Assembly (NCBI RefSeq): GCF_002283365.1
Contig: NZ_MQWD01000001.1
Coordinates: forward strand, 2,279,665-2,343,664
Origin: Rubrivirga marina
Lineage (GTDB): Bacteria > Bacteroidota > Rhodothermia > Rhodothermales > Rubricoccaceae
DNA length: 64,000 nucleotides
Reading direction: 5' to 3'
Of this stretch, positions 1 through 64,000 are shown piece by piece. The notes beneath the pieces are model-generated. The model did no database searches, had not been told where the DNA came from, and worked only from the letters and a program-made list of their open reading frames with translations. Made by a program: the position numbers and the translations under genes. The stretch's first letter is position 1. Every line of letters begins with the position of its first letter.

Positions 1-929
1 TCTGTCGCGGACGCGGGCCCCTGCCCGAAGCCCTCAGGATCCTGCCACGTGTAGCGGCGGAGGATCCGATGGGAGAGGAGCGGGAGGTCGAGGAAGGTCG
101 TCCCGGAGACCCAGGTCGAGCTATTCGTGATGCCGTCGTCGTCGGTGAACGGGAGCTGGTACACGTAGCTCAGGCCGGTTGCGGAGTCGAAGCCCACAGC
201 GTCTTTGCCGTAGGCCGCGTAGCCCACATTCTCATAGGGGCCGGGCGACTCGGTGTCGGAGAACGTGCCGACGCGGAGGTCGGAGATCGGCGCGCTCCCC
301 TCATTCGTCACCTCGTAGCGGACGAATACGGCGCCCGCCAGGTCGGCGCGGCGGTAGCGGTACGCCGCCACGTTCATGCGGAGGCCCCGGAGCGGGTCGG
401 CGTAGCGGCCGGCCCACTGGCCTTCTCCGCCCGCGAATGGATTGGCCTCGGAGCAGAACGAGCCCCAGAGCATCTGGTCGCCGTAGACGCGCGGGCTCCC
501 GTCCGCCTCGGTCGGTGCGCCAAGGTCGCGGGGCCACGCCTCCGTGTCGGTGTACGTCGTGTCGGCATCGAGGGCGAACACGCCCGTCGGGCCGTCCCCG
601 CAGTCCGTCGTGAAGTTGCTCTCCCAGTAGACGATGCTCGACCGCGTCATGCCGTCCTGCGTGCCGCCGAGCCACACGCCCGATCGGGAGGCGGAGAACG
701 GCGAGAAGTCCGTGGGATGGTAGCCCAACGCCCGCCCGCCGAAAAGGCCGCCGTCGGGCTCGAGTCCGAGGACGGATCCGTCGAGGTCGACCGTGGCGAA
801 CGGAGACTGGACGAGAAGCGGAGCGGTCACGTCGTCCGGCTGGGTCTCCGGGGGCGGGTCCGTGACCGGGTCCGCCGCATCGCAGGCGGCTAGCAGGACA
901 ATCAGAAGGAGAGGGGCAACGCGCAGCAT
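1..929 (-). CDS. Secreted lipoprotein, partial (C-terminus beyond left edge)
   Basis: The minus-strand frame is open from the ATG at 927-929 to the window edge, so about 309 residues are visible and the C-terminus is missing. The N-terminus MLRVAPLLLIVLLAACDAA is a lipoprotein signal with lipobox LAAC, so the mature protein should be lipid-anchored in the envelope. The body is rich in Gly, Asp and aromatic residues. It contains the segment FVRYEVTNEGSAPISDL, which resembles VIVEYEITNVSDQPISDVW in the large secreted protein at 54933-57188, so the two probably share an extracellular beta-sandwich module. No catalytic motif is visible and the function is unknown. The gene is tandem with dxs, with about 105 bp between the dxs stop and this start. 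Confidence 0.8.
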   Translation of the reverse strand, partial: MLRVAPLLLIVLLAACDAADPVTDPPPETQPDDVTAPLLVQSPFATVDLDGSVLGLEPDGGLFGGRALGYHPTDFSPFSASRSGVWLGGTQDGMTRSSIVYWESNFTTDCGDGPTGVFALDADTTYTDTEAWPRDLGAPTEADGSPRVYGDQMLWGSFCSEANPFAGGEGQWAGRYADPLRGLRMNVAAYRYRRADLAGAVFVRYEVTNEGSAPISDLRVGTFSDTESPGPYENVGYAAYGKDAVGFDSATGLSYVYQLPFTDDDGITNSSTWVSGTTFLDLPLLSHRILRRYTWQDPEGFGQGPASAT

Positions 930-1034
930 CGGGGCGGTGGGATCAGGCACCCGCAACCAACCCTCGCCGAGGCGCACGGGGAGAGAAATCCACCCGAACC
1001 GTCGGGGCGGAGCCCGAACGAGCCGCGAGCCCTG

Positions 1035-2975
1035 CTAAGCGGCTTCGGCCTCGGCGCCGAGGAGTGCCCGTGCGGCCCGCACGATCCCGTCTGGCCCGAT
1101 CCCGACCTCGTCGTGGAGCTGGCGCTGCGAGCCGTGCTCGATGAACCGGTCGGGCAGCCCGAGCCGCACGACCCGCGTCCCGTCGAGCGCGCCCGCGTCG
1201 GAGGCCCACTCGACGACGGCCGAGCCGGCCCCGCCGTCGCGGACCCCGTCCTCCACCGTGATCACGTGGGTGTGACGGCCGAACACCTCCGTCAGAAGTG
1301 CCGCGTCGATCGGCTTGACGAACCGGAGGTCGTAGTGGGCCGCCCGGACGCCGTCGGCGTCGAGCCGCTCGCAGGCCTCGACGGCGTACTGCCCGATGGA
1401 GCCGTAAGTCACGAACGCGAGGTCCGCGCCGTCGCGGATCTTCCGGCCCTTCCCGATGGGGATCGCCTCGAACCCGTCGCGGAGCGCCATCCCCGTCGCG
1501 GCCCCGCGCGGGTAGCGGACGGCGAATGGGCCGTCGTGCTGCAACGCCGTGTAGAGGAGGTCGCGGAGGTCCTGCTCGTCCATCGGTGCGGCGACGACCA
1601 TGTTCTGGACGGCCCGCATGTACGAGACGTCGAGCGCGCCGTGGTGCGTCGGTCCGTCGGCGCCGGCGACGCCGGCGCGGTCCATGCAGAAGACGACCGG
1701 GAGGTCCTGGAGCGCCACGTCGTGGACCACGCCGTCGTAGGCCCGCTGGAGGAACGTCGAGTAGATGGCGCAGAACGGGCGCATCCCCTGCGTCGCGAGG
1801 CCGGCGGCGAACACGACCGCGTGCATCTCCGCGATCCCGACGTCGAACGCCCGGTCCGGCATCTCGGCCATCATCTTGCCGAGGCTGGTCCCCGACGGCA
1901 TCGCGGCGGTCACGCCGACGACGCGGTCGTCCTGCTCCGCCAGTTCGATGAGCGCGTCGCCGAACACGTCCTGCCACTTGGGGGGCTTCGTGCCGGCCGG
2001 CGTCGGCGTGGCGAGGCTCTTGCCGGTGAGCTTGTCGAACGGGCTCGACTGGGCGTGCCACTTGACCTGGTCCGCCTCGGCGGGCGCGAAGCCCTTGCCC
2101 TTGACCGTGAGCGTGTGGAGGAGGATCGGGCCGCCGAGCTTCCGCACGCGCTGGAGCTGGCGGGCGAGGGCGACGACGTCGTGGCCGTCGACCGGTCCGA
2201 TGTAGCGGAAGCCGAAGGCCTCGAACAGCATGCCCGGCGTGAGCGCCGCCTTGAGCCCGTCCTCGACGCGCGCCGCCAGCCGCTGGAGGTGCCCGCCGCC
2301 GACGCCCTTCAGCTTGTCGAACAGCTCCCAGACCTCGCCCTTGAGCGCGTTCCACTTGCCCGAGGCCGAGAGCGTCGCGAGGTACTCGTGGAGCGCCCCG
2401 ACGTTGGGGTCGATCGAGATCCGGTTGTCGTTGAGGACGACGAGGAGGTCGGAGTCCGTCGCGCCGGCGTTGTTGAGGCCCTCGAAGGCGAGCCCGCCCG
2501 TCATCGACCCGTCGCCGATGACGGCGACCACCTTCTGGTCGGTCCCCTTGAGGTCGCGGGCCTTCGCCATGCCGAGCGCGGCCGAGATCGACGTGCTCGC
2601 GTGGCCCACGCCGAACGTGTCGTACTCGGACTCGGACCGCTTGGGGAAGCCCGAGAGCCCACCGTACTTCCGGTTCGTGGGGAACGCCTCGCGGCGGCCG
2701 GTCAGGATCTTGTGGCCGTACGCCTGGTGGCCGACGTCCCACACGAGCTGGTCCGAGGGCGTGTCGTAGGCCCAGTGGAGCGCCACCGTCAATTCGACGA
2801 CGCCGAGGCTGGCGCCGAAGTGGCCGCCGTGGACCGACACGATGTCGACGATGAAGTCCCGGAGCTCGTCGCAGAGCTGAGGGAGCTGCTCGACAGAGAG
2901 CGCCCGGATGTCGGCGGGGGACTCGATCTGGGCCAGCAGAGGGCCGGGCGTGTGGGTCGGGGCGTCCTGGGGCAT
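1035..2975 (-). CDS. dxs: 1-deoxy-D-xylulose-5-phosphate synthase
   Basis: This 646-residue protein has the full architecture of DXS, the thiamine-diphosphate enzyme that condenses pyruvate and glyceraldehyde-3-phosphate in the first step of the MEP isoprenoid pathway. Visible signatures are VHGGHFGASLG near residue 48, DVGHQAYGHKILTGR, the ThDP/Mg motif GDGSMTGG followed by EGLNNAG, and DGPTHHGALD in the second transketolase domain. The length matches the family. The start is the ATG at 2973-2975, preceded by a promoter-like TATCTTTG box 19 nt upstream, so it probably has its own promoter although the cyclo-ligase gene lies upstream on the same strand. Confidence 0.97.
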   Translation of the reverse strand: MPQDAPTHTPGPLLAQIESPADIRALSVEQLPQLCDELRDFIVDIVSVHGGHFGASLGVVELTVALHWAYDTPSDQLVWDVGHQAYGHKILTGRREAFPTNRKYGGLSGFPKRSESEYDTFGVGHASTSISAALGMAKARDLKGTDQKVVAVIGDGSMTGGLAFEGLNNAGATDSDLLVVLNDNRISIDPNVGALHEYLATLSASGKWNALKGEVWELFDKLKGVGGGHLQRLAARVEDGLKAALTPGMLFEAFGFRYIGPVDGHDVVALARQLQRVRKLGGPILLHTLTVKGKGFAPAEADQVKWHAQSSPFDKLTGKSLATPTPAGTKPPKWQDVFGDALIELAEQDDRVVGVTAAMPSGTSLGKMMAEMPDRAFDVGIAEMHAVVFAAGLATQGMRPFCAIYSTFLQRAYDGVVHDVALQDLPVVFCMDRAGVAGADGPTHHGALDVSYMRAVQNMVVAAPMDEQDLRDLLYTALQHDGPFAVRYPRGAATGMALRDGFEAIPIGKGRKIRDGADLAFVTYGSIGQYAVEACERLDADGVRAAHYDLRFVKPIDAALLTEVFGRHTHVITVEDGVRDGGAGSAVVEWASDAGALDGTRVVRLGLPDRFIEHGSQRQLHDEVGIGPDGIVRAARALLGAEAEAA

Positions 2976-2994
2976 GGGCGAGGCGCGGAACGGC

Positions 2995-3002
2995 CAAAGA
3001 TA
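2995..3002 (-). promoter_or_regulatory. Candidate -7 promoter box of dxs
   Basis: The minus strand reads TATCTTTG, an exact match to the Bacteroidota TAnnTTTG -7 element, ending 19 nt before the dxs start codon. No clear TTG was seen at the -33 position. Similar boxes with nearly the same spacing precede purK, the lipoprotein ending at 28955, the MarR gene and the first PQQ dehydrogenase. Confidence 0.5.
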
Positions 3003-3135
3003 CCGGGCGCCCCCTCACACCCTTCCGCGCCCGGTGGGGTTTCAGGCCGTTTCTGACCGTCGGCCGCTCTCCGACACGCGGGAGGCCGGTTGGCCGCGCC
3101 GGTTTCGTCCACTCTCCGTCGCCACCGCGGCCGGG

Positions 3136-3720
3136 TTAGGCGCCGACGCGCACCGTCTCCGCCTCGGTGACGACCACGTCGAGGCGGGCGTCGTGAGACG
3201 CGGAGGGCACGGCGTTAACGAGGGCGTCGGCGAACACGACGCCGACGCGGAGCGCGGGCGTCTGGGCGAGGAACGTGTCGTAGAACCCGCCGCCGTAGCC
3301 GAGCCGGCTCCCGTCGCGGCCGACCGCGAGGGCTGGGACGAGGACGACGTCTATGGACCGCGGGCCGACGGGCGGGGCGCCGGGTGGCGGCTGCATCAGC
3401 CCCCATCTCCCGCGAGCCAGCGCGGTGGTCCCGAGGTACCGCCTGTGTACGAGCGCGCGGTCGCCGACGACGACGGGGAGGGCGACCACGACGCCACGCT
3501 GGCGGAGCGACTCGGCCAGCGGGCGGAGGTCGACCTCGAACGGGAGTGGCCAGAACAGGTGGACCGTGCCCGCCGCTTCGACCTCGGGCAGATCCCGCAC
3601 ACGCTCCACGATCCCTTGACTGGCGGCGGCGCGAGCTTCGGCGGGCATCGCCTCGCGGAGGGCGCGGAACCGCGCCCGCCACGCCGCCTTCTCCGCCGAC
3701 ACCGATTCCGACTCCGCCAT
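3136..3720 (-). CDS. 5-formyltetrahydrofolate cyclo-ligase
   Basis: The 194-residue protein belongs to the 5-FTHF cyclo-ligase family, which uses ATP to convert 5-formyl-THF to 5,10-methenyl-THF in cytosolic one-carbon metabolism. The diagnostic C-terminal motif GYGGGFYD is present, preceded by DVVLVPALAVGRDGSRLG, and the N-terminal EKAAWRARFRALR matches the family's basic first helix. Length is typical. The ATG at 3718-3720 shares the tetranucleotide CATG with the ATG of the divergent gene at 3719, so each gene's promoter must lie inside the other's coding sequence. A GTG at codon 7 is an alternative start that would remove the overlap. Confidence 0.93.
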   Translation of the reverse strand: MAESESVSAEKAAWRARFRALREAMPAEARAAASQGIVERVRDLPEVEAAGTVHLFWPLPFEVDLRPLAESLRQRGVVVALPVVVGDRALVHRRYLGTTALARGRWGLMQPPPGAPPVGPRSIDVVLVPALAVGRDGSRLGYGGGFYDTFLAQTPALRVGVVFADALVNAVPSASHDARLDVVVTEAETVRVGA

Positions 3721-4078
3721 GTCAGAGACCCGCCTCGACCGCTTCGACGCCTACCGCGCCCGCATGAACGCCCGCATCCTCGACGAGGGTGACCACCTCG
3801 GCGTCAAGCGGTTCTTCAACCTCGACTCCGCGGCCTACCGCGACGGCGCGCTCGACGGCCGTACCAAGGAGCTCCTCGGCCTCGTCGCGAGCGCCGTCCT
3901 CCGCTGCAACGACTGCATCGACTACCACCTCGAGCAGTGCGCCGAGGCGGGCTTCTCCGACGACGAACTCATGGACGCGCTCAACGTGGCGCTCGTCGTC
4001 GGCGGGAGCATCGTGATCCCGCACCTCCGCCACGCCGTCGAGACGATCGACATGATCCGGGACAGGGAGGCGGGGTAG
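3719..4078 (+). CDS. Carboxymuconolactone decarboxylase / AhpD-like protein
   Basis: This 119-residue protein has the AhpD-like fold signature: TKELLGLVASAVLRC followed by the redox-type CNDC (C-x-x-C) and a conserved His four residues later (CNDCIDYHLEQC). Members act as alkylhydroperoxidase-type thiol redox proteins or carboxymuconolactone decarboxylases; the CxxC-x3-H arrangement favours a thiol-redox role, but the substrate cannot be deduced. The N-terminal FDAYRARMNARIL matches the family start, supporting the ATG at 3719. No Shine-Dalgarno sequence is evident. The gene faces away from the cyclo-ligase with overlapping start codons and converges on the hydrolase gene at 4126. Confidence 0.88.
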   Translation: MSETRLDRFDAYRARMNARILDEGDHLGVKRFFNLDSAAYRDGALDGRTKELLGLVASAVLRCNDCIDYHLEQCAEAGFSDDELMDALNVALVVGGSIVIPHLRHAVETIDMIRDREAG

Positions 4079-4125
4079 AGAACGGGGGGAGTCAGCCGCT
4101 GGTCCCGCCGGTGGCTGGGGGGCCG

Positions 4126-4989
4126 TCATCGCCGGTGCGCGAAGAGCCACTCCATGAGGTCGGTGCCGGCCAGCAGACGCGGCGGGACGGCGTGCCACAG
4201 GCCGTCGACCTCCCAGAACCGGACCTCGGCGCCGGGCTCGGAGTGGAGGCGCTCGACCATCGCCCGGTCCGGCCCGATGGGGTTGGCCGTGTCGGCCGTG
4301 CCGTGGACGACCCAGAGCGGCGTCCGGGTGACCCGCTCCGCCTCGGTAAGCGCCGGGGGGACGCCCGCGATGGGGACGGCGGCGGCGAACAGGTCGGGCC
4401 GGAGCGCGAGCGCGTTCCACGTCGTCGAGGCGCCCATCGAGAAGCCGACGGCGTAGATCCGCGAGCCGTCGACCGGCAGCGATTGGCGGAGGCTGTCGAT
4501 GAGCGCGAGCGCCGTGTGGAGCGGCGGGCCCGGGCGGGAGTAGCGGCCGGCCGTCTCGGCCGGGCCGTTGTAGATCGCCGACCGTTCGGGCATCTGGGGC
4601 GCGAGGACAAACGACGGAAAGCGCTGGCGGACTTCGGGCCGGGCCCACGTCTTCGGAAAGCGGTCGAGGTGGGCGAGGTTGTCCGTTCCAATCTCGCCCG
4701 CGCCGTGGAAGACGACGACCAGCGGGTAGGTCTCGCCGGGCTCCACCTCGGGCGGTGCGAGCAGTCGGTACCGGATCGTCGGCCCGGCAGGGGCCGAGAA
4801 CGTGCCGGCCTCGAACAGGTCGGGGTCGAGTCCCTCGACCTCGGCGACGACGCGGGCCGCCGCGGTGCTGTCGGCGCCCGTCAGCCGGGGGACGATCTCG
4901 GTCCGGCCCGCCTCGGGCGCCGCCTCGGGTGGGCCGGCGCAGGCGCCGAGGCCGAGGAGGGCGACCGCGAAGACGGGGGAGAGACGCAT
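4126..4989 (-). CDS. Exported alpha/beta hydrolase lipoprotein
   Basis: The 287-residue protein begins MRLSPVFAVALLGLGACAG, a lipoprotein signal with lipobox LGAC. The mature part is an alpha/beta hydrolase resembling COG4099-type predicted esterases/peptidases. It shows an oxyanion segment VVVFHGAGE, nucleophile elbow GFSMGAS, an acid in HGTADTANPIGP and a His in VDGLWHA. The start codon overlaps the stop of the upstream tryptophan 2,3-dioxygenase gene as TGATG, so translation is probably coupled. An arylformamidase role following the dioxygenase is tempting, but the lipoprotein signal puts this enzyme outside the cytosol, so the substrate remains unknown. Confidence 0.85.
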   Translation of the reverse strand: MRLSPVFAVALLGLGACAGPPEAAPEAGRTEIVPRLTGADSTAAARVVAEVEGLDPDLFEAGTFSAPAGPTIRYRLLAPPEVEPGETYPLVVVFHGAGEIGTDNLAHLDRFPKTWARPEVRQRFPSFVLAPQMPERSAIYNGPAETAGRYSRPGPPLHTALALIDSLRQSLPVDGSRIYAVGFSMGASTTWNALALRPDLFAAAVPIAGVPPALTEAERVTRTPLWVVHGTADTANPIGPDRAMVERLHSEPGAEVRFWEVDGLWHAVPPRLLAGTDLMEWLFAHRR

Positions 4990-6254
4990 CACAGCTCGAG
5001 GTCTTGCCACGCGACGAGGGCGGGGAAGAGCGGGAGCAAGTACCGCTGGCTCGTCACGAGGTACGGCATCCCGCCGCCGCCCGTGCCCGAGTCGTCGGCC
5101 ACGTGGCGGCGGACGGTCCGGCGGTGGACGGTGAGGAACGTGCCGTCGGTGGGGGAGTGGAGCGCGTCGTCGGTGGCGGCGACCCGGGCGAGGATGTGAG
5201 CGAGCGCGCTCTTGGGGGCGCGGGCCTGGAGGTAGTAGGCGCCGGCGCGGGCGGCGTCCAGGCCGTCGCGCCGCTCGTTCTCGGCGTCCGCCGCCGCTTC
5301 GAGGTCCCGACGGAAGTCGTCGACGGCGCTCTCGGCAGCCTCGGCGTCCGCGGCCACGTCGGCCGACAGCCCGAGTGTGGCGCGGAACCGGTCGACGGCC
5401 CGGTCCACGTCGGCGGCGTGGATCCGGCGGACGGCTGGGGGCGGGGGGAGGTCGTCGCCGAGGCGGGGGAGGGCGGAGAGCAGCGCGTGGGCGACCGTGT
5501 CGAGCCGGCCCGCGCGGTGCGACGGGTGCGTCTCGGGCGGCGACGCCAGCTCGGCCCCGGACTGGAGGACGAGCGGGTCGGCAAGGGCGACGTGGCCGCA
5601 CGGCGCGCCGGCGTAGTGGTGGCTGAGGTTCTCGCCCGGGAACACGCGGAGCCCGTCGAGCAGCGGCCCCTTGCCCAGCGCCCGCTGGACGAGGCGGAGC
5701 TGCGCCGCCTGGAAGCCCGACGACGGCACGAGGTGGGCCCGGAAGTGGGCGAACTCGACGCGCGAGAACAGGACGTCGTCGGCCGCGCCCGTCCCCATGA
5801 GCTCCATGATGGGGGGGAGGAGCCGGCGCGCGGCGTGGCGGAGCCGGTTCGACGCCGTGATCGCCGGGCGCCAGCACGCCGCGGCCTCCGAGTCAGGGTC
5901 GTCGACCTCGCCCTCGGCGAGCGTCAGCGCGACCCGCTCCGCCTCGGGCAGCCCGAGCAACCGCTCGAACGTGGCCGTCACGATGGCGAGGTCGAACGTC
6001 ATCTGCTTAAAGACGACCTCGCACAGCTGGTGGACGATCACGAACGCCCGCTCGTCGGGCACCGACGACGACGGCGTCCCGGCCCCGAGCAACTCGCCGA
6101 GGCCGAGGTAGCCGGCGTAGTCGAGGCCCAGTCGGCCGCCGGGACCGGGCGGGTTGACGAGCGGGGCGCCGTGTTCGTCGCGGAGCCGGTTGGCGTCGGC
6201 GTCGGCGCGCGTGTCGGGGTCGAGGGCGAAGGCCCACCAGGGGTCGGGCGTCAT
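4989..6254 (-). CDS. kynA: Tryptophan 2,3-dioxygenase family protein
   Basis: This 421-residue cytosolic heme enzyme should oxidise L-tryptophan to N-formylkynurenine. Family motifs are in order: FVIVHQLCEVVFKQM with the distal His, FRAHLVPSSGFQAAQLR with the substrate-carboxylate Arg, a proximal heme-ligand His in FLTVHRRTVRRH, and GTGGGG near the C-terminus. It is longer than the compact bacterial enzymes (about 280-300 residues), with extra Ala/Asp-rich sequence between SSGFQ and the proximal His. The ATG at 6252-6254 was chosen because homology begins soon after it. The stop overlaps the next gene (TGATG). A TACCCTAC box lies 20 nt upstream of the start (6275-6282, minus strand). Confidence 0.87.
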   Translation of the reverse strand: MTPDPWWAFALDPDTRADADANRLRDEHGAPLVNPPGPGGRLGLDYAGYLGLGELLGAGTPSSSVPDERAFVIVHQLCEVVFKQMTFDLAIVTATFERLLGLPEAERVALTLAEGEVDDPDSEAAACWRPAITASNRLRHAARRLLPPIMELMGTGAADDVLFSRVEFAHFRAHLVPSSGFQAAQLRLVQRALGKGPLLDGLRVFPGENLSHHYAGAPCGHVALADPLVLQSGAELASPPETHPSHRAGRLDTVAHALLSALPRLGDDLPPPPAVRRIHAADVDRAVDRFRATLGLSADVAADAEAAESAVDDFRRDLEAAADAENERRDGLDAARAGAYYLQARAPKSALAHILARVAATDDALHSPTDGTFLTVHRRTVRRHVADDSGTGGGGMPYLVTSQRYLLPLFPALVAWQDLEL

Positions 6255-6414
6255 CGGGGCGGGGCGTCGGGACCGTAGGGTAGTCACGGCCGCTGCCCCG
6301 GTCCGCCCTCGCGGTGCTTTGGCGTCGCCCGACTCCACGCCGACTCGACCGTTCATCCGAAACAGGCGGTCGCGCCCGCCGGTATGGAGGCGCCGAATCC
6401 ACCGGTCCCGCCCC

Positions 6415-7281
6415 GTGCGTCTGCTTCCTCTCCTCCTCGCCGCGGTCGTCGTCGCTGTGCCCACCAGCGCGCAGCGGGCCTACGACCAGGCCGTGCTCGC
6501 CTCCCTCCTCGAGCGCGAGGGGCGCGTCCCGTCCCAGCCGATCGAGTACCGGCGGTACCGGATCGAACACGAGTCCGGCAACTCGGTCCTCGCCCGGCAC
6601 GACCTCTACGACGAGCTCGGCGACGGCAACCGCGACCTCGGCCGCGCCCGGCTCACGATCGGGCAGATCCTCGGCCAGCCCGACGTCACGACGCTCCGGA
6701 TCGGCGAGTCGATCGTGCTGCCCGCCCGCCCGGCCGACTTCGACCTCTCGCCGCTGGCCTACGCGCCCTTCCCGTCGGAGTGGCCCGGCGCCGCCGAGAT
6801 CGAGCGGGCCGTCGTCGTGGACCTGACGACGCAGACGTGGGCCGCCTACGGGAACGGCCGGCTCCGCCGTTGGGGCCCGGCCTCGACCGGCAAGGCCTCC
6901 ACGCCGACGCCGACCGGCCGCTACACCATGAACTGGCGCGAGATGGACCGCGAGTCGACCGAGGCCCCGCCCGGCGAGACGTGGCGGATGCGCTACGTCA
7001 TGAACATCTACGCGGTGCGCGGCATCCACCTCCACCAGTACAACGTGGTCCCGAGCGGGCCGCCCGAGGGCCACGGCTGCGTCCGCATGGTCGAGGCCGA
7101 CGCCCGGTGGCTCTGGGACTGGACCGGCGGCGACACGACGGCGCCCGGGACCGTCGTCATCGTCCAGGGCACGACGCCGACCGAGACGCCGGTCCGGTTC
7201 GTCGAGGGGCCGTCGGGCCCAGAGCGCGTGATGGTCAGCCTCCCGCCCGATCCGATGGCCGTCCCCCGCGGCGACCGGTAG
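6415..7281 (+). CDS. L,D-transpeptidase (YkuD domain), secreted
   Basis: The 288-residue product starts at GTG 6415 with the signal peptide VRLLPLLLAAVVVAVPTSAQ. A LysM-like stretch containing LTIGQILGQPDV and IGESIVLPA (about residues 70-110) precedes a YkuD-type catalytic domain with GIHLHQYN and the signature GHGCVRM, Cys222 being the predicted nucleophile. Such enzymes make 3-3 peptidoglycan crosslinks or attach proteins to peptidoglycan in the periplasm. It is divergent from the dioxygenase gene with about 160 bp between. GTG was preferred because upstream codons read through GC-rich noncoding sequence and would place a long basic stretch before the signal. Confidence 0.9.
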   Translation: MRLLPLLLAAVVVAVPTSAQRAYDQAVLASLLEREGRVPSQPIEYRRYRIEHESGNSVLARHDLYDELGDGNRDLGRARLTIGQILGQPDVTTLRIGESIVLPARPADFDLSPLAYAPFPSEWPGAAEIERAVVVDLTTQTWAAYGNGRLRRWGPASTGKASTPTPTGRYTMNWREMDRESTEAPPGETWRMRYVMNIYAVRGIHLHQYNVVPSGPPEGHGCVRMVEADARWLWDWTGGDTTAPGTVVIVQGTTPTETPVRFVEGPSGPERVMVSLPPDPMAVPRGDR

Positions 7282-7323
7282 CGCCAGCTCCGCCCGCCTC
7301 GGCGTGGGGAGTTGCCTGGCTAG

Positions 7324-7466
7324 CTAGGGCACGCGAACGGTGCCGCCGTCAGGCCCGTTCAGGTACCCGTCCGCGTACACCGAGTCGACACGAGTTGGAC
7401 GCTGTTGCATCGTGTGCGGAAGGTGACGTCGGTCTCGGAGGGGGGAAGGGCGCGAGATGGCTCGTC
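7324..7466 (-). pseudogene. Decayed 3' fragment of a lipoprotein gene paralogous to 9179-9652
   Basis: On the minus strand the last 24 codons read PTRVDSVYADGYLNGPDGG then TVRVP and a stop at 7324-7326. This matches the C-terminus of the lipoprotein at 9179-9652, which has RVDPVYVDQYPNGPDCG and ends TTVRVP. Upstream, a different frame reads TDVTFRTRCNSVQLV, matching DDVTIRVRRDGADLASV of the intact protein, so a frameshift lies near 7395. There is no start codon or signal peptide. I read it as the leftover of a duplicated gene. It fills most of the 217 bp between the transpeptidase and the FG-GAP gene. Confidence 0.75.
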
Positions 7467-7474
7467 CGGTCCGA

Positions 7475-7516
7475 TGCCTACCGTCCCAGGACTGTTGCCT
7501 ACCGTCCCAGGACTGT
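7475..7516. repeat. Perfect 21-bp tandem duplication spanning a stop codon
   Basis: The 21-nt unit TGCCTACCGTCCCAGGACTGT (shown on the + strand) occurs twice without a gap at 7475-7495 and 7496-7516. Read on the minus strand it is exactly seven codons, so the final TVLGR and stop of the FG-GAP gene are repeated in frame after the first stop. This looks like recent slippage or unequal exchange. Confidence 0.95.
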
Positions 7517-9070
7517 GATCACGCGCCCGTCGGTCCCCAACTCGGATGAGAGCCGCACAAGGTATGCCCCTGCGGGCACCAGCAGGTCGAGTTCCACCTG
7601 TGCCTGACCAGCCGGAACAGAGGAGGCAGCAGATGTGACCAAGCGGCCCGTCATGTCGTACACGTTGACATTGATGGTCTGAGAGCGCGCCGAGCGCACA
7701 GGGAACCGGACCGATCCCACCGAGGGGTTCGGCAAGGCCGAACCTACCCAGAAGGCGGCATCGTCGGGATTCCCCTCGGCGACGACGGCAACTCGTGGAT
7801 TGTTCTGAAACGGATACAGGTATACGGCACCTGATCCCTCATTTGGCGCGCCGACTGTTAGTGTCTGGAAATCGAGTGCAGAGGAATAAGCGAGCACCGC
7901 CCCGAAGGACGGGTCTGCGGGGGCTGGCGCGGCATACTCGACCGGTTCATACGGGTCGGGCTGGAGATCGAACCGGTACTGACGGAGGGACGGAGCCCCG
8001 GGGGTCGTCACGACCGCGTAGACCCTTTCGAAAGACGTCGTGAGAAGGAACGTGGGAGAGAGCGCAGGCTCAGATGCGGCCGTCTCGATCGTGTCGGCCA
8101 CGGTCCAGTCGCCGCCGTCATATGTTCGGACTTCCGTCCGCCCTGGCGCGTCGGGGAGTCCGACAAGAAGCCGGTCGAAGTCCTGAAGCTCTGAGACGCC
8201 GATATTGTGGGTCACCGCGGCTCGGCCGAACCCGGGCGGGCCCACGATCCGTTCCGTGAGCGTGACCCGCGGCGCACTCAGTGGGCAGCCGCTCGTCCCT
8301 GGTCGGGAGCGGATCACGGTGTAGACGTAGAGGACTCCGGCCCCGCCGGCCGACGTTGCCGAGACGAGAACGAGGGCCCCTTGGTCCGTCCCCTCATACA
8401 CCGTTTCGAGGCTCACAGAATGACCGAAGGCAGAGTCCAAGGGGTCGCTCGGTGTGAGGGTGGTCGCGTAGGCAGGCTCCCCGACGGCCTGGCAGTACTG
8501 ATCGTAGAAGTGGACTTCGCCCGCTCCGCCCCGCTCGGAAACGGCGATGAACCCCGAGCCCGTAGCGAGCCCGTCGCCGAAGGCCCCGGTTGTGGACGGC
8601 GTGGGGTCGGACAGCGGCCAGATCGACTCGGCCTCACTACCGCCAGCGACGTCCGCGAACTTCATTACGGTCACCGCGCGTCGCCCCGGGGCTCCGACGA
8701 CAAGGATCCCATCGCTGTAGGACACGAGGGCGGCCCCGAACCGATCGCCCGGAGTCGGCGCGGGGTTCGGCACCGGTTTCACTTGGAGATCCTCCCTCTC
8801 GGTGCCGTAGCTCACATTCCTGTAGTACAGGTACGCGGTCCCTGGTCCGCCCCCCTCCGCCGGACCAGGAGCTCCGATGGCGACCCCGACTGACCTGAGG
8901 CACTGGCCCGTGTCGTCGCAGGATCGGAGCTCGATGTCCGCGAGGGCCGATCCGAACTTGGCGTTGGGGGGGAGGTCATCGGGCGCAAGCCGCACTTCTG
9001 GTTGGGCGGTGCTGTTGGGTATGGTGATGAGGACAACGGCTAGGACGGCGGCGATGTGGTAGAGGCGCAA
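7499..9070 (-). CDS. Secreted FG-GAP/integrin-alpha-like protein with T9SS C-terminal domain
   Basis: The 523-residue protein has a signal peptide (MRLYHIAAVLAVVLITIPNS, then TAQ). Four or more blade-like repeats follow with motifs such as DRFGAALVSYSDGILVVGAPG, FGDGLATGSGFIAVSE, FGHSVSLE and SFGAVLAYSS...LTVGAPN, typical of FG-GAP beta-propellers. The last ~80 residues (ALPNPSVGSVRFPV, VYDMTGRLV, PAGAYLVRL, ending VITVLGR) form a type A T9SS sorting domain, so the protein should be exported and surface-attached. Partner and ligand are unknown. Base composition is visibly less GC-rich than neighbours. It sits between an intact lipoprotein gene and a decayed copy of it, suggesting insertion or rearrangement. 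Confidence 0.85.
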   Translation of the reverse strand: MRLYHIAAVLAVVLITIPNSTAQPEVRLAPDDLPPNAKFGSALADIELRSCDDTGQCLRSVGVAIGAPGPAEGGGPGTAYLYYRNVSYGTEREDLQVKPVPNPAPTPGDRFGAALVSYSDGILVVGAPGRRAVTVMKFADVAGGSEAESIWPLSDPTPSTTGAFGDGLATGSGFIAVSERGGAGEVHFYDQYCQAVGEPAYATTLTPSDPLDSAFGHSVSLETVYEGTDQGALVLVSATSAGGAGVLYVYTVIRSRPGTSGCPLSAPRVTLTERIVGPPGFGRAAVTHNIGVSELQDFDRLLVGLPDAPGRTEVRTYDGGDWTVADTIETAASEPALSPTFLLTTSFERVYAVVTTPGAPSLRQYRFDLQPDPYEPVEYAAPAPADPSFGAVLAYSSALDFQTLTVGAPNEGSGAVYLYPFQNNPRVAVVAEGNPDDAAFWVGSALPNPSVGSVRFPVRSARSQTINVNVYDMTGRLVTSAASSVPAGQAQVELDLLVPAGAYLVRLSSELGTDGRVITVLGR

Positions 9071-9178
9071 CAGAAGTGGGGTGTGGTGGAATCAATCAGT
9101 ACTGTCAGGGAGGCGAGGCCCGAGCGCGAACTGCTGGAAGGTATGGGGCGGGGCAGAGGGAGGAGGTCGGCCAGTGGA

Positions 9179-9652
9179 CTACGGCACCCGGACGGTCGTA
9201 TCGGCTTGCCGGCACACGGCGCCGCAGTCGGGCCCATTCGGGTACTGGTCTACGTACACCGGGTCGACGCGCACCGACGCGAGATCCGCGCCATCGCGTC
9301 GGACGCGGATCGTCACGTCGTCGGCGAGGGGAGAGAACACCACCCGGACTCGCGTCTCCGCGTCGGTCGAGGGCATGAAGGCGAACAGGCCCTGGCACCC
9401 CTCGGACTCGCCGGACACCGAGATGTCGGTCTGGCCGGCGTCGGCCGAGACCGTGAAGGCGCACGACTCCGTCTCTCCGTCCGCGCTCGCTTCGACGGCG
9501 TAGCGGCCCGGCGTGAGGACGTCGCCCGCGGGCGCCAGCGTGACTGAGTACGCGTCGGCGCACCCTATGAGCGTGCACGCCCCCGTCGCCGGCGAGTCGC
9601 AGGCGGTGAGGGCGAGGAGGGCGGCGAGCGCGCCGAGGCGGGAGGAGGGCAT
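9179..9652 (-). CDS. Small cysteine-containing lipoprotein
   Basis: The 157-residue product starts MPSSRLGALAALLALTACDS, with lipobox LTAC. The mature domain has several cysteines (CTLIGC, ESCAFTV, GCQGLF, CGAVC) that could form disulfides, and beta-rich sequence such as TVSADAGQTDISVSGESEG. I do not recognise a family. A degraded copy of its 3' half lies at 7324-7466. The ATG at 9650-9652 was preferred over an upstream ATG at 9742 because it gives the lipoprotein signal immediately. Confidence 0.75.
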   Translation of the reverse strand: MPSSRLGALAALLALTACDSPATGACTLIGCADAYSVTLAPAGDVLTPGRYAVEASADGETESCAFTVSADAGQTDISVSGESEGCQGLFAFMPSTDAETRVRVVFSPLADDVTIRVRRDGADLASVRVDPVYVDQYPNGPDCGAVCRQADTTVRVP

Positions 9653-9918
9653 AGGAGCAGGAGCGGGGGACCGCAGGGTCGGCGCGTCGCCTCCGGCTCG
9701 GAAAGGCCATTCGCTGCCCTCCAATCTCCGCTGCCCCTTCACCGGCTTGGGGTCGACGGTCTCCTACCTTGGGGTCTGCCTCGTCCCGGACACCTCGGGC
9801 AGGGCTACGGCCGCACTGGTGGAGGCTTCGGCACCCCGCGACCCCGCCCCGCCCGCGTGGCCCGCCAGCCTCGCTGGCGATCGCTGCGACACCACCGTCC
9901 CACCCGGCACCCCCCCGA

Positions 9919-11271
9919 ATGTTCGACACCCTGTCCGACAAGCTCGACGCCGCCCTCAAGAATGTGAAGGGCGAGGGTCGGATCAACGACCTCAACATCG
10001 CCGAGACGATGCGCGAGGTCCGCCGCGCGCTCCTCGACGCCGACGTCAACTACCAGGTGGCCAAGGACTTCACCAACAAGGTGAAGGCGCACGTCACCGA
10101 CGAGAAGGTCCTCCAGGCCGTCAACCCCGGCCAACAGTTCGTCAAGCACGTCTACGACGAGCTGGTGTACCTCCTCGGCGACGTCCACGTCGACCTCAAC
10201 CAGGCCAAGCGCCCGCCGACGGTCATCCTCGTGGCCGGCCTCCAGGGCGCCGGCAAGACGACGTTCGTCGGCAAGTTGGCCCACTTCCTCAAGGCGAAAG
10301 GGCGGAGCCCGATGGTCGCCGCCGCCGACGTGTACCGCCCTGCGGCCGTCGACCAGCTCGAGACGCTCGCCGGCCAGGTCGGCGTGCCGGTCTTCGCGAT
10401 CCGCGGCGCCGACGGGGTCCCCGTCAAGGACGCCGTGGCCGTCGCCGAGCAGGCCGTCGCCGAGGCCCGGCGGATGGGCCGCGACACGATCATCATCGAC
10501 ACGGCCGGCCGGCTCCACGTCGACGAGGCCATGATGGACGAGGTTGTCGCCATCAAGAAGGCGACCGAGCCCGACGAGATCCTGTTCGTCGTCGACGCGA
10601 TGACGGGCCAGGACGCCGTCAACACGGCGAAGGCCTTCAACGACCGGCTCGACATCGACGGCGTCGTCCTGACGAAGCTCGACGGCGACACGCGCGGCGG
10701 GGCCGCCCTCTCCATCCGGAGCGTCGTCGAGAAGCCGATCAAGTTCGCCGGCACCGGCGAGAAGCTCGACGCGCTCACGGAGTTCTACCCCGACCGGATG
10801 GCCCAGCGCATCCTCGGGATGGGCGACGTGGTCTCGTTCGTGGAGAAGGCGCAGGAGCAGTTCGACGCCGAGGAGGCCGAGAAGCTGCAGCGGAAGTTCC
10901 GGACGCAGGAGTTCGACCTCCAGGACTTCTACGACCAGCTCCAGAAGATCAAGAACATGGGGTCCCTGAAGGACCTCCTGGGCATGATCCCGGGCGTCGG
11001 GAAGGCCATCAAGCAGATCGACGTCGACGACGAAGCGTTCCGCCACATCGAGGCGCTCATCCAGTCGATGACGCCGGTCGAGCGGGCCCAGCCCGAGATC
11101 ATCAACGGCTCCCGGCGTCGCCGCATCGCGAAGGGCGCCGGCATGGAGGTCCAGGACGTCAACGCGCTCCTCAAGCAGTTCCGGGAGATGAAGAAGCTCA
11201 TGAAGACCATGAGCAAGCTCCAGGGCAAGGGCCGCGCCGTCGACCCCACTCAGTTGCTCGCCGGTCGGTAA
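9919..11271 (+). CDS. ffh: Signal recognition particle GTPase Ffh
   Basis: The 450-residue protein has the N, G and M domains of Ffh, which binds 4.5S RNA and signal sequences and docks with FtsY for co-translational membrane targeting. Motifs include MFDTLSDKLDAALKNVKG at the start, P-loop GLQGAGKTTFVGKL, DVYRPAAVDQL, DTAGRLHVD, TKLDGDTRGGAALS, and the Met-rich M domain ending MKKLMKTMSKLQGKG. The length is normal. The ATG at 9919 fits the conserved N-terminus; an upstream in-frame start at 9769 would add unrelated sequence. It heads the ffh-rpsP-rimM-trmD-rplS block. A promoter-like TACCTTGG at 9765-9772 lies far upstream (146 nt). Confidence 0.97.
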   Translation: MFDTLSDKLDAALKNVKGEGRINDLNIAETMREVRRALLDADVNYQVAKDFTNKVKAHVTDEKVLQAVNPGQQFVKHVYDELVYLLGDVHVDLNQAKRPPTVILVAGLQGAGKTTFVGKLAHFLKAKGRSPMVAAADVYRPAAVDQLETLAGQVGVPVFAIRGADGVPVKDAVAVAEQAVAEARRMGRDTIIIDTAGRLHVDEAMMDEVVAIKKATEPDEILFVVDAMTGQDAVNTAKAFNDRLDIDGVVLTKLDGDTRGGAALSIRSVVEKPIKFAGTGEKLDALTEFYPDRMAQRILGMGDVVSFVEKAQEQFDAEEAEKLQRKFRTQEFDLQDFYDQLQKIKNMGSLKDLLGMIPGVGKAIKQIDVDDEAFRHIEALIQSMTPVERAQPEIINGSRRRRIAKGAGMEVQDVNALLKQFREMKKLMKTMSKLQGKGRAVDPTQLLAGR

Positions 11272-11284
11272 GCCGGCCGGCTGC

Positions 11285-11335
11285 GTGATGCGTGCTGCGC
11301 TGCAGCGCCCTCACGCGTCACGTATCACGCATCAC
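11285..11335 (+). promoter_or_regulatory. Hairpin in ffh-rpsP spacer made of iterated TGATGCG/TCACGC words
   Basis: The arms GTGATGCGTG (11285-11294) and CACGCATCAC (11326-11335) are perfectly complementary, and the 12-bp palindrome GCGCTGCAGCGC (11297-11308) sits in the loop. The structure ends 14 nt before the rpsP start, so it could shape S16 translation initiation or transcript processing. Analogous structures occupy two further spacers of this gene block. Confidence 0.65.
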
Positions 11336-11349
11336 CCCACCCCGAAAAG

Positions 11350-12564
11350 ATGTCCGTCAAGCTCCGTTTCCGCCGCATGGGCCGCAAGAAGCTGCCCGTG
11401 TTCGGCCTCGTCGCCACCGACAGCCGCTCGCCCCGCGACGGCCGCTTCATCGAGGACCTCGGCCGGTACGAGCCGGTCGCCGAGCCGTCCACCGTCAAGC
11501 TCGACGCCGAGCGCATCGTGTACTGGCTGGGCGAGGGCGCGCAGCCGTCGCACACCGTCCGCAACCTGCTCCAGAAGGAGGGCATCCTCCTCCGCTGGGC
11601 GCTGACGCGGCAGGGCAAGGAGGCCGAGGAGATCGAGGCCGCCGTCGCCGAGTTCAAGGAGCGGCAGGCTGAGAAGGGCGCCGCCAAGGGCAAGAAGACG
11701 CGCGCCGAGCGCCGCGCCGAGGCCCTCGCCGCCGAGCGGAAGGCCGCCCAGGAGAAGGCCGCCGAGCTCGAGAAGGAGCGCCAGGAGCGCGAGGCCGAGC
11801 TCCGCCGTCAGCGCGAGGAGGCCGAGGCCGCCGCGCGTGCCGAGGCCGAGGCCGCCCGCGAGGAGACGGCCGCCGCCGCCGCCGACAGCGAGGCGCTGAC
11901 GCAGGCCGCCGACGAGCCGGCCGCCGCCGACGAGCCCGCCGCCGCGGAGGAGACGGAGGCCGCGGGGCAGCCGACCGACGCCGACGCGGGCGAGCAGGCC
12001 GAGGCCCAGCAGGAGGCCGAGGCCGAGGGCGGCGACGCCGCCACCGCGGAGGCCACCGCCGAGACGGTCGCCGAGGAGGCGCCCGATACGGCCGAGGAGC
12101 AGCCCGCCGCGGAGGAGGAGACCGCCGAGGCCGTCGCCGACGACGCCGGCGAGGAGGTCGCCGACCAGACCGAGGCCGGCGCCGAGCAGGCCGACGAGGT
12201 CGAGGCCGCCCCCGCCGAGGAGCCGACCGAGGCCGCCTCGGAGGAGCCGGCGGAGGAGACCGCCGCCGAGCCGGAGGCCGCCGCCGAGGAGGTCGCCACG
12301 GAGGAGGCCCCCGCTGAGGAGGCCACCGAGGCCGACGACCTCAGCGACGTCAACGGCATCGGGCCGAAGTACTCCGAGATCCTGACCAGCGCCGGCATCA
12401 CGACGTTCGCCCAGCTCGCCGAGACGTCGGTCGAGCGGCTCCAGGAGATCCTCACGGAGGCCGGCTCGACGACGGCCGGCAACGAGGAGACCTGGCCCGA
12501 GCAGGCCCGCCTCCTCGCCGCCGGCGACACGGAGGGCCACGCGGCCTACGTCGAGTCGCTCTAG
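11350..12564 (+). CDS. rpsP: 30S ribosomal protein S16 with long acidic extension and C-terminal HhH domain
   Basis: Residues 1-~85 are canonical bS16 (MSVKLRFRRMGRKKLPVFG, RFIEDLGRYEPV, LLQKEGILLRW), part of the 30S body. S16 usually has about 80-100 residues, with moderate extensions in Bacteroidota; this product has 404. After a charged helix-forming segment (EAEEIEAAVAEFKERQAEK and a Lys/Arg/Glu-rich coiled region) come about 200 Ala/Glu-rich residues. The tail from about residue 329 reads LSDVNGIGPKYSEIL then AGITTFAQLAETS, a helix-hairpin-helix typical of nucleic-acid binding. The tail is in frame with no stop or shift, so it is probably real. A strong intrinsic terminator follows at 12579. 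Confidence 0.95.
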   Translation: MSVKLRFRRMGRKKLPVFGLVATDSRSPRDGRFIEDLGRYEPVAEPSTVKLDAERIVYWLGEGAQPSHTVRNLLQKEGILLRWALTRQGKEAEEIEAAVAEFKERQAEKGAAKGKKTRAERRAEALAAERKAAQEKAAELEKERQEREAELRRQREEAEAAARAEAEAAREETAAAAADSEALTQAADEPAAADEPAAAEETEAAGQPTDADAGEQAEAQQEAEAEGGDAATAEATAETVAEEAPDTAEEQPAAEEETAEAVADDAGEEVADQTEAGAEQADEVEAAPAEEPTEAASEEPAEETAAEPEAAAEEVATEEAPAEEATEADDLSDVNGIGPKYSEILTSAGITTFAQLAETSVERLQEILTEAGSTTAGNEETWPEQARLLAAGDTEGHAAYVESL

Positions 12565-12578
12565 CCGACCGCACTCTG

Positions 12579-12612
12579 GGGCGGGGCCGGCACGCGCTGG
12601 CCCCGCCCTTTT
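12579..12612 (+). terminator. Intrinsic terminator between rpsP and rimM
   Basis: A 10-bp perfect GC stem (GGGCGGGGCC at 12579-12588 and GGCCCCGCCC at 12599-12608) is followed directly by TTTTCT. It lies 14 nt after the rpsP stop and 16 nt before rimM. It would make S16 expression exceed that of the modification enzymes unless read through. Confidence 0.85.
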
Positions 12613-12628
12613 CTATCCCCTCGCTTCC

Positions 12629-13189
12629 ATGGATCCGGATCGCCTCCTCCTGATGGGCCGCGTCGGCCGAACGCATGGCGTCCGCGGCGAGATGAAGGTC
12701 GTTCCCGAGACCGACGACGCCCAGCGCTTCGCCGACCTCGAGCGGCTGTTCGTCGGCGAGTCCGCCGCGACGGCCCGGCCGGTCGCCGTCGAGAGCGTCC
12801 GGTTCCAGTACCCCAAGGGGCGGACCGTCGTCCTGCTGGCGCTCGAGGGCGTCGACTCGCTCGAGGCCGCCGAGGAGCTCCGCAACGCGCACCTCTACGC
12901 CGACCCCGACGACCTCCCCGAGCTCGTCGACGGCGAGGCGTTCCTCCACGACCTCGTCGGCCTCGACGTGATCGAGGTGGACGAGGACGGGACCGAGGCG
13001 GACGAGCCGTTCGGGACGGTCCGCGACCTGTACGACGGCGCGCAGCTCCTCTTCGCGATCGCCCGCCCGGGCAAGCCCGAGGTCCTGCTCCCTGACGTCG
13101 ACGAGTTCGTCGTCCGGCTCGACCTCGCCGCTCGCCGCCTCTACGTCCGCCTCCCCGAGGGGCTGGTCGAGGACGAAGAAGAGGGATGA
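12629..13189 (+). CDS. rimM: Ribosome maturation factor RimM
   Basis: This 186-residue protein matches RimM, which binds S19 and assists 30S head assembly. The N-terminal [19 protein letters not shown] is the family signature, followed by [20 protein letters not shown]. The PRC-barrel domain then carries [13 protein letters not shown] and [19 protein letters not shown]. The position between rpsP and trmD is the classic arrangement. The stop codon at 13187-13189 is part of the hairpin that precedes trmD. Confidence 0.95.
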
Positions 13190-13236
13190 GGGATGGAGGG
13201 GCACGCTCCCTTCGTATCCCGCATCCCGCATCCCTC
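13188..13236 (+). promoter_or_regulatory. Hairpin in rimM-trmD spacer made of GGGAT iterations
   Basis: GAGGGATG occurs twice in tandem (13181-13188 and 13188-13195) and pairs with CATCCCTC at 13229-13236; further GCATCCC iterations precede the right arm. The left arm overlaps the rimM stop codon and the right arm ends 5 nt before the trmD ATG, so the structure could mask the trmD start region. Confidence 0.6.
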
Positions 13237-13241
13237 CCCCC

Positions 13242-13952
13242 ATGATCCGCTTCGACCTCGTGACGGCGCTGCCGGGCCTCGTGGAGAGCCCGCTCCAGCA
13301 CTCGATCCTCAAGCGGGCGCAGGACAAGGGGCTCGTCGAGGTGGCCGTCCACGACCTCCGCGACTGGGGGCTCGGGCGGTACCGCCAGATCGACGACGCG
13401 CCGTACGGCGGGATGGGGGGGATGGTGCTCCGGCCCGAGCCGCTCTTCGCCTGCGTCGAGCACCTGCAGGCCGAGCACGGCCCCTACGACGAGGTCGTGT
13501 TTCTCACACCCGACGGCGAGACGCTCGACCAACCGATGGCGAACGAGCTGTCGCTCAGGGGCCGCCTCCTCCTCCTCGCCGGACACTACAAGAACGTCGA
13601 CCAGCGGGTCCGCGACACGCTCGTGACCCGTGAGATCTCCGTCGGCGATTACGTGCTCTCTGGCGGCGAGCTCCCGGCGCTCGTGCTCATCGACGCCGTG
13701 GCCCGGCTCGTGCCGGGCGTCCTCGGCGATGCGGGCTCGGCGCTCTCCGACTCATTCCAGGACGGCCTGCTCGACGCGCCGTCCTACACCCGGCCGGCCG
13801 TCTTCCGTGACCAAGAGGTCCCGGCCGTCCTCCGCTCCGGCGACCACGACGCGATCCTCGCCTGGCGCGAGGCGCAGCGGCTGGAGCGGACCCAGACCCG
13901 CCGCCCAGACCTCTTGAAGGGGACCGGGTCGCCGGGCGAAGAATCCCCGTAG
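13242..13952 (+). CDS. trmD: tRNA (guanine-N1-)-methyltransferase
   Basis: The 236-residue SPOUT-family enzyme methylates G37 of tRNAs reading CNN codons, using S-adenosylmethionine. It contains [43 protein letters not shown], the trefoil-knot motif [16 protein letters not shown] and [16 protein letters not shown]. The length is typical. It is the fourth gene of the ffh-rpsP-rimM-trmD-rplS block, with a repeat-based hairpin immediately upstream. Confidence 0.97.
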
Positions 13953-13961
13953 ACCAGCTCG

Positions 13962-13979
13962 CGGCCCGTTTTCGGGCCG
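13962..13979 (+). terminator. Short hairpin after trmD
   Basis: CGGCCCG (13962-13968), loop TTTT and CGGGCCG (13973-13979) form a 7-bp stem 9 nt downstream of the trmD stop. No T-tract follows, so it may be an attenuator or processing site rather than a full terminator. Confidence 0.45.
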
Positions 13980-13988
13980 AGGGCTCCC

Positions 13989-13996
13989 TACCTTCC
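13989..13996 (+). promoter_or_regulatory. Possible -7 box upstream of rplS
   Basis: TACCTTCC matches the recurring TACCTT box, here 51 nt upstream of the rplS ATG rather than the usual 19-22 nt. It follows the hairpin after trmD and could give rplS a separate promoter. The longer spacing weakens the call. Confidence 0.3.
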
Positions 13997-14047
13997 TCGT
14001 TCGCGCCCGAGGCAGACGGCGCGCACCCACCCCAGACCGACAACGCC

Positions 14048-14401
14048 ATGGCGACCGACCTCATGGGCCTCGTGGAGGCCACCCAGCTCCGCGACGACAC
14101 TCCCGACTTCGCCGCGGGCGACACCGTCCGCGTCCACGTCCGCGTGATCGAGGGCGACAAGGAGCGGATCCAGATCTTCGAGGGCGTCGTGATCGGCATC
14201 CAGAACGGCGGGACGGCCGAGTCGTTCACGGTCCGGAAGATCTCGAACGGCGTCGGCGTGGAGCGGATCTTCCCGTTCGCCAGCCCACGCATTGCGAAGG
14301 TCGAGGTCGTCCGCTACGGTCGCGTCCGCCGCGCGAAGCTGTACTACCTCCGCGGGCTCCGCGGCAAGGCCGCCCGGATCACCGAGCGCCGCCGCTCCTA
14401 A
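14048..14401 (+). CDS. rplS: 50S ribosomal protein L19
   Basis: The 117-residue protein is bL19, located at the 30S-50S interface. It shows [55 protein letters not shown] and the C-terminal [19 protein letters not shown]. The length and gene order after trmD are canonical. Confidence 0.97.
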
Positions 14402-14407
14402 GGCCTC

Positions 14408-14466
14408 GGAGGGATACGGGATGGGGGAAGGAGGGACGCGGTCCCCCATCCCTCGCTGATCCCTCC
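14408..14466 (+). promoter_or_regulatory. Nested hairpin in rplS-mqnA-like spacer
   Basis: An outer stem GGAGGGAT (14408-14415)/ATCCCTCC (14459-14466) encloses an inner stem GGGATGGGGG (14418-14427)/CCCCCATCCC (14443-14452). Both stems are perfect and use the same GGGAT words as the rimM-trmD hairpin. No T-tract follows, so attenuation or RNA-stability control is as likely as termination. Confidence 0.65.
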
Positions 14467-14486
14467 ATCCCAGCTCCCTCCGACTC

Positions 14487-15248
14487 ATGCGCCTCGCCAT
14501 CTGGCCCGTCCCGCCCGCCCGCGCGCTGGGCGCGGCCCTGGCCGACCTCGTCACCGAGGTGGTCGAGATCGAGCCGTTCGAGGCCCGCGCCGCGCTCGAC
14601 GAGGGCGGCGTCGACCTCGCGCTCGTCCCGACGCTCGACGTCCTCCGCGGGCATACGGGGCTCGAAGTCGTCCCCGGCGTCGCCCTCGCGGGCGAGCGGA
14701 GCCCCCGCCGGCACCTCGTCGTCGGGAGCGCGCTCGACGCCATCGAAACCGTGGGGTTCGACCCGCGCGACACGCAGGAGGCGCTTCTGACGCAGCTCGT
14801 GATGCGCGAGCACTACGGGACGCAGGCGACGTTCGCCCTCAGCGACCCGGCCACGCCGCTGGCGGACGTGTTGGAGACGAACTCGGCCGCGCTCGTCGGC
14901 TACCGCGACCCGGTCCCGGAAGGCGCCTTCGCGCTCGACCCCGGGCAGGAGTGGACCGACCTCACGCTCCGGCCGTACCCGTGGGCCCTCCTCACGGCAC
15001 TCGAGGGCACGCTCAGCGTCGTCGACGCGATGCGGATCCGGTCGGCCGTCACCGAGGCGCCCGTTAGCGACGCCCTGTTCCACGACGGCGTCGGGGTGTA
15101 CCAGATCACGCTCGACGGCTACGTCAACGACGGGCTCGACCAGCTCGCCGAGTACCTCTTCGAGACCGGCACGCTCTCGGAGGTCCCGCCCGTCCCGTTC
15201 ATCGCCATCCCGGAGGTGGACGAGGACGCGGACGACGACGAGGAGTAG
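14487..15248 (+). CDS. MqnA/MqnD-like (menaquinone biosynthesis fold) protein
   Basis: The 253-residue protein resembles MqnA (chorismate dehydratase) and MqnD of the futalosine menaquinone pathway, which use a periplasmic-binding-protein-like fold in the cytosol. Features are EARAALDEGGVDLALVPTLD near residue 30, VVPGVALAGE, FDPRDTQEALLTQLVMREHY (compare the family's DxxSRTS region), AALVGYRDPV and DPGQEWTDLTLRPYPWAL. The SRTS residues are replaced by DTQE, so activity on the usual substrate is uncertain. The C-terminus is strongly acidic (DEDADDDEE). It may belong to a side branch of the family. No other menaquinone gene is nearby. Confidence 0.6.
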   Translation: MRLAIWPVPPARALGAALADLVTEVVEIEPFEARAALDEGGVDLALVPTLDVLRGHTGLEVVPGVALAGERSPRRHLVVGSALDAIETVGFDPRDTQEALLTQLVMREHYGTQATFALSDPATPLADVLETNSAALVGYRDPVPEGAFALDPGQEWTDLTLRPYPWALLTALEGTLSVVDAMRIRSAVTEAPVSDALFHDGVGVYQITLDGYVNDGLDQLAEYLFETGTLSEVPPVPFIAIPEVDEDADDDEE

Positions 15249-15251
15249 GCC

Positions 15252-15275
15252 CGCCTCGACCGCCGTCGAGGCGGC
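15252..15275. terminator. Palindromic terminator-like element after the MqnA-like gene
   Basis: CCGCCTCGAC (15252-15261) and GTCGAGGCGG (15266-15275) form a perfect 10-bp stem with a 4-nt loop, 3 nt after the stop codon. It is a variant of the CCGCCTCGGC palindrome found behind many genes in the window. Confidence 0.6.
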
Positions 15276-15342
15276 CGGAGCCGAACCCGAGAGACCGCCT
15301 CCCGTTCAAGACGGCCCCGCTTCTCGTTCCCCTCGCTCCCCC

Positions 15343-15798
15343 ATGGCCGACGGCACCCAGACGATCGTCACGAACCGCCGCGCGCGGTACGACTACGACA
15401 TCACCGACCGGTTCGAGGCCGGCCTCGTGCTGACGGGGTCGGAAGTGAAGTCGCTCCGCAACGGGTCGGCCCAGATCGTCGAGGCGTTTGTGAAGGTGGG
15501 CCGTGACGGCCTCGACCTGATGAACGCGACGATCCCGCCGTACGAGATGGGCGGGTACTCAAACCACGAGCCCCGCCGCCCGCGCCGCCTGCTGCTCCAC
15601 GGGTCCGAGATCGAGAAGCTCCGCAAGGGCATGGAGCAGAAGGGGATGACGATCATCCCGGTCAAGCTGTACTTCAAGAACGGGCGGGCGAAGGTCGAGA
15701 TCGCTCTCGGCAAGGGGAAGAAGACCGTCGACAAGCGGCAGACGATCGCCGAGCGCGAGTCGAAGCGCCGGCTCGACCGCCTGCTCAAGAGTCACTAG
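15343..15798 (+). CDS. smpB: SsrA-binding protein SmpB
   Basis: The 151-residue protein is SmpB, the tmRNA partner in trans-translation rescue of stalled ribosomes. Signatures are NRRARYDYDITDRFEAGLVL, GSEVKSLRNG, the GGYSNHEPRRPRRLLLH motif, and the basic tail GKGKKTVDKRQTIAERE then SKRRLDRLLK. The length is typical. The ssrA gene is not seen in this window. Confidence 0.97.
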   Translation: MADGTQTIVTNRRARYDYDITDRFEAGLVLTGSEVKSLRNGSAQIVEAFVKVGRDGLDLMNATIPPYEMGGYSNHEPRRPRRLLLHGSEIEKLRKGMEQKGMTIIPVKLYFKNGRAKVEIALGKGKKTVDKRQTIAERESKRRLDRLLKSH

Positions 15799-15970
15799 CG
15801 TCGAGGCGAGGCCGCCCACCTCTGCGGCCTTCCATCGCGGTTCGTCTCAGGACCCGGGGCTGCGCCGTTGCCTTGACGGGGATCGTTCGAGGTCGGACGT
15901 TGGGACACCCCATCCCCCAGGCACAACGACGCGCCCCGCGCGCCCGTTGGGCCGATCCCGTTCGTTCCCG

Positions 15971-18370
15971 ATGTACCGCTCCGCCCTCGTCGTTGCCCTC
16001 GTCCTCGCCGCCGCCGTCGCGCCGGCCGCCCAGTCGGCGCTGGAGCGGGGCGGGGAGGCGTACCGCGATGGCGACTACGCCGAGGCCGTCCGCCTGCTGG
16101 AGCGCGCCGTCGACAGCGCCCCCGACGACGCCGAGGCGCGCTACCTCCTCGCGCGCGTCCTCTTCGACGAGCGGAACCCGGACCGCGACGAGAACCGTGC
16201 GGGCCGTGAGATCGACCGGGCCCTCGAGCTCGACGGCGGCAACGTCCTCTACCTCGTCGCCCGGCTGGAGCAGCTCCGCGGCGACACGTGGAACTACTTC
16301 CAGGAGATGTACCGGCTCCGCCGCCGCCGCGAGCTGGCCCGCGAGATCCTCGCCATCGACTCGACCAACGGCTACGCCCACGAGGAGCTGGGCGCGCAGG
16401 CCATCGTTGACTACTACCAGTACCGGAACGCGATCAAGCTGCCCGGCCTCGCGTACCGCTCCGTCGAGCCGATGCAGACCGTCGCCGATGACATGGACGA
16501 GCAGCAGAACGGCTTCGAACAGGCCGGCACCTCGACCGGCGACCGCCCGACGGGCGTCGACCTGAGTCAGTCCCTCGGCGATCCGCTGTCTGCCGGGCTC
16601 GACGAAGCCATGGAGGGCCAGTTCGGAGAAGACATCGCCGACCGGTTCGACGTCAACGAGCTCCGGCGGCGGGGGGTGGCCGTGACCGACTTCGAGCCGC
16701 GCGCGCAGGCGGCCTACGACCGGGCCATCGGCCACCTCCGGCAGGCGCTCGCCTCGGACCCGCGGCGGCGGGACGTCTACGACCACGTCGTCCGGCTGGC
16801 GACGCTCTCGGGCGAGTACGAGGAGGCGCTGCCGGACCTCGCCGAGATGTACGTCCAGTTCCCCGAGGACGCCGGCATGTGGCTCTACACGGGCCTGGTG
16901 AACCACCGCCTCGGCAACTTCGAGGCCGCCGAGGTCGCCTTCGGCCGCGCCCTCCAGACCATGGACGAGGAGACGCGCGCGGCCTACACCGACCTCACGC
17001 TCATCCTCCCGCCGAGCGAGCACGACGCCTTCCGCGCTGACCCCGAGCGGTTCGCCGAGCGCTACTGGACGAGCCGCGACCCCCGCTTCCTCAACACGGC
17101 CAACGAGCGCCGGACCGAGCACTACGCCCGCCTCGTGACCGCCGAGCTCCTGTACCGCTCCGACGACCTCGGCATCCCCGGGTGGAACACCGAGCGGGGG
17201 CGGCTCCACGTCCGCTACGGCCTGCCCGAGACCGACGTGGTGATCGAGGGCGGGTTCGGGCTCGTCGTGAACCAGTTCGCCGGTCGCGACGCGTCGTTCG
17301 CGCCGGGCAACGACGACCCCGCTGGCGCCGAGGTGGCCAACCGGTTCAACGTGTGGGACTACGGCGACGGCGTCCGGTTCGTGTTCGAGGACCCCAACCG
17401 GAACGGCCGCTTCCGCCTGTACTCCGCGCCGGCCGACGTCTTCGGCCTCGCCTCGGTCCGCGACCCGGGCGCGATGGACTTTGTGATCCGGGCCCGGGAG
17501 GAGGTCCGTCGCCAGCCCGAGCGCTACACGTTCGAGGCGCCCGGCCGGGAGGTCCAGCTCCCGTACCGCGTGGCCGCCTTCAAGGGCGACGACGGGCGGA
17601 CCGACCTCTACGTCAACTACGGCATCCCCGTCGCCGCGAGCGACGCGCCGAGCGACGGCGTTCAGGAGGACGTCGACGTGACGGTCAAGACCGGCGCGTT
17701 CCTCATCGGGCCCGACCGCGACCTCCTCGTCGAGCGGCGGCGGACGGTCTACGGCCTCCGCGGCGCCCAGATCGTCCCGTTCGAGCAGACACGCCTCTGG
17801 ACGAGCACCGAGGAGATGAGCGCGCGCCCGGCCGACGGGTACGAGGTCTCGCTCGAGTTCGAGACGGCCTCGGGCCAGACGAGCGCTGTCCAGCGCCGCG
17901 CCGTCGACGTGCCGAGCTTCGAGGGCGAGGGGCTCAAACTCTCCGACCTCCTCCTGGCCTACTACGTCGAGGAGGCGGACCGGGGCGAGCCGGGCCGCGT
18001 GTTCCGCGACGGCGTCTCGGTCCAGCCCGCGCCGTGGGGCGTGTTCGGCGTCGGCGACCCGATCTACCTCTACGTCGAGGCGTATGGCCTCGGCGTCGCT
18101 GGCGACCGCACCGACTACGAGGTCGAGGCGAGCCTCCGCCCGAAGGACACGTCGCGCGGCGTCCGCCGCTTCTTCGGCCGCCTCTTCGGGGGCGACGGCG
18201 CGGCCGTCTCGTCGGCCTTCGAGGTCCAGGGCGACCGGGCCGATGACCCGATCTACCTGTTCCTCGACGCGACCGGCCAGGAGGCCGGGCTCTACACGCT
18301 GACCGTGACGGTCCGCGACCGCGTGACGGGTGCGGAGGCCGAGCGCGAGACCGACCTCCTCCTCGAATAG
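15971..18370 (+). CDS. GWxTD domain protein with N-terminal TPR repeats, secreted
   Basis: The 799-residue product has a signal peptide (MYRSALVVALVLAAAVAPAA, then QS) and TPR-like helical repeats: ERGGEAYRDGDYAEAVRLLE, DDAEARYLLARVLFDE, and later AYDRAIGHLRQALASDP and AEMYVQFPEDAGMWLYTGL. A GWxTD domain follows: RYWTSRDPRFLNTANERR, then GWNTERGRLHVRYGLPE. GWxTD proteins are envelope-associated with no established biochemical role. The C-terminal third is beta-rich without a T9SS sorting domain. The ATG at 15971 places the signal peptide at the N-terminus. It overlaps neither neighbour. Confidence 0.85.
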   Translation: MYRSALVVALVLAAAVAPAAQSALERGGEAYRDGDYAEAVRLLERAVDSAPDDAEARYLLARVLFDERNPDRDENRAGREIDRALELDGGNVLYLVARLEQLRGDTWNYFQEMYRLRRRRELAREILAIDSTNGYAHEELGAQAIVDYYQYRNAIKLPGLAYRSVEPMQTVADDMDEQQNGFEQAGTSTGDRPTGVDLSQSLGDPLSAGLDEAMEGQFGEDIADRFDVNELRRRGVAVTDFEPRAQAAYDRAIGHLRQALASDPRRRDVYDHVVRLATLSGEYEEALPDLAEMYVQFPEDAGMWLYTGLVNHRLGNFEAAEVAFGRALQTMDEETRAAYTDLTLILPPSEHDAFRADPERFAERYWTSRDPRFLNTANERRTEHYARLVTAELLYRSDDLGIPGWNTERGRLHVRYGLPETDVVIEGGFGLVVNQFAGRDASFAPGNDDPAGAEVANRFNVWDYGDGVRFVFEDPNRNGRFRLYSAPADVFGLASVRDPGAMDFVIRAREEVRRQPERYTFEAPGREVQLPYRVAAFKGDDGRTDLYVNYGIPVAASDAPSDGVQEDVDVTVKTGAFLIGPDRDLLVERRRTVYGLRGAQIVPFEQTRLWTSTEEMSARPADGYEVSLEFETASGQTSAVQRRAVDVPSFEGEGLKLSDLLLAYYVEEADRGEPGRVFRDGVSVQPAPWGVFGVGDPIYLYVEAYGLGVAGDRTDYEVEASLRPKDTSRGVRRFFGRLFGGDGAAVSSAFEVQGDRADDPIYLFLDATGQEAGLYTLTVTVRDRVTGAEAERETDLLLE

Positions 18371-18408
18371 CGGGGCGAATCTGACCCATCCCACCCCCCG
18401 CTTTGTTC

Positions 18409-19746
18409 ATGCCCCGTTCGCTTCATACGCCCGCGCGGCTCGCCTTCCTGCTCGCCCTCGGGCTCCTCACCCGCCCCGCCTCGGCGCAGTCGGGCTGTGG
18501 GGCGCCCGACCCGTTGCGCGTTCCGTTCCCGACGCTGGATGCCGCGCTCGACCAGGGGTTCACGCTGACCTCCCAGCGGTGGGACCGGGACGCTCAGGTT
18601 TGGGAAAACGAGTATCGGTCTACGTACCGACGCGAGGAGCTGCAGACCGGGGCGCGGCTCTTCGCTCGGTGGTCCTCGGAGACGGAGAGTTGGCTTGAGT
18701 ACGTGCTCGACGCGGCCTACACGCTCGACGCGGATCGGCGGCTGGTCGAGACGCGCTACATGAACACCGAGGGGGAGCCGTACCAGCGCGATGTCGTGAT
18801 CTACGGAACGGACGGGTATCCGTCTATCGAAACCCGCGAGGATCGGTGGGGGACCGGGTGGGTCGGCAACCGTCGGTACATCTATGACTACACCCCCGAC
18901 GGCCAACTCGCGGGGTACCGGTTCGAGCGGAACTACGAAGGGTGGACCCTTTCCTTGGAGTACGAGGGCACGTTCGACGAGGAGGGCCGCCGTGTGCTCT
19001 GCGCGTTCCGCTCCGATACGGAGGGGCCGTTCACCAAACGAATCGAGACCACCTACGACGATCGAGACCGGCCTTTGAGCCTCATCGAGTTGGGATGGGA
19101 CGGGGAGGCCGGCACGTACGTCCAGGTGGGCGATAGCATCGGGTTCACGTACCCCGAGGTCGGCCACTCGACGCAGATCGCCTACCACTACGTTGGGTTT
19201 CTGGACCTGTGGCGGCCGGAACGCCGGAGTATCCGCTCCTACGACGCGGCCGATCGCCTCGTCGAGGTCATCGGCGAGGTCTATGCGGGCTCCGATCCGG
19301 ATCAGCCCGGTGAGTGGTTGTTGCGTCCGGTCGATCGCGTCCAGCTTGGCTACCACGACGACGGGCGGCTCGCGTCGCACACCCGGGGCCGGTACGAGGA
19401 GGACGCAGAGGCCTGGGTGAACGACCGCCGCTATCTCTTCGAGTACGCCTTCGGGACGGCGTCCGAGACGACGATGCCCTCCGCCTCGGGCCTCGCGCTG
19501 GCGGTCGCGCCGAACCCGTCGGCCGGCGCGTTCGTCGCCCGGCTCTCGGCTGACGGCGCCGCCGAGGCGCGCGTGGTCGTGTTCGACGCGCTCGGCCGGC
19601 GCGTCCGCATCGCGCACGACGGGCCGGTCGCGGCCGGCGAGACCGCGCTCCCGATCGACCTCAGGGGGCTGCCGGCGGGCGTCTACGTACTCCGTGCCAG
19701 GGTCGACGGCGCCATCGTGAGCCAGACGGTGACGGTCGTGCGCTAG
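18409..19746 (+). CDS. Secreted YD/RHS-like repeat protein with T9SS C-terminal domain
   Basis: The 445-residue protein begins MPRSLHTPARLAFLLALGLL, a signal peptide ending ASAQ. It carries several tandem strands with WDxDAxxWxxExR and Y-D-x-D-x-R themes (RYIYDYTPDGQLAGYRFERN, TYDDRDRPLSLIELGWDG, IRSYDAADRLVEV), reminiscent of YD/RHS repeats. The last ~80 residues (VAPNPSAGAFVARL, VFDALGRRV, LPAGVYVLRA, ending TVTVVR) are a type A T9SS sorting domain. ATG 18409 was chosen over the TTG two codons upstream. Function is unknown; surface display is inferred. Confidence 0.85.
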   Translation: MPRSLHTPARLAFLLALGLLTRPASAQSGCGAPDPLRVPFPTLDAALDQGFTLTSQRWDRDAQVWENEYRSTYRREELQTGARLFARWSSETESWLEYVLDAAYTLDADRRLVETRYMNTEGEPYQRDVVIYGTDGYPSIETREDRWGTGWVGNRRYIYDYTPDGQLAGYRFERNYEGWTLSLEYEGTFDEEGRRVLCAFRSDTEGPFTKRIETTYDDRDRPLSLIELGWDGEAGTYVQVGDSIGFTYPEVGHSTQIAYHYVGFLDLWRPERRSIRSYDAADRLVEVIGEVYAGSDPDQPGEWLLRPVDRVQLGYHDDGRLASHTRGRYEEDAEAWVNDRRYLFEYAFGTASETTMPSASGLALAVAPNPSAGAFVARLSADGAAEARVVVFDALGRRVRIAHDGPVAAGETALPIDLRGLPAGVYVLRARVDGAIVSQTVTVVR

Positions 19747-19785
19747 GTCTCCACTCCGTCCGCCTCGGCGCCCAGGCGCGCGGGG

Positions 19786-20304
19786 CTACTCTGCAGCCTT
19801 AGCGGCGACCGACCGGTCCATCTCGCCGACGAGTGCGCGGAGCTCGGCCTTGTACGCGGCGAGGGCCTCGGCAAGGCGGTCGTCGGCGGTGGCGAGGATC
19901 TGGACGGCGAGGAGCCCGGCGTTCTTGGCCTGCCCGATGGCGACTGTCGCGACGGGCACGCCGCCCGGCATCTGGACGATCGACAGCAGCGAGTCCATCC
20001 CGTCGAGCGCCCGCGTCTGGACGGGCACGCCGATGACGGGGAGCGTCGTCGACGCCGCGATCATGCCGGGGAGGTGGGCCGCGCCGCCCGCGCCGGCCAC
20101 GAGCACCTTCAGACCCCGCCCGCGCGCCGTCCGCGCGTAGTCGGCCATGGCGTCGGGCGTCCGGTGGGCCGAGAGGACGCGGGCCTCGAACGGGACGGCG
20201 AACTGGCGGAGGACCTCGGCGGCGGCCTCCATGGTCGGCCAGTCGGACTCGGAGCCCATGGCGAGGCCGACGAGGGGCGGGGCGGTCGTCGGAGCGTCAG
20301 GCAT
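19786..20304 (-). CDS. purE: N5-carboxyaminoimidazole ribonucleotide mutase
   Basis: The 172-residue PurE isomerises N5-CAIR to CAIR in purine synthesis. Signatures are [54 protein letters not shown] and [19 protein letters not shown]. The family length is about 160. It is 78 bp downstream of purK on the same strand and probably co-transcribed. It converges on the T9SS protein at 18409, with only 39 bp between stops. Confidence 0.97.
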
Positions 20305-20382
20305 GGGGGTGTCGGTGGGGCGCGGTGGAAGCTCGCATCGAACGCCACGTCGGGTGCGGACCCCGTTGCGACGACGCTCCGA

Positions 20383-21504
20383 TCACAGCCGGACGGCGGC
20401 GGCGGCGGCCTCGGCGCGCTCGCGGGCCGTGTCGACATCGGCGGCGGTGACGGTGACGTGGCCCATCTTCCGCTGGGGGCGGACCGTGGCCTTGCCGTAG
20501 AGGTGGACGCTCGCGCCGGGCACCCTCAGCGCGTCGTCGAGGTCGGGGGAGGCGGCGCCCTCGCGCTGGCCGAGGACGTTGACCATGCAGGCCGCCGGCA
20601 CGCGAAGGCCGGAGTCGCCGAGCGGGAGCCCAAGCACGGCGCGCGCGTGGTTCTCGAACTGCGACGTGTGGTGCGCGTCGATCGTGAGGTGCGCCGTGTT
20701 GTGGGGGCGCGGGGCCACCTCGTTGATGAGGACCTCGCCCGTCCCGGTCACGAACAGCTCGACCGTCGCGACGCCGGTCGCGTCGAGCGCTGCGAGCGTG
20801 TCGAGCGCGACGCGCCGGGCGGTCTGCTCGGTCGCATCGGAGAAGCCGGCGGGGACCGTCGCGGCGTGCAGCCGGTGGTCGCGGTGCTCACTCCGCACGG
20901 CCGGGTACACGACGGCCTCGCCGTCGGCGCGACGGGCGACGGTGACGGCCGCCTCGGCCTCGAAGGCCACGAACGACTCGACGAGAAGCCCGTCCTCGGC
21001 CGCGAGGTCGTCCCAGGCGGCATCGACGTCACGTTCGGAGCGACACGTCGCGTTGCCGTAGCCGTCGTACGAGCCCTCGAACTGCTTGAGGACGGCCGTG
21101 CCGAACCGCTCGACAGCGGCCCGGGCCTCGTCGCGTGTGGCGGCGAGGACGTGCTCGGGCTGGGGGAGGCCGGCCTCGGCAAAGGCGCGTCGCTGGCGGC
21201 CCTTGTGGCGGACCGTGGTGAGCGTGGCCGCGCCGGGTCGGAGGCGGACGTCGGGGGCGACTGCGAGGAGTCGGTCGGCCGGGGCCCACTCGCTCTCGAC
21301 CGTCACGGCGTCGCACCCGGCGGCCCAGTCGCGGAGGACGACCGGATCCTCCCAGTCGGCGATGGTGACGCCGGAGAAGGGGAGGCCGGTGCCCGTCTCG
21401 CGGTCGGCGAGGACGCGGACGGGGACGCCGAGGCGGGCGGCGGCGAGCGCCGTCATCCGGCCGAGCTGGCCGCCGCCGAGGATGCCGAGGGTGGGGAGGG
21501 CCAC
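20383..21504 (-). CDS. purK: N5-carboxyaminoimidazole ribonucleotide synthase
   Basis: The 373-residue ATP-grasp enzyme makes N5-CAIR from AIR, bicarbonate and ATP. It starts LPTLGILGGGQLGRMTALAA and contains VTVESEWAP, VLKQFEGSYDGYGN, the ATP-grasp VESFVAFEAEAAVTVAR and INEVAPRPHNTAHLTIDAH. No ATG precedes the homology; GTG at 21502-21504 is the best start. A TAGCTTTC box lies 21 nt upstream. It is paired with purE downstream and divergent from dacB. Confidence 0.95.
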   Translation of the reverse strand: MALPTLGILGGGQLGRMTALAAARLGVPVRVLADRETGTGLPFSGVTIADWEDPVVLRDWAAGCDAVTVESEWAPADRLLAVAPDVRLRPGAATLTTVRHKGRQRRAFAEAGLPQPEHVLAATRDEARAAVERFGTAVLKQFEGSYDGYGNATCRSERDVDAAWDDLAAEDGLLVESFVAFEAEAAVTVARRADGEAVVYPAVRSEHRDHRLHAATVPAGFSDATEQTARRVALDTLAALDATGVATVELFVTGTGEVLINEVAPRPHNTAHLTIDAHHTSQFENHARAVLGLPLGDSGLRVPAACMVNVLGQREGAASPDLDDALRVPGASVHLYGKATVRPQRKMGHVTVTAADVDTARERAEAAAAAVRL

Positions 21505-21525
21505 GAAATCAGGAGGAGGGGCGCC

Positions 21526-21533
21526 GAAAGCTA
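21526..21533 (-). promoter_or_regulatory. Candidate -7 box of purK-purE
   Basis: The minus strand reads TAGCTTTC, close to TAnnTTTG, and ends 21 nt before the purK GTG start. The fixed spacing shared with other genes supports a promoter with a very short leader. It also supports the GTG start choice. Confidence 0.45.
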
Positions 21534-21756
21534 CCTGGAGAGATCGCGCCGGGGGCGACGTACCGCTAGGTTCATGGAGCCGCACCGGGCGCGTTCGGGC
21601 CTGAGCGCGCGGCGGCGGTCCGCCTGACCGTCGTGCGGTAGCGACCGCGCCCGCCTCGGCGTCGAGACGGGGAGAGCCGCGCCGGGCGGACTTTCTCGCT
21701 TGGACCGGCACGGCTGTTGCACTCGACGCGTTGGTACGGCGCCTCCCCGATTTCCC

Positions 21757-22947
21757 GTGACCGCCCGTTCCCTTTTCGCCGCCCTCGCGGTCGTCCTCGC
21801 CAGCCTCCCCGCGCTCGCCCAGCCCACCTACACCCGGTGGGCGCTGGCCGACTCCATCGACGCCGTCCTCGGCGACGGCGACTTCACGCCCGGTCGCTGG
21901 GGCGCCCACGTCGTCGACCTCGAGACCGGCGAGGTGCTGTACTCGCGGGACGCCTACGCCCCGTTCATCCCGGCGAGCAACATGAAGCTCGTCACGACGG
22001 CCGCCGCGCTCGACGCCTTCGGCCCAGACCACCGGCTCGAGACGCGGCTCTACGGGGCCGGCACGGTCGCCTACGGGACGCTCGACGGGCCGCTCGTTGT
22101 CCGGGGAGCGGGGGACCCAGCGTTCGCCGGGCGGCGCTACCGGACCGAGCTGCGGGGGGTGTTCCAGGCCTGGGCCGACAGCCTCCGCGAGCGGCGCGTC
22201 CGGACCGTGTTCGGTCCCATCCTCGTGACCGACGACGCGATCCCGGACCCGGACGCCTATTTCGTCCAGCCGCTCATCGACGCGCTCGTCGAGGCGGACA
22301 TCGAGGTCGTGGACCGGACGGTCCGGGTCGTCCCGCCTGAAGCGTTGCCCCGCGATCGCCCGCTCGTGCGCCTCGCGTCGCACCGCTCGCCCCCGATGAC
22401 CGCGCTGGTGCGTCTTACGAACGAGGACTCAGACAACCTGTACGCCGAACGCCTGCTTTGGGCGACCACCGCCGCGGCCTACCCGGGTGTCGTGCCGCAC
22501 TCCGAGCTCCGGGCGGCGGCCGTTGGGTCGTTCCTCCGCCGGATCGACGTCGACCCCCGCATGGCCGTCGTCGCCGACGGGTCGGGCCTCTCACGGGAGA
22601 ACCGGCTCTCGCCGGCCGGCATCGTCGAGCTGCTGGCGGTCATGTGGACGCACCCGGCGCGCGCCACGCGCGAGGCGTTCGTCGCTTCGCTCCCGGTCGG
22701 CGGCGTCACGGGCACGCTGGAGCGTCGCTACCGGCGGGGTGACGCGCGCGGCAACGTCCGCGCAAAGACCGGCTACATCCGGGAGGTCCGGACGCTCTCG
22801 GGCTACGTCACGACGGCGGCCGGCCGCGAGCTCGCCTTCTCGCTCATGTGCAACGGCTACACCGTCCGCACGAGCCGCGTGAACCGGGCGCAGGACGCCG
22901 TCGTCGAGCTCCTGGCCGACTTCGAGGGACGCCCGCCGGGGGGCTGA
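21757..22947 (+). CDS. dacB: D-alanyl-D-alanine carboxypeptidase/endopeptidase (PBP4, S13 family)
   Basis: The 396-residue exported enzyme trims peptidoglycan peptides in the periplasm. A signal peptide (TARSLFAALAVVLASLPALA) follows a GTG start. The three penicilloyl-serine motifs are present in order: SNMK in FIPASNMKLVTTAAAL, SDN in LTNEDSDNLYAERLL, and KTG in VRAKTGYIREV. It is somewhat shorter than typical PBP4 proteins, so the accessory domain between the first two motifs is probably reduced. It converges with uvrA across a 32-bp spacer filled by a palindrome. Confidence 0.92.
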   Translation: MTARSLFAALAVVLASLPALAQPTYTRWALADSIDAVLGDGDFTPGRWGAHVVDLETGEVLYSRDAYAPFIPASNMKLVTTAAALDAFGPDHRLETRLYGAGTVAYGTLDGPLVVRGAGDPAFAGRRYRTELRGVFQAWADSLRERRVRTVFGPILVTDDAIPDPDAYFVQPLIDALVEADIEVVDRTVRVVPPEALPRDRPLVRLASHRSPPMTALVRLTNEDSDNLYAERLLWATTAAAYPGVVPHSELRAAAVGSFLRRIDVDPRMAVVADGSGLSRENRLSPAGIVELLAVMWTHPARATREAFVASLPVGGVTGTLERRYRRGDARGNVRAKTGYIREVRTLSGYVTTAAGRELAFSLMCNGYTVRTSRVNRAQDAVVELLADFEGRPPGG

Positions 22948-22957
22948 CCCGCTCCGG

Positions 22958-22969
22958 CTCGGCGCCGAG
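22958..22969. terminator. Palindrome between convergent dacB and uvrA
   Basis: The perfect 12-bp palindrome CTCGGCGCCGAG, flanked by partly complementary GC-rich arms, occupies the 32 bp between the two stop codons. It is a copy of the recurring 3'-end element and probably works in both directions. Confidence 0.6.
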
Positions 22970-22979
22970 GCGGGCGGGG

Positions 22980-25900
22980 CTACGCCTCCTCCGTCTCCGG
23001 CTCGTCCTCCTCGACTTCGTCCTCGTCCGCGTCGTCGTCGCCGGACGCCAGCTGATCGAGGTCGATCTCGCGGACGTTCAGGCCGAGGTTGCCCTGCGAC
23101 CGGGCCCGCTCGAGTTCCTCCGCCACGAACTTCGCCGTCGGCGTGTCCGCCTCGGCGAGCCCTTCGGGGGGGCCGGCGAAGAGGATCTGCCCGCCGCCCG
23201 CGCCGCCGTCCGGCCCGAGGTCGACGATCCAGTCGGCCTGCTTGGCCACGTCCGTGTTGTGCTCGATGACGAGGACCGTGTTCCCCTTGTCGACGAGCGC
23301 CTGGAGCACGAGCAGCAGGTGGCGGACGTCCTCGAAGTGGAGGCCCGTCGTCGGCTCGTCGAGGATGTAGAGCGTGCTCCCGGTGCCCGGCCGCGAGAGC
23401 TCCTTCGACAGCTTGATCCGCTGGGCCTCGCCGCCCGAGACCGTCGTCGCCTGCTGCCCGAGGCGGATGTAGCCGAGGCCGACGGCGTCGAGCGTCCGGA
23501 GCTTCCGCGCGATCCGCGGCTGGTTCTCGAAAAAGCCGAGGGCCTCCGAGACCGGCATCTCCAACACCTCGGCGATGTTCTTGCCCTTGAACCGGACCTG
23601 GAGCGTCTCGGCGTTGTAGCGCTTGCCCTTGCACGTCTCGCACTCGACGTAGACGTCCGGGAGGAAGCTCATCTCCAGCTTGACGATGCCGGCGCCCTTG
23701 CACGTCTCGCACCGCCCGCCCTTCACGTTGAACGAGAACCGGCCCTTGTCGTAGCCGCGGATCTCGGACTCCGGCAGCCGCGCGAAGAGGTCGCGGATGA
23801 GCGTGAACAGGCCCGTGTACGTCGCCGGGTTCGACCGTGGCGTCCGCCCGATGGGCGACTGGTCGATGGCGATGACCTTGTCGACGTGCTCCAGCCCCTC
23901 GATGTCGCGGTAGGGGAGGGGGACGGTCGTGGCGTTGTGGAAGTGGGCCGCGAGGACCGGCGCGAGCGTCTGGTTGACGAGCGACGACTTGCCCGATCCG
24001 GACACGCCGGTCACGACCGTGAGCGTCCCGAGGGGGAGCTCGAAGTCGACGTCGCGGAGGTTGTGGCCGCGCGCGCCGGTCAGTCGGATGGACGCGCCCG
24101 ACCCGACCCGGCGCTCGTCCGAGGCGGGCGTGGGGACGGCGCGGAGGCCGGCGAGGTAGGCCGTCGTGAGCGAGTCCGGCGGGGCGCCGTCGCCCTCGAA
24201 CGTCGAGATCTGATCCGGCGGGCCGGCGGCGAGGAGCTTGCCCCCGAACTCACCCGCGCCGGGCCCGAGGTCGACCACGAAGTCGGCCGCCTCGATCATC
24301 TCGCGGTCGTGCTCGACGACGAGGACCGAGTTGCCGAGGTCACGGAGCGCCTCGAGGCTGGCGATGAGCTTGGCGTTGTCGCGCGGGTGGAGGCCGATCG
24401 ACGGCTCGTCGAGGACGTAGAGCACGCCCGTGAGCTGCGTCCCGATCTGGGTCGCGAGGCGGATCCGCTGGGACTCGCCCCCCGAGAGCGTCCGGGCCGG
24501 GCGGTCGAGCGTGAGGTAGTCGAGCCCGACGTTGAGCAGGAAGTCCAGCCGCTCCCGGATCTCCTTGACGATGGGCGTCCCGATCGTTCCCTGCCGGCCC
24601 TCCAACTCCAGGTCCTCGAACCACTGGCGGAGCGCGCGGAGGTCCATCCGCACGAGGTCGGCGATGGACTGGTCGCCCTCGTACGTCCCCGTGTTGCCGA
24701 CGCGGAAGCTGAGCGACTCCGGCTTGAGCCGCCCGCCCCCACAGACGCGGCAGTCGCGGACGCGCATGAACGCCTCGGCCCACGTCCGCTGCGACTTGTT
24801 CGAGGCGTTGTCGAGCGTGTGCTGGACGTGCCCGTAGACGCCGCCGAACCGGTGCTGGTACGTGACCTGCCGGCCCTTGTACTTGTAGACGATGTCGAAC
24901 TGCTCGTCGCCCGCGCCCTCCAGGATCACCTCCCGCTGCTTGTCGGTCAGGTCCTCGAACGGCGTCTCGTAGTCGAAGTCGTAGGCCGCGGCGACGGCCG
25001 CCAACTGGCTGTAGACCCAGACGTCGCGGGGCTTGCCGAGCGGCGCGAGGGCGCCCTGCTCGATCGTCTTGGCCGGGTTCGGGACGACGAGGTCGGGGTC
25101 GATCTCCTTCCGCACGCCGAGCCCGTTGCACGCCGGGCACGCGCCGTACGGGCTGTTGAAGCTGAAGGTGTTCGGGCTCGGGTCCTCGTAGCTCACGCCG
25201 TCCTCCGGCGCCGTGAGGTGGCGCGAGAACAGGACGTCGCCGGTCTCCAGTTCCGCCTCGTCGCCCGACTTGTCGACCTGAGCGATGAGCGTCCCGCCGC
25301 CCATGCCGAGGGCGATCTCGACGGCCTGCGAGATCCGCGGCCGGACGCCCTCCTTGATCACGAGGCGGTCGACGACGACCTCGACGTCGTGGACCTTGTA
25401 CCGGTCGAGCTGCATCCCCTTCTCGATCGTCCGGATCTCGCCGTCGGCGCGGACGCGCTCGAAGCCTGATTTGGCCGTCTGCTCGAACAGGTCGCGGTAG
25501 TGCCCCTTCCGGCCGCGGACGACCGGCGCCAGCACCTGGACGCGCGTGCCGTCGGGGAAGGCCGCGATGGCGTCGATGATCTCGTCGTCCGACTGCCGCC
25601 GCATCGGGCGGCCCGAGACGTACGAGTAGGCGTCCGAGGCGCGGGCGTAGAGGAGCCGCATGAAGTCGTAGATCTCCGTCACCGTCCCGACCGTCGAGCG
25701 GGGGTTGCGGGAGACCGTCTTCTGCTCGATGGCGATGACCGGGCTGAGGCCGTCGATGAAGTCGACGTCGGGCCGCTCCATGACGCCCAGGAACTGGCGG
25801 GCGTAGCTCGAGAGCGACTCCATGTAGCGCCGCTGGCCCTCGGCGTAGATCGTGTCGAACGCGAGCGACGACTTGCCCGAGCCCGACAGGCCGGTGACGA

Positions 25901-25985
25901 CCACCAGTTCGTTGCGGGGGATGTCGAGGTCGATGCCCTGGAGGTTGTGCTCGCGGGCACCGCGGATGAGGATGCGGTCGTCCAT
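22980..25985 (-). CDS. uvrA: Excinuclease ABC subunit A
   Basis: The 1001-residue protein is the damage-sensing ATPase of nucleotide excision repair. Both ABC modules are complete: Walker [14 protein letters not shown] and [14 protein letters not shown], signatures [14 protein letters not shown] and [15 protein letters not shown], and Walker [14 protein letters not shown] and [14 protein letters not shown]. The zinc motif [11 protein letters not shown]...[10 protein letters not shown] is intact. In the first zinc region only CPAC remains before NGLG; the other Cys pair is missing, as I recall for Bacteroidota UvrA. The C-terminus has an acidic tail. The ATG at 25983-25985 begins the conserved [15 protein letters not shown]. 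Confidence 0.97.
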
Positions 25986-26108
25986 TCGGGGGGCGTCCTG
26001 TCGGCGGGAGGCGGCCAGTGAGAACCGGCCGTGCGGGGCGCCGTTCCGTCCGGCGCGGAGCGCCGATCTACGCACGCCGGGTGCCCCCGTCGTGTCACCC
26101 CGCCCGCT

Positions 26109-26118
26109 TCGGCGCCGA
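26109..26118. terminator. Core palindrome downstream of the siderophore receptor gene
   Basis: TCGGCGCCGA lies 15-24 nt beyond the receptor stop codon at 26133, in the 147-bp spacer before uvrA. It is a short form of the recurring 3'-end palindrome; the outer arms are imperfect. Confidence 0.4.
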
Positions 26119-26132
26119 GGAGGGCCGGGCCG

Positions 26133-28478
26133 TCAGCGCACGATGGCCACGCCGAGGCGGATGTCCCGCGGGCGCGTCGGCCAGGCGACGAGGAGCGGCT
26201 CACCAGGCCGGCCGGGGCGCGTCTGGGCGGCCGTGTAGCCGCGGGCGTCGAGCGCGTTGCGGACGTCGAGCCGGAGCCCGACGCCGTGCCCGAGCGCGAT
26301 CTCGGCGCCGAGGTCGACGAGCGCGTGGGCGGGGAGATCTACCGTTCCACCAAGGCTGCCGGACCGCGTGCCCTGCGTCCACACGCCGCCCCTCAGCGCG
26401 AGACGCCCAGTCTGCCACTCGGCCCAGGCGCTGCCCGCGTGGCGGGGCGCGTACGGGAGCGGCGTGCCCGGCGCCACGTTGTCGTCCTCGACCACCTCGG
26501 CGTCGAGGCGGGCGTAGCTGGCGAGGACGGTGAGGCCGGGGAGGGGCTCGGCGCGGAGGTCGACCTCGACGCCTCGGCTCCGCTGGCGGCCCGTCTGGTC
26601 GTAGAAGCCGCCGGGGCCTGCCGTAAGGGCGTCGTCCTTACGGATCCAGAAGGCGGCGAGTGTGGCGGCGGCGCGGCGGCCGTCGACCTTCAGCCCCCCC
26701 TCGACCTGCACGCCGCGCGTCGGCTCGAACGGCTCGCCGTTCCGGTCGACGCGCTCGACGATCGGGTTAAACGAGGCGCCGGTCGAGGCGTAGAGCGCGA
26801 GGCCCGGCGCCGGCTCGACCACGAGCCCGGCCGACGGCGTGACGGCCGTGACCTGCCCGTCGCGTTCGCTCGTGCCGGCCGGCGCGTCGGGCGTGTCCGC
26901 GAGCGCGAAAATGGTGGCGCCGTAGCGGACGTGCGACAATCGCGCCGCCGCGACGGCATGAATGGCCACGCGGCCGATTCGGAGCGTCGCCCGGTCCTGC
27001 ACGAACGCGCCGACGTCGAGGCCGCGGACGGTGGCGTCGAGGTAGGACGTGTCGCGCGAGCGGTCGACGCCGGTTGGCGTCGGGTTTAGGAGATCGACAG
27101 GGGGGAGGGTGGCGAAGTCGAGGCCGTCGGGCCCGGCCTCGAGGCGGGCGGAGCCGTCGGCCTGGGCCCAGGCGCGGATGCCCTCGGCGCCGAGCGTGAC
27201 CTCGTGGGCGACGGCCCCGGTCTCGGCGCGGAGGTCGGCGAAGGCCGTGGCCTTGAGGTAGGTGAAGCCGAGGCCTTCGCGCTGGAGCGTCCGCGCGACC
27301 GAGGGGGGCGCGGCGGCCGCCAGCCCGTCGAGTTCGAGCGCGTCGCGGTCGAGGACGTAGCGGCCGATCGACAGCCCGCCCCGCAGGCCGAACGATGGCC
27401 GCCGCCGCCAGCTCGCGCTCGTGAACAGGGCGGCGGAGCGCCAGCGGTGCACGGCGTCGGGCTCGCCGAAGAAGCGGTCGGTGGGCACGGCGTCGAGATC
27501 GTCTGCGTCGGCGCCGAGGGCGGCGAGGCCGGGGTCGAACGTCGTCTCGGCCGCGACCGCCTCGGCGTCGGCGTCGAGGGTGAGGGGGCCGCGCTGCCAT
27601 CGGACGGCCGGGGCGACGAAGGCCGTCGTCCCCGCCACGTCGCCCCGAACCACGTCGCGCTCGGCCGAGGCGTCGAGCCGCGTGGCGAGGCCGCCGACGG
27701 GGCCGCCCGCCTCGATCGCGATCCGGCCGCTCCCGAGCGATCCGCCCGTGCCCTCGACCGCGAGCTGGCGACGGCCGAGCGGCCCTTTCGTCACGAAGTT
27801 GACCACGCCGCCCGGCTCCAGCCGCCCGTACAGCACCGACGCCGGGCCGCGCAGGACCTCGACGCGCGCGACGTTGGCCTGGAGCCCGTCGAAGAGGTAC
27901 GGCACCTCGACGCCGTTGCGGCGGACGCCGCCGCCCGTCCGGTCGGTCTCGAAGCCGCGGAGGACGGGGCGCGCGCCGGGCTCGCCTTCGGCGCGGACCG
28001 CCACGCCGGGCACGTTGCGGAGGGCGTCGGCGGCGTCGCGGGCGCCCTGGGCGTCGAGGACCGCCGCCGACAGCACCGACACGGCCTGCGGCACGAGGAG
28101 CACGGGCGCGTCGGCACGGGTGGCCGTCTCGGTCCGCCGCGCCTGGACGACGACCTCGGCGGCCGTGAGCGCCTCGGGCACGAGCGCGAGGTCGAGCCAC
28201 GTGGTCTGCCCAGCGACCACGACCACGATCGTGTCGAGGCGGGCGTACCCGAGCGCGCGGACCTGGACTGAGGCGCGGCCGGCGGGTACGTCGAGCGCGA
28301 CCCGGCCCGCGGCGTCCGTCGCGCGGGCACTCCCGGCGCCGTCGACCTCCACTCGGACGGCAGCGCCGACGACGGGGACGCCCGCCTCGGCGTCCGTGAC
28401 GACGCCCTCGAGGCGGCCCGTCTGCGCCCCCACGGAGGCCGCGAGGAGCGCGGCGAGCACGACGGCCGCGCGCCGCAC
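26133..28478 (-). CDS. TonB-dependent siderophore-type outer-membrane receptor
   Basis: The 781-residue protein starts with a signal peptide ([20 protein letters not shown]) and a carboxypeptidase-regulatory-like domain ([20 protein letters not shown]). A plug domain follows, with [32 protein letters not shown] and [19 protein letters not shown] typical of FhuA/FpvA-like receptors. The rest is a beta-barrel ending [13 protein letters not shown]. Substrate is probably a ferric siderophore or related chelate, energised by TonB. The ATG directly abuts the stop of the upstream lipoprotein gene (zero spacing), so the two are co-expressed. Confidence 0.9.
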
Positions 28479-28955
28479 CTACTGCCGGGCGATCCCGAGG
28501 ACCACGTCGCCCTCGAACCCGATCTGGAGGTTGCCGAGGAGCTGCTCGACGATGACGGCCGGGGCGGTCAGCGTGACGCGGTCCTCGCTCGTGGCGTCGG
28601 CGCGGAAGGTCGGCGCGAGCGTCGTGCCGCCGGCGGCCACGAGGAGCGAGAGCGTCTTGGCCGCCGCGACGGCCTGGTACGTCCCCGTCTGCGTCACGTC
28701 AGCCTGGCCGGCGGCGTTGACGAGGGCAGAGAAGTCGGCGATGAGCTGGAACGAGCGGTCCGACTCGAAGTCGACCGCGAGGTCGTCGAGGAGGGTCTGG
28801 ATCTCGGCCGTCCGGTCGCCGGAGTCGTCGGCGATGCTGACGAGCGTCCACGAGCCGACGTAGAAGTCGGCGTCGAGGGTGAGCTCGTCGCCGGTGCTGT
28901 CGCAGCCGGCGGCGGCGAGCGCCAGGAGCAGGAGGGGGAGGAGGCGGGGGCGCAT
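28479..28955 (-). CDS. Small lipoprotein paired with TonB receptor
   Basis: The 158-residue product begins MRPRLLPLLLLALAAAGCDS with lipobox AAGC. The mature part has FYVGSWTLVSIADDSGDRT, resembling the opening strand of lipocalin-like envelope proteins, then beta-rich sequence (TGTYQAVAAAKTLSLLVAAG). It is the first gene of a two-gene operon; its stop touches the receptor start. A TACCTTCG box lies 20 nt upstream. A role as accessory ligand-binding lipoprotein for the receptor is inferred from context only. Confidence 0.8.
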   Translation of the reverse strand: MRPRLLPLLLLALAAAGCDSTGDELTLDADFYVGSWTLVSIADDSGDRTAEIQTLLDDLAVDFESDRSFQLIADFSALVNAAGQADVTQTGTYQAVAAAKTLSLLVAAGGTTLAPTFRADATSEDRVTLTAPAVIVEQLLGNLQIGFEGDVVLGIARQ

Positions 28956-28975
28956 CGGGGTGGGGGTGGGACGCC

Positions 28976-28983
28976 CGAAGGTA
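28976..28983 (-). promoter_or_regulatory. Candidate -7 box of lipoprotein-TonB receptor operon
   Basis: The minus strand reads TACCTTCG, ending 20 nt before the lipoprotein start codon. Sequence and spacing match the other TACCTT boxes. No Fur-like palindrome was recognised beside it. Confidence 0.45.
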
Positions 28984-29016
28984 GGCCGCCCCCGCCCGGA
29001 TCGATCCGCCTCGGCG

Positions 29017-29718
29017 TCAGCGCCGGTCGACGTACGTCCCCCCGTTGGCCTCGGCGAGGCGGCGGAGGAAGTCGGCGTCCTGGTCCGGCCCGAGGCCGAT
29101 GGTGTGGAGCGTGACGCCGCCGCGGTTGAGCTGGCGCGAGCGCTGGACGATCTCGTCGGCCGAGGCGTCGGTCGGCTGGCCGTCGGTCATGAGGAAGACC
29201 GTCGTCACGCCAGGCACGCCGAAGGTCCGCTCGAGCGCCGCCAGGATGGGCGTGCCGCCATTCGCGTCGAGGGCGTTCACGTGCGTCATCGCGAGCGACT
29301 TGTTGTTGCCCGCGGCCGCGACCGGCGTGTCCCGCCAGAAGTCGTGGGCGTCGCCGAACGTCTGGACGGTAAACAGGGTCGAGTTGTCGAGCCCGCGGAT
29401 GACTGGGATCAGTTCGCGCTTGGCGCCGCCGAGCTTGGTCGCCTCGCCGCGGACCTGGCCGCCGAGGAGCCGCCCGACGCGCCCGCCGACGGTGTTCTGG
29501 ACGGCGTCGCCGGCCTCGCGCGCCGCGACGCCGCGGGCCTGGTCTTCGAGCGTGCCTTCCTGCTTGCCCTCCATGCTGCCCGAGACGTCGATCACGAAGA
29601 CGACGGTCTCGCCGGGCAGGGTGGTGTCGATGCCGTAGTAGTCGGACGAGGCCTGGACTGCGTAGCACCCCGACAGGAGCGCGAACGCGAGGAGAACGGG
29701 GGGGATGCGGCGGGACAT
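29017..29718 (-). CDS. VWA-domain lipoprotein
   Basis: The 233-residue protein has a lipoprotein signal (MSRRIPPVLLAFALLSGCYA, lipobox LSGC) and a von Willebrand factor A domain. The MIDAS motif is VVFVIDVSGSMEG, with TDGQPTD providing the later Asp and THVNALDANGGTP the Thr region. Between them, EGTLEDQARGVAAREAGDAV then QNTVGGRVGRLLGGQ is an unusual amphipathic insertion inside the VWA fold. It probably binds proteins through a metal ion at the cell envelope; the partner is unknown. Confidence 0.85.
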   Translation of the reverse strand: MSRRIPPVLLAFALLSGCYAVQASSDYYGIDTTLPGETVVFVIDVSGSMEGKQEGTLEDQARGVAAREAGDAVQNTVGGRVGRLLGGQVRGEATKLGGAKRELIPVIRGLDNSTLFTVQTFGDAHDFWRDTPVAAAGNNKSLAMTHVNALDANGGTPILAALERTFGVPGVTTVFLMTDGQPTDASADEIVQRSRQLNRGGVTLHTIGLGPDQDADFLRRLAEANGGTYVDRR

Positions 29719-29792
29719 GGCGGGAGGGGGAGGATGATTCCTCCATCACCCGAAATCGTCCTCCGGGGCATCACGTCGGCGCCCCGTTTTCG

Positions 29793-30974
29793 TCAGGCCG
29801 CCTCCGAGAGCCCGGCCTGGGCGACGGCCCCGTCGAGGCCGGACGAGACAACGGGCGACTCGTCGGCGGACTTCCACGGGAGCTCCGGCCACCAGCGCTC
29901 CACGGCGGGCGGTGCTGTCGGCTCGATCGACTCGCCCGGGCGGGGGACGCAGACGGGCACGCCCGCGGCCTCCGCCGCGACCACTACGCGCTCGGCCGGC
30001 TCCGTCCACCCGTGGAACGCGAGGTTGAACGTGCCCCAGTGGACCGGGACGAGCAGCCCGCCTCGGGCCTCCTCGACGGCCCGGACGGCCTGCTCCGGCC
30101 CCATGTGGACGTCCGCCCAGGTCGCGTTGTACGCGCCGACCTCGGCGAGCGTCGCGTCGAACGGGCCGAGTCGCTCGCCGACCTCGGAAAAGTGCGGGCC
30201 GAAGCCGCCGTCGCCGGTCGCGTAGAGCCGCGCCTCGTCGGCGAGGACCGCCCAGCCGCTCCACAGCGTCCGGTTCCGGTCATCCAGGAAGCGGCCCGAG
30301 AAGTGGCGGGCCGGCGTGCACACGAGGCGGATGCCCGCGACCTCGGCCTCGTCCCACCAGTCGCACTCCGTGATCCGGTCCGCCGGCACGCCCCACCGCT
30401 CGAGGTGCGCGCCGACGCCGAGCGGACACACCCACCGCGGCACCCGATCCGCTAGCCGGCGGACCGTCGCGTGGTCGAGGTGGTCGTAGTGGTCGTGCGT
30501 CAGGACGACGGCGTCGAGGTCGGGGACCTCGGCAAGCCGCAGCGGCGGCTCGAAAAAGCGGGCGACGCCGAAGAGCGGACCCGGCGATGCGTTCCGGCTG
30601 AACACGGGGTCGATCAAGAGCCGCCGGCCTGCGATCTCGACGAGCGTCGTCCCGTGCCCGAGCCACGTCAGGCGGAGCCGCTGCGGCGCCTCGAAGTCGG
30701 CGCGGGTGCGGGCGACGGTGGGAATGGGCGCGTCGGGCGTGCGGAGGCCGTCGCCGCCGAAAAACCACTCCCAGATGGCGCCGGGCGAGCCGGATGACCG
30801 CATCGGGAGCGGGTTGCGGAACGCGCCACCGTCCCACTGCGGGGACCGACGCATCCGGTCGAGGCGGGCGCCCTCGGGCGCGGCGCCGAACGTCGGGTGG
30901 CGGAGGGCGGCGAGCGTGCCGCCGACGGCGCCGGCGACGAGGCCGCCGGCCACGAGATTGCGGGACAAGGACAT
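29793..30974 (-). CDS. MBL-fold metallo-hydrolase (NAPE-PLD/UlaG-like)
   Basis: The 393-residue protein carries the metallo-beta-lactamase motif VLTHDHYDHLDHATV, a later His in PARHFSGR, Asp in YATGDGGFG and His in LVPVHWGTFNLAF, consistent with a dinuclear metal hydrolase of the NAPE-PLD/RomA type. The N-terminus SLSRNLVAGGLVAGAVGG looks like a membrane anchor or signal. The gene starts 3 nt after the stop of the upstream SDR gene, so they form an operon. The substrate may be a lipid or cyclic ester. Confidence 0.87.
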   Translation of the reverse strand: MSLSRNLVAGGLVAGAVGGTLAALRHPTFGAAPEGARLDRMRRSPQWDGGAFRNPLPMRSSGSPGAIWEWFFGGDGLRTPDAPIPTVARTRADFEAPQRLRLTWLGHGTTLVEIAGRRLLIDPVFSRNASPGPLFGVARFFEPPLRLAEVPDLDAVVLTHDHYDHLDHATVRRLADRVPRWVCPLGVGAHLERWGVPADRITECDWWDEAEVAGIRLVCTPARHFSGRFLDDRNRTLWSGWAVLADEARLYATGDGGFGPHFSEVGERLGPFDATLAEVGAYNATWADVHMGPEQAVRAVEEARGGLLVPVHWGTFNLAFHGWTEPAERVVVAAEAAGVPVCVPRPGESIEPTAPPAVERWWPELPWKSADESPVVSSGLDGAVAQAGLSEAA

Positions 30975-30977
30975 CGT

Positions 30978-31793
30978 CTACTTGAGTTGAGAGCGGAGGA
31001 GAGTGTCGAAGGCGCGGTCGGGGAGGAGGGCGCGAGCGGTCAGGAGCGCCCGCGCGTTGGCGCCGGCGACGTAGCGCGTCTTGGGCGAGTCGGCCTCGAC
31101 GGCCTCGACGATCACGTCGGCGATGACGGTCGGCGGGGAGCCCTCGGACCCCTCGAACAGCCGCGTCATCTTGGCGGTGAGGTCGGCGTAGGGTCCGGAC
31201 CCCGACGTCTCGTCCATGTGGTCCTGGGCGATGTCGCTCCACTCCGTCCGGATCGCGCCAGGCTCCACGATCACCACGTCGACGCCGTGCTCGGCGAGCT
31301 CCATGCGGAGGCTGTCGGAGAACCCCTCGAGGGCGTGCTTCGTGGCGTGGTACCAGGCGCCGAGCGGGAAGTAGACCTTGCCGCCCATCGACGACACGTT
31401 GACAATCGTCCCCGACTTCTGCGCGCGCATCGACGGGAGCACGAGCTGGATCATCCGCGCGAGGCCGAACAGGTTGACCTCGAACTGGCGGCGGGCCTCG
31501 TCGATCGGGACCTCCTCGACGGCGCCGTAGGAGCCGTACCCGGCGTTGTTGACGAGGGCGTCGACCCGCCCTTCGGCGTCGAGGATCGTCTGGACGGCGG
31601 CCTCCATCGAGGCGTCGTCGGTGACGTCGAGCGCGAGGGCGTGGCCGCCGCGCGCGCCGAGGTGGGCCATCCGATCGACGCGGCGGGCGGCGCCGTAGAC
31701 CGTGTGGCCGCGCTCGAGGAGCGCCTCGGCCGTCGCCAGGCCGATGCCCGACGAGGCGCCGGTGACGAGGATGACCTGCTTGGACGTCGACAT
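30978..31793 (-). CDS. Short-chain dehydrogenase/reductase
   Basis: The 271-residue classical SDR has the cofactor motif VTGASSGIGLATA, with Arg residues after the second strand (GAARRVDRM) suggesting NADP preference. LVNNAGYGSYG follows, with catalytic Ser in VNVSSMGGK and YHATK for Tyr and Lys. It is the first gene of an operon with the metallo-hydrolase and diverges from the MarR gene, which probably regulates it. The ATG at 31791-31793 fits the N-terminus STSKQVILVTG. Confidence 0.92.
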   Translation of the reverse strand: MSTSKQVILVTGASSGIGLATAEALLERGHTVYGAARRVDRMAHLGARGGHALALDVTDDASMEAAVQTILDAEGRVDALVNNAGYGSYGAVEEVPIDEARRQFEVNLFGLARMIQLVLPSMRAQKSGTIVNVSSMGGKVYFPLGAWYHATKHALEGFSDSLRMELAEHGVDVVIVEPGAIRTEWSDIAQDHMDETSGSGPYADLTAKMTRLFEGSEGSPPTVIADVIVEAVEADSPKTRYVAGANARALLTARALLPDRAFDTLLRSQLK

Positions 31794-31839
31794 GGGAGGC
31801 GGGGGAAAGGAGAGCTCTCTACCGGGCGCGCCCCTTGAT

Positions 31840-31872
31840 GTTTCAAAGATTGAACCATCCGATTGTGAAACC
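31840..31872. promoter_or_regulatory. Candidate MarR operator in SDR/MarR divergent region
   Basis: An AT-rich island in the 123-bp divergent spacer contains TTCAA-AGA-TTGAA (31842-31854), and an outer inverted pair GTTTCA (31840-31845)/TGAAAC (31866-31871). MarR-family dimers bind such short palindromes. The site lies just upstream of the MarR promoter box. Confidence 0.5.
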
Positions 31873-31889
31873 ACCGTGCGCCGTTTCGG

Positions 31890-31897
31890 TACCTTCC
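31890..31897 (+). promoter_or_regulatory. Candidate -7 box of the MarR gene
   Basis: TACCTTCC ends 19 nt before the GTG start at 31917. A TTG at 31863-31865 within the candidate operator could act as the -33 element (24 nt between), so repressor binding there would block the gene. Confidence 0.45.
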
Positions 31898-31916
31898 GGC
31901 CCGCCTCGACGCCCCG

Positions 31917-32363
31917 GTGCCCGACCCCACGCCCGACCAGCTCCACGCCTTCGCGGCGTCGCTCCGCACGCTCAGCGTGCTGTTCGCCCGCGTGGCCGCC
32001 GAGCAGTCGGCCGCGCACGGGACGTTCGGGAAGCAGGAGCTCCGCGCGCTCGACGTGCTGGGCGTCCGCGGGCCGAGCCGGATGGGGGAGCTGGCCGAGC
32101 ACCTCGGGGTGGGCCAGAGCGCCGTGACGCCGCTCGTCGACCGGCTCGTGGAGGCGGGCACCGTCCGCCGGCGGCAGAGCGAGGCCGACCGCCGCGTGTG
32201 GCTCGTGGAGTTGACGGACGACGGCGAGGGCGTCTTCCAGGCCGAGAGCGCGGCGTACGAGCGCGTCGCCGCGGCCATGCTCGACCCGCTCACCGAGGCG
32301 GACCGGGAGGCGCTCCTCGGGCTGTTGGCGCGCGTGGGCGAGGCCGTCGAAGCGAAAGTGTGA
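31917..32363 (+). CDS. MarR-family transcriptional regulator
   Basis: The 148-residue protein has a winged helix-turn-helix of MarR type: SRMGELAEHLGVGQSAVTPL as the recognition region, then VDRLVEAGTVRRRQSEADRR for the wing, with helical dimerisation ends. It is divergent from the SDR/metallo-hydrolase operon, the usual arrangement for a local repressor. No conserved redox Cys is present, so sensing is probably by small-molecule binding. The GTG start at 31917 is supported by the upstream TACCTTCC box. Confidence 0.92.
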   Translation: MPDPTPDQLHAFAASLRTLSVLFARVAAEQSAAHGTFGKQELRALDVLGVRGPSRMGELAEHLGVGQSAVTPLVDRLVEAGTVRRRQSEADRRVWLVELTDDGEGVFQAESAAYERVAAAMLDPLTEADREALLGLLARVGEAVEAKV

Positions 32364-32454
32364 GATTGAGCAGTGAGGGGCGTCCAACGAGGAGGACGAT
32401 CTGCGCGCGTCTGGGCGGGTTTCGTGGCGTCTGGGGCGTCGGCATGGCGGTTGT

Positions 32455-32470
32455 GTCACGAGAGTGTGAC
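32455..32470. promoter_or_regulatory. Inverted repeat upstream of Arg-rich lipoprotein
   Basis: GTCAC-N6-GTGAC lies 75 nt upstream of the next start codon in the 181-bp spacer. It might be an operator, but the arms are short. Nothing else recognisable was seen in this spacer. Confidence 0.25.
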
Positions 32471-32544
32471 CTCGCCCGCTCTTGTCGCGGCTCTCTCCGT
32501 GCGCCCCACCCAGCGCGACTGCGACCCCACCACTCTCCCCAGTC

Positions 32545-33510
32545 ATGAACCGATCGCTTCTTACGACGGCCGCACTCGCCGGCCTCTTCGCGCTGACCGG
32601 CTGTGCTAGCTACGGCCCCTATGGCGGTTACGGTGGCTATGGCGGCTCCGGCGACTACCGACGCGCCCCGAACCACGACGGCAACTACGGCCGGACCTCG
32701 GAGTACCGGCGGAACGTCGAGCGCGACGCGAACCAGTACGTCAACGAGCTCGACCGTTACCTCCGGATCTCGAACCGTGAGGAGCGCGCCATCCGCGACC
32801 TCCTCGTCCGGCGGACCTACGACCTCCTCGACCGGACGTCCTACGGCCGCCACGGCGGCGTCTACCCGTTCCCCCGCCGCGCCGGCCGCGCGCGGAGCTG
32901 GTGGTCGCAGGTCGACCGCGACATCGAGCGGATCCTCGACCGGCGCTACCGCGAGCCGTACCGCTACTACAACCAGCACGGTGGCCAGCGCTACAACGAG
33001 TACTACCGTCACCGCCAGTACGACGATCGTCGCGGCTGGTACGACACGCGCCGCGACAACCGCTACGACCGGCGAGACGACCGCCGTGACGATCGGTACG
33101 ACCGCCGCGATGACCGCAGAGACGACCGTCGCGACGACGCCCGTCGGGCCCGCGAGCGCGACCAGCGCCGAGCCGCCGAGCGGCGGGCCGAGGAGCGTCG
33201 GGAGCAGCAGCGCCGCGAGGCGCGACGCGCCCAGGAGCGCCGCGAGCAACAGCGCCGGGAGGCCCGCCGCGCTGAGGAGCGCCGCGAGGAGGCCCGCCGT
33301 GAGGCGCGCCAGCGTGCCGAGCGCGACCAGCAGCGCCGCGATCAGCGCCGCCGCGCCGAGCGCCGTGACGACCGGCGGGACGACCGCCGCACGGAGCCCC
33401 GCCGCGACACGCGCGAGGAGCGTCGGCAGTCCGAGCGCCGCGACGACCGCCGAGAGGACCGGAGCGACCGCCGCCGCGACCGCCGCCGCGGCGACAACGA
33501 CGACGATTGA
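32545..33510 (+). CDS. Arginine-rich low-complexity lipoprotein
   Basis: The 321-residue product starts MNRSLLTTAALAGLFALTGC with lipobox LTGC, then a Gly/Tyr-rich linker (YGPYGGYGGYGG). A more ordinary helical segment follows (RRNVERDANQYVNELDRYLR, REERAIRDLLVRRTYDLLDR). From about residue 160 to the end almost every residue is Arg, Asp, Glu, Gln or Ala, in iterations such as RRDDRRDDR and EERREQQRREARR, ending GDNDDD. Such a charged, repeat-driven tail on an envelope lipoprotein could bind polyanions such as LPS, DNA or polyphosphate; this is inference. No family was recognised. Confidence 0.8.
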   Translation: MNRSLLTTAALAGLFALTGCASYGPYGGYGGYGGSGDYRRAPNHDGNYGRTSEYRRNVERDANQYVNELDRYLRISNREERAIRDLLVRRTYDLLDRTSYGRHGGVYPFPRRAGRARSWWSQVDRDIERILDRRYREPYRYYNQHGGQRYNEYYRHRQYDDRRGWYDTRRDNRYDRRDDRRDDRYDRRDDRRDDRRDDARRARERDQRRAAERRAEERREQQRREARRAQERREQQRREARRAEERREEARREARQRAERDQQRRDQRRRAERRDDRRDDRRTEPRRDTREERRQSERRDDRREDRSDRRRDRRRGDNDDD

Positions 33511-33618
33511 GCTCGGGCCGGAGTCGTCCCCCCACGCGCCCGCTTCGGCTCCGGCCGGGGCGGGCGCCGTCGTGTCGGGCCGCCTCGGCGCACCGGTGGA
33601 CCGAGGCGGACGGGCCCG

Positions 33619-34215
33619 CTACGGGTAGCGCTCGCCGGCGGTGACCGCCAACTCGAGTCGGTTCTCCGGCGGCGGGAGCGGGCACGAGTACGTCGGGTTG
33701 TAGACGCAGTACGGGTGGTAGGCCCGGTTGAAGTCGAGCGCGTAGCGGCCCGCGGGCTGGAGCTCGAGGTCGAGGTAGCGCCCACCGCCGTACGTCCGGC
33801 GGCCGTTCGTGGCGTCGGTGAAGGGAACGAAGAGCCGCGGGTTCGGCCCCTCGACCGTCTCGAAGGCCTCCAGGCGTCGCTGGACGCCGCCGGCCTCGAA
33901 GACGAGGTCGCCCGCCGAGACGTAGCGGCGGAGCTCGCCTGTCGTCGTCGGGAAGCGGACGGTGTCGCGGTCGAGGGACGGCGCGAGGGCGGCCGGGACG
34001 GCGAACGTGGAGTCGTAGTCGAAGTACGTGAGGCCCTCGAACGCGGTGAGCGAGTTGGGGAGGAGCGGCGTGGTGGGCGAGCGGAAGAGCGAGTCGCGGT
34101 CGGCCACCCACCGCTGCCAGTCGGCCTCCAACGCGGCCCAGTCGAGGGCCGGCCCGGCCGGCTCGGAGGCGCAGCCGGCGGCGACGATCAGGAGGAGGAG
34201 GAGAAAGCGGCGCAC
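33619..34215 (-). CDS. DUF1684 domain lipoprotein
   Basis: The 198-residue protein starts at GTG 34215 with a lipoprotein signal (RRFLLLLLIVAAGCAS, lipobox AAGC). The body matches DUF1684: SPTTPLLPNSLTAFEGLTYF, RLFVPFTDATNGRRTYGGGR, ALDFNRAYHPYCVYNPTYSC and PLPPPENRLELAVTAGERYP. DUF1684 has no established activity. It converges with the Arg-rich lipoprotein gene and diverges from the first PQQ dehydrogenase, with a TAGCTTGG box 22 nt upstream. Confidence 0.88.
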   Translation of the reverse strand: MRRFLLLLLIVAAGCASEPAGPALDWAALEADWQRWVADRDSLFRSPTTPLLPNSLTAFEGLTYFDYDSTFAVPAALAPSLDRDTVRFPTTTGELRRYVSAGDLVFEAGGVQRRLEAFETVEGPNPRLFVPFTDATNGRRTYGGGRYLDLELQPAGRYALDFNRAYHPYCVYNPTYSCPLPPPENRLELAVTAGERYP

Positions 34216-34237
34216 AGAGAATGGGACGGAACCGCGA

Positions 34238-34258
34238 CCAAGCTACCGTCTACCTTGA
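34238..34258. promoter_or_regulatory. Back-to-back promoter boxes of DUF1684 and PQQ dehydrogenase genes
   Basis: TAGCTTGG on the minus strand (34238-34245) lies 22 nt before the DUF1684 start, and TACCTTGA on the plus strand (34251-34258) lies 19 nt before the dehydrogenase start. The two are 5 bp apart, so RNA polymerase binding should be mutually exclusive. Confidence 0.4.
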
Positions 34259-34277
34259 TTCCCCTCCCGCCACCGCC

Positions 34278-35774
34278 ATGTCTCGGCCCGCTCTTCTCAC
34301 CGCCGTCCTGCTCGCGTGCGCCCCGCTGGCGGCCCAGCCCGTCGACGTCAGCGTCGCGACGCCCGGCGTCACGTTCGACCTCCCGCTCGGCGTCGAGATC
34401 GAGCCGGACGCGCCCGGCGCCCTCCACCCGGACCGGATCTACGTGCTCGAAAAGGGGCGGGAGAGTGAGCAGAGCCCGCTCCCGGCTCGCATCATGACGC
34501 TCGTCCCCGGCGAGCCCGCGGCGACCGTGTTCCTCGACCTCGGCGACCGTGTCGACGCAGCGGGCGAAGGCGGTCTCCTCGGCCTGGCGTTCCACCCGGA
34601 CTATGCCGACAACGGCCGGCTCTTCGTCTCCTACACCGCGCCCGTCGACGCCCCCCAGCCGGGCGTTCTCGCGATGGTCTCCCGGCTGTCCGAGTTCGCC
34701 CGGTCGGAGGCCGACCCGCTGGCGGTCGATCCCGAGAGCGAGCGGATCCTCCTCGAGGTCGACCAGCCGTACAACAACCACAACGCGGGGACCGTCGACT
34801 TCGGCCCCGACGGCCTCCTCTACTACAGCCTCGGCGACGGTGGCTTCGGCGGCGACCCGTTCGGGAACGGGCAGGACCCGACGACGCTCCTCGGGTCGCT
34901 CCTCCGGATCGACGTCGACGACGCGCCGGAGGGGGCGCCGTACCGGATCCCCGACTCGAACCCGTTCGCGCTGACCGACGGGCCCGAGCGCGACGAGATC
35001 TTCGCCTACGGCTTCCGCAACCCGTTCAAGTTCGACGTGAGCGAGGCCGGCGTCTGGGTCGCCGACGTGGGGCAGGACACGTGGGAGGAAGTCAACGTGG
35101 TCGAGGCCGGCGGGAACTACGGGTGGAACGAGGTGGAGGGCCCCGACTGCTTCCCGCCGGGCTCATCCTGCGACCCCGGCCTCTACGAGGCGCCGCTCCA
35201 CGTCTACCCCCATACCTTCGCGACGGGCGGGTTCTCGATCACTGGCGGCTACGTCCTCGACGACGTCGACCTCCCGCTCTCCGGGTCCTACCTGTTCGGC
35301 GACTACGTGACGGGCCGGCTGTGGGCGCTCGACCGCGGCTCGAACGAGGTCACGGTCGTGCTGGAGTCGGCCGACTTCCCTGGAGCCGGCGGGACCGTGA
35401 ACATCGCCTCCATTGACCCGGCCCCAGAGGGCGTCGACATCCTCGTGACGGACCTCACGAGGGGCCGGATCTACCGCATCGCCCGGGCCGGGACGCCCAC
35501 CGAGGCGGGCCCGGATGTCGCCCGTGTGTTGTCGCTGGCCGGCCCCAACCCGTTCCGCCTCGGGACGGCCGTCCGCTTGGACGTCCCGGTCGGGGCGTCG
35601 GCCCGCGTCGCGCTCGTCGACGCGCTCGGCCGCGAGGTCGCCGTGCTCTGGGACGGCCCGGGGGGCACCCGGACGCTTCCGCTGACTGGGGACGATCTGG
35701 CGCCCGGCGTCTACACCGTCGTCGCGACGGCTGGAGACGGGCGGCAGGTCGTCCGCGTCGTACGAGCCCGGTAG
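34278..35774 (+). CDS. PQQ-dependent sugar dehydrogenase-like protein with T9SS domain (copy 1)
   Basis: The 498-residue secreted protein has a signal peptide (MSRPALLTAVLLACAPLAAQ). A six-bladed propeller of the soluble glucose/sorbosone dehydrogenase family follows: GEGGLLGLAFHPDYADNGR, HNAGTVDFGPDGLLYYSLGD, SLLRIDVDD, YGFRNPFKFD, DVGQDTWEEVNVVEAGGNYG. These propellers bind PQQ and Ca and oxidise aldoses. The C-terminal domain (LAGPNPFRLGTAVRLDV, VDALGREVAV, LAPGVYTVVAT, ending VVRVVRAR) is a T9SS sorting domain. A tandem paralog follows with a 188-bp identical internal tract. Confidence 0.9.
   Translation: MSRPALLTAVLLACAPLAAQPVDVSVATPGVTFDLPLGVEIEPDAPGALHPDRIYVLEKGRESEQSPLPARIMTLVPGEPAATVFLDLGDRVDAAGEGGLLGLAFHPDYADNGRLFVSYTAPVDAPQPGVLAMVSRLSEFARSEADPLAVDPESERILLEVDQPYNNHNAGTVDFGPDGLLYYSLGDGGFGGDPFGNGQDPTTLLGSLLRIDVDDAPEGAPYRIPDSNPFALTDGPERDEIFAYGFRNPFKFDVSEAGVWVADVGQDTWEEVNVVEAGGNYGWNEVEGPDCFPPGSSCDPGLYEAPLHVYPHTFATGGFSITGGYVLDDVDLPLSGSYLFGDYVTGRLWALDRGSNEVTVVLESADFPGAGGTVNIASIDPAPEGVDILVTDLTRGRIYRIARAGTPTEAGPDVARVLSLAGPNPFRLGTAVRLDVPVGASARVALVDALGREVAVLWDGPGGTRTLPLTGDDLAPGVYTVVATAGDGRQVVRVVRAR
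34850..35037 (+). repeat. 188-bp identical tract, copy 1
   Basis: This segment is base-for-base identical to 36426-36613 in the tandem paralog, while sequences on both sides differ even at synonymous positions. It codes for the propeller region from GDPFGNGQDPTTLLGS to YGFRNPFKFD. The pattern indicates recent gene conversion. Confidence 0.95.
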
Positions 35775-35871
35775 AGAGACTCCCCACTCCAGACCTCCGC
35801 ACGACCGGACCGGCGCCGGCGTGTGGGTCCAGCGTCGACGGCGAATACGTCGACTCGTCCTCCGATCCCCC

Positions 35872-37353
35872 ATGATCCGACCGATTGCCTCGGCGGTCCT
35901 GGCGCTCGCCCTCGCCGCGTCGCCCGCCGCTCAGCCCGCCCCCGTCACCATTGAGGAGGCGACGCCCGGCACGTCGTTCCGCCGCCCGGTGGGCGTGGAG
36001 CAGGCGCCCGGCCAGCCGGACCGCCTCTACGTCATCGAGAAGGGCGTCGCGGACCGCGAGCCACGCATCGTATCGGTCGTTCCGGGTGAGGTCTCACAGG
36101 CCGTGTTCCTCGACCTCGATGGGAAGGTGTACACCGAAGGCGAGGCCGGCCTCCTCGGCCTCGCGTTCCACCCGGACTATGCCGACAACGGCCGGGTGTT
36201 CGTCTATTACACGGCGCCCGTGGGGGAGCCGGAGGTCGGCGTCCGGGTGATCGTGTCGCGCGTGGTCGAGTTCACTCGCTCCGAGTCCGACCCCCTCCGC
36301 GTCGATCCCGAGAGCGAGCGGCTCCTCCTGGCGGTCGACCAGCCCGAATACTACCACAACGCGGGGACGATTGACTTCGGCCCCGACGGCCTCCTTTACA
36401 TCGCGCTCGGCGACGGGGGCGGCGTCGGCGACCCGTTCGGGAACGGGCAGGACCCGACGACGCTCCTCGGGTCGCTCCTCCGGATCGACGTCGACGACGC
36501 GCCGGAGGGGGCGCCGTACCGGATCCCCGACTCGAACCCGTTCGCGCTGACCGACGGGCCCGAGCGCGACGAGATCTTCGCCTACGGCTTCCGCAACCCG
36601 TTCAAGTTCGACGCCGGCCCGTTCGGCGTGTGGGCGGGGGACGTGGGGGCCGGGGACTGGGAGGAGATCGACCTCGTCGAAGCCGGTGGGAACTATGGTT
36701 GGAACCGCGTCGAGGGGCCCGACTGCTACTGCCCCCCTGGGCCGACTTGCGACCCCTGCGACCTCGATGCCTACGAGGCGCCGGTCTACGCCTACCCCCA
36801 TACGCCCGAGTTCGGCAACTCGATCACGGGCGGGTTCGTGGTCGAGGACCCCTCGGTCGCGCTGTACCGGCACTACGTCTACGGCGACTTCGTGACGGGC
36901 CGCGTGTGGGCGATGCCCATCGACGACCCGGTGCCCTTCCTCCTCGCCGAGACCTTCCCCAAGGAGGACGGGAGCGAAGGGTCCATCAACGTGTCGTCGA
37001 TCGATCCGGCTCCGGGCGGGGGCCTCTATGTCACCGACTTTATCGGCGGGACGATCTACTCCCTCAACCTGCTCGCCGTCGCCACCGAGGCGGGCCCGGA
37101 CGCGCCGGCGGTGCTGTCGCTGGCCGGCCCGAACCCGTTCCGCCTCGGGACGGCCGTCCGCCTGGACACGTCCGGCCCCGTCCGCGTCGCGCTCGTCGAC
37201 GCGCTCGGCCGCGAGGTCGCCGTGCTCTGGGACGGCCTGGCGCCGGACCGGGCGATCCGCGTCCCCGGCGCCGACCTCGCGCCCGGCGTGTACGCGGTCG
37301 TCGCGACGATCGGTGGCCGCCGCGACCTCCTCCGCGTCGTGCGCACGCGATGA
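35872..37353 (+). CDS. PQQ-dependent sugar dehydrogenase-like protein with T9SS domain (copy 2)
   Basis: The 493-residue paralog of the preceding gene has a signal peptide (MIRPIASAVLALALAASPAA) and the same propeller motifs: EAGLLGLAFHPDYADNGRVF, YHNAGTIDFGPDGLLYIALG, GNGQDPTTLLGSLLRIDVDD, DVGAGDWEEIDLVEAGGNYG. A cysteine-rich loop (CYCPPGPTCDPCD) replaces the shorter CFPPGSSCDPG of copy 1 and could form extra disulfides. It ends with the same type of T9SS domain (LLRVVRTR). It probably oxidises a related sugar outside the cell. Confidence 0.9.
   Translation: MIRPIASAVLALALAASPAAQPAPVTIEEATPGTSFRRPVGVEQAPGQPDRLYVIEKGVADREPRIVSVVPGEVSQAVFLDLDGKVYTEGEAGLLGLAFHPDYADNGRVFVYYTAPVGEPEVGVRVIVSRVVEFTRSESDPLRVDPESERLLLAVDQPEYYHNAGTIDFGPDGLLYIALGDGGGVGDPFGNGQDPTTLLGSLLRIDVDDAPEGAPYRIPDSNPFALTDGPERDEIFAYGFRNPFKFDAGPFGVWAGDVGAGDWEEIDLVEAGGNYGWNRVEGPDCYCPPGPTCDPCDLDAYEAPVYAYPHTPEFGNSITGGFVVEDPSVALYRHYVYGDFVTGRVWAMPIDDPVPFLLAETFPKEDGSEGSINVSSIDPAPGGGLYVTDFIGGTIYSLNLLAVATEAGPDAPAVLSLAGPNPFRLGTAVRLDTSGPVRVALVDALGREVAVLWDGLAPDRAIRVPGADLAPGVYAVVATIGGRRDLLRVVRTR
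36426..36613 (+). repeat. 188-bp identical tract, copy 2
   Basis: Partner of the tract at 34850-35037 with no difference over 188 bp. The copies are 1,576 bp apart in direct orientation, so unequal crossover here could delete or re-amplify one dehydrogenase. Confidence 0.95.
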
Positions 37354-37426
37354 CGCCGCCGGGCCGTTGGCCGCTCAACTCACCGTTTCGCCCGTCGATA
37401 CTCGGGCTACCGCTCCCGATCCCACC

Positions 37427-38317
37427 ATGTCGATTCGCACGCTCGCGTCCTCCGTCGTGGCGGCCGGCGCCGCCCTGGCCCTGTCCGCCGTCGTCGTCCT
37501 CGCGCCGACGCCGGCCGCGTCCAAGGCGAGCGGCGCGGTCGCCGGGTTCGCGGGCGATCCCGGCTCCAACGGCGGCGACCGGGCCTGCACGCTCTGCCAC
37601 GGCACCAACGCGCTGAACTCGGGCGAAGGCGGCGTGACCGTCGAGGTCGACCCGATGGTGGAGCCGGGTGCGACGGTCCCGATCACGGTCACGGTCGACA
37701 ACCAGACGGAGCCGGCGTCGGAGGGCTCGCGGCGGCAGGGGTTCGAGGCCGTCGTCCGCGACGCCGAGACGGGGGAGCTGTGGGGCCGCGCGGTCCTCAC
37801 CGACGCGACGGTCACGCGCTACGCCGAGGGCGACACGGACGAGGCCTACGTCACCCACACCCTGGAAGGGACCTCTAAGTCGTCGTGGACCTTCGCCTGG
37901 GAGCCGGGGATGGAGCGGAGCGGGACAGCCCGCGTCTACGTGGCCGGCAACGCGGCGGACGGGAACGGCACGAGCTCCGGCGATCACATCTACACGACGA
38001 CCTCCGACGTGGTCGTGGGTCCGGTGGCCGCTGAGGGCGGGCCCGAGGCGGCGTTCGCCGTCGGCGCGGCCCGACCGAACCCGGTCCGCCGTGGCGCCGC
38101 CGCCCGCCTCGCGCTGTCGCTCGACCGCCCCGGCCCGGTCGCGGCCACCCTCGTGGACGGCCTCGGCCGGACGGTCCGCCAGGTCGCCGAGGCGGAGCGG
38201 GCCGCGGGCGCCTCGGTGCTCGCCGTCTCGGCGGCCGGCCTCGCGCCCGGGACCTACTTCGTGGTCGTTGACGGCCCGGGGGGACGGCGCACGCAGCCCC
38301 TGGTGGTCATCCGGTAG
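37427..38317 (+). CDS. Secreted choice-of-anchor/Reeler-like protein with CxxCH and T9SS domain
   Basis: The 296-residue protein has a signal peptide (RTLASSVVAAGAALALSAVV) and a domain beginning FAGDPGSNGGDRACTLCHGT. The CTLCH is a c-type heme-binding pattern found at the start of the choice-of-anchor V type module. Beta-sandwich sequence (VTVEVDPMVEPGATVPITV, TSKSSWTFAWEPGMERSG) follows and it ends in a T9SS domain (AARPNPVRRGAAARLAL, ending PLVVIR). Following two quinoprotein dehydrogenases, a covalent heme could serve electron transfer, but this is speculative. Confidence 0.8.
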   Translation: MSIRTLASSVVAAGAALALSAVVVLAPTPAASKASGAVAGFAGDPGSNGGDRACTLCHGTNALNSGEGGVTVEVDPMVEPGATVPITVTVDNQTEPASEGSRRQGFEAVVRDAETGELWGRAVLTDATVTRYAEGDTDEAYVTHTLEGTSKSSWTFAWEPGMERSGTARVYVAGNAADGNGTSSGDHIYTTTSDVVVGPVAAEGGPEAAFAVGAARPNPVRRGAAARLALSLDRPGPVAATLVDGLGRTVRQVAEAERAAGASVLAVSAAGLAPGTYFVVVDGPGGRRTQPLVVIR

Positions 38318-38509
38318 GGACGATCGGGGCGTAGGACGCCCTGGGTTCCGTACCGGACCTCTGTTCAGTCGAGGGGGAGTCCCGCCGATACCGGGGTTCC
38401 GCACTCTCTCGGGACCCTGGTCGATCCTCATTCCACAGCGCCACACCCGGAGGGGCCGTCGCCCCCGCCGGTCGAGGCTGGCCTCCGCCTGATCACCCAC
38501 CGGCTCGCC

Positions 38510-40717
38510 GTGCCGGCGGCGCTCCTGTTCGCCGCCGACGCGGGGGGCGCGCTCCACGTCGTGGCCGCCGTCGGGACGTGGGGCGGCGACGCCGTCGCGC
38601 TGCGCGCCCTCGCCGAGACGCTCGGCGGCGACGGCGTCGACGTGCTCGACGTCGCGGGCGCCATCGAGGGCGCCCGGTTCGCCGCGGGCGCCCGCCTCGG
38701 CGACGGCGAGGGCGTCCTCCTCGTGCTCGCCCCCGACGACCGGGTCCCCGACGAGGCCTGGACCGAGGCGTTCGCGACGTCGGTCCAACTGGCGCTCGGG
38801 CTCGTCCGGTCCGTCCCGAGCCGCCTCGTCCCGGGCCGCCTGCTCCACGAGGTGGCCGTCCACCCCGGCACGTTCGAGGACCGGCTCGACCTCGCCCTCC
38901 AGCGGGCCGCCGAGACGCTCGGCCTCGACGGCGCGGCCTTCGCCCTCGTCGAGGACGGCCAGTGGGCCCCGCACACCGTGTTCGACCCTGCTGGCGCCCT
39001 CGTCCCGATCCGGCCCGTCCCGGCCGAGAGCACCTTCTGCGCCGTCACGGCCCGGACGGACGGCCCGTTCGCCGTCGAGGACGCTGCCGCGGCCCCGCTC
39101 GGCATCGACACGCCGGCGGCGTATCTCGGGGCGCCCGTGTTCGTCGGCGGCCGGTGCGTCGGGACCTTCAGCGTGGTCGGGCGGACGCCCCGGCCAAAGC
39201 CGTTCTCCGACGACGACCGCGCGCTCGTGGAGTCGCTGGCGCGGTGGGTCGGCTCGTCGCTCAACGGCGTCATGACCGCCCGCCGGCTCGCCGACCGCGA
39301 GGCCGACCTCGCCGCCTTCTTCGACGGCGCCCCGATGGGGATGGGCGTGACGCGCCTTCTCGACGGAGACCTCCTGTTCGTCCGCGTCAACGCCGTCGCG
39401 GCGGCGGCGCTGGGCTCGACGCCGGACGCCATCGCGGGCCGCCTCGCCTCCGAGCTCGGCCTCGGCGGTCGGCTCGGCCGCGACCTGGCCCGGCGCTGGC
39501 TCGACGCGTCGCGCGCCGCGCTCGCCGAGGGGACGCCCCAGGCCTTCGACGCCGAGGTCGAGACCGACCGCGGGCTCCGCACCCTCGCCGCGACCGTCTC
39601 GCCCATCGTCGACGTCGAGGGCGACGCCCGGTGCGCCTTCGTGGTGGAAGACGTGTCGCGCCGCCGCGCCGCCGAGCGGGCGCCCACGAGTGACAGCCCC
39701 GTCGAGGCGCTCCTCGCGCTGGCGCCCCTCGCCCTCTTCGCCACCGACTCCAAAGGCCGCCTCGTCCTGAGCCGCGGACGGGCGCTCGACCTCCTCGGGC
39801 TCGACGCCGAGACGTCGGCCGGCCGGCCGCTCGCCGACCTGTTCGCCGACGCCCCGGGCGCGGCCTCCGGAATCGCCGCCGCGCTCGCCGGCGGCGACGC
39901 GACGTGGACCGCCGACGTCGGCGACCGAACGTTCGAGGTCCGCATCTTGGCACGTTCGGGGCGCGGCGGTCGGCCTCAAGGCCTCGTCGGGGTCGCGCTC
40001 GACGTGACCAACCGCACCGGCGGCCCACCGGACTCCTCTGAGGCCCGCCGCGAGCTCCTCAAGCACCTCGACCGCGAAATCCGCTCCCCGCTCACCTCGA
40101 TCCTCGGCTACGCCGACCTCATCGGCGCCGACGCCTCAGCGGAGGACCTCTGCGAAGTCCGCGGGGTGATCGAGCGGGCCGGCGACCGGCTCATGGCCGC
40201 GCTCGACGAACTGGCCCTTCTCGGCGGCGACGCCGTCGTGGCCCAGCCGACCCCCACCGACGTCTGCGCGGTCGTGACGCGCGTGGCGGAGGAGAGCCGC
40301 CCCGCTGCCGAGGCCCGGCGGATCGCGATGAACGTGTGGTGCACGCTGCCCGAGGCCCCGCTCCTCGTCGACGCCGCCCTGTTCGAGAAGCTCGTCCGGC
40401 ACCTCGTGAGCGGCGCCGTCGCCGCCGCCGACGGGCCCCGCGTCGACGTCGAGGTGCGCGCCTTCGGCCCGGAGGCCTTCGAGTTTTCCGTCACCGGCGG
40501 CGTTCCGACCGACGCGCTCGGGCTCCGCGCGGGCTACGTCCCCCGGCTCGCCGAGGCGCTCGGTGGGACGGCCCACCGCATCGAGGGCGCGCGCCCCGGC
40601 TGGGCGCTCCACCTGCCCCGCCAGCCCGTCCCGTTCGTCGAGATCCCCGAGCCCTGGAGCGCCGACGGGACGCCCGGTGAAGCCCCGGCGATGGCCCTCG
40701 TCGATCCGGCGGCCTAG
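38510..40717 (+). CDS. GAF/PAS sensor protein with degenerate histidine-kinase core
   Basis: The visible 735 residues contain a GAF domain (about 120-260: FEDRLDLALQRAAETLGLDG, YLGAPVFVGGRCVGTFSVVG), two PAS-like domains (about 270-390 and 400-510, the second with LALFATDSKGRLVLSRGRAL) and a HisKA-like helix LLKHLDREIRSPLTSILGY. In active kinases the residue before E-I-R is the phospho-acceptor His; here it is Arg. The ATPase region lacks the N-box Asn (HLVSGAVAAA) and the DxGxG box (SVTGGVPTDAL). It is therefore probably a pseudokinase. The start is uncertain: GTG 38510 is the first usual codon, yet in-frame VEAGLRLITHRLA upstream looks coding, so a rare start is possible. Confidence 0.75.
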   Translation: MPAALLFAADAGGALHVVAAVGTWGGDAVALRALAETLGGDGVDVLDVAGAIEGARFAAGARLGDGEGVLLVLAPDDRVPDEAWTEAFATSVQLALGLVRSVPSRLVPGRLLHEVAVHPGTFEDRLDLALQRAAETLGLDGAAFALVEDGQWAPHTVFDPAGALVPIRPVPAESTFCAVTARTDGPFAVEDAAAAPLGIDTPAAYLGAPVFVGGRCVGTFSVVGRTPRPKPFSDDDRALVESLARWVGSSLNGVMTARRLADREADLAAFFDGAPMGMGVTRLLDGDLLFVRVNAVAAAALGSTPDAIAGRLASELGLGGRLGRDLARRWLDASRAALAEGTPQAFDAEVETDRGLRTLAATVSPIVDVEGDARCAFVVEDVSRRRAAERAPTSDSPVEALLALAPLALFATDSKGRLVLSRGRALDLLGLDAETSAGRPLADLFADAPGAASGIAAALAGGDATWTADVGDRTFEVRILARSGRGGRPQGLVGVALDVTNRTGGPPDSSEARRELLKHLDREIRSPLTSILGYADLIGADASAEDLCEVRGVIERAGDRLMAALDELALLGGDAVVAQPTPTDVCAVVTRVAEESRPAAEARRIAMNVWCTLPEAPLLVDAALFEKLVRHLVSGAVAAADGPRVDVEVRAFGPEAFEFSVTGGVPTDALGLRAGYVPRLAEALGGTAHRIEGARPGWALHLPRQPVPFVEIPEPWSADGTPGEAPAMALVDPAA

Positions 40718-40744
40718 GTTGGTCGGGCACCGCCGCCGCGACCC

Positions 40745-41164
40745 GTGCCTGACCAGCCCTTCGTCCCCGAGTACGCCAAGCCGGACGCCCCGGGCGTCCA
40801 CATGGGCTTCGACAACACCGTCGCGATCTACCACGTCGTGGCGCCGGAGGACACGTTCGAGCAGGCCGCGCAGGCCGTGTTCGGCCTCCTCCGCGACGCC
40901 GAGGCCCGCTTCCCCGGCTGGCCCCGCGCCTTCTACGTCGACGTGGCCGGCCACGAGGGCGACGCCGGTGGGTTCGACGCCGACTTCTACGAGTTCCAGC
41001 AGGACTTCTGGTTCGCGACCGTCGCCCCGTTCGTCCAGGTCTTCGAGCTCCCGCTCACGGGGCCCCTCGCCAACCCGGAGCCCCAACGGAACGACGTCCC
41101 CGACCGGCTGACCATCGGCGAGGACACGCGGCCGCACGCCGGGCAGGTCATCGGCGACCACTAG
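40745..41164 (+). CDS. Conserved-looking hypothetical protein
   Basis: The 139-residue protein starts at GTG 40745, 27 nt after the pseudokinase gene. It has a compact alpha/beta composition (MGFDNTVAIYHVVAPEDTFE, VFGLLRDAEARFPGWPRAFY, VDVAGHEGDAGGFDADFYEF) with no signal peptide, membrane segment or known motif. The aromatic FYEFQQDFWFATVAPFVQVF stretch suggests a packed core. I do not recognise a family. Codon use resembles neighbours, supporting a real gene. Confidence 0.6.
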   Translation: MPDQPFVPEYAKPDAPGVHMGFDNTVAIYHVVAPEDTFEQAAQAVFGLLRDAEARFPGWPRAFYVDVAGHEGDAGGFDADFYEFQQDFWFATVAPFVQVFELPLTGPLANPEPQRNDVPDRLTIGEDTRPHAGQVIGDH

Positions 41165-41168
41165 GCCG

Positions 41169-41184
41169 GCCTCGGCGCCGAGGC
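41169..41184. terminator. 16-bp palindrome 5 nt after the hypothetical gene
   Basis: GCCTCGGC followed by GCCGAGGC forms a perfect palindrome. It is one more copy of the recurring 3'-end element. Confidence 0.55.
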
Positions 41185-41203
41185 GGAGGGAGCAGGGGAG
41201 GCG

Positions 41204-41275
41204 CACTACGGCTGGCTCGATCGACCGGAGGCGTACTCCGGCGCGATGGAGGCGTTTCTGAGCGGACTGCCGTAG
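41204..41275 (+). pseudogene. C-terminal remnant of an alpha/beta hydrolase gene
   Basis: The frame reads HYGWLDRPEAYSGAMEAFLS then GLP and a stop at 41273-41275. Alpha/beta hydrolases of the haloalkane dehalogenase/esterase type end with a catalytic His followed by a Pro-Glu-x-(Phe/Tyr) helix and FL, as here. Upstream in the same frame is only the palindrome, so about 24 codons of a lost gene remain. Confidence 0.5.
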
Positions 41276-41318
41276 AGCGGGACCGGGCCGATATTGCGGA
41301 GTCGCTCACCGCTCGTCC

Positions 41319-43691
41319 ATGCGCCCCGCCCTCGTCTTCGCCCTGCTGGCCCTCGCCGGCCCCGCGCTCGCGCAGCGCATGTCGCCGCTCACCATCGAGC
41401 AGATCACCCAGCGGCCCGAGGACTGGATCGGCGCGTGGCCGTCGGAGCCGTACTGGACCGAGGCCGGCGACGCGGTCTACTTCGAGTGGAACCCCGACGG
41501 GCGCTTTCCGGCCGACTCCCTCTTCCGCGTCGACCCGGCCGGCGGCGAACCCGAGGCGGTCCCGGCCGACGTCCGCCGGGGCCTCCCGCCGCGCTTCGAG
41601 GGCTGGGCCGCCGACGGCCGGTACTCGCCCGACGGCACGCGCCGGGCGTTCACGCGCGGCGGCGACGTCTACGTCTACGACCGCGCGACCGGCCGCACGG
41701 AGCGGATCACCCGGACGCCCGCCCGCGAGTCGTCCCCGCGCTACCTCGCCGACGGCGCGCTCGTCTTCCGCCGGGGGGACGCGCTCGTCGGACTGGTGGG
41801 CGGCGCGGTCGTCCAGCTCACCGACCTCCGGACGGGCACGGAGCCGGCTGACCCGTCGCCGTCCGACCGCGCGGCCTACCTCCGCGACCAGCAGCGGCGG
41901 CTGTTCGACGTGATCCGCCAGCGCGCGCTCCAGGACTCGCTCGCCGAGGCCGCCCGCGAGCGCGAGGCCCTCGACGCCGACGCCCCGCCCACGTTCTACC
42001 TCGGCGACCAGTCCGTCGGCCAGCTCGCCGCCGACGCGGGCGGGCGGTTCGTGGCCTTCACGCTCTCCGACCAGCCCGACCCCGAGCCGACGCTCCTCAT
42101 CAACTACGTGACGGAGACCGGCGTGGCCGCCGAGATCGAGGCCCGGCCGAAGGTCGGCGCCCCGCGCGTCGGGGCCGACCTCTACGTCCAGGATCTCGCC
42201 CGCGACACGACGGTCCGGATCGACCTCACGACACTTCCCGGCGCCTTCGACCCGTCCGATTTCTCCGACGCCCCCGCCGACTCCGCCCGGATGTTCCAGC
42301 CGTGGCTCGCGTGGAGTCCCGAGCCCGGCGTCGCCGTCGTCGACGTCCGGACGATCGACAACAAGGACCGCTGGATCGCCCGCCTCGACGCCGCGACGGG
42401 CGTCCTCACGACGCTCGACCGCCAGCGCGACGAGGCGTGGGTCGGCGGGCCCGGCATCTCGTGGTGGGGCGGGTCGAGCGCAGGCGGCTTCCTCCCAGAC
42501 GGCCGCTACTGGTTCCAATCGGAGCGGACCGGCTGGAGCCACCTCTACGCGGCCGACCTCGCCCGCGGGACGGTCGAGGCGCTGACGGAGGGGCCGTTCG
42601 AGGTCGAGGAGGCGATCCTGTCGGCCGACGGCGAAACGTGGATCCTCGAAACGTCGGAGGGGGACCTCGGCCAGCGGCAGGTCTGGACGATGCCGAACGC
42701 GCGCGGCGGCTTCGCGCGGCGGCGGCAGGTCACGGAGGCAGTCGGGAAGTGGGACGTGGCCGTCGCGCCCGACGGCGAGCGGCTCGCGTTCCTCCACTCG
42801 ACCTCGACGCGGCCGCCGGAGGTCCACGTCGGCCGCCTCGGCGGCGAGATCGAGCGGGTCACAGACTCGGTGCGTGACGAGTGGGCGGCGTACCCGTGGC
42901 GCGAGGCCGAGATCGTCGAGATCCCGGCGTCCGACGACCTGGCGGTGCCCGCGCGGATCTACCGGCCCGACGACCCGAACGGCGCGGCCGTCCTGTTCGT
43001 CCACGGCGCCGGCTACCTCCAGAACGCGCACCGCTGGTGGAGCAGCTACTTCCGCGAGTACCAGTTCCACAACCTCCTGGCCGATCTCGGCTACGTCGTC
43101 CTCGACGTCGACTACCGGGCCTCGGCCGGCTACGGCCGCGACTGGCGGACGGCCGTCTACCGTCACATGGGCGGGCGCGACCTCCAGGACTACGTCGACG
43201 CCAGCGCGTGGCTCGGCGACGAGTTCGGGATCCCGCCAGAGCGCGTCGCGATCTACGGCGGCTCGTACGGCGGCTTCCTCACGTTGATGGCCCTGTTCAC
43301 GGAGCCCGAGCACTTCGGCGGCGGCGCCGCGCTCCGCAGCGTGACCGACTGGGCCCACTACAACGACACGTACACGCGCAACATCCTCAACACGCCGCTC
43401 CAGGATCCCGAGGCCTATCGGCGGTCGTCGCCCATCGAGTTCGCCGCCGGCCTTGAGGACCCGCTCCTCATGACCCACGGCCTCGTCGACGACAACGTCC
43501 AGCCGCAGGACATCTTCCGGCTGACGCAGCGGCTCATCGAGCTCGGCAAGCGGGACTGGGAGCTGGCGATCGCGCCCGTCGAGCCCCACGGCTACGTCGA
43601 GCCGACGTCGTGGGCCGACAAGCTCCACCGGATCCTCGACCTGTTCGAGCACGCCGTCGGGCCGGAGCGCGGCGACGAGAGCGAGGGCTGA
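41319..43691 (+). CDS. S9 family serine peptidase (DPP4/acylaminoacyl-peptidase-like), secreted
   Basis: The 790-residue protein has a signal peptide (MRPALVFALLALAGPALAQ), a beta-propeller N-domain (YSPDGTRRAFTRGGDVYVYD and similar blades), and a C-terminal alpha/beta hydrolase domain. The nucleophile is Ser649 in IYGGSYGGFLTL, the acid is in MTHGLVDDNVQPQD and the His in IAPVEPHGYVEPTSW. It probably cleaves peptides or acyl-peptides in the periplasm or outside. A long helical insertion (AAYLRDQQRRLFDVIRQRAL) interrupts the propeller. A 32-bp palindrome starts right after the stop. Confidence 0.93.
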   Translation: MRPALVFALLALAGPALAQRMSPLTIEQITQRPEDWIGAWPSEPYWTEAGDAVYFEWNPDGRFPADSLFRVDPAGGEPEAVPADVRRGLPPRFEGWAADGRYSPDGTRRAFTRGGDVYVYDRATGRTERITRTPARESSPRYLADGALVFRRGDALVGLVGGAVVQLTDLRTGTEPADPSPSDRAAYLRDQQRRLFDVIRQRALQDSLAEAAREREALDADAPPTFYLGDQSVGQLAADAGGRFVAFTLSDQPDPEPTLLINYVTETGVAAEIEARPKVGAPRVGADLYVQDLARDTTVRIDLTTLPGAFDPSDFSDAPADSARMFQPWLAWSPEPGVAVVDVRTIDNKDRWIARLDAATGVLTTLDRQRDEAWVGGPGISWWGGSSAGGFLPDGRYWFQSERTGWSHLYAADLARGTVEALTEGPFEVEEAILSADGETWILETSEGDLGQRQVWTMPNARGGFARRRQVTEAVGKWDVAVAPDGERLAFLHSTSTRPPEVHVGRLGGEIERVTDSVRDEWAAYPWREAEIVEIPASDDLAVPARIYRPDDPNGAAVLFVHGAGYLQNAHRWWSSYFREYQFHNLLADLGYVVLDVDYRASAGYGRDWRTAVYRHMGGRDLQDYVDASAWLGDEFGIPPERVAIYGGSYGGFLTLMALFTEPEHFGGGAALRSVTDWAHYNDTYTRNILNTPLQDPEAYRRSSPIEFAAGLEDPLLMTHGLVDDNVQPQDIFRLTQRLIELGKRDWELAIAPVEPHGYVEPTSWADKLHRILDLFEHAVGPERGDESEG

Positions 43692-43723
43692 CCCCGCCCG
43701 CCTCGGCGCCGAGGCGGGCGGGG
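43692..43723. terminator. Perfect 32-bp palindrome after S9 peptidase gene
   Basis: The arm CCCCGCCCGCCTCGGC (43692-43707) is followed without a gap by its exact reverse complement (43708-43723), directly after the stop codon. It is the longest copy of the recurring palindrome. As RNA it would form a very stable hairpin, though no T-tract follows. Confidence 0.7.
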
Positions 43724-43783
43724 CGGAGGCCCCTCCGTGACGGAGGCGGTAGGTTGGCGACGCCCCTCCCGATCCCGCCCCGA

Positions 43784-45532
43784 ATGCGCCGCCGTCTCCC
43801 GCTCGTCCTGTCCGTCCTCCTCGTCGCGTCCGCGTGCCGCGCGCAGCGGTCGCCGACGGCGGACCCCGCGCGGGCCGAGCGCGGGATGGTCGTCTCGGCG
43901 GAGATCAACGCCTCCGAGGCCGGCGTGGAGGTCATGCGGGGGGGCGGCAACGCGGTTGACGCGGCGGTGGCGACTGGCTTCGCGCTCGCCGTCACGTTCC
44001 CCGTGGCCGGCAACATCGGCGGCGGCGGGTTCATGGTGATCCGGTTCCCCGACGGGACCGCCACGACCATCGACTACCGCGAGACGGCGCCCACCGGCGC
44101 CACGCGCGACATGTACGTCGACGACTCGACGGGCCAGATCCGGCCCGACCTCAGCCGTCGAGGGCACCTCGCGAGCGGCGTGCCGGGCGCCGTCGCCGGC
44201 CTCCTCAAAGCCCATGAGCAGTATGGTCAGGCGCCGCTCGCCGACGTGATGGCGCCCGCCATCCGGCTCGCGGAGGGCTACCCGCTCAGCCGCGCCGAGG
44301 CGGAGCTGATGAACGCCTACGCCGGCCGGTTCTCGGCGTACCCCGGGACGGTCCGCCACTTCACGCAGGAGGGGGGCTACGAGGCCGGCGAGACGTTCCG
44401 CCAGCCTGAGTTGGCCGCCGCGCTCCGCCGGATCCGCGACGAGGGCCGCGACGGGTTCTACCGCGGCGAGACGGCCGACCTCCTCGTCGCCGAGATGGAG
44501 CGGGGGGGAGGTCTCATCGACCACGCCGACCTCGAGGGCTACGAGGCCGTCGAGCGCGAGCCCGTGACGGGCGACTACCGCGGCCACCGCATCATCTCCA
44601 TGCCGCCGCCGTCGTCGGGCGGCGTGGCGCTCATCCAGATGCTCGATTCGGTCGAGCCGTTCGACGTCGGCGCGCTCGGGTTCAACTCGTCGGCGACGGT
44701 CCACCTCCTGGGGGAGGCGATGCGCCGGGCCTTCGCCGATCGCGCCGAGTACCTCGGCGACCCCGACTTCTCGGACATCCCGACCGAGGAACTCATCGAC
44801 GAGGACTACACGCGCGAGCGGATGGCGTCGTTCGACCCCGTCAAGGCCGACTCCAGCACGGGCGTCGGCGCCGGCCTCCACGAGTCGATGCAGACGACGC
44901 ACTACTCGGTCGTCGACGCCGATGGGATGGCGGTCTCGGTCACCACGACGCTCAACGGCGGGTTCGGCTCGCTGGTCGTGGTCGAGGGCGCCGGGTTCTT
45001 CCTCAACAACGAGATGGACGACTTCACGTCGGCGCCCGGCGAGCCCAATATGTTCGGGCTCGTGCAGGGCGAGGCCAACGCGATCGCGCCGGGCAAGCGG
45101 ATGCTCTCGTCCATGACGCCGACGATCGTGGAGGACCCCGAGGGCCGGCTGATGCTCGTCGTCGGGAGCCCCGGCGGCCCGCGCATCATCACGGCCGTGT
45201 ACCAGACGATCCTCAACGTGATCGACCACGGGATGGACGTCCAGGAGGCCGTCGCCGCGCCGCGCGTCCACCACCAGTGGCTCCCCGACGAGTTGGACTA
45301 CGAAAACCAGGGGCTCGCGCTCGACGTGGTCGTCGCGCTCCAGGAGCGCGGGTGGGCGCTCGACGAGTCGGGCGGCTACTGGGCCCGCGTCGATGCCATC
45401 GAGGTCGTCTACGACGAGGCCACGTCCACGACCGACCCCTCCGGCCTCGACGCCGTGACCGCCGAGGCGGCGGGGCGCGTCCTTTACGGCGGCGCCGATC
45501 CGCGCGGCGAGGACGCGGCGGCGGGCTACTGA
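43784..45532 (+). CDS. ggt: Gamma-glutamyltransferase
   Basis: The 582-residue proenzyme hydrolyses or transfers gamma-glutamyl groups, e.g. of glutathione, in the periplasm. The signal MRRRLPLVLSVLLVASACRA has a lipobox-like SAC. The large subunit carries MRGGGNAVDAAVATGFALAV and IGGGGFMVIRFPDG. Autocleavage should occur before Thr371 in MQTTHYSVVDADG, followed by VTTTLNGGFGS and the oxyanion region MLSSMTPTIVED. All key motifs are present and the length is normal. The last ~30 codons are duplicated as a remnant at 48816-48938, after the first kelch gene. Confidence 0.95.
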   Translation: MRRRLPLVLSVLLVASACRAQRSPTADPARAERGMVVSAEINASEAGVEVMRGGGNAVDAAVATGFALAVTFPVAGNIGGGGFMVIRFPDGTATTIDYRETAPTGATRDMYVDDSTGQIRPDLSRRGHLASGVPGAVAGLLKAHEQYGQAPLADVMAPAIRLAEGYPLSRAEAELMNAYAGRFSAYPGTVRHFTQEGGYEAGETFRQPELAAALRRIRDEGRDGFYRGETADLLVAEMERGGGLIDHADLEGYEAVEREPVTGDYRGHRIISMPPPSSGGVALIQMLDSVEPFDVGALGFNSSATVHLLGEAMRRAFADRAEYLGDPDFSDIPTEELIDEDYTRERMASFDPVKADSSTGVGAGLHESMQTTHYSVVDADGMAVSVTTTLNGGFGSLVVVEGAGFFLNNEMDDFTSAPGEPNMFGLVQGEANAIAPGKRMLSSMTPTIVEDPEGRLMLVVGSPGGPRIITAVYQTILNVIDHGMDVQEAVAAPRVHHQWLPDELDYENQGLALDVVVALQERGWALDESGGYWARVDAIEVVYDEATSTTDPSGLDAVTAEAAGRVLYGGADPRGEDAAAGY

Positions 45533-45740
45533 CCCGGCCCGCGACAGGCCCGAGGCGGAGGGGACGGCTCCGCGCGTGGGGCCGTGGGGCGCAAAAAAAG
45601 CCGGGGCGGCATCATCCTACCCGCGCTCCAACGAGTAGACTCGGTCCCGCGGCCTGGCCCTCCCGGCCTGGCTGCAAGTCCCATCCCGTCTTCACGCTGG
45701 GAGCGCCGGGGCGGCCTCCTCCCAGGGTGCCTCTCCAGCC

Positions 45741-48689
45741 ATGCCCTTTCGGCTTCCAGCCGCGGCCCCCCGGGCCGCCGCCTGCGTCCTCCTCACCCTC
45801 TCGCTGGTCGGGGGCCCTGGCGCTCCTGTGGCCCTGGCGCAGTCGGGGGCGGGCAGCGCGCCCTGGACCCTCCTGGCCCCGGCCCTCGAGCCCCGCGTCG
45901 AGGCCCCCGGCGTGGTCGTCGAAGGCAAGCTCTACGTCTTCGCTGGGTTCACCGACGCCGACCTCCACGTCACGGGCAGTGTAGAGGTCTACGACCCCGT
46001 GCAGAACACCTGGACCCCACGGGCTCCCATGCCTCGGCCCGTGACCCACGTCGGTACGGCGGTCGTCGGCCGGGAGGTGTGGTTCGTCGGCGGCTTCGAG
46101 GGCGACAACCCCGGAAGCGCCGTCAAGGCCGTGCAGGTCTACGACACCGGCACAGACACCTGGCGGGTAGGGCCCCCTCTGCCGGCCCGCCGAGCGTCGG
46201 GGACGCTGGCGGCCGTCGGCCGGACCCTCCACCACATCGGGGGCCTCCTCCCCGACCGGCAGACCGACGTGGGCGACCACTACGTGCTGAACCTGGACCG
46301 GCCGCAGGACGGGTGGAGAACGGCGGCGCCGCTCCCGGTCCCACGCAACCACCTCAGCAGCGCGGTCTACGGCGGCCGGATCTACGCCATCGGTGGCCAG
46401 CAGGGCCACGACGAGGGCCGCCGGTTCCGGTCCGAGCTCCACGCCTACGACCCGGCGACCGACACGTGGGCGCGCCGGGCCGACCTCCCCATCCGGCGCT
46501 CGCATTTCGAGCCGGGCACGTTCGTCTGGGACGGTCGGATCGTCATCGTGGGTGGCGTGGGCCGGGGCGCGGACAACAACCGCGCGATGGACCAGATCAC
46601 CGCCTACGACCCGCAGAGCGACACGTGGACGGAGCTCGACCCGCTCCCGGTTCGGCTCCTCGGACCCGTCGCCCAGGTGATCGATGGCCAACTCATCGTC
46701 ACCCACGGGGGCCTCGACCTGACGGAGGACCCGCAGAACACGGCCCGGTCGCGGTCCCTGAACCAGCCGCCGGTGGCCTCGTTCGCGGCGGCTCCAGACG
46801 GGGCCTCGCCCCTGACGCTCCGCTTCGATGCGTCGGACTCGTCGGACCCGGACGGTTCGGTCGTCGGGTACACGTGGGCGTTCGGCGACGGGGCGACGGG
46901 GTCTGGGAAGACTGTGGCCCACACCTACGCCGCGGCGGGGACGTACACGGCCACTCTCACGGTGACCGACAACGGCGGCGCGGCCGGGACGGCCCAGCAG
47001 ACGGTCACGGCGGGGGGGGCGGGGCCCGGCCCGTTCGTCGAGGCCGACGGGCTCGTCGTCGCCGAGGCCGAGCACACCCACGAGTCGGTCGCCCGCGGGG
47101 GCCAGTCGTGGACGGCCACCCCAGCCTCGGGCGCCGTCGGGACGGCCCTCGGCGTACTCCCGAACACGGGGGCCAACATCAACGCCGGGTTCGTCGACAC
47201 GTCGCCCGAACTCCGGTTCCGGGTCCGCTTCTCGACGCCGGGGACGTACTACGTGTGGGGCCGCGTCCTCGCCGGCTCCGACGACGACGACTCGTTCCAC
47301 GCTGGGATCGGCGGGGCGGGCCCGGCCTCGGCCGACCGGATCTTCACGACGGATCGGGCCCAGTTGGTCTGGGCGAACCGGACGATGGACCAGAATTCGA
47401 GAGCGACGATCACCGTCGCCTCAGCCGGCGAGCACGTCGTCAGCGTGTGGATGCGGGAGGACGGGCTCGTCCTCGACCGGCTCCTCCTCACGACGAGCGC
47501 GTCGTTCACCCCGTCCGGGGCCGGCCCGCCCGAGAGCGCCCGCGGCGCTGGCGGCGCCGGGCCGGTGGCCGAGGCCGGCACCGTGACCGTGTCTCAGCCG
47601 AGCGGCGACGCATGGCACGCCGTGCCCTTCGAGCGCCCGTTCACCGATCCCGTCGTCGTCGCTGGCCCCGCCTCGTCCGAGGGCTCCGACCCGGTCACCG
47701 TTCGCGTCCGCAACGTGACGCCGACCGGGTTCGAGCTCCAACTCGACGAGTGGGACTACCTCGACGGCCGGCACGTGGCGGAGACGGTGTCGTGGCTCGC
47801 CGTCGAGAGCGGCGTGCACCAGCTCGACGGCGGCGGGCTGATCGAGGCGGGGCTCGTCGGGGCCAGCGAGACCATGAAGACCTACGGCCTCGGCGCCGGC
47901 TTCGCCTCCGCGCCGGTCCTCGTGAGCCAAGTCGTCACAGCAGGCGGGGGCGCCGTCGTGACGCGCCAGCGGAACGTCACGGCCGGGTCGTTCCAACTCC
48001 GGATCCAGGCGCAGGAGTCGGCGGACTACCCCGGCGCAGAGACGGTGGCGTACGTGGCGGTCGAGGCCGGGGCCGTCGCGGGCGTGCTCGAGGCGGGGCG
48101 GACGCCCGACGCCGTGGGGGACCTCTTCCACGAGGTCGGCCTGGGGACCGGCTTCGCCTCGGCCCCCGCGCTCCTGGCGTCGATGCAGACCTTCGACGGG
48201 GCCGACCCGGCCACGCTGCGCTACCGGGCCCTGACGGGCTCCCGGTTCGAGGTGCGCGCCGAGGAGGAGCAGTCGGCCGACGAGGAGACGGACCACACGG
48301 ACGAGGTCGTCGGGTACCTCGCCATCGCCCCGGGCGGTCTCCTCGGCACTCCGCTGGCCGGGGCGCTCGAGGCCTCGGCGCCCACGGGTCCCGCCGGAGC
48401 CGGCGCGCTCTTGGAGTCGGAGCCGGCCGGGTACGCGCTGGAGCCGCCCTTCCCGAACCCGTTCCATTCGGTCACGTCCCTCCACTACGCACTGCCCGAG
48501 GCCGCCGACGTCCGCCTGGACGTCTTCGACGCGCTCGGGCATCGCGTCGCGCTCCTGGTCGACGGGCGCGTCGAGGCCGGTCGGTACGTGGTCCGCTTCG
48601 ATGGGGCCGGCTTCGCCAGCGGCGTCTACTTCTTCCGGTTCCAAGCGGGCCCGTTCTCGGAGACCCGGCGGATGGCGCTGCTCCGGTAG
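45741..48689 (+). CDS. Large secreted kelch-propeller protein with PKD, CBM-like and T9SS domains (copy 1)
   Basis: The 982-residue protein has a signal peptide ending VALAQ and a six-repeat kelch propeller to about residue 335 (KLYVFAGFTDADLHVTGSVE, VWFVGGFEGDNPGSA, IYAIGGQQGHDEGRR). A PKD domain spans about 341-425 (SSDPDGSVVGYTWAFGDG), then a carbohydrate-binding-like domain about 432-590. Three tandem ~90-residue modules follow (about 605-865) sharing R-x-R-N-V-T...F and E-T-V-x-x-[LV]-A-V-E. The C-terminus is a T9SS sorting domain (FPNPFHSVTSLHYALP, ending RRMALLR). Probably cell-surface recognition of glycans or proteins. Its 208-bp upstream spacer holds an A7 run (45593-45599). Confidence 0.85.
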   Translation: MPFRLPAAAPRAAACVLLTLSLVGGPGAPVALAQSGAGSAPWTLLAPALEPRVEAPGVVVEGKLYVFAGFTDADLHVTGSVEVYDPVQNTWTPRAPMPRPVTHVGTAVVGREVWFVGGFEGDNPGSAVKAVQVYDTGTDTWRVGPPLPARRASGTLAAVGRTLHHIGGLLPDRQTDVGDHYVLNLDRPQDGWRTAAPLPVPRNHLSSAVYGGRIYAIGGQQGHDEGRRFRSELHAYDPATDTWARRADLPIRRSHFEPGTFVWDGRIVIVGGVGRGADNNRAMDQITAYDPQSDTWTELDPLPVRLLGPVAQVIDGQLIVTHGGLDLTEDPQNTARSRSLNQPPVASFAAAPDGASPLTLRFDASDSSDPDGSVVGYTWAFGDGATGSGKTVAHTYAAAGTYTATLTVTDNGGAAGTAQQTVTAGGAGPGPFVEADGLVVAEAEHTHESVARGGQSWTATPASGAVGTALGVLPNTGANINAGFVDTSPELRFRVRFSTPGTYYVWGRVLAGSDDDDSFHAGIGGAGPASADRIFTTDRAQLVWANRTMDQNSRATITVASAGEHVVSVWMREDGLVLDRLLLTTSASFTPSGAGPPESARGAGGAGPVAEAGTVTVSQPSGDAWHAVPFERPFTDPVVVAGPASSEGSDPVTVRVRNVTPTGFELQLDEWDYLDGRHVAETVSWLAVESGVHQLDGGGLIEAGLVGASETMKTYGLGAGFASAPVLVSQVVTAGGGAVVTRQRNVTAGSFQLRIQAQESADYPGAETVAYVAVEAGAVAGVLEAGRTPDAVGDLFHEVGLGTGFASAPALLASMQTFDGADPATLRYRALTGSRFEVRAEEEQSADEETDHTDEVVGYLAIAPGGLLGTPLAGALEASAPTGPAGAGALLESEPAGYALEPPFPNPFHSVTSLHYALPEAADVRLDVFDALGHRVALLVDGRVEAGRYVVRFDGAGFASGVYFFRFQAGPFSETRRMALLR

Positions 48690-48815
48690 GGGCCCCGCGT
48701 GGCGGCGGGCCGGCGCTGCACACCAGGGTTGCGCACGCCATCGGCACGACACGGGCGGCCCCACCGCGAATCCGGCGGTCCGCGCGAGTCGCCGCGCTGG
48801 ACGAGTCGTCACTAC

Positions 48816-48938
48816 ACGACCGACCTGTCCGGCCTCGACGCTGCCGTGGGCGAGGCCGAGGGCCGCGTCCTGTACGGCGGCGCCGACCCGCGCGGCGAGG
48901 ATGCCGCGGCGGGTTCCTGGCCCCCCCAGGGGAGCTAG
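48816..48938 (+). pseudogene. Duplicated 3' end of gamma-glutamyltransferase gene
   Basis: In the 439-bp spacer between the kelch genes, one frame reads TTDLSGLDAAVGEAEGRVLY then GGADPRGEDAAAG, nearly identical to the end of the transferase (TTDPSGLDAVTAEAAGRVLY, GGADPRGEDAAAGY). It then runs on as SWPPQGS to a stop at 48936-48938. There is no start or catalytic part. It marks the left boundary of a segmental duplication that created the second kelch gene. The rest of the spacer resembles the spacer before kelch copy 1 in part (ACGCTGG/GACGCCGGG words near 49083) and holds no gene. Confidence 0.85.
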
Positions 48939-49128
48939 GCGAAGCGTGTTCGCCCCGATGGACTCGTGTTGAGACGGCGATTTGAGATGGGGAGTGGCAG
49001 AGGGCGCCCTCCGCTCCGGGAGTGGCGCCCCATCCTTCGGTCGCGGCGCCCCAGGCTCGGCCGCGTGTCCCGACTCGTCTGCACGCTGGAGACGCCGGGA
49101 CGACCTCGTCGTGGATCTCGCCCTCTCC

Positions 49129-51276
49129 ATGTCACCCATCCGAGCCGCCGCCATTCGGGCGACAGCCTGCGTTCTTTTCCTGTCTGCCGGAGCCGTGCGT
49201 GTCCCCCCGGCCCTGGCCCAGGATGGGGCGGGTGGCGCGTCGTGGACGCTCCTGGCCCCGGCCCTCGAGCCCCGCGTCGAGGCCCCCGGCGTGGTCGTCG
49301 AAGGCAAGCTCTACGTCTTCGCCGGGTTCACCGACGCCGCCCTCCAGATCACGGGGACCGTCGAGGCCTACGACCCCGCGACGGACACCTGGGCCCCTCG
49401 GGCCCCCATGCCCCAGCCCGTGACCCACGTCGGGGCAGCGGCGGTCGGCGGCGACGTCTGGTTCGTGGGCGGGTTCGAGGGCGACAACCCCGGCAGCGCC
49501 GTCCGCGCCGTCCAGGTCTACGACACCGCGACGGACAGGTGGCGTACGGGCCCCGCCCTGCCGGTCGCCCGCGCGTCGGGGACGCTGGCCGCCGTCGGCC
49601 GGACCCTCCACCACATCGGGGGCCTCCTCCCCGACCGGCAGACCGACGTGGGCGACCACTACGTCCTCGACCTCGACCGACCGGAGGCCGGGTGGACGAG
49701 TGCGGCGCCGCTCCCGATCCCGCGGAACCACCTCAGCAGCGCCGTCATCGGCGGCCAGATCTACGCCATCGGGGGGCAGCAGGGCCACGACGAGAGCCGC
49801 CGGTTCCGGTCCGAGCTCCACGTCTACGACCCGGCGACCGACACGTGGGCGCGCCGAGCCGACCTCCCCGTCCGGCGCTCGCACTTCGAGCCGGGGACGA
49901 CGGTCTGGGACGGTCGGATCCTCATCGTGGGCGGCGTGGGCCGAGGGGCCGAGAACAACCAGGCGATGGACCAGATCACGGCGTACGACCCGCAGAGCGA
50001 CACGTGGACGGAGCTCGACCCGCTCCCGGTTCGGCTCCTCGGACCCGTCGCCCAGGTGATCGGCGGCCAGCTGGTCGTCACGCATGGGGGGCTCGGGCGG
50101 ACGGAGAACCCCCAGGACGTGGCCCGGTCGCGTCCCCTGATGTCCGTGCGGACCGATTCGCTCATCGGCGAGGCTGGGTGGGCAACGGTTGAGCAAGACG
50201 GCTCGTCCGAGTGGCACCTCGTCTCTTTCGCGCGCCCCTACGCCGACCCGGTCGTCGTGATGGGCCCCGCCTCGTCCAATGGCGCCGAGCCGATTACCGT
50301 CCGGGTCCGGAACGTGACGGCGGCCGGGTTCGAGTTCCAACTCGACGAGTGGGACTACCTCGACGGCCAACACGGGACTGAGACCGTCTCGTGGCTCGCC
50401 GTCGAGCGGGGCGTGCACCGGGTCGGGGAAGGCCGGCTGCTCGAAGCGGGGCTCGTGACGGCCAGCGGGGCCCCAGAGAGCTTCGGCTTCGGTGCCGACT
50501 TCGCCTCGGCGCCTGTCCTCTTCAGCCAGGTCTCGACGGCGGCCGGCGCGGGGGCCGTCGTGACGCGCCAGCGCGACGTCTCGGCCGGGTCGTTCCAGCT
50601 CCGGCTCCAGGGAGAGGAGTCGACGGATCACCAGGGCGTGGAGACGGTGGCGTACGTGGCGGTCGAGGCCGGGGCCGTCGCGGGCGTGCTCGAGGCGGGA
50701 CGCACCCCTGCCCCCATCGATCACTCGTACGCCGCGGTCAGCCTGGAGGACGGTTTCGCATCGGCCCCGGCGCTCTTGGCCTCGATGCAGACCCTGAATG
50801 AGAGCGACCCCGCGACGCTGCGCTACCGGGCCCTTACGGGGGCCGGGTTCGAGGTCCGCGTCGAGGAGGAGCAGTCGGCGGACCCGGAGACGGACCACAC
50901 GGGCGAGGTCGTCGGCTTCCTCGCCCTCGCCCCCGGCGGCCTCCGCGGCACGACGCTGGCCGGCGGGGGCACGACGAATCCCACGGCCACCTCGCCCGCT
51001 CCCTCGGGCGCGGGAGTGCCCCGACTGGAGGCGGCCTCGCCAAACCCGTTCCGTTCGGCCACGGCCATTCGCTACGCGTTGCCGGTGGCCGCCGACGTCC
51101 GCCTCGAGGTCTTCGACGCGCTGGGGCAGCGCGTGGCGCTGCTGGTCAGCGAGCGCATAGAGGCTGGCCGCCACGAGGCCCGCTTCGATGGGGCCGGCTT
51201 CGCCAGCGGCGTCTACTTCTTCCGGTTCCAAGCGGGCCCGTTCTCGGAGACCCGGCGAGTGGCGCTGCTCCGGTAG
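49129..51276 (+). CDS. Secreted kelch-propeller protein with T9SS domain (copy 2)
   Basis: The 715-residue paralog of the preceding gene has a signal peptide (MSPIRAAAIRATACVLFLSA ... PPALAQ) and a kelch propeller almost identical to copy 1 (GVVVEGKLYVFAGFTDAAL, HHIGGLLPDRQTDVGDHYVL). It lacks the PKD and carbohydrate-binding domains and passes directly into the three ~90-residue modules (about 355-625; GFEFQLDEWDYLDGQHGTET, LRYRALTGAGFEVRVEEEQS). A T9SS domain follows, ending RRVALLR. The final 77 bp before the last codons (51181-51257) are identical to 48594-48670. The ATG at 49129 is supported by the signal peptide. Confidence 0.85.
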   Translation: MSPIRAAAIRATACVLFLSAGAVRVPPALAQDGAGGASWTLLAPALEPRVEAPGVVVEGKLYVFAGFTDAALQITGTVEAYDPATDTWAPRAPMPQPVTHVGAAAVGGDVWFVGGFEGDNPGSAVRAVQVYDTATDRWRTGPALPVARASGTLAAVGRTLHHIGGLLPDRQTDVGDHYVLDLDRPEAGWTSAAPLPIPRNHLSSAVIGGQIYAIGGQQGHDESRRFRSELHVYDPATDTWARRADLPVRRSHFEPGTTVWDGRILIVGGVGRGAENNQAMDQITAYDPQSDTWTELDPLPVRLLGPVAQVIGGQLVVTHGGLGRTENPQDVARSRPLMSVRTDSLIGEAGWATVEQDGSSEWHLVSFARPYADPVVVMGPASSNGAEPITVRVRNVTAAGFEFQLDEWDYLDGQHGTETVSWLAVERGVHRVGEGRLLEAGLVTASGAPESFGFGADFASAPVLFSQVSTAAGAGAVVTRQRDVSAGSFQLRLQGEESTDHQGVETVAYVAVEAGAVAGVLEAGRTPAPIDHSYAAVSLEDGFASAPALLASMQTLNESDPATLRYRALTGAGFEVRVEEEQSADPETDHTGEVVGFLALAPGGLRGTTLAGGGTTNPTATSPAPSGAGVPRLEAASPNPFRSATAIRYALPVAADVRLEVFDALGQRVALLVSERIEAGRHEARFDGAGFASGVYFFRFQAGPFSETRRVALLR

Positions 51277-51548
51277 CGCTCCGTTTGGCGGGGGGAGGCC
51301 GGACTCAGCCCGACGAGCGACCGAGGTGGCCTCCCTGAGGCGAGCAGACGGTCGGTCGCCGAGCCACCGTGGCGAGCCGTTACCGGTCTGTAACCCTTCA
51401 GTGAGGACCGCGTGAGCGTGGCGTGGCGCCCGCATAAAGAAGGGAACGATCATCCCGCCTCCATCGAAGGGGCGTCCCCAGAGGCATAGGTTCGCCGGCG
51501 ATCCCTGGCCGGACCCCTCGGCCGTCCCCCCCACACGCACCACCCTCT

Positions 51549-54500
51549 ATGACCAGCGTCACGATCCGCCGCCTCGCGATGGCCCTGCTGGCCCTCGTTG
51601 CGGCCCCTGCCTTCTCGCAGGGCGTCACGACGGCCGCCATGAACGGGACCGTCACGGACGAGGCTGGCCTCGGCCTCCCCGGCGCGACCGTCCTCGCCGT
51701 TCACGAGCCGTCCGGCACGCAGTACGGCATCTCCACGCGCGCCGACGGTCAGTTCGACCTCCGCAACCTCCGCGTCGGTGGCCCCTACACCGTCACCGTC
51801 TCGTTCGTCGGCTACACCACCGTCCAGCAGACGGGCATCACGCTCGAGCTGAGCGAGAACGAGCAGGTCGACGTCCAGCTCACGCCGGCCGACGCGACGA
51901 TCGGCGAGGCCGTCGTCACGGCGGAGGGCAACGCGATCATCTCGTCGTCGAACATCGGCACGGGCACGAACGTCTCCGAGGAGGAGATCGAGCGGCTCCC
52001 GACGATCACCCGGAGCCTCACGGACTTCACGCGCCTGACCCCGCAGTTCTCGCAGGTCGGCAGCGGCAGCGAGGCCGGCACGTCCGTCGGCGGCACGTCG
52101 AGCCGGTACAACAACATCCAGGTCGACGGGGCCGCGCTCAACGACGCGTTCGGGCTGGAGAGCTCGGGCACCCCGGGCGGCTCGTCCGGCACGCAGCCGA
52201 TCTCGCTCGACGCCGTCTCCGAGTTCCGGGTGGCCATCGCGCCGTACGACGTGAGCCAGGGCGGCTTCACGGGCGGCAACATCAACGTCATCACGCGCTC
52301 GGGCACGAACACGTTCACGGGCTCGGTCTACGGCCTCGGCCGGAACCAGGACCTCGTCGGGACGGGCGTCGACGGCGACGCGTTCAACGACTTCACCGAC
52401 GTGACCTACGGCGGGCGGCTCGGCGGGCCGATTCTCCGCGACAAGCTGTTCTTCTTCGGCAGCGTCGAGATCGGTGACACGAACGAGCCCATCGTCGCCA
52501 ACTTCAACGACGCTGCCGCCGCTCAGGAGATCCAGACCATCCTCGAGACGCAGTACGGCCGCGAGACCGGCACGATCGGGACGTTCGACGCCGGGACCCA
52601 GTCGGCGAAGGTGTTCGGGCGGCTCGATTACAACATCAACCCGTCGAACAACCTGACGGCCCGGTTCAACTACGTCCAGGGTAAGAAGGACGATGGGATC
52701 TCCCGGAGCTCGAACTTCTACACGCTCGAGGACCGCCTCTACACGCGCCAGAACACGAACACCTCCTCGGTGGTCGAGCTCCGGAGCATCCTCGGCCAGA
52801 ACGCGGCCAACCTCCTCCGGGCGAGCCTCCAGACGAACCGCCAGCCGTCGGTCCTCGAGTTCCCGGCCTTCCCGTCGATCGAGATCCGCGGCCTCGGCAG
52901 CGACGGCCGCGCGACGGTCGTCGCCGGCCCCGACCAGTTCCGCGGCGCCAACCGGATCGACGCCGACGTGTTCGAGCTCGTCAACGACTTCAACTACTTC
53001 GTGGGCGACCACGTCGTGACCGTCGGGACCCAGAACACGTTCTCGAGCTTCGAGAACCTGTTCATCCGCAACTTCTACGGGTACTACCGCTTCTCCAACC
53101 TCGAGGACTTCCGCAACGGGCGGGCCTCGCTCTACGAGCGGAACTACTCGGCGATCGCCGGTGAGGACCGCCCCCTCGCGGACTTCTCGTACGCCAACTT
53201 CAGCCTCTACGCCCAGGACGAGTGGACGGGCATCGAGAACCTGAAGCTGACGGGCGGCCTCCGCGTCGACATGGCCCACTTCTTCGACCAGCCGTCGCCG
53301 GCCTACGACGCCAGCAGCGGGGCGTCGTTCGAGAGTCTCTTCGGGTTCGACAACACGGAGGTGCCCAACGGCAACCCGGTCTTCCAGCCGCGCTTCGGGT
53401 TCAACTACTCGGTCCCGGGCGAGCGCTCGACGCAGATTCGCGGCGGCACGGGCCTCTTCAACGGCTCGAACCCGGCCGTCTGGATCTCGAACTCGTTCTC
53501 GAACGACGGCACCCTCCTCGGTGGCGTCTCCGTCCGGAACGCGGACCAGATCGCGGCGGCCGGCGGGTTCCGGACGGACCCGGCCAACCAGTACACCGCC
53601 GCCGACTTCGGCTTCGCCGAGGGCTCGGCCGAGATCAACTTCACCGACCCCGACTTCAAGTCGCCGACGGTGTGGCGCTCGAACATCGCCGTGGACCAGG
53701 AGCTGCCGGGCGGCCTCGTCGCAACGGGCGAGTTCCTCTACACCGACGTCGTCAACGGCGTCCAGTGGCAGAGCCTCAACCGGCAGCCGTTCGTCCTCGA
53801 CCCCAACACGGTCGACGGCCGGACCGGCGTCACGCGGGCCCGGGTGTCGGGCGACTACCAGGACGTGATCGTGCTGACGAACACGGACCAGGGCTACGCC
53901 TACAACCTGACGGGCCAGCTCCAGAAGCCGATCGGCACGGGCGCGGCGCCCCAGTTCGGCGGCAGCCTGAGCTACACGTTCGGCCAGGTCAAGGACATCA
54001 ACTCGGTGACCTCCAGCCAGGCCCGCTCCAACGTCCGCGACCTCACGGTCGGGCTCGACGTGAACGACCCGCCGCTGACGACCTCGAACTTCGAGGTGGC
54101 CCACCGCGTGCTCGCGACGGCGTCCTACGGCGTCGAGTACGGCGGTCGGTTCGCGACTACGTTCTCGCTGATCTACGACGGGCAGGCCGGCCGGCCGTAC
54201 TCGTTCGTGTACTCGAGCGGCGACGACGTCAACGGCGACGGCTTCGACCGGGCCGACCTCGTCTACGTCCCGGCGAGCCGGGATGAGGTGGTGATCGACG
54301 ACGCCGAGTGGACGGCCCTCGACGCCTTCATCGAGGGCAACGAGGCGCTGCGCGAGCAGCGCGGCCAGATCTTCGAGCGGAACTCGACGCGGGCCCCGTG
54401 GCTCCACTTCCTCGATGCCCGCGTCGCCCAGAGCATCCAGACGCTGACGGGCCAGGACGTCGAGATCACGCTCGACATCCAGAACGTGCTCGACCTGCTC

Positions 54501-54677
54501 GGGACGGACCTCGGCCAGGTGGAGACAGTCGGCGACCGGTTCGAACTCCTCGAGTTCGGTGGCTACGACGCCCAGGGCCGGCAGATCATCTCGTTCGAGA
54601 CGCCGACGACGATCGCCGAGGTCAGCGACTTCGCGTCGCGCTGGCGGATGCAGCTCGGCCTCCGCTACAACTTCTAG
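51549..54677 (+). CDS. Oar-like TonB-dependent outer-membrane receptor
   Basis: The 1042-residue protein has a signal peptide (TIRRLAMALLALVAAPAFSQ) and a carboxypeptidase-regulatory domain (MNGTVTDEAGLGLPGATVLA, PYTVTVSFVGYTTVQQTGI). A plug-like region (SRYNNIQVDGAALNDAFGLE, GGNINVITRSGTNTFTGSVY) leads into a long beta-barrel ending RWRMQLGLRYNF with the terminal Phe expected for BAM insertion. Members of this family transport or secrete proteins or bind peptides and are often near T9SS cargo. A possible -7 box TAGGTTCG (51487-51494) lies 54 nt upstream in a 272-bp spacer that also holds the small inverted repeat TTACCGGTCTGTAA. Confidence 0.9.
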   Translation: MTSVTIRRLAMALLALVAAPAFSQGVTTAAMNGTVTDEAGLGLPGATVLAVHEPSGTQYGISTRADGQFDLRNLRVGGPYTVTVSFVGYTTVQQTGITLELSENEQVDVQLTPADATIGEAVVTAEGNAIISSSNIGTGTNVSEEEIERLPTITRSLTDFTRLTPQFSQVGSGSEAGTSVGGTSSRYNNIQVDGAALNDAFGLESSGTPGGSSGTQPISLDAVSEFRVAIAPYDVSQGGFTGGNINVITRSGTNTFTGSVYGLGRNQDLVGTGVDGDAFNDFTDVTYGGRLGGPILRDKLFFFGSVEIGDTNEPIVANFNDAAAAQEIQTILETQYGRETGTIGTFDAGTQSAKVFGRLDYNINPSNNLTARFNYVQGKKDDGISRSSNFYTLEDRLYTRQNTNTSSVVELRSILGQNAANLLRASLQTNRQPSVLEFPAFPSIEIRGLGSDGRATVVAGPDQFRGANRIDADVFELVNDFNYFVGDHVVTVGTQNTFSSFENLFIRNFYGYYRFSNLEDFRNGRASLYERNYSAIAGEDRPLADFSYANFSLYAQDEWTGIENLKLTGGLRVDMAHFFDQPSPAYDASSGASFESLFGFDNTEVPNGNPVFQPRFGFNYSVPGERSTQIRGGTGLFNGSNPAVWISNSFSNDGTLLGGVSVRNADQIAAAGGFRTDPANQYTAADFGFAEGSAEINFTDPDFKSPTVWRSNIAVDQELPGGLVATGEFLYTDVVNGVQWQSLNRQPFVLDPNTVDGRTGVTRARVSGDYQDVIVLTNTDQGYAYNLTGQLQKPIGTGAAPQFGGSLSYTFGQVKDINSVTSSQARSNVRDLTVGLDVNDPPLTTSNFEVAHRVLATASYGVEYGGRFATTFSLIYDGQAGRPYSFVYSSGDDVNGDGFDRADLVYVPASRDEVVIDDAEWTALDAFIEGNEALREQRGQIFERNSTRAPWLHFLDARVAQSIQTLTGQDVEITLDIQNVLDLLGTDLGQVETVGDRFELLEFGGYDAQGRQIISFETPTTIAEVSDFASRWRMQLGLRYNF

Positions 54678-54686
54678 CGGCCCCGC

Positions 54687-54724
54687 CCGCCTCGGCGTCC
54701 CGTTCGAGGGGCCGACCGAGGCGG
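54687..54724. terminator. Palindromic element after Oar-like receptor
   Basis: CCGCCTCGG (54687-54695) pairs with CCGAGGCGG (54716-54724) around a 20-nt loop, 10 nt past the stop. It is a member of the recurring 3'-end palindrome family, directly followed by a second, stronger hairpin. Confidence 0.55.
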
Positions 54725-54734
54725 ACCGACCCGT

Positions 54735-54766
54735 GCGGCCCCGCTCTCTTCGGAGGGCGGGGCCGC
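54735..54766 (+). terminator. 14-bp stem with UUCG tetraloop
   Basis: GCGGCCCCGCTCTC (54735-54748) and GAGGGCGGGGCCGC (54753-54766) pair over 14 positions with one G-U, closing a C(UUCG)G tetraloop, the most stable RNA loop known. CGTCGTTT follows. This is a convincing hairpin terminator for the receptor gene. Confidence 0.8.
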
Positions 54767-54932
54767 CGTCGTTTGGGGCCGAGCGGGGGGGGCACGAGAA
54801 ACGGCCCCACCCCTCCGCGTTACGGGACCGTCACTTCACCGGGCCTCCCTCGTGCCGGCCGGCGCCCTCGATACATTTATTGACCACACATGGCCGGGTG
54901 CCCGGCCGCGCCTCCCACAGGTTCTCTGTCCC

Positions 54933-57188
54933 ATGACCTTCCGACGGGCCGCTCGCGCGACGACGTTCCTGGCCGCCGCCCTCACCGCCCTGATGGCGGC
55001 CCCCGAGGCCGGCGCCCAGCCTTTCGAGCGGATCGCCACGGACGTGGGCGACACGGGCCTCTCGGTCACGAACGTCGGCACGCTCGGGCGGCCGGGCGTC
55101 TCGGGTGACCCAGCCGGTCTCCCGTCGTTTGAGTACCCGCTCGACTCGGGCATCGAGCACCTCTTCGAGGCCGGCCTCTGGGTCGGCGGGCGCCGCGCCG
55201 ACGGTGTCGTGACCGTCCGGACGGGCGCCGTCACGACCTCGGGCGGCTACACGCCGGGCGGCTCGGGCTTCGAGTTCGCGCAGGAGGACGTGTTCACGCG
55301 GCGGTCGTCGCTCGCCACGAGCCCGTTCTTCTCGCCCAACGCCGTCAGCCAGCAGGACTACCTCACGAGCTACGTCGACACGGCCGCCGTCCTGCCCGGC
55401 ACGAACACGCCGCTGCCGGACGTCCAGAACCGGCTCGGGCTCGACGTCGAGCAGCGCTCCTACGCCTGGAGCTTCCCGTTCACGGAGTACTTCGTGATCG
55501 TCGAGTACGAGATCACGAACGTCTCCGACCAGCCGATCAGCGACGTCTGGGTCGGGCTCTGGGACGACCTCGTCGTCCGCAACGTGGTCACGACGACGGA
55601 GTCGGGCGGGGCCTTCTTCAACAAGGGGGCGCGCGGCGTCCTCGGTTACCCGACCTACCAGGCCGGCTCCGGCGAGCTCGTCGAGCCCGCGCCCGACAGC
55701 CAGTACGTCAGCTACGCGTTCAACGCGGGCGGGCAGGAGGAGAGCCTCAACACGTACGGCTCGATCGCCTTCCTGGGGGCCGAGTGGGAGGACGCCGGTG
55801 GCGCCGGCCGCAGCGCCGAGACCCGCTTTTTCCACCCGTTCGTGGCCGAGCGCTACGAGGCGCTCGGCCTCCCGGCGCCCGTCTTCAACCCGCGCTTCTG
55901 GCTCTTCGGCGACGCCGACCCCAACCTCGGGCGCCCGACCGACGACCTCGAGCGGTACCGCCGGATGCAGACGCCCTTCCCGGACCCGACGGCGTTCGAG
56001 ACGCAGGACGCCTACGAGGCCGCGCAGGCCGCCTTCCTCGGCGCCGGAAACGGCGAGGGCCGGCTCCAGACCGACGGCACGCTCGCGCAGGGCAACTGGA
56101 TCGGGCTCACCTCCGTCGGCCCGTTCGCCGAGCTGGCGCCGGGGCGGAGCGTGACGGTCACGTTCGCGCTCGTGGCCGCGCTCAAGCCCGACGCGTTCCA
56201 GACGGTCCCGGCCGGCCGCCAGGCCGACACCGACGACTCCCGCGCGCTCCTCCGCAACAACGTGTTCTGGGCCCAGGAGACCTACGCCGGCGAGGACGCC
56301 GACTACGACGGCGAGCTCGACGCCGACGAGGACCTCAACGGGAACGGCCGCCTCGACCGCTACCTCATCCCGAGCCCGCCGACGTCGCCGGCCCTCCGCG
56401 TCGAGCTCGAGCAGGGCACGGCGGTCCTCTATTGGAGCGCCGCCGCCGAGGGCTCGCGCGACCCCGTGACGGGGGTCCAGGACTTCGAGGGCTACCGGAT
56501 CTACCGCTCCGACCCTGGCGACGACGCCGACGGGAACATCCTCGGCGACGCCGGCCTCATCGCGCAGTACGACCGCGAGGGGAACGACGTCGGGTTCAAC
56601 AACGGGTTCGAGGACGTCCGCCTCGCCACGCCCGCGACGTTCCCCGGCGACCCGGCGACCTACGAGTACCGGTTCGAGGCCGACGGCCTCCTCGACGGCT
56701 GGCAGTACGCCTTCGCGGTCACGGCCTTCGACGCGGGCGACCCGCAGAGCGGGCTCCGCTCGCTCGAGTCGTCGGTGGCCTCGAACGCCGTCCGCGTGTT
56801 CCCCGGCGCCGCGCCGGCCGAGGCGGGCGAGGAGCGCCAGATCGGCGTGTTCCCGAACCCGTACCGCGTCCAGGCCGCCTGGGACGGGCCGCTCTCGACC
56901 CAGCGCAAGCTCTACTTCACCGGCCTCCCGGCGCGCTGCGAGATCCGCGTCTACACGCTCGCGGGAGAGGTCGTCGCCGAGTTCGACCACGACGCCGAGA
57001 CCTATGTGGGCGACACCCGCTGGTTCCAGGACTTCTCGGCCGAGGGCCGCGAGGTCGCCGGCGGCATCCACGCCTGGGACATCCTCTCGGACAACTCGCT
57101 CCGGCTCTCGTCCGGGCTCTACCTGTTCTCCGTCCGCGACCTCGACACGGGCGAGGTCGACACGGGCAAGTTCGTGATCCTCCGCTAG
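54933..57188 (+). CDS. Large secreted protein with FlgD/T9SS-like C-terminus
   Basis: The 751-residue protein has a signal peptide (FRRAARATTFLAAALTALMA) and an N-domain typical of Rhodothermota surface proteins: FEYPLDSGIEHLFEAGLWVG, SPFFSPNAVSQQDYLTSYVD, SYAWSFPFTEYFVIVEYEIT. A fibronectin-like region follows (YWSAAAEGSRDPVTGVQDFE, GYRIYRSDP), then a C-terminal FlgD-Ig/sorting-like domain (IGVFPNPYRVQAAWDGPLST, GIHAWDILSDNSLRLSSGLY, ending GKFVILR). It shares a module with the partial lipoprotein at the left edge. The leader holds a TACATTTA box (54872-54879) and a GGCCGGG/CCCGGCC hairpin (54892-54907). Likely secreted or surface-attached. Confidence 0.85.
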   Translation: MTFRRAARATTFLAAALTALMAAPEAGAQPFERIATDVGDTGLSVTNVGTLGRPGVSGDPAGLPSFEYPLDSGIEHLFEAGLWVGGRRADGVVTVRTGAVTTSGGYTPGGSGFEFAQEDVFTRRSSLATSPFFSPNAVSQQDYLTSYVDTAAVLPGTNTPLPDVQNRLGLDVEQRSYAWSFPFTEYFVIVEYEITNVSDQPISDVWVGLWDDLVVRNVVTTTESGGAFFNKGARGVLGYPTYQAGSGELVEPAPDSQYVSYAFNAGGQEESLNTYGSIAFLGAEWEDAGGAGRSAETRFFHPFVAERYEALGLPAPVFNPRFWLFGDADPNLGRPTDDLERYRRMQTPFPDPTAFETQDAYEAAQAAFLGAGNGEGRLQTDGTLAQGNWIGLTSVGPFAELAPGRSVTVTFALVAALKPDAFQTVPAGRQADTDDSRALLRNNVFWAQETYAGEDADYDGELDADEDLNGNGRLDRYLIPSPPTSPALRVELEQGTAVLYWSAAAEGSRDPVTGVQDFEGYRIYRSDPGDDADGNILGDAGLIAQYDREGNDVGFNNGFEDVRLATPATFPGDPATYEYRFEADGLLDGWQYAFAVTAFDAGDPQSGLRSLESSVASNAVRVFPGAAPAEAGEERQIGVFPNPYRVQAAWDGPLSTQRKLYFTGLPARCEIRVYTLAGEVVAEFDHDAETYVGDTRWFQDFSAEGREVAGGIHAWDILSDNSLRLSSGLYLFSVRDLDTGEVDTGKFVILR

Positions 57189-57254
57189 CGAACGGCCCGC
57201 CCCTCTCCCGTGACCGTTTCTCCCGACCGCTTCCTCTCACCACTCCCCACCCCC

Positions 57255-59483
57255 ATGCGCAGTACCGCTACGCTTCTCACCCTCGGCGCCGTCCTGGCGT
57301 TCGCCGCACCCGCGGCGGCCCAGTGCACCGGCACGGAGGGCACCGACTTCCAGCGCGTCACGATCGACGAGATCACGGCCGTGCCGCAGGAGAACATCGA
57401 CGCCCTCAACGCCGCCGGCGAGAGCCTCGACATCGCCACCGCCCAGGAGCTCCTCGAGAATGACCTCGTCGGCGAGACCGTCGAGGTCACGGCCGTCGTC
57501 ATGACGAACCCGCTCCTCTCCGGCGTCCGGAGCCTCAACTCGGAGGGCATCCCGAACTCGGTCCAGATCTTCGTCCGCGACGTGGCTGCGGCGGAGGAGG
57601 GCCCCGAGGGCATGGGCCTCCTCGTCAACGACGAGCAGACCGGCGGCACCATCCGCCAGTTCTTCGTGGGCGACGAGGTCGTCCTCTGCGGTGAGGTCGC
57701 GCCGTTCACCAACAGCGGCGGCTACGCGCTCCAGATCGACCTCGAGTCGGCGACCGCGACCGGGAACGCCTACGCCGCGGACGACCCGCTCCTCCAGCCG
57801 ATCACGATCACCCCGGCCGACATCCACGACACGTACGGCACCGGGACCGACGCCCAGTCGCAGCTCGACTGGTCCGTCTTCTCGGACTACGTGAACCAGT
57901 ACGTCCGGTTCGAGGGCCTCGAGATCATCGGCGCCCAGGGCCTCGGCAGCGACCGCATCGACCTCCTCTACTCGGCCCCGGGTGAGGACGCGGCGATCAA
58001 CCAGTACGACATCTCGGTCTGCTTCCGGAACGACCGTGGCGAGGACTACTTCCCGGGCGGCGACGCGCCGAGCTGCATCGACACCCCGTTCAATCCGCCG
58101 ACGGCCGGCGTCGTCAACCTCCAGGGCTTCCTCGTCTTCCAGGGCGACGACCCCTTCGACTTCTCGGTCCCGGACGAGGCCGTCTTCAACATCGTCCCGT
58201 TCGAGGACGAGGACTTCGAGATCGCCGTCGCCCCGCCGATCGTGACGCTCGAGGACACGGGCCTCGCCACGACGGACGGCGCCACGGTCCGCGCGACCGT
58301 CGTGCCGGCCACGGCGGAGACCACGGTCGCCTCGGTCACCGCGTCGTACACGACGTCGAGCGGCGGCTCGGGCGAGATCACGCTCGAGAACGTCGAGGGC
58401 GACGTGTATGAGGGGACGATCACGGGCCTCGCGGCCGGCGACTTCGTGACCTACTCGGTCACGGCGTCGGACAGCGACGGCGCGACCACGCCCGCCGGCG
58501 AGCCCGTCACGCGCCTCGTGGTCGACGGCCCGATCTCGTCGATCTTCCAGGTCCAGGCCACGCCCGACGGCGGCCCCGGCGGCAGCGGCGTCATCACCTC
58601 TGAGCCGGTCGCGTTCGACCTCGACGCGGTGGTCCAGAGCGTCCTCGACGACGGCGGCGCCTACCTCACGATTCAGGACGACGCCTCGCTCAGCCCGTTC
58701 TCGGGCGTCTTCGTCGAGCTCGACGCGGACAGCGACCTGGCCGTTGGCGACCAGATCACGATCACCGAGGCCCGCGTGGTGGAGGACTTCAACGTCACGA
58801 CGCTCGTGGACGTGACCTACGAGCGGACCGGCTCGGGCAACCCGTACGACTACAAGGAGGTCACGACGGCCCTCTTCAACGGCCCCGACGGCGACGCGAC
58901 GGCCGAGCAGCACGAGGGCATGCTCCTCGCGTTCTCGGACGTCACGATCGTGGCGACCAACGCCGACGACCCGGCCGGCCCGTTCGGCGAGTTCCTCATC
59001 TCGTCCGACGGCACGACCGACAACGCGCTCCGCGTCGACGACCTCTCGTCGGAGATCTCGTACGAGGGCGGGGACCCGGGCACGATCTACATGACTGGAA
59101 ACCGGCTCACCTACATCCGCGGCCCGCTGTACTACTCGTTCGGCAACTACAAGCTGACGCCGGACACGGGCGACGACATCGGCGAGCTCATCGTCGCGCG
59201 TGAGGGCGACCTCGAGACGTCGAGCGTCCGGATCGCGGGCACGTACCCGAACCCGGCCGCCGGCCAGGCCCGTGTGGCCTTCGAGCTGACGACGGCCGCC
59301 GACGTGTCGCTCCGCGTGTTCGACACGATGGGCCGCGAGGTCGCCGTCGTAACCGAGGGCGCCCGCGCCGCCGGCGCGCACACCGTGACCGCCGACCTCG
59401 GCGGGCTCGCCTCGGGCGTCTACGTCCTCCGCCTCGACGCGTCGGGCGAGGTCGCCACGGCCCGCATCGCCGTCGTCCGCTAA
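57255..59483 (+). CDS. Secreted OB-fold repeat protein (DUF5689/YhcR-like) with T9SS domain
   Basis: The 742-residue protein has a signal peptide (RSTATLLTLGAVLAFAAPAA) and two regions resembling OB-folds found beside secreted nucleases: TAQELLENDLVGETVEVTAV...GTIRQFFVGDEVVLCGEV, and AYLTIQDDASLSPFSGVFVE...LAVGDQITITEARVVEDFN. Between them is an Ig-like segment (TTVASVTASYTTSSGGSGEI). The T9SS domain (AGTYPNPAAGQARVAFEL, VFDTMGREVAV, LASGVYVLRL, ending RIAVVR) closes it. No nuclease catalytic motif was found. It probably binds an extracellular ligand and works with the flanking secreted proteins. Confidence 0.82.
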   Translation: MRSTATLLTLGAVLAFAAPAAAQCTGTEGTDFQRVTIDEITAVPQENIDALNAAGESLDIATAQELLENDLVGETVEVTAVVMTNPLLSGVRSLNSEGIPNSVQIFVRDVAAAEEGPEGMGLLVNDEQTGGTIRQFFVGDEVVLCGEVAPFTNSGGYALQIDLESATATGNAYAADDPLLQPITITPADIHDTYGTGTDAQSQLDWSVFSDYVNQYVRFEGLEIIGAQGLGSDRIDLLYSAPGEDAAINQYDISVCFRNDRGEDYFPGGDAPSCIDTPFNPPTAGVVNLQGFLVFQGDDPFDFSVPDEAVFNIVPFEDEDFEIAVAPPIVTLEDTGLATTDGATVRATVVPATAETTVASVTASYTTSSGGSGEITLENVEGDVYEGTITGLAAGDFVTYSVTASDSDGATTPAGEPVTRLVVDGPISSIFQVQATPDGGPGGSGVITSEPVAFDLDAVVQSVLDDGGAYLTIQDDASLSPFSGVFVELDADSDLAVGDQITITEARVVEDFNVTTLVDVTYERTGSGNPYDYKEVTTALFNGPDGDATAEQHEGMLLAFSDVTIVATNADDPAGPFGEFLISSDGTTDNALRVDDLSSEISYEGGDPGTIYMTGNRLTYIRGPLYYSFGNYKLTPDTGDDIGELIVAREGDLETSSVRIAGTYPNPAAGQARVAFELTTAADVSLRVFDTMGREVAVVTEGARAAGAHTVTADLGGLASGVYVLRLDASGEVATARIAVVR

Positions 59484-59492
59484 CCCGGTCTG

Positions 59493-59571
59493 GCCCGCCT
59501 CGGTCTCCCCAGGGAGGCACCGAGGCGGGCACCCCGGCCGGTCGGCCCTTAACCGGGCCGACCGGTCTTTC
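59493..59571. terminator. Two consecutive hairpins, the second with T-rich tail
   Basis: First: GCCCGCCTCGGT (59493-59504)/ACCGAGGCGGGC (59519-59530), a member of the recurring palindrome family 10 nt after the stop. Second: CCGGTCGGCCC (59538-59548)/GGGCCGACCGG (59555-59565) with loop TTAACC, followed by TCTTTCT. Together they are a convincing terminator of the OB-fold gene. Confidence 0.8.
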
Positions 59572-59595
59572 TCCCGCCTTCCGACACCGGCGCTC

Positions 59596-61224
59596 GTGAC
59601 CCGCCACGTTTCCGTCCTCTTCCTGCTCGCCCTCGGGCTCGCCGCGTGCGACGCCGGCTTCGACGGCTCGGCGTCCGACAACCGGGCGCCCGAGACCGAG
59701 CTGGCCGTCCGCTCGAACGACCTCCGCGAGGACCTCGACGACCGCCGCCTCATCTCGACCGTCGACGTCGCGTGGTCGGGGACCGACCCCGACGGCGTCG
59801 TGACCGGCTTCGACGTCCGCTCATATCAGGTCGACGCCTCGCCCGCGCCGGAGGACGGGTGGGCCCGAACGGCCCGCCGCGACTCGACGATCCGCCTCGT
59901 GATCCCGCTCGGTGCCAGCACCGCCGACGTCGTCGTCGAGGTCCGGGCGGTCGACGACCAGGGCGCCGTCGACGAGAGCCCGGCGCGGACGGTCTTCCCG
60001 ATCCGCAACTCGAACCCGACGTTCCGGATCGTCTCGGCCGAGGCCCCGCCCGACACGACGTGGCCCGTCGTCTCGTTCTCGTTCGCCGCCGCCGACATCG
60101 ACGGGGAGGAGAACATCGCGGGCGTCGAGGTCGCGCTGAACGACACGACCGGCGGGTTCGTCCGCCTCGACCCCGACGTGACGTTCGTCTCGCTCGTCGC
60201 CGACGACCCGGCGGCGTCGACGACGACCGCGACGCTCTACACCGGCCGCGGCTTCCGCAACGCGGACGCCTCGCTGCCCGGCTTCCGGCTCGACGACGAC
60301 AACGTGGTGTACTTCCGTGCGGTCGACCAGGCCGGCGCCACGAGCCCGACGCTCCGCTACCCCGCGCTCGACGAGGACGGCGTTCCCGTCACCGACCTGT
60401 TCGTCCGCCGCGTGACGAGCTCGGTCCTCCTCGTGAACGACGTCCGCGTCGGCGACGACCAGCAGGTGCTCGACGTGGCCCGCGCCGCGCTCGCGGCGAA
60501 CGGGACCGGGAGCTTCGATCTCTGGGACCTCTCCGAGACGCCCCAGTCGACGGCCAGCCCGCAGTTCTCGGACGCGCTCCCCCCGGCCGCCGACCCGACG
60601 CTCCGCCAGACGCTCGCGCTCTGGGACCGGATCTACTGGGTCTCGAACACGGTCACGAACACGGCCAACGGCAACAACCTCCCGCGCGCGGCGAGCGTGA
60701 TGGACCTGTTCTTCGACCGGGGCGGGCGGATCCTCGTCCAGGTCCCGGTGTCGCTCCCGCAGGGGACCGACGTGGGGGGGACGGCCAACGCGGCCATCGA
60801 CATCCTGCCGCTCGGCGACCTTATCACGTTCCCCGAGGGCGTCCGCGCGCTGCGGGCCAACGGGGGGACGCCGGTCCGTCCGCAGGCCGAGGTCCCCGGA
60901 ACGGGACGGACGCTCCCGCCGCTCCAGGCCACGCGCCTCATCACGAGCGCGCTCCCATACGCCGTCGGCCCCGACGACGTCCCGCTGTACCGGATGTCGT
61001 TCTACGAGAACAACGTGCCGTCGGACACCTGGGAGGGCGCCGAGGTGCTCGCCTCGATCCGCGCCGACCGCCGCTCGGCCCTCTTCGCGCTCCCGCTCTT
61101 CGCCGGCCCGAACCCGCTCTTCGAGCCCGCCGACGGCGGCTCCGAGGGCGTCGTCGACGCGCTCGCGCTGATGCTCGACGGCCTCGACTTCCCGGCCACC
61201 TCCGGCCGCTTCGCCCGCCGCTAG
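59596..61224 (+). CDS. Large lipoprotein of unknown function beside TonB receptor
   Basis: The 542-residue product starts at GTG 59596 with a lipoprotein signal (TRHVSVLFLLALGLAACDAG, lipobox LAAC). It has two Ig/fibronectin-like regions (ISTVDVAWSGTDPDGVVTGF, VVSFSFAAADIDGEENIAGV) and then an alpha/beta region (RRVTSSVLLVNDVRVGDDQQ, QTLALWDRIYWVSNTVTNTA, VMDLFFDRGGRILVQVPVSL) resembling class-I glutamine-amidotransferase-like/ThuA-type folds, without an identifiable nucleophile. The stop TAG overlaps the first possible GTG of the next receptor gene (TAGTG), so the two are tightly linked and probably act together in the outer membrane. Confidence 0.82.
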   Translation: MTRHVSVLFLLALGLAACDAGFDGSASDNRAPETELAVRSNDLREDLDDRRLISTVDVAWSGTDPDGVVTGFDVRSYQVDASPAPEDGWARTARRDSTIRLVIPLGASTADVVVEVRAVDDQGAVDESPARTVFPIRNSNPTFRIVSAEAPPDTTWPVVSFSFAAADIDGEENIAGVEVALNDTTGGFVRLDPDVTFVSLVADDPAASTTTATLYTGRGFRNADASLPGFRLDDDNVVYFRAVDQAGATSPTLRYPALDEDGVPVTDLFVRRVTSSVLLVNDVRVGDDQQVLDVARAALAANGTGSFDLWDLSETPQSTASPQFSDALPPAADPTLRQTLALWDRIYWVSNTVTNTANGNNLPRAASVMDLFFDRGGRILVQVPVSLPQGTDVGGTANAAIDILPLGDLITFPEGVRALRANGGTPVRPQAEVPGTGRTLPPLQATRLITSALPYAVGPDDVPLYRMSFYENNVPSDTWEGAEVLASIRADRRSALFALPLFAGPNPLFEPADGGSEGVVDALALMLDGLDFPATSGRFARR

Positions 61225-61253
61225 TGACGACCGCTCCGACTCCCACGCTCCGG

Positions 61254-64000
61254 ATGCCCTCGCTCCCGCCTCGCCCGGCCCCCTCCGCCTCGGCCCCGAG
61301 GCGGGCGCTGTGGCTCGTCCTCGTCGCCCTCGTGGCGCTCGGCGCCCGCCCCGCATCCGCGCAGGGCTCGATCGCCGGCACCGTCGTCGACCCCGCCACC
61401 GACTTCCCGGTCATCGGCGCGAGCGTGCTCGTGATCGGCACGACGCGCGGCGCGGCGAGCGACGTGAACGGCGAGTTCACGATCGAGGGCCTCAGCGGCG
61501 GCGACTACACGGTCCGCGTGAGCTACGTCGGCTACCAGACGAAGGAGTTCACCGGCATCGCCGTGGCGAACGGCGAGACGACGCGGCTCGACATCGAGCT
61601 CGAGGAGGCCGTTCTCGGCGCCGAGAACGAGGTGATCGTCGTCGGCGACGCCCCGCTCATCGACGTCGAGCGGGCCGAGAGCGCCTACACGATCTCGCAG
61701 GACCAGATCGAGTCGCGGCCGGTCCGCGACGTGCAGGACGTGATCTCGAACCAGGCTGGCGTCACGCAGGACCCGACGGGCCTCTACATCCGCGGCGGCC
61801 GCGCGACGGAGACCGGCTACGTCGTCGACGGCGTAAGCGCGAAGGACCCGCTCGCCGGGACCGGCTTCGGGCTCGACCTCGGCTCGAACGCGCTCGGCGA
61901 GGTCGAGGTCGTCACGACCGGCGCCGACGCGTCCGTCGGCGACGCGACCTCGGGCGTGGTCCAGATCCGGACGCGCGAGGGGACCGACACGTTCGAGGCC
62001 CGGGCTGCCGTCCAGCGCGACAACTTCGGGTTCAACGAGGACTGGGAGAGCTCCTTCAACGAGGACAACGTCGAGCTCTCGCTCGCCGGCCCCATCGTCC
62101 CGGGCAAGGTCCGGTTCTTTACGTCGGGGCAGGGCACGTTCTCGGACGGCTTCGAGCGCTACCTCTCGACGCCCGACTCGACGTTCTACTCGGTCCCCGA
62201 CCAGGTGTCGAGCTCGATCGCGTCCGACTTCTGGGCGCCGCGCCGGGGCAACCGCTGGAACGGGCTCGGCAAGCTGGTCTACCTCCCGCGGGCCGGGATG
62301 AAGCTCGTCGGCAGCTACCAGCGGTCGCTGGCGGTGAACCAGAACACGCGGATGCTCCAGGTCACGGGCAACGACGCCGTCGTCGCGCCGGGCTTCCAGT
62401 ACGCCTTCGCGCTCCAGCCCGACCTCGCCAACACCTACACGCAGGACGCGAACCTCGCCTACCTCCTGTGGACGCACGCCGTCGGCCAGCGGTCGATCTA
62501 CGAGGTCCAGGTCTCGCGCCTCTTCACGCGCCTCCGCGCCGACGCCAACGGCCGCGACTGGCGGCCCGAGAACGTCGACTCCGAGCTGGACCCGTTCTCG
62601 ATCCCGGGCTTCCCGGGCGACATCTTCGGCAACCCGACGAGCGTCCCGGCCGACACGGCGCTCTTCGTGCTCCCGGGGCCGGGCTTCGTCAACAACGGCG
62701 GCGTCGCGACCGACTGGCACGACCACTTCGCCGAGCAGCTCACGGCCCGCGCCGAGTTCACCCGGTTCACCGCCAACGAGTCGTACGAGCTCACGGCCGG
62801 CGCGGAGTTCACGCTCAACGACTACCAGTGGATCGACATCGCCCGGCCGTGGGTCGGCGCGCCGATCCAGCTGCCCGACGGGACGTTCACGCAGTCGAAC
62901 CGGCTCGGGCAGTCGTCCGACATCTGGCGCGTCAAGCCGCGGCGGAGCGCCTTTTACACGACGCACCGGTTCCGCTACAACGGGCTGATCGCCTCCCTCG
63001 GTGGCCGGTTCGAGGCGTGGGCCGCCGGCCAGTACGTCGACGACCTCGTGGCCGACTCGGCGTTCACGATCCCGACGGCGATCCGCGAGGGCTACGAGTC
63101 CGACACGACGCCGCTCCTCGGGCTCCGCTGGAAGGCCCGGCTCCTGCCGAAGCTCAACGTGAGCTTCCCGATCCGCGACAACCAGGTCCTGTTCTTCTCC
63201 TACGGGCACTCGATGCGGCTCCCGCACCCGACGTACCTGTACACGAACCTCGACCCGTTCTACCAGGACCGCTCGTTCTTCTCGGACCTCGGCAACCCGA
63301 ACCTCGACCCCGAGATCGACATCGCCTACGAGCTCGGCGTCCGGAACCAGATCACGGCCAACGACGCGCTCAACGTCACGGCGTTCTGGCGCGACAAGTT
63401 CGACTTCATCACGGTCGCCTCCGTCACGATCGCCGACCCGACGGGCCGGGAGACGAACCGCGCGCTCCGCGTCAACGGCGACTTCGCCCGCGTCCGCGGC
63501 ATCGAGGTGAGCTACACCAAGCGGGTCGGTGCGTGGTTCTTGGGCCAGTTCTCGGGGAGCTACTCCCGCGCGACCGGCCTCTCGTCGACCAACAACGACG
63601 CGCTCCAGGACCTCATCACGGACGGCAACGCGGACAACACGTTCGAGACGCCGCTCGCCTGGGACCGCCCGCTCGACCTCAAGGCGTCGGTCACGCTCTC
63701 GCACGACGAGGCCGAGCCGTGGCTCGGGATCCCCGGCCTCAACCGCGTCAAGCTGTTCGTCCAGAGCACGTTCCGGAGCGGCCAGCGGTACACGCCGGTC
63801 GAGTTCGTGGGCAACGAGGTCAACCCGTTCACGGGCGAGCGCGACTGGCGGCCGGTCTACGAGACCGTCGACGACCCCGCGCTCCGCTTTTCCGAGACCG
63901 GCAAGCCGTGGTGGTGGTTCGACCTCCGCGCCGAGCGCCGGTTCGGCATCGGCGGGAGCGACCTCATCGCGACGCTCGAGATCGAGAACCTGTTCAACCA
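61254..64000 (+). CDS. TonB-dependent receptor, partial (runs off right edge)
   Basis: About 915 residues are visible. The N-terminus has a signal segment (RRALWLVLVALVALGARPAS, then AQ) and a carboxypeptidase-regulatory domain (GSIAGTVVDPATDFPVIGAS, SDVNGEFTIEGLSGGDYTVR). The plug follows (SRPVRDVQDVISNQAGVTQD, LYIRGGRATETGYVVDGVSA, VEVVTTGADASVGDATSGVV), then a barrel with STRLPHPTY-like strands (SYGHSMRLPHPTYLYTNLDP) and ends inside the last strands (ATLEIENLFNQ). The start is ambiguous: ATG 61254 or GTG 61224, which overlaps the upstream stop. A palindrome copy (61285-61304) lies inside the signal-peptide coding region. Confidence 0.9.
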   Translation, partial: MPSLPPRPAPSASAPRRALWLVLVALVALGARPASAQGSIAGTVVDPATDFPVIGASVLVIGTTRGAASDVNGEFTIEGLSGGDYTVRVSYVGYQTKEFTGIAVANGETTRLDIELEEAVLGAENEVIVVGDAPLIDVERAESAYTISQDQIESRPVRDVQDVISNQAGVTQDPTGLYIRGGRATETGYVVDGVSAKDPLAGTGFGLDLGSNALGEVEVVTTGADASVGDATSGVVQIRTREGTDTFEARAAVQRDNFGFNEDWESSFNEDNVELSLAGPIVPGKVRFFTSGQGTFSDGFERYLSTPDSTFYSVPDQVSSSIASDFWAPRRGNRWNGLGKLVYLPRAGMKLVGSYQRSLAVNQNTRMLQVTGNDAVVAPGFQYAFALQPDLANTYTQDANLAYLLWTHAVGQRSIYEVQVSRLFTRLRADANGRDWRPENVDSELDPFSIPGFPGDIFGNPTSVPADTALFVLPGPGFVNNGGVATDWHDHFAEQLTARAEFTRFTANESYELTAGAEFTLNDYQWIDIARPWVGAPIQLPDGTFTQSNRLGQSSDIWRVKPRRSAFYTTHRFRYNGLIASLGGRFEAWAAGQYVDDLVADSAFTIPTAIREGYESDTTPLLGLRWKARLLPKLNVSFPIRDNQVLFFSYGHSMRLPHPTYLYTNLDPFYQDRSFFSDLGNPNLDPEIDIAYELGVRNQITANDALNVTAFWRDKFDFITVASVTIADPTGRETNRALRVNGDFARVRGIEVSYTKRVGAWFLGQFSGSYSRATGLSSTNNDALQDLITDGNADNTFETPLAWDRPLDLKASVTLSHDEAEPWLGIPGLNRVKLFVQSTFRSGQRYTPVEFVGNEVNPFTGERDWRPVYETVDDPALRFSETGKPWWWFDLRAERRFGIGGSDLIATLEIENLFN

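What the first reader, a model, noticed from the sequence alone, without database searches (positions are those of the whole stretch)
43784..51276. Segmental duplication [ggt 3' end + kelch gene] produced the second kelch protein
Between the kelch genes lies a headless copy of the last ~30 codons of gamma-glutamyltransferase (48816-48938), in the same position relative to kelch 2 as the true ggt end is to kelch 1. One tandem duplication with its left breakpoint inside ggt explains both. Afterwards copy 2 lost, or copy 1 gained, a PKD plus carbohydrate-binding block, while propeller and C-terminus stayed nearly identical.
Basis: seen in the sequence. Interest (0 to 1): 0.6.

Follow-up and report, generated by a model that had tools for sequence, protein, structure and literature searches.

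The report
Tandem duplication of a kelch-lectin gene
A stretch of chromosome carrying the tail of one gene and the whole of the next was copied in tandem, giving this bacterium two secreted sugar-binding-type proteins that have since drifted apart and changed domains; it is a clear but ordinary case of gene duplication.

Summary
Between kelch genes K1 (45741-48689) and K2 (49129-51276) lies a start-less copy of the last 34 codons of ggt (82% aa, E 1.4e-9), found nowhere else in the genome and colinear through the spacer into K2. Two blocks (45427-46761 vs 48815-50140; 47613-48709 vs 50212-51295) are about 80% identical. One tandem duplication with its left breakpoint inside ggt is by far the best reading (0.9).
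A congener has ggt and the TonB-type receptor gene 257 bp apart with no kelch gene, and none of eight family genomes has one, so kelch probably entered there first. Silent-site divergence makes the duplication somewhat younger than the split from that congener.
K1's extra PKD + GH115_C block was probably ancestral and lost from K2 (about 0.75): its domain order recurs in two paralogs of the same genome, and outside one 260-bp patch it is no younger than the duplication. That patch (47040-47300) looks like gene conversion with a paralog 167 kb away.
"Nearly identical" is overstated: propellers are 85% identical, sorting domains 74%. Both genes keep selected reading frames and encode predicted T9SS-secreted lectin-like proteins. 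Ordinary evolution, well documented.

The parts
43784..45532 (+). ggt, gamma-glutamyltransferase; its 3' end is the left end of duplication copy 1
   Evidence: Pfam PF01019 E 3.3e-161; 85% identical orthologue in congener G001
45427..48709 (+). Duplication unit, copy 1: ggt 3' end + spacer + K1
   Evidence: blastn to copy 2, about 80% nt in two blocks
45741..48689 (+). K1, 982 aa: signal, kelch propeller, PKD, GH115_C, H-type lectin region, T9SS type A sorting domain
   Evidence: Pfam, NCBIfam TIGR04183 26.0 vs cut-off 23
46761..47612 (+). PKD + GH115_C block present in K1, absent from K2; probably lost from K2
   Evidence: Pfam PKD_4 2e-23, GH115_C 1.8e-20; same domain order in paralog L123
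47040..47300 (+). Gene-conversion-like patch shared with paralog at G000:C1 about 2,160,000
   Evidence: about 92% nt there against 73-79% on either side; 4-fold differences 6/64 vs 24/72; permutation p 0.001
48781..48808 (+). Possible further piece of duplicated ggt (matches 45346-45371)
   Evidence: local alignment, shuffle p 0.004; tentative
48816..48938 (+). Headless ggt remnant: last 34 codons, stop lost, runs to TAG
   Evidence: 82% aa, E 1.4e-9; alignment
48815..51295 (+). Duplication unit, copy 2: ggt remnant + spacer + K2
   Evidence: blastn
49129..51276 (+). K2, 715 aa: signal, kelch propeller, H-type lectin region, T9SS type A sorting domain
   Evidence: Pfam, TIGR04183 26.3 vs 23, AlphaFold model mean pLDDT 81 with kelch propeller
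51549..54677 (+). TonB-receptor-type outer membrane protein; right neighbour, adjacent to ggt in congener G001
   Evidence: Pfam; 85% identical orthologue 257 bp after ggt in G001

Best explanation
A kelch-PKD-GH115_C-lectin-T9SS gene came to lie between ggt and a TonB-type receptor gene in this lineage. One tandem duplication then copied a segment of about 3.3 kb, running from inside the ggt 3' end to just past the kelch stop. The junction left the order ggt - K1 - headless ggt tail - K2 - receptor. The ggt tail lost its stop and decayed, while K1 and K2 both stayed open under purifying selection. K2 then most likely lost the PKD + GH115_C block by one deletion. K1 later exchanged about 260 bp of GH115_C with a paralog elsewhere. 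Both products are predicted to be exported by the type IX secretion system and to bind surface glycans through their lectin and propeller domains. Shown by sequence: the colinear duplication, the remnant, the empty site in the congener. Inferred: order of events, the K2 deletion, the conversion, export and glycan binding.
For: Colinear 80% identity of [ggt tail-spacer-kelch]. Unique ggt tail fragment, E 1.4e-9. Congener G001 has ggt and receptor 257 bp apart with no kelch, and no family genome has this kelch. K1 and K2 propellers are sisters at 100/99 support with equal branches 0.09/0.08 among 25 kelch proteins. K1-K2 dS 0.37 and dN/dS 0.44. 4-fold divergence 102/375, below ggt 124/318 (p 0.001) and receptor 182/509 (p 0.007) between G000 and G001. 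Remnant vs ggt 19/105, G000-G001 23/105 over the same bases. Block loss: kelch-PKD adjacency also in L122 and PKD-GH115_C-lectin-sorting order also in L123; block outside the conversion patch has dS 0.51-0.59 to L123, not below K1-K2. T9SS domain passes its NCBIfam cut-off in both.
Against: The exact right junction (48710-48780) matches nothing clearly, so breakpoint microhomology cannot be read. Only one relative keeps the ggt-receptor adjacency, so loss of kelch in G001 is not excluded, and no relative with a single kelch copy was found. Patchy K1-K2 identity (dispersion p 0.005) suggests conversion between them, which would make the duplication look younger than it is. Block divergence outside the patch is not significantly above K1-K2 (24/72 vs 102/375, p 0.32), so loss rests mainly on domain order.
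Confidence: 0.9

Rival explanations
1. Xenologous (Campbell-type) integration: a diverged homologous segment [ggt tail-spacer-kelch] from a related strain recombined into the ggt end, so the 20% divergence arose between lineages rather than after duplication.
For: Gives the same gene order. The remnant is as close to G003 ggt (20/105) as to the local ggt (19/105).
Against: No donor lineage with this kelch gene was found among 60 relatives. Divergence from G001 is even along ggt, with no hybrid step at its 3' end. The remnant shares LYGG with the local ggt where G001, G003 and G004 have LLGG.
Confidence: 0.07
2. Two independent insertions of similar kelch genes downstream of ggt, each by chance next to ggt-like DNA.
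For: Kelch proteins of this type are widespread and patchy.
Against: Does not explain the ggt tail plus colinear spacer in front of K2, or K1 and K2 being each other's closest relatives.
Confidence: 0.01
3. Block polarity reversed (same duplication): the ancestral gene was kelch-lectin-sorting domain as in K2, and K1 gained PKD + GH115_C from an L123-like paralog.
For: K1's GH115_C as a whole is closer to L123 (83% aa) than the neighbouring lectin region is (54% aa).
Against: The excess similarity is confined to a patch at 47040-47300; the rest of the block is about as diverged as the lectin region. Gain would have to recreate two adjacencies already seen in other paralogs.
Confidence: 0.22
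4. The ggt remnant is kept for a function (leader peptide, terminator or regulatory RNA for K2).
For: A short open frame persists.
Against: No start codon at its head; two substitutions changed the terminal Tyr-stop TACTGA to TCCTGG; 18% divergence in 105 bp.
Confidence: 0.03

Closest known systems
Tandem segmental duplication with a truncated copy of the flanking gene
   Same: Two direct, adjacent copies; one breakpoint inside a neighbouring gene leaves a headless fragment at the junction; such duplications arise at high rates in bacteria (PMC3857721)
   Different: Old and diverged (20% nt) rather than recent and identical
Duplicated PE_PGRS17/18 gene pair of mycobacteria (PMC1762029)
   Same: Tandem duplicate pair with gene conversion and an in-frame insertion/deletion difference between copies
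   Different: Unrelated proteins; here the clearest conversion is with a paralog 167 kb away, and conversion between K1 and K2 is only suggested
T9SS-exported multidomain surface proteins (TIGR04183 / Por_Secre_tail)
   Same: Signal region, modular extracellular domains, type A sorting domain at the C-terminus
   Different: Domain mix kelch + H-type lectin; secretion not tested here

Membership tests
Tandem segmental duplication | Two direct adjacent copies with colinear similarity beyond the gene | tested here: met
Tandem segmental duplication | Truncated copy of flanking gene at the junction, absent elsewhere in the genome | tested here: met
Tandem segmental duplication | Relative with the unduplicated locus (single kelch) | tested here: inconclusive
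   Congener has zero copies, not one
Tandem segmental duplication | Recognisable breakpoint junction or microhomology | tested here: inconclusive
   48710-48780 unmatched
T9SS type A cargo | C-terminal sorting domain above curated cut-off | tested here: met
   TIGR04183 26.0 and 26.3 vs 23; Pfam PF18962 below its own cut-off (18.2, 21.3 vs 27)
T9SS type A cargo | Exported and cleaved by T9SS | not testable with these tools
   needs experiment
Kelch beta-propeller protein | Kelch repeats forming a propeller | tested here: met
   Kelch_1 4.1e-37 / 1.8e-39; model matches kelch propellers, E 7e-21, target TM 0.85
N-acetylneuraminate epimerase (NanM) | Full-length NanM match above cut-off | tested here: not met
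   85.7 bits vs cut-off 416
H-type lectin | PF09458 above cut-off | tested here: inconclusive
   K1 27.2 vs 24, K2 22.7 vs 24
Gene conversion tract (K1 with L123) | Localised excess of shared variants at silent sites | tested here: met
   permutation p 0.001; 6/64 vs 24/72; tract limits chosen after inspection

The most novel reading that the evidence does not exclude
The ggt neighbourhood is a recurrent landing site for T9SS cargo genes in this genus (two kelch cargo genes after ggt here, two other sorting-domain genes before ggt in the congener), and cargo paralogs across the genome swap binding domains by ectopic gene conversion and deletion, as a slow diversification system for surface proteins.
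Probability: 0.15. Interest if true: 0.45.

Novelty: new member of a known kind. Interest (0 to 1): 0.22.

Why it matters
The ggt remnant is a fossil of a breakpoint. It ties the origin of a diverged gene pair to one event, shows that kelch was already beside ggt when it happened, and lets the later domain loss and gene conversion be put in order. As biology it is a clean textbook example, useful for annotation and for studying how multidomain secreted lectin-like proteins diversify, not a new mechanism.

Tried and rejected
Chance similarity of the ggt fragment: rejected (E 1.4e-9, colinear). Origin of the K1/K2 propellers from the kelch part of the 2666-aa paralog in the same genome: rejected, that one groups with a Solirubrobacteraceae protein at 100/99. 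Gain of the PKD/GH115_C block by K1: first seemed favoured by low whole-block dS to L123, but the signal is confined to one patch. Longest-run test for K1-K2 conversion on silent sites alone: not significant (p 0.15), only over-dispersion is (p 0.005), so conversion between K1 and K2 is left as suggestive. Junction DNA 48710-48780 against the genome: nothing convincing. Plasmid collection: no near-full-length relative. First S9 peptidase comparison used a wrong frame and was redone.

Full report
What is there. The window lies in contig 1 of a 4.98 Mb genome. From left to right: an S9-family peptidase (41319-43691), ggt (43784-45532), K1 (45741-48689), a ggt remnant (48816-48938), K2 (49129-51276) and a TonB-receptor-type outer membrane protein (51549-54677), all on the + strand. 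K1 holds a kelch propeller, PKD_4, GH115_C, an H-type lectin region with internal repeats and a T9SS type A sorting domain. K2 has the same parts without PKD and GH115_C.

The duplication. Blastn joins 45427-46761 to 48815-50140 (80.5%) and 47613-48709 to 50212-51295 (79.7%); the gap between the two blocks is the PKD/GH115_C block of K1. Similarity starts inside ggt, runs through the ggt tail, the spacer and the kelch gene, and ends about 20 bp after the kelch stop. Ggt against the whole genome finds the gene, one full-length paralog, and this tail fragment only. A further 27-bp match suggests that the left breakpoint was slightly deeper in ggt. The right-hand junction, 48710-48780, matches nothing clearly.

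Relatives. In congener G001 the ggt and receptor orthologues (85% aa each) lie 257 bp apart with nothing between. The region just after the ggt stop is partly alignable to that spacer, and so, weakly, is the stretch just before the receptor. No genome among eight in the family has a kelch relative at E 1e-20; the nearest are two genomes of another family of the order at 46-49% aa. So K most likely entered between ggt and the receptor before it was duplicated, although loss in G001 cannot be excluded from one genome. In a tree of 25 kelch proteins K1 and K2 are sisters (100/99) with equal branches.

Age. K1-K2: dS 0.37, dN/dS 0.44, 4-fold 102/375. G000-G001: ggt dS 0.53, 124/318; receptor dS 0.40, 182/509; S9 peptidase dS 0.52. 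The 4-fold differences from K1-K2 are significant for ggt and receptor (p 0.001, 0.007). The remnant differs from ggt at 19/105 bases against 23/105 for ggt of G000 and G001. All point to a duplication somewhat younger than the split, with the caveat that gene conversion between K1 and K2, suggested by over-dispersed silent differences (p 0.005) and runs of 59-79 identical bases, would make it look younger.

Which copy changed. L122 (2666 aa) has PKD directly after its kelch domain, and L123 (1232 aa) has PKD-GH115_C-lectin-sorting domain in K1's order. Over the whole block K1 is unusually close to L123, which at first looks like recent gain. Sliding comparison shows the excess is limited to about 47040-47300: 4-fold differences 6/64 there, 24/72 in the rest of the block; permutation p 0.001. 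L122 does not share the excess, so it is not simple constraint. Outside the patch dS is 0.51-0.59, no lower than K1-K2. The simplest history is an ancestral block, deletion from K2, and a later conversion between K1 and L123. The block comparison with K1-K2 is not itself significant (p 0.32), so this rests chiefly on domain order; about 0.75.

Function. Both proteins are predicted to be secreted: TIGR04183 passes its cut-off in both (26.0 and 26.3 vs 23), and the genome has about a hundred matches to this C-terminal region. An AlphaFold model of K2 (mean pLDDT 81, pTM 0.53) has a kelch propeller matching solved kelch domains (target TM about 0.85) followed by beta domains and the sorting domain. 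Full NanM membership fails (85.7 bits vs 416). A glycan-binding surface role is inference from domain families.

Verdict. Real, correctly read in the main, ordinary in kind. The literature examined shows bacterial tandem duplication and gene conversion in duplicate pairs to be well known (PMC3857721, PMC1762029, PMC6053082).

Noticed in passing
47040-47300 and L123 (G000:C1 about 2,160,000): Gene-conversion-like patch of about 260 bp between K1's GH115_C domain and a paralog 167 kb away.
   Followed up: yes
L118:7639-9399 and L118:9403-10920 (congener G001): Two genes with T9SS sorting-domain matches, one with BNR repeats, sit between S9 peptidase and ggt in G001, where the window has only about 90 bp: the same neighbourhood gained different secreted-protein genes in the two species.
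   Followed up: partly
L122:3623-11620: A 2666-aa protein in the same genome with malectin, kelch, four PKD domains, GH115_C, two lectin regions and a T9SS sorting domain; its two lectin regions are themselves 78% identical (internal duplication).
   Followed up: partly
whole genome, e.g. window 19558-19637: About a hundred places encode the T9SS sorting-domain region, a large set of predicted secreted cargo.
   Followed up: no
L032 (G003:C2:142881-144635): Second ggt-like gene of G003 has one in-frame TGA, perhaps a pseudogene or a sequencing error.
   Followed up: no
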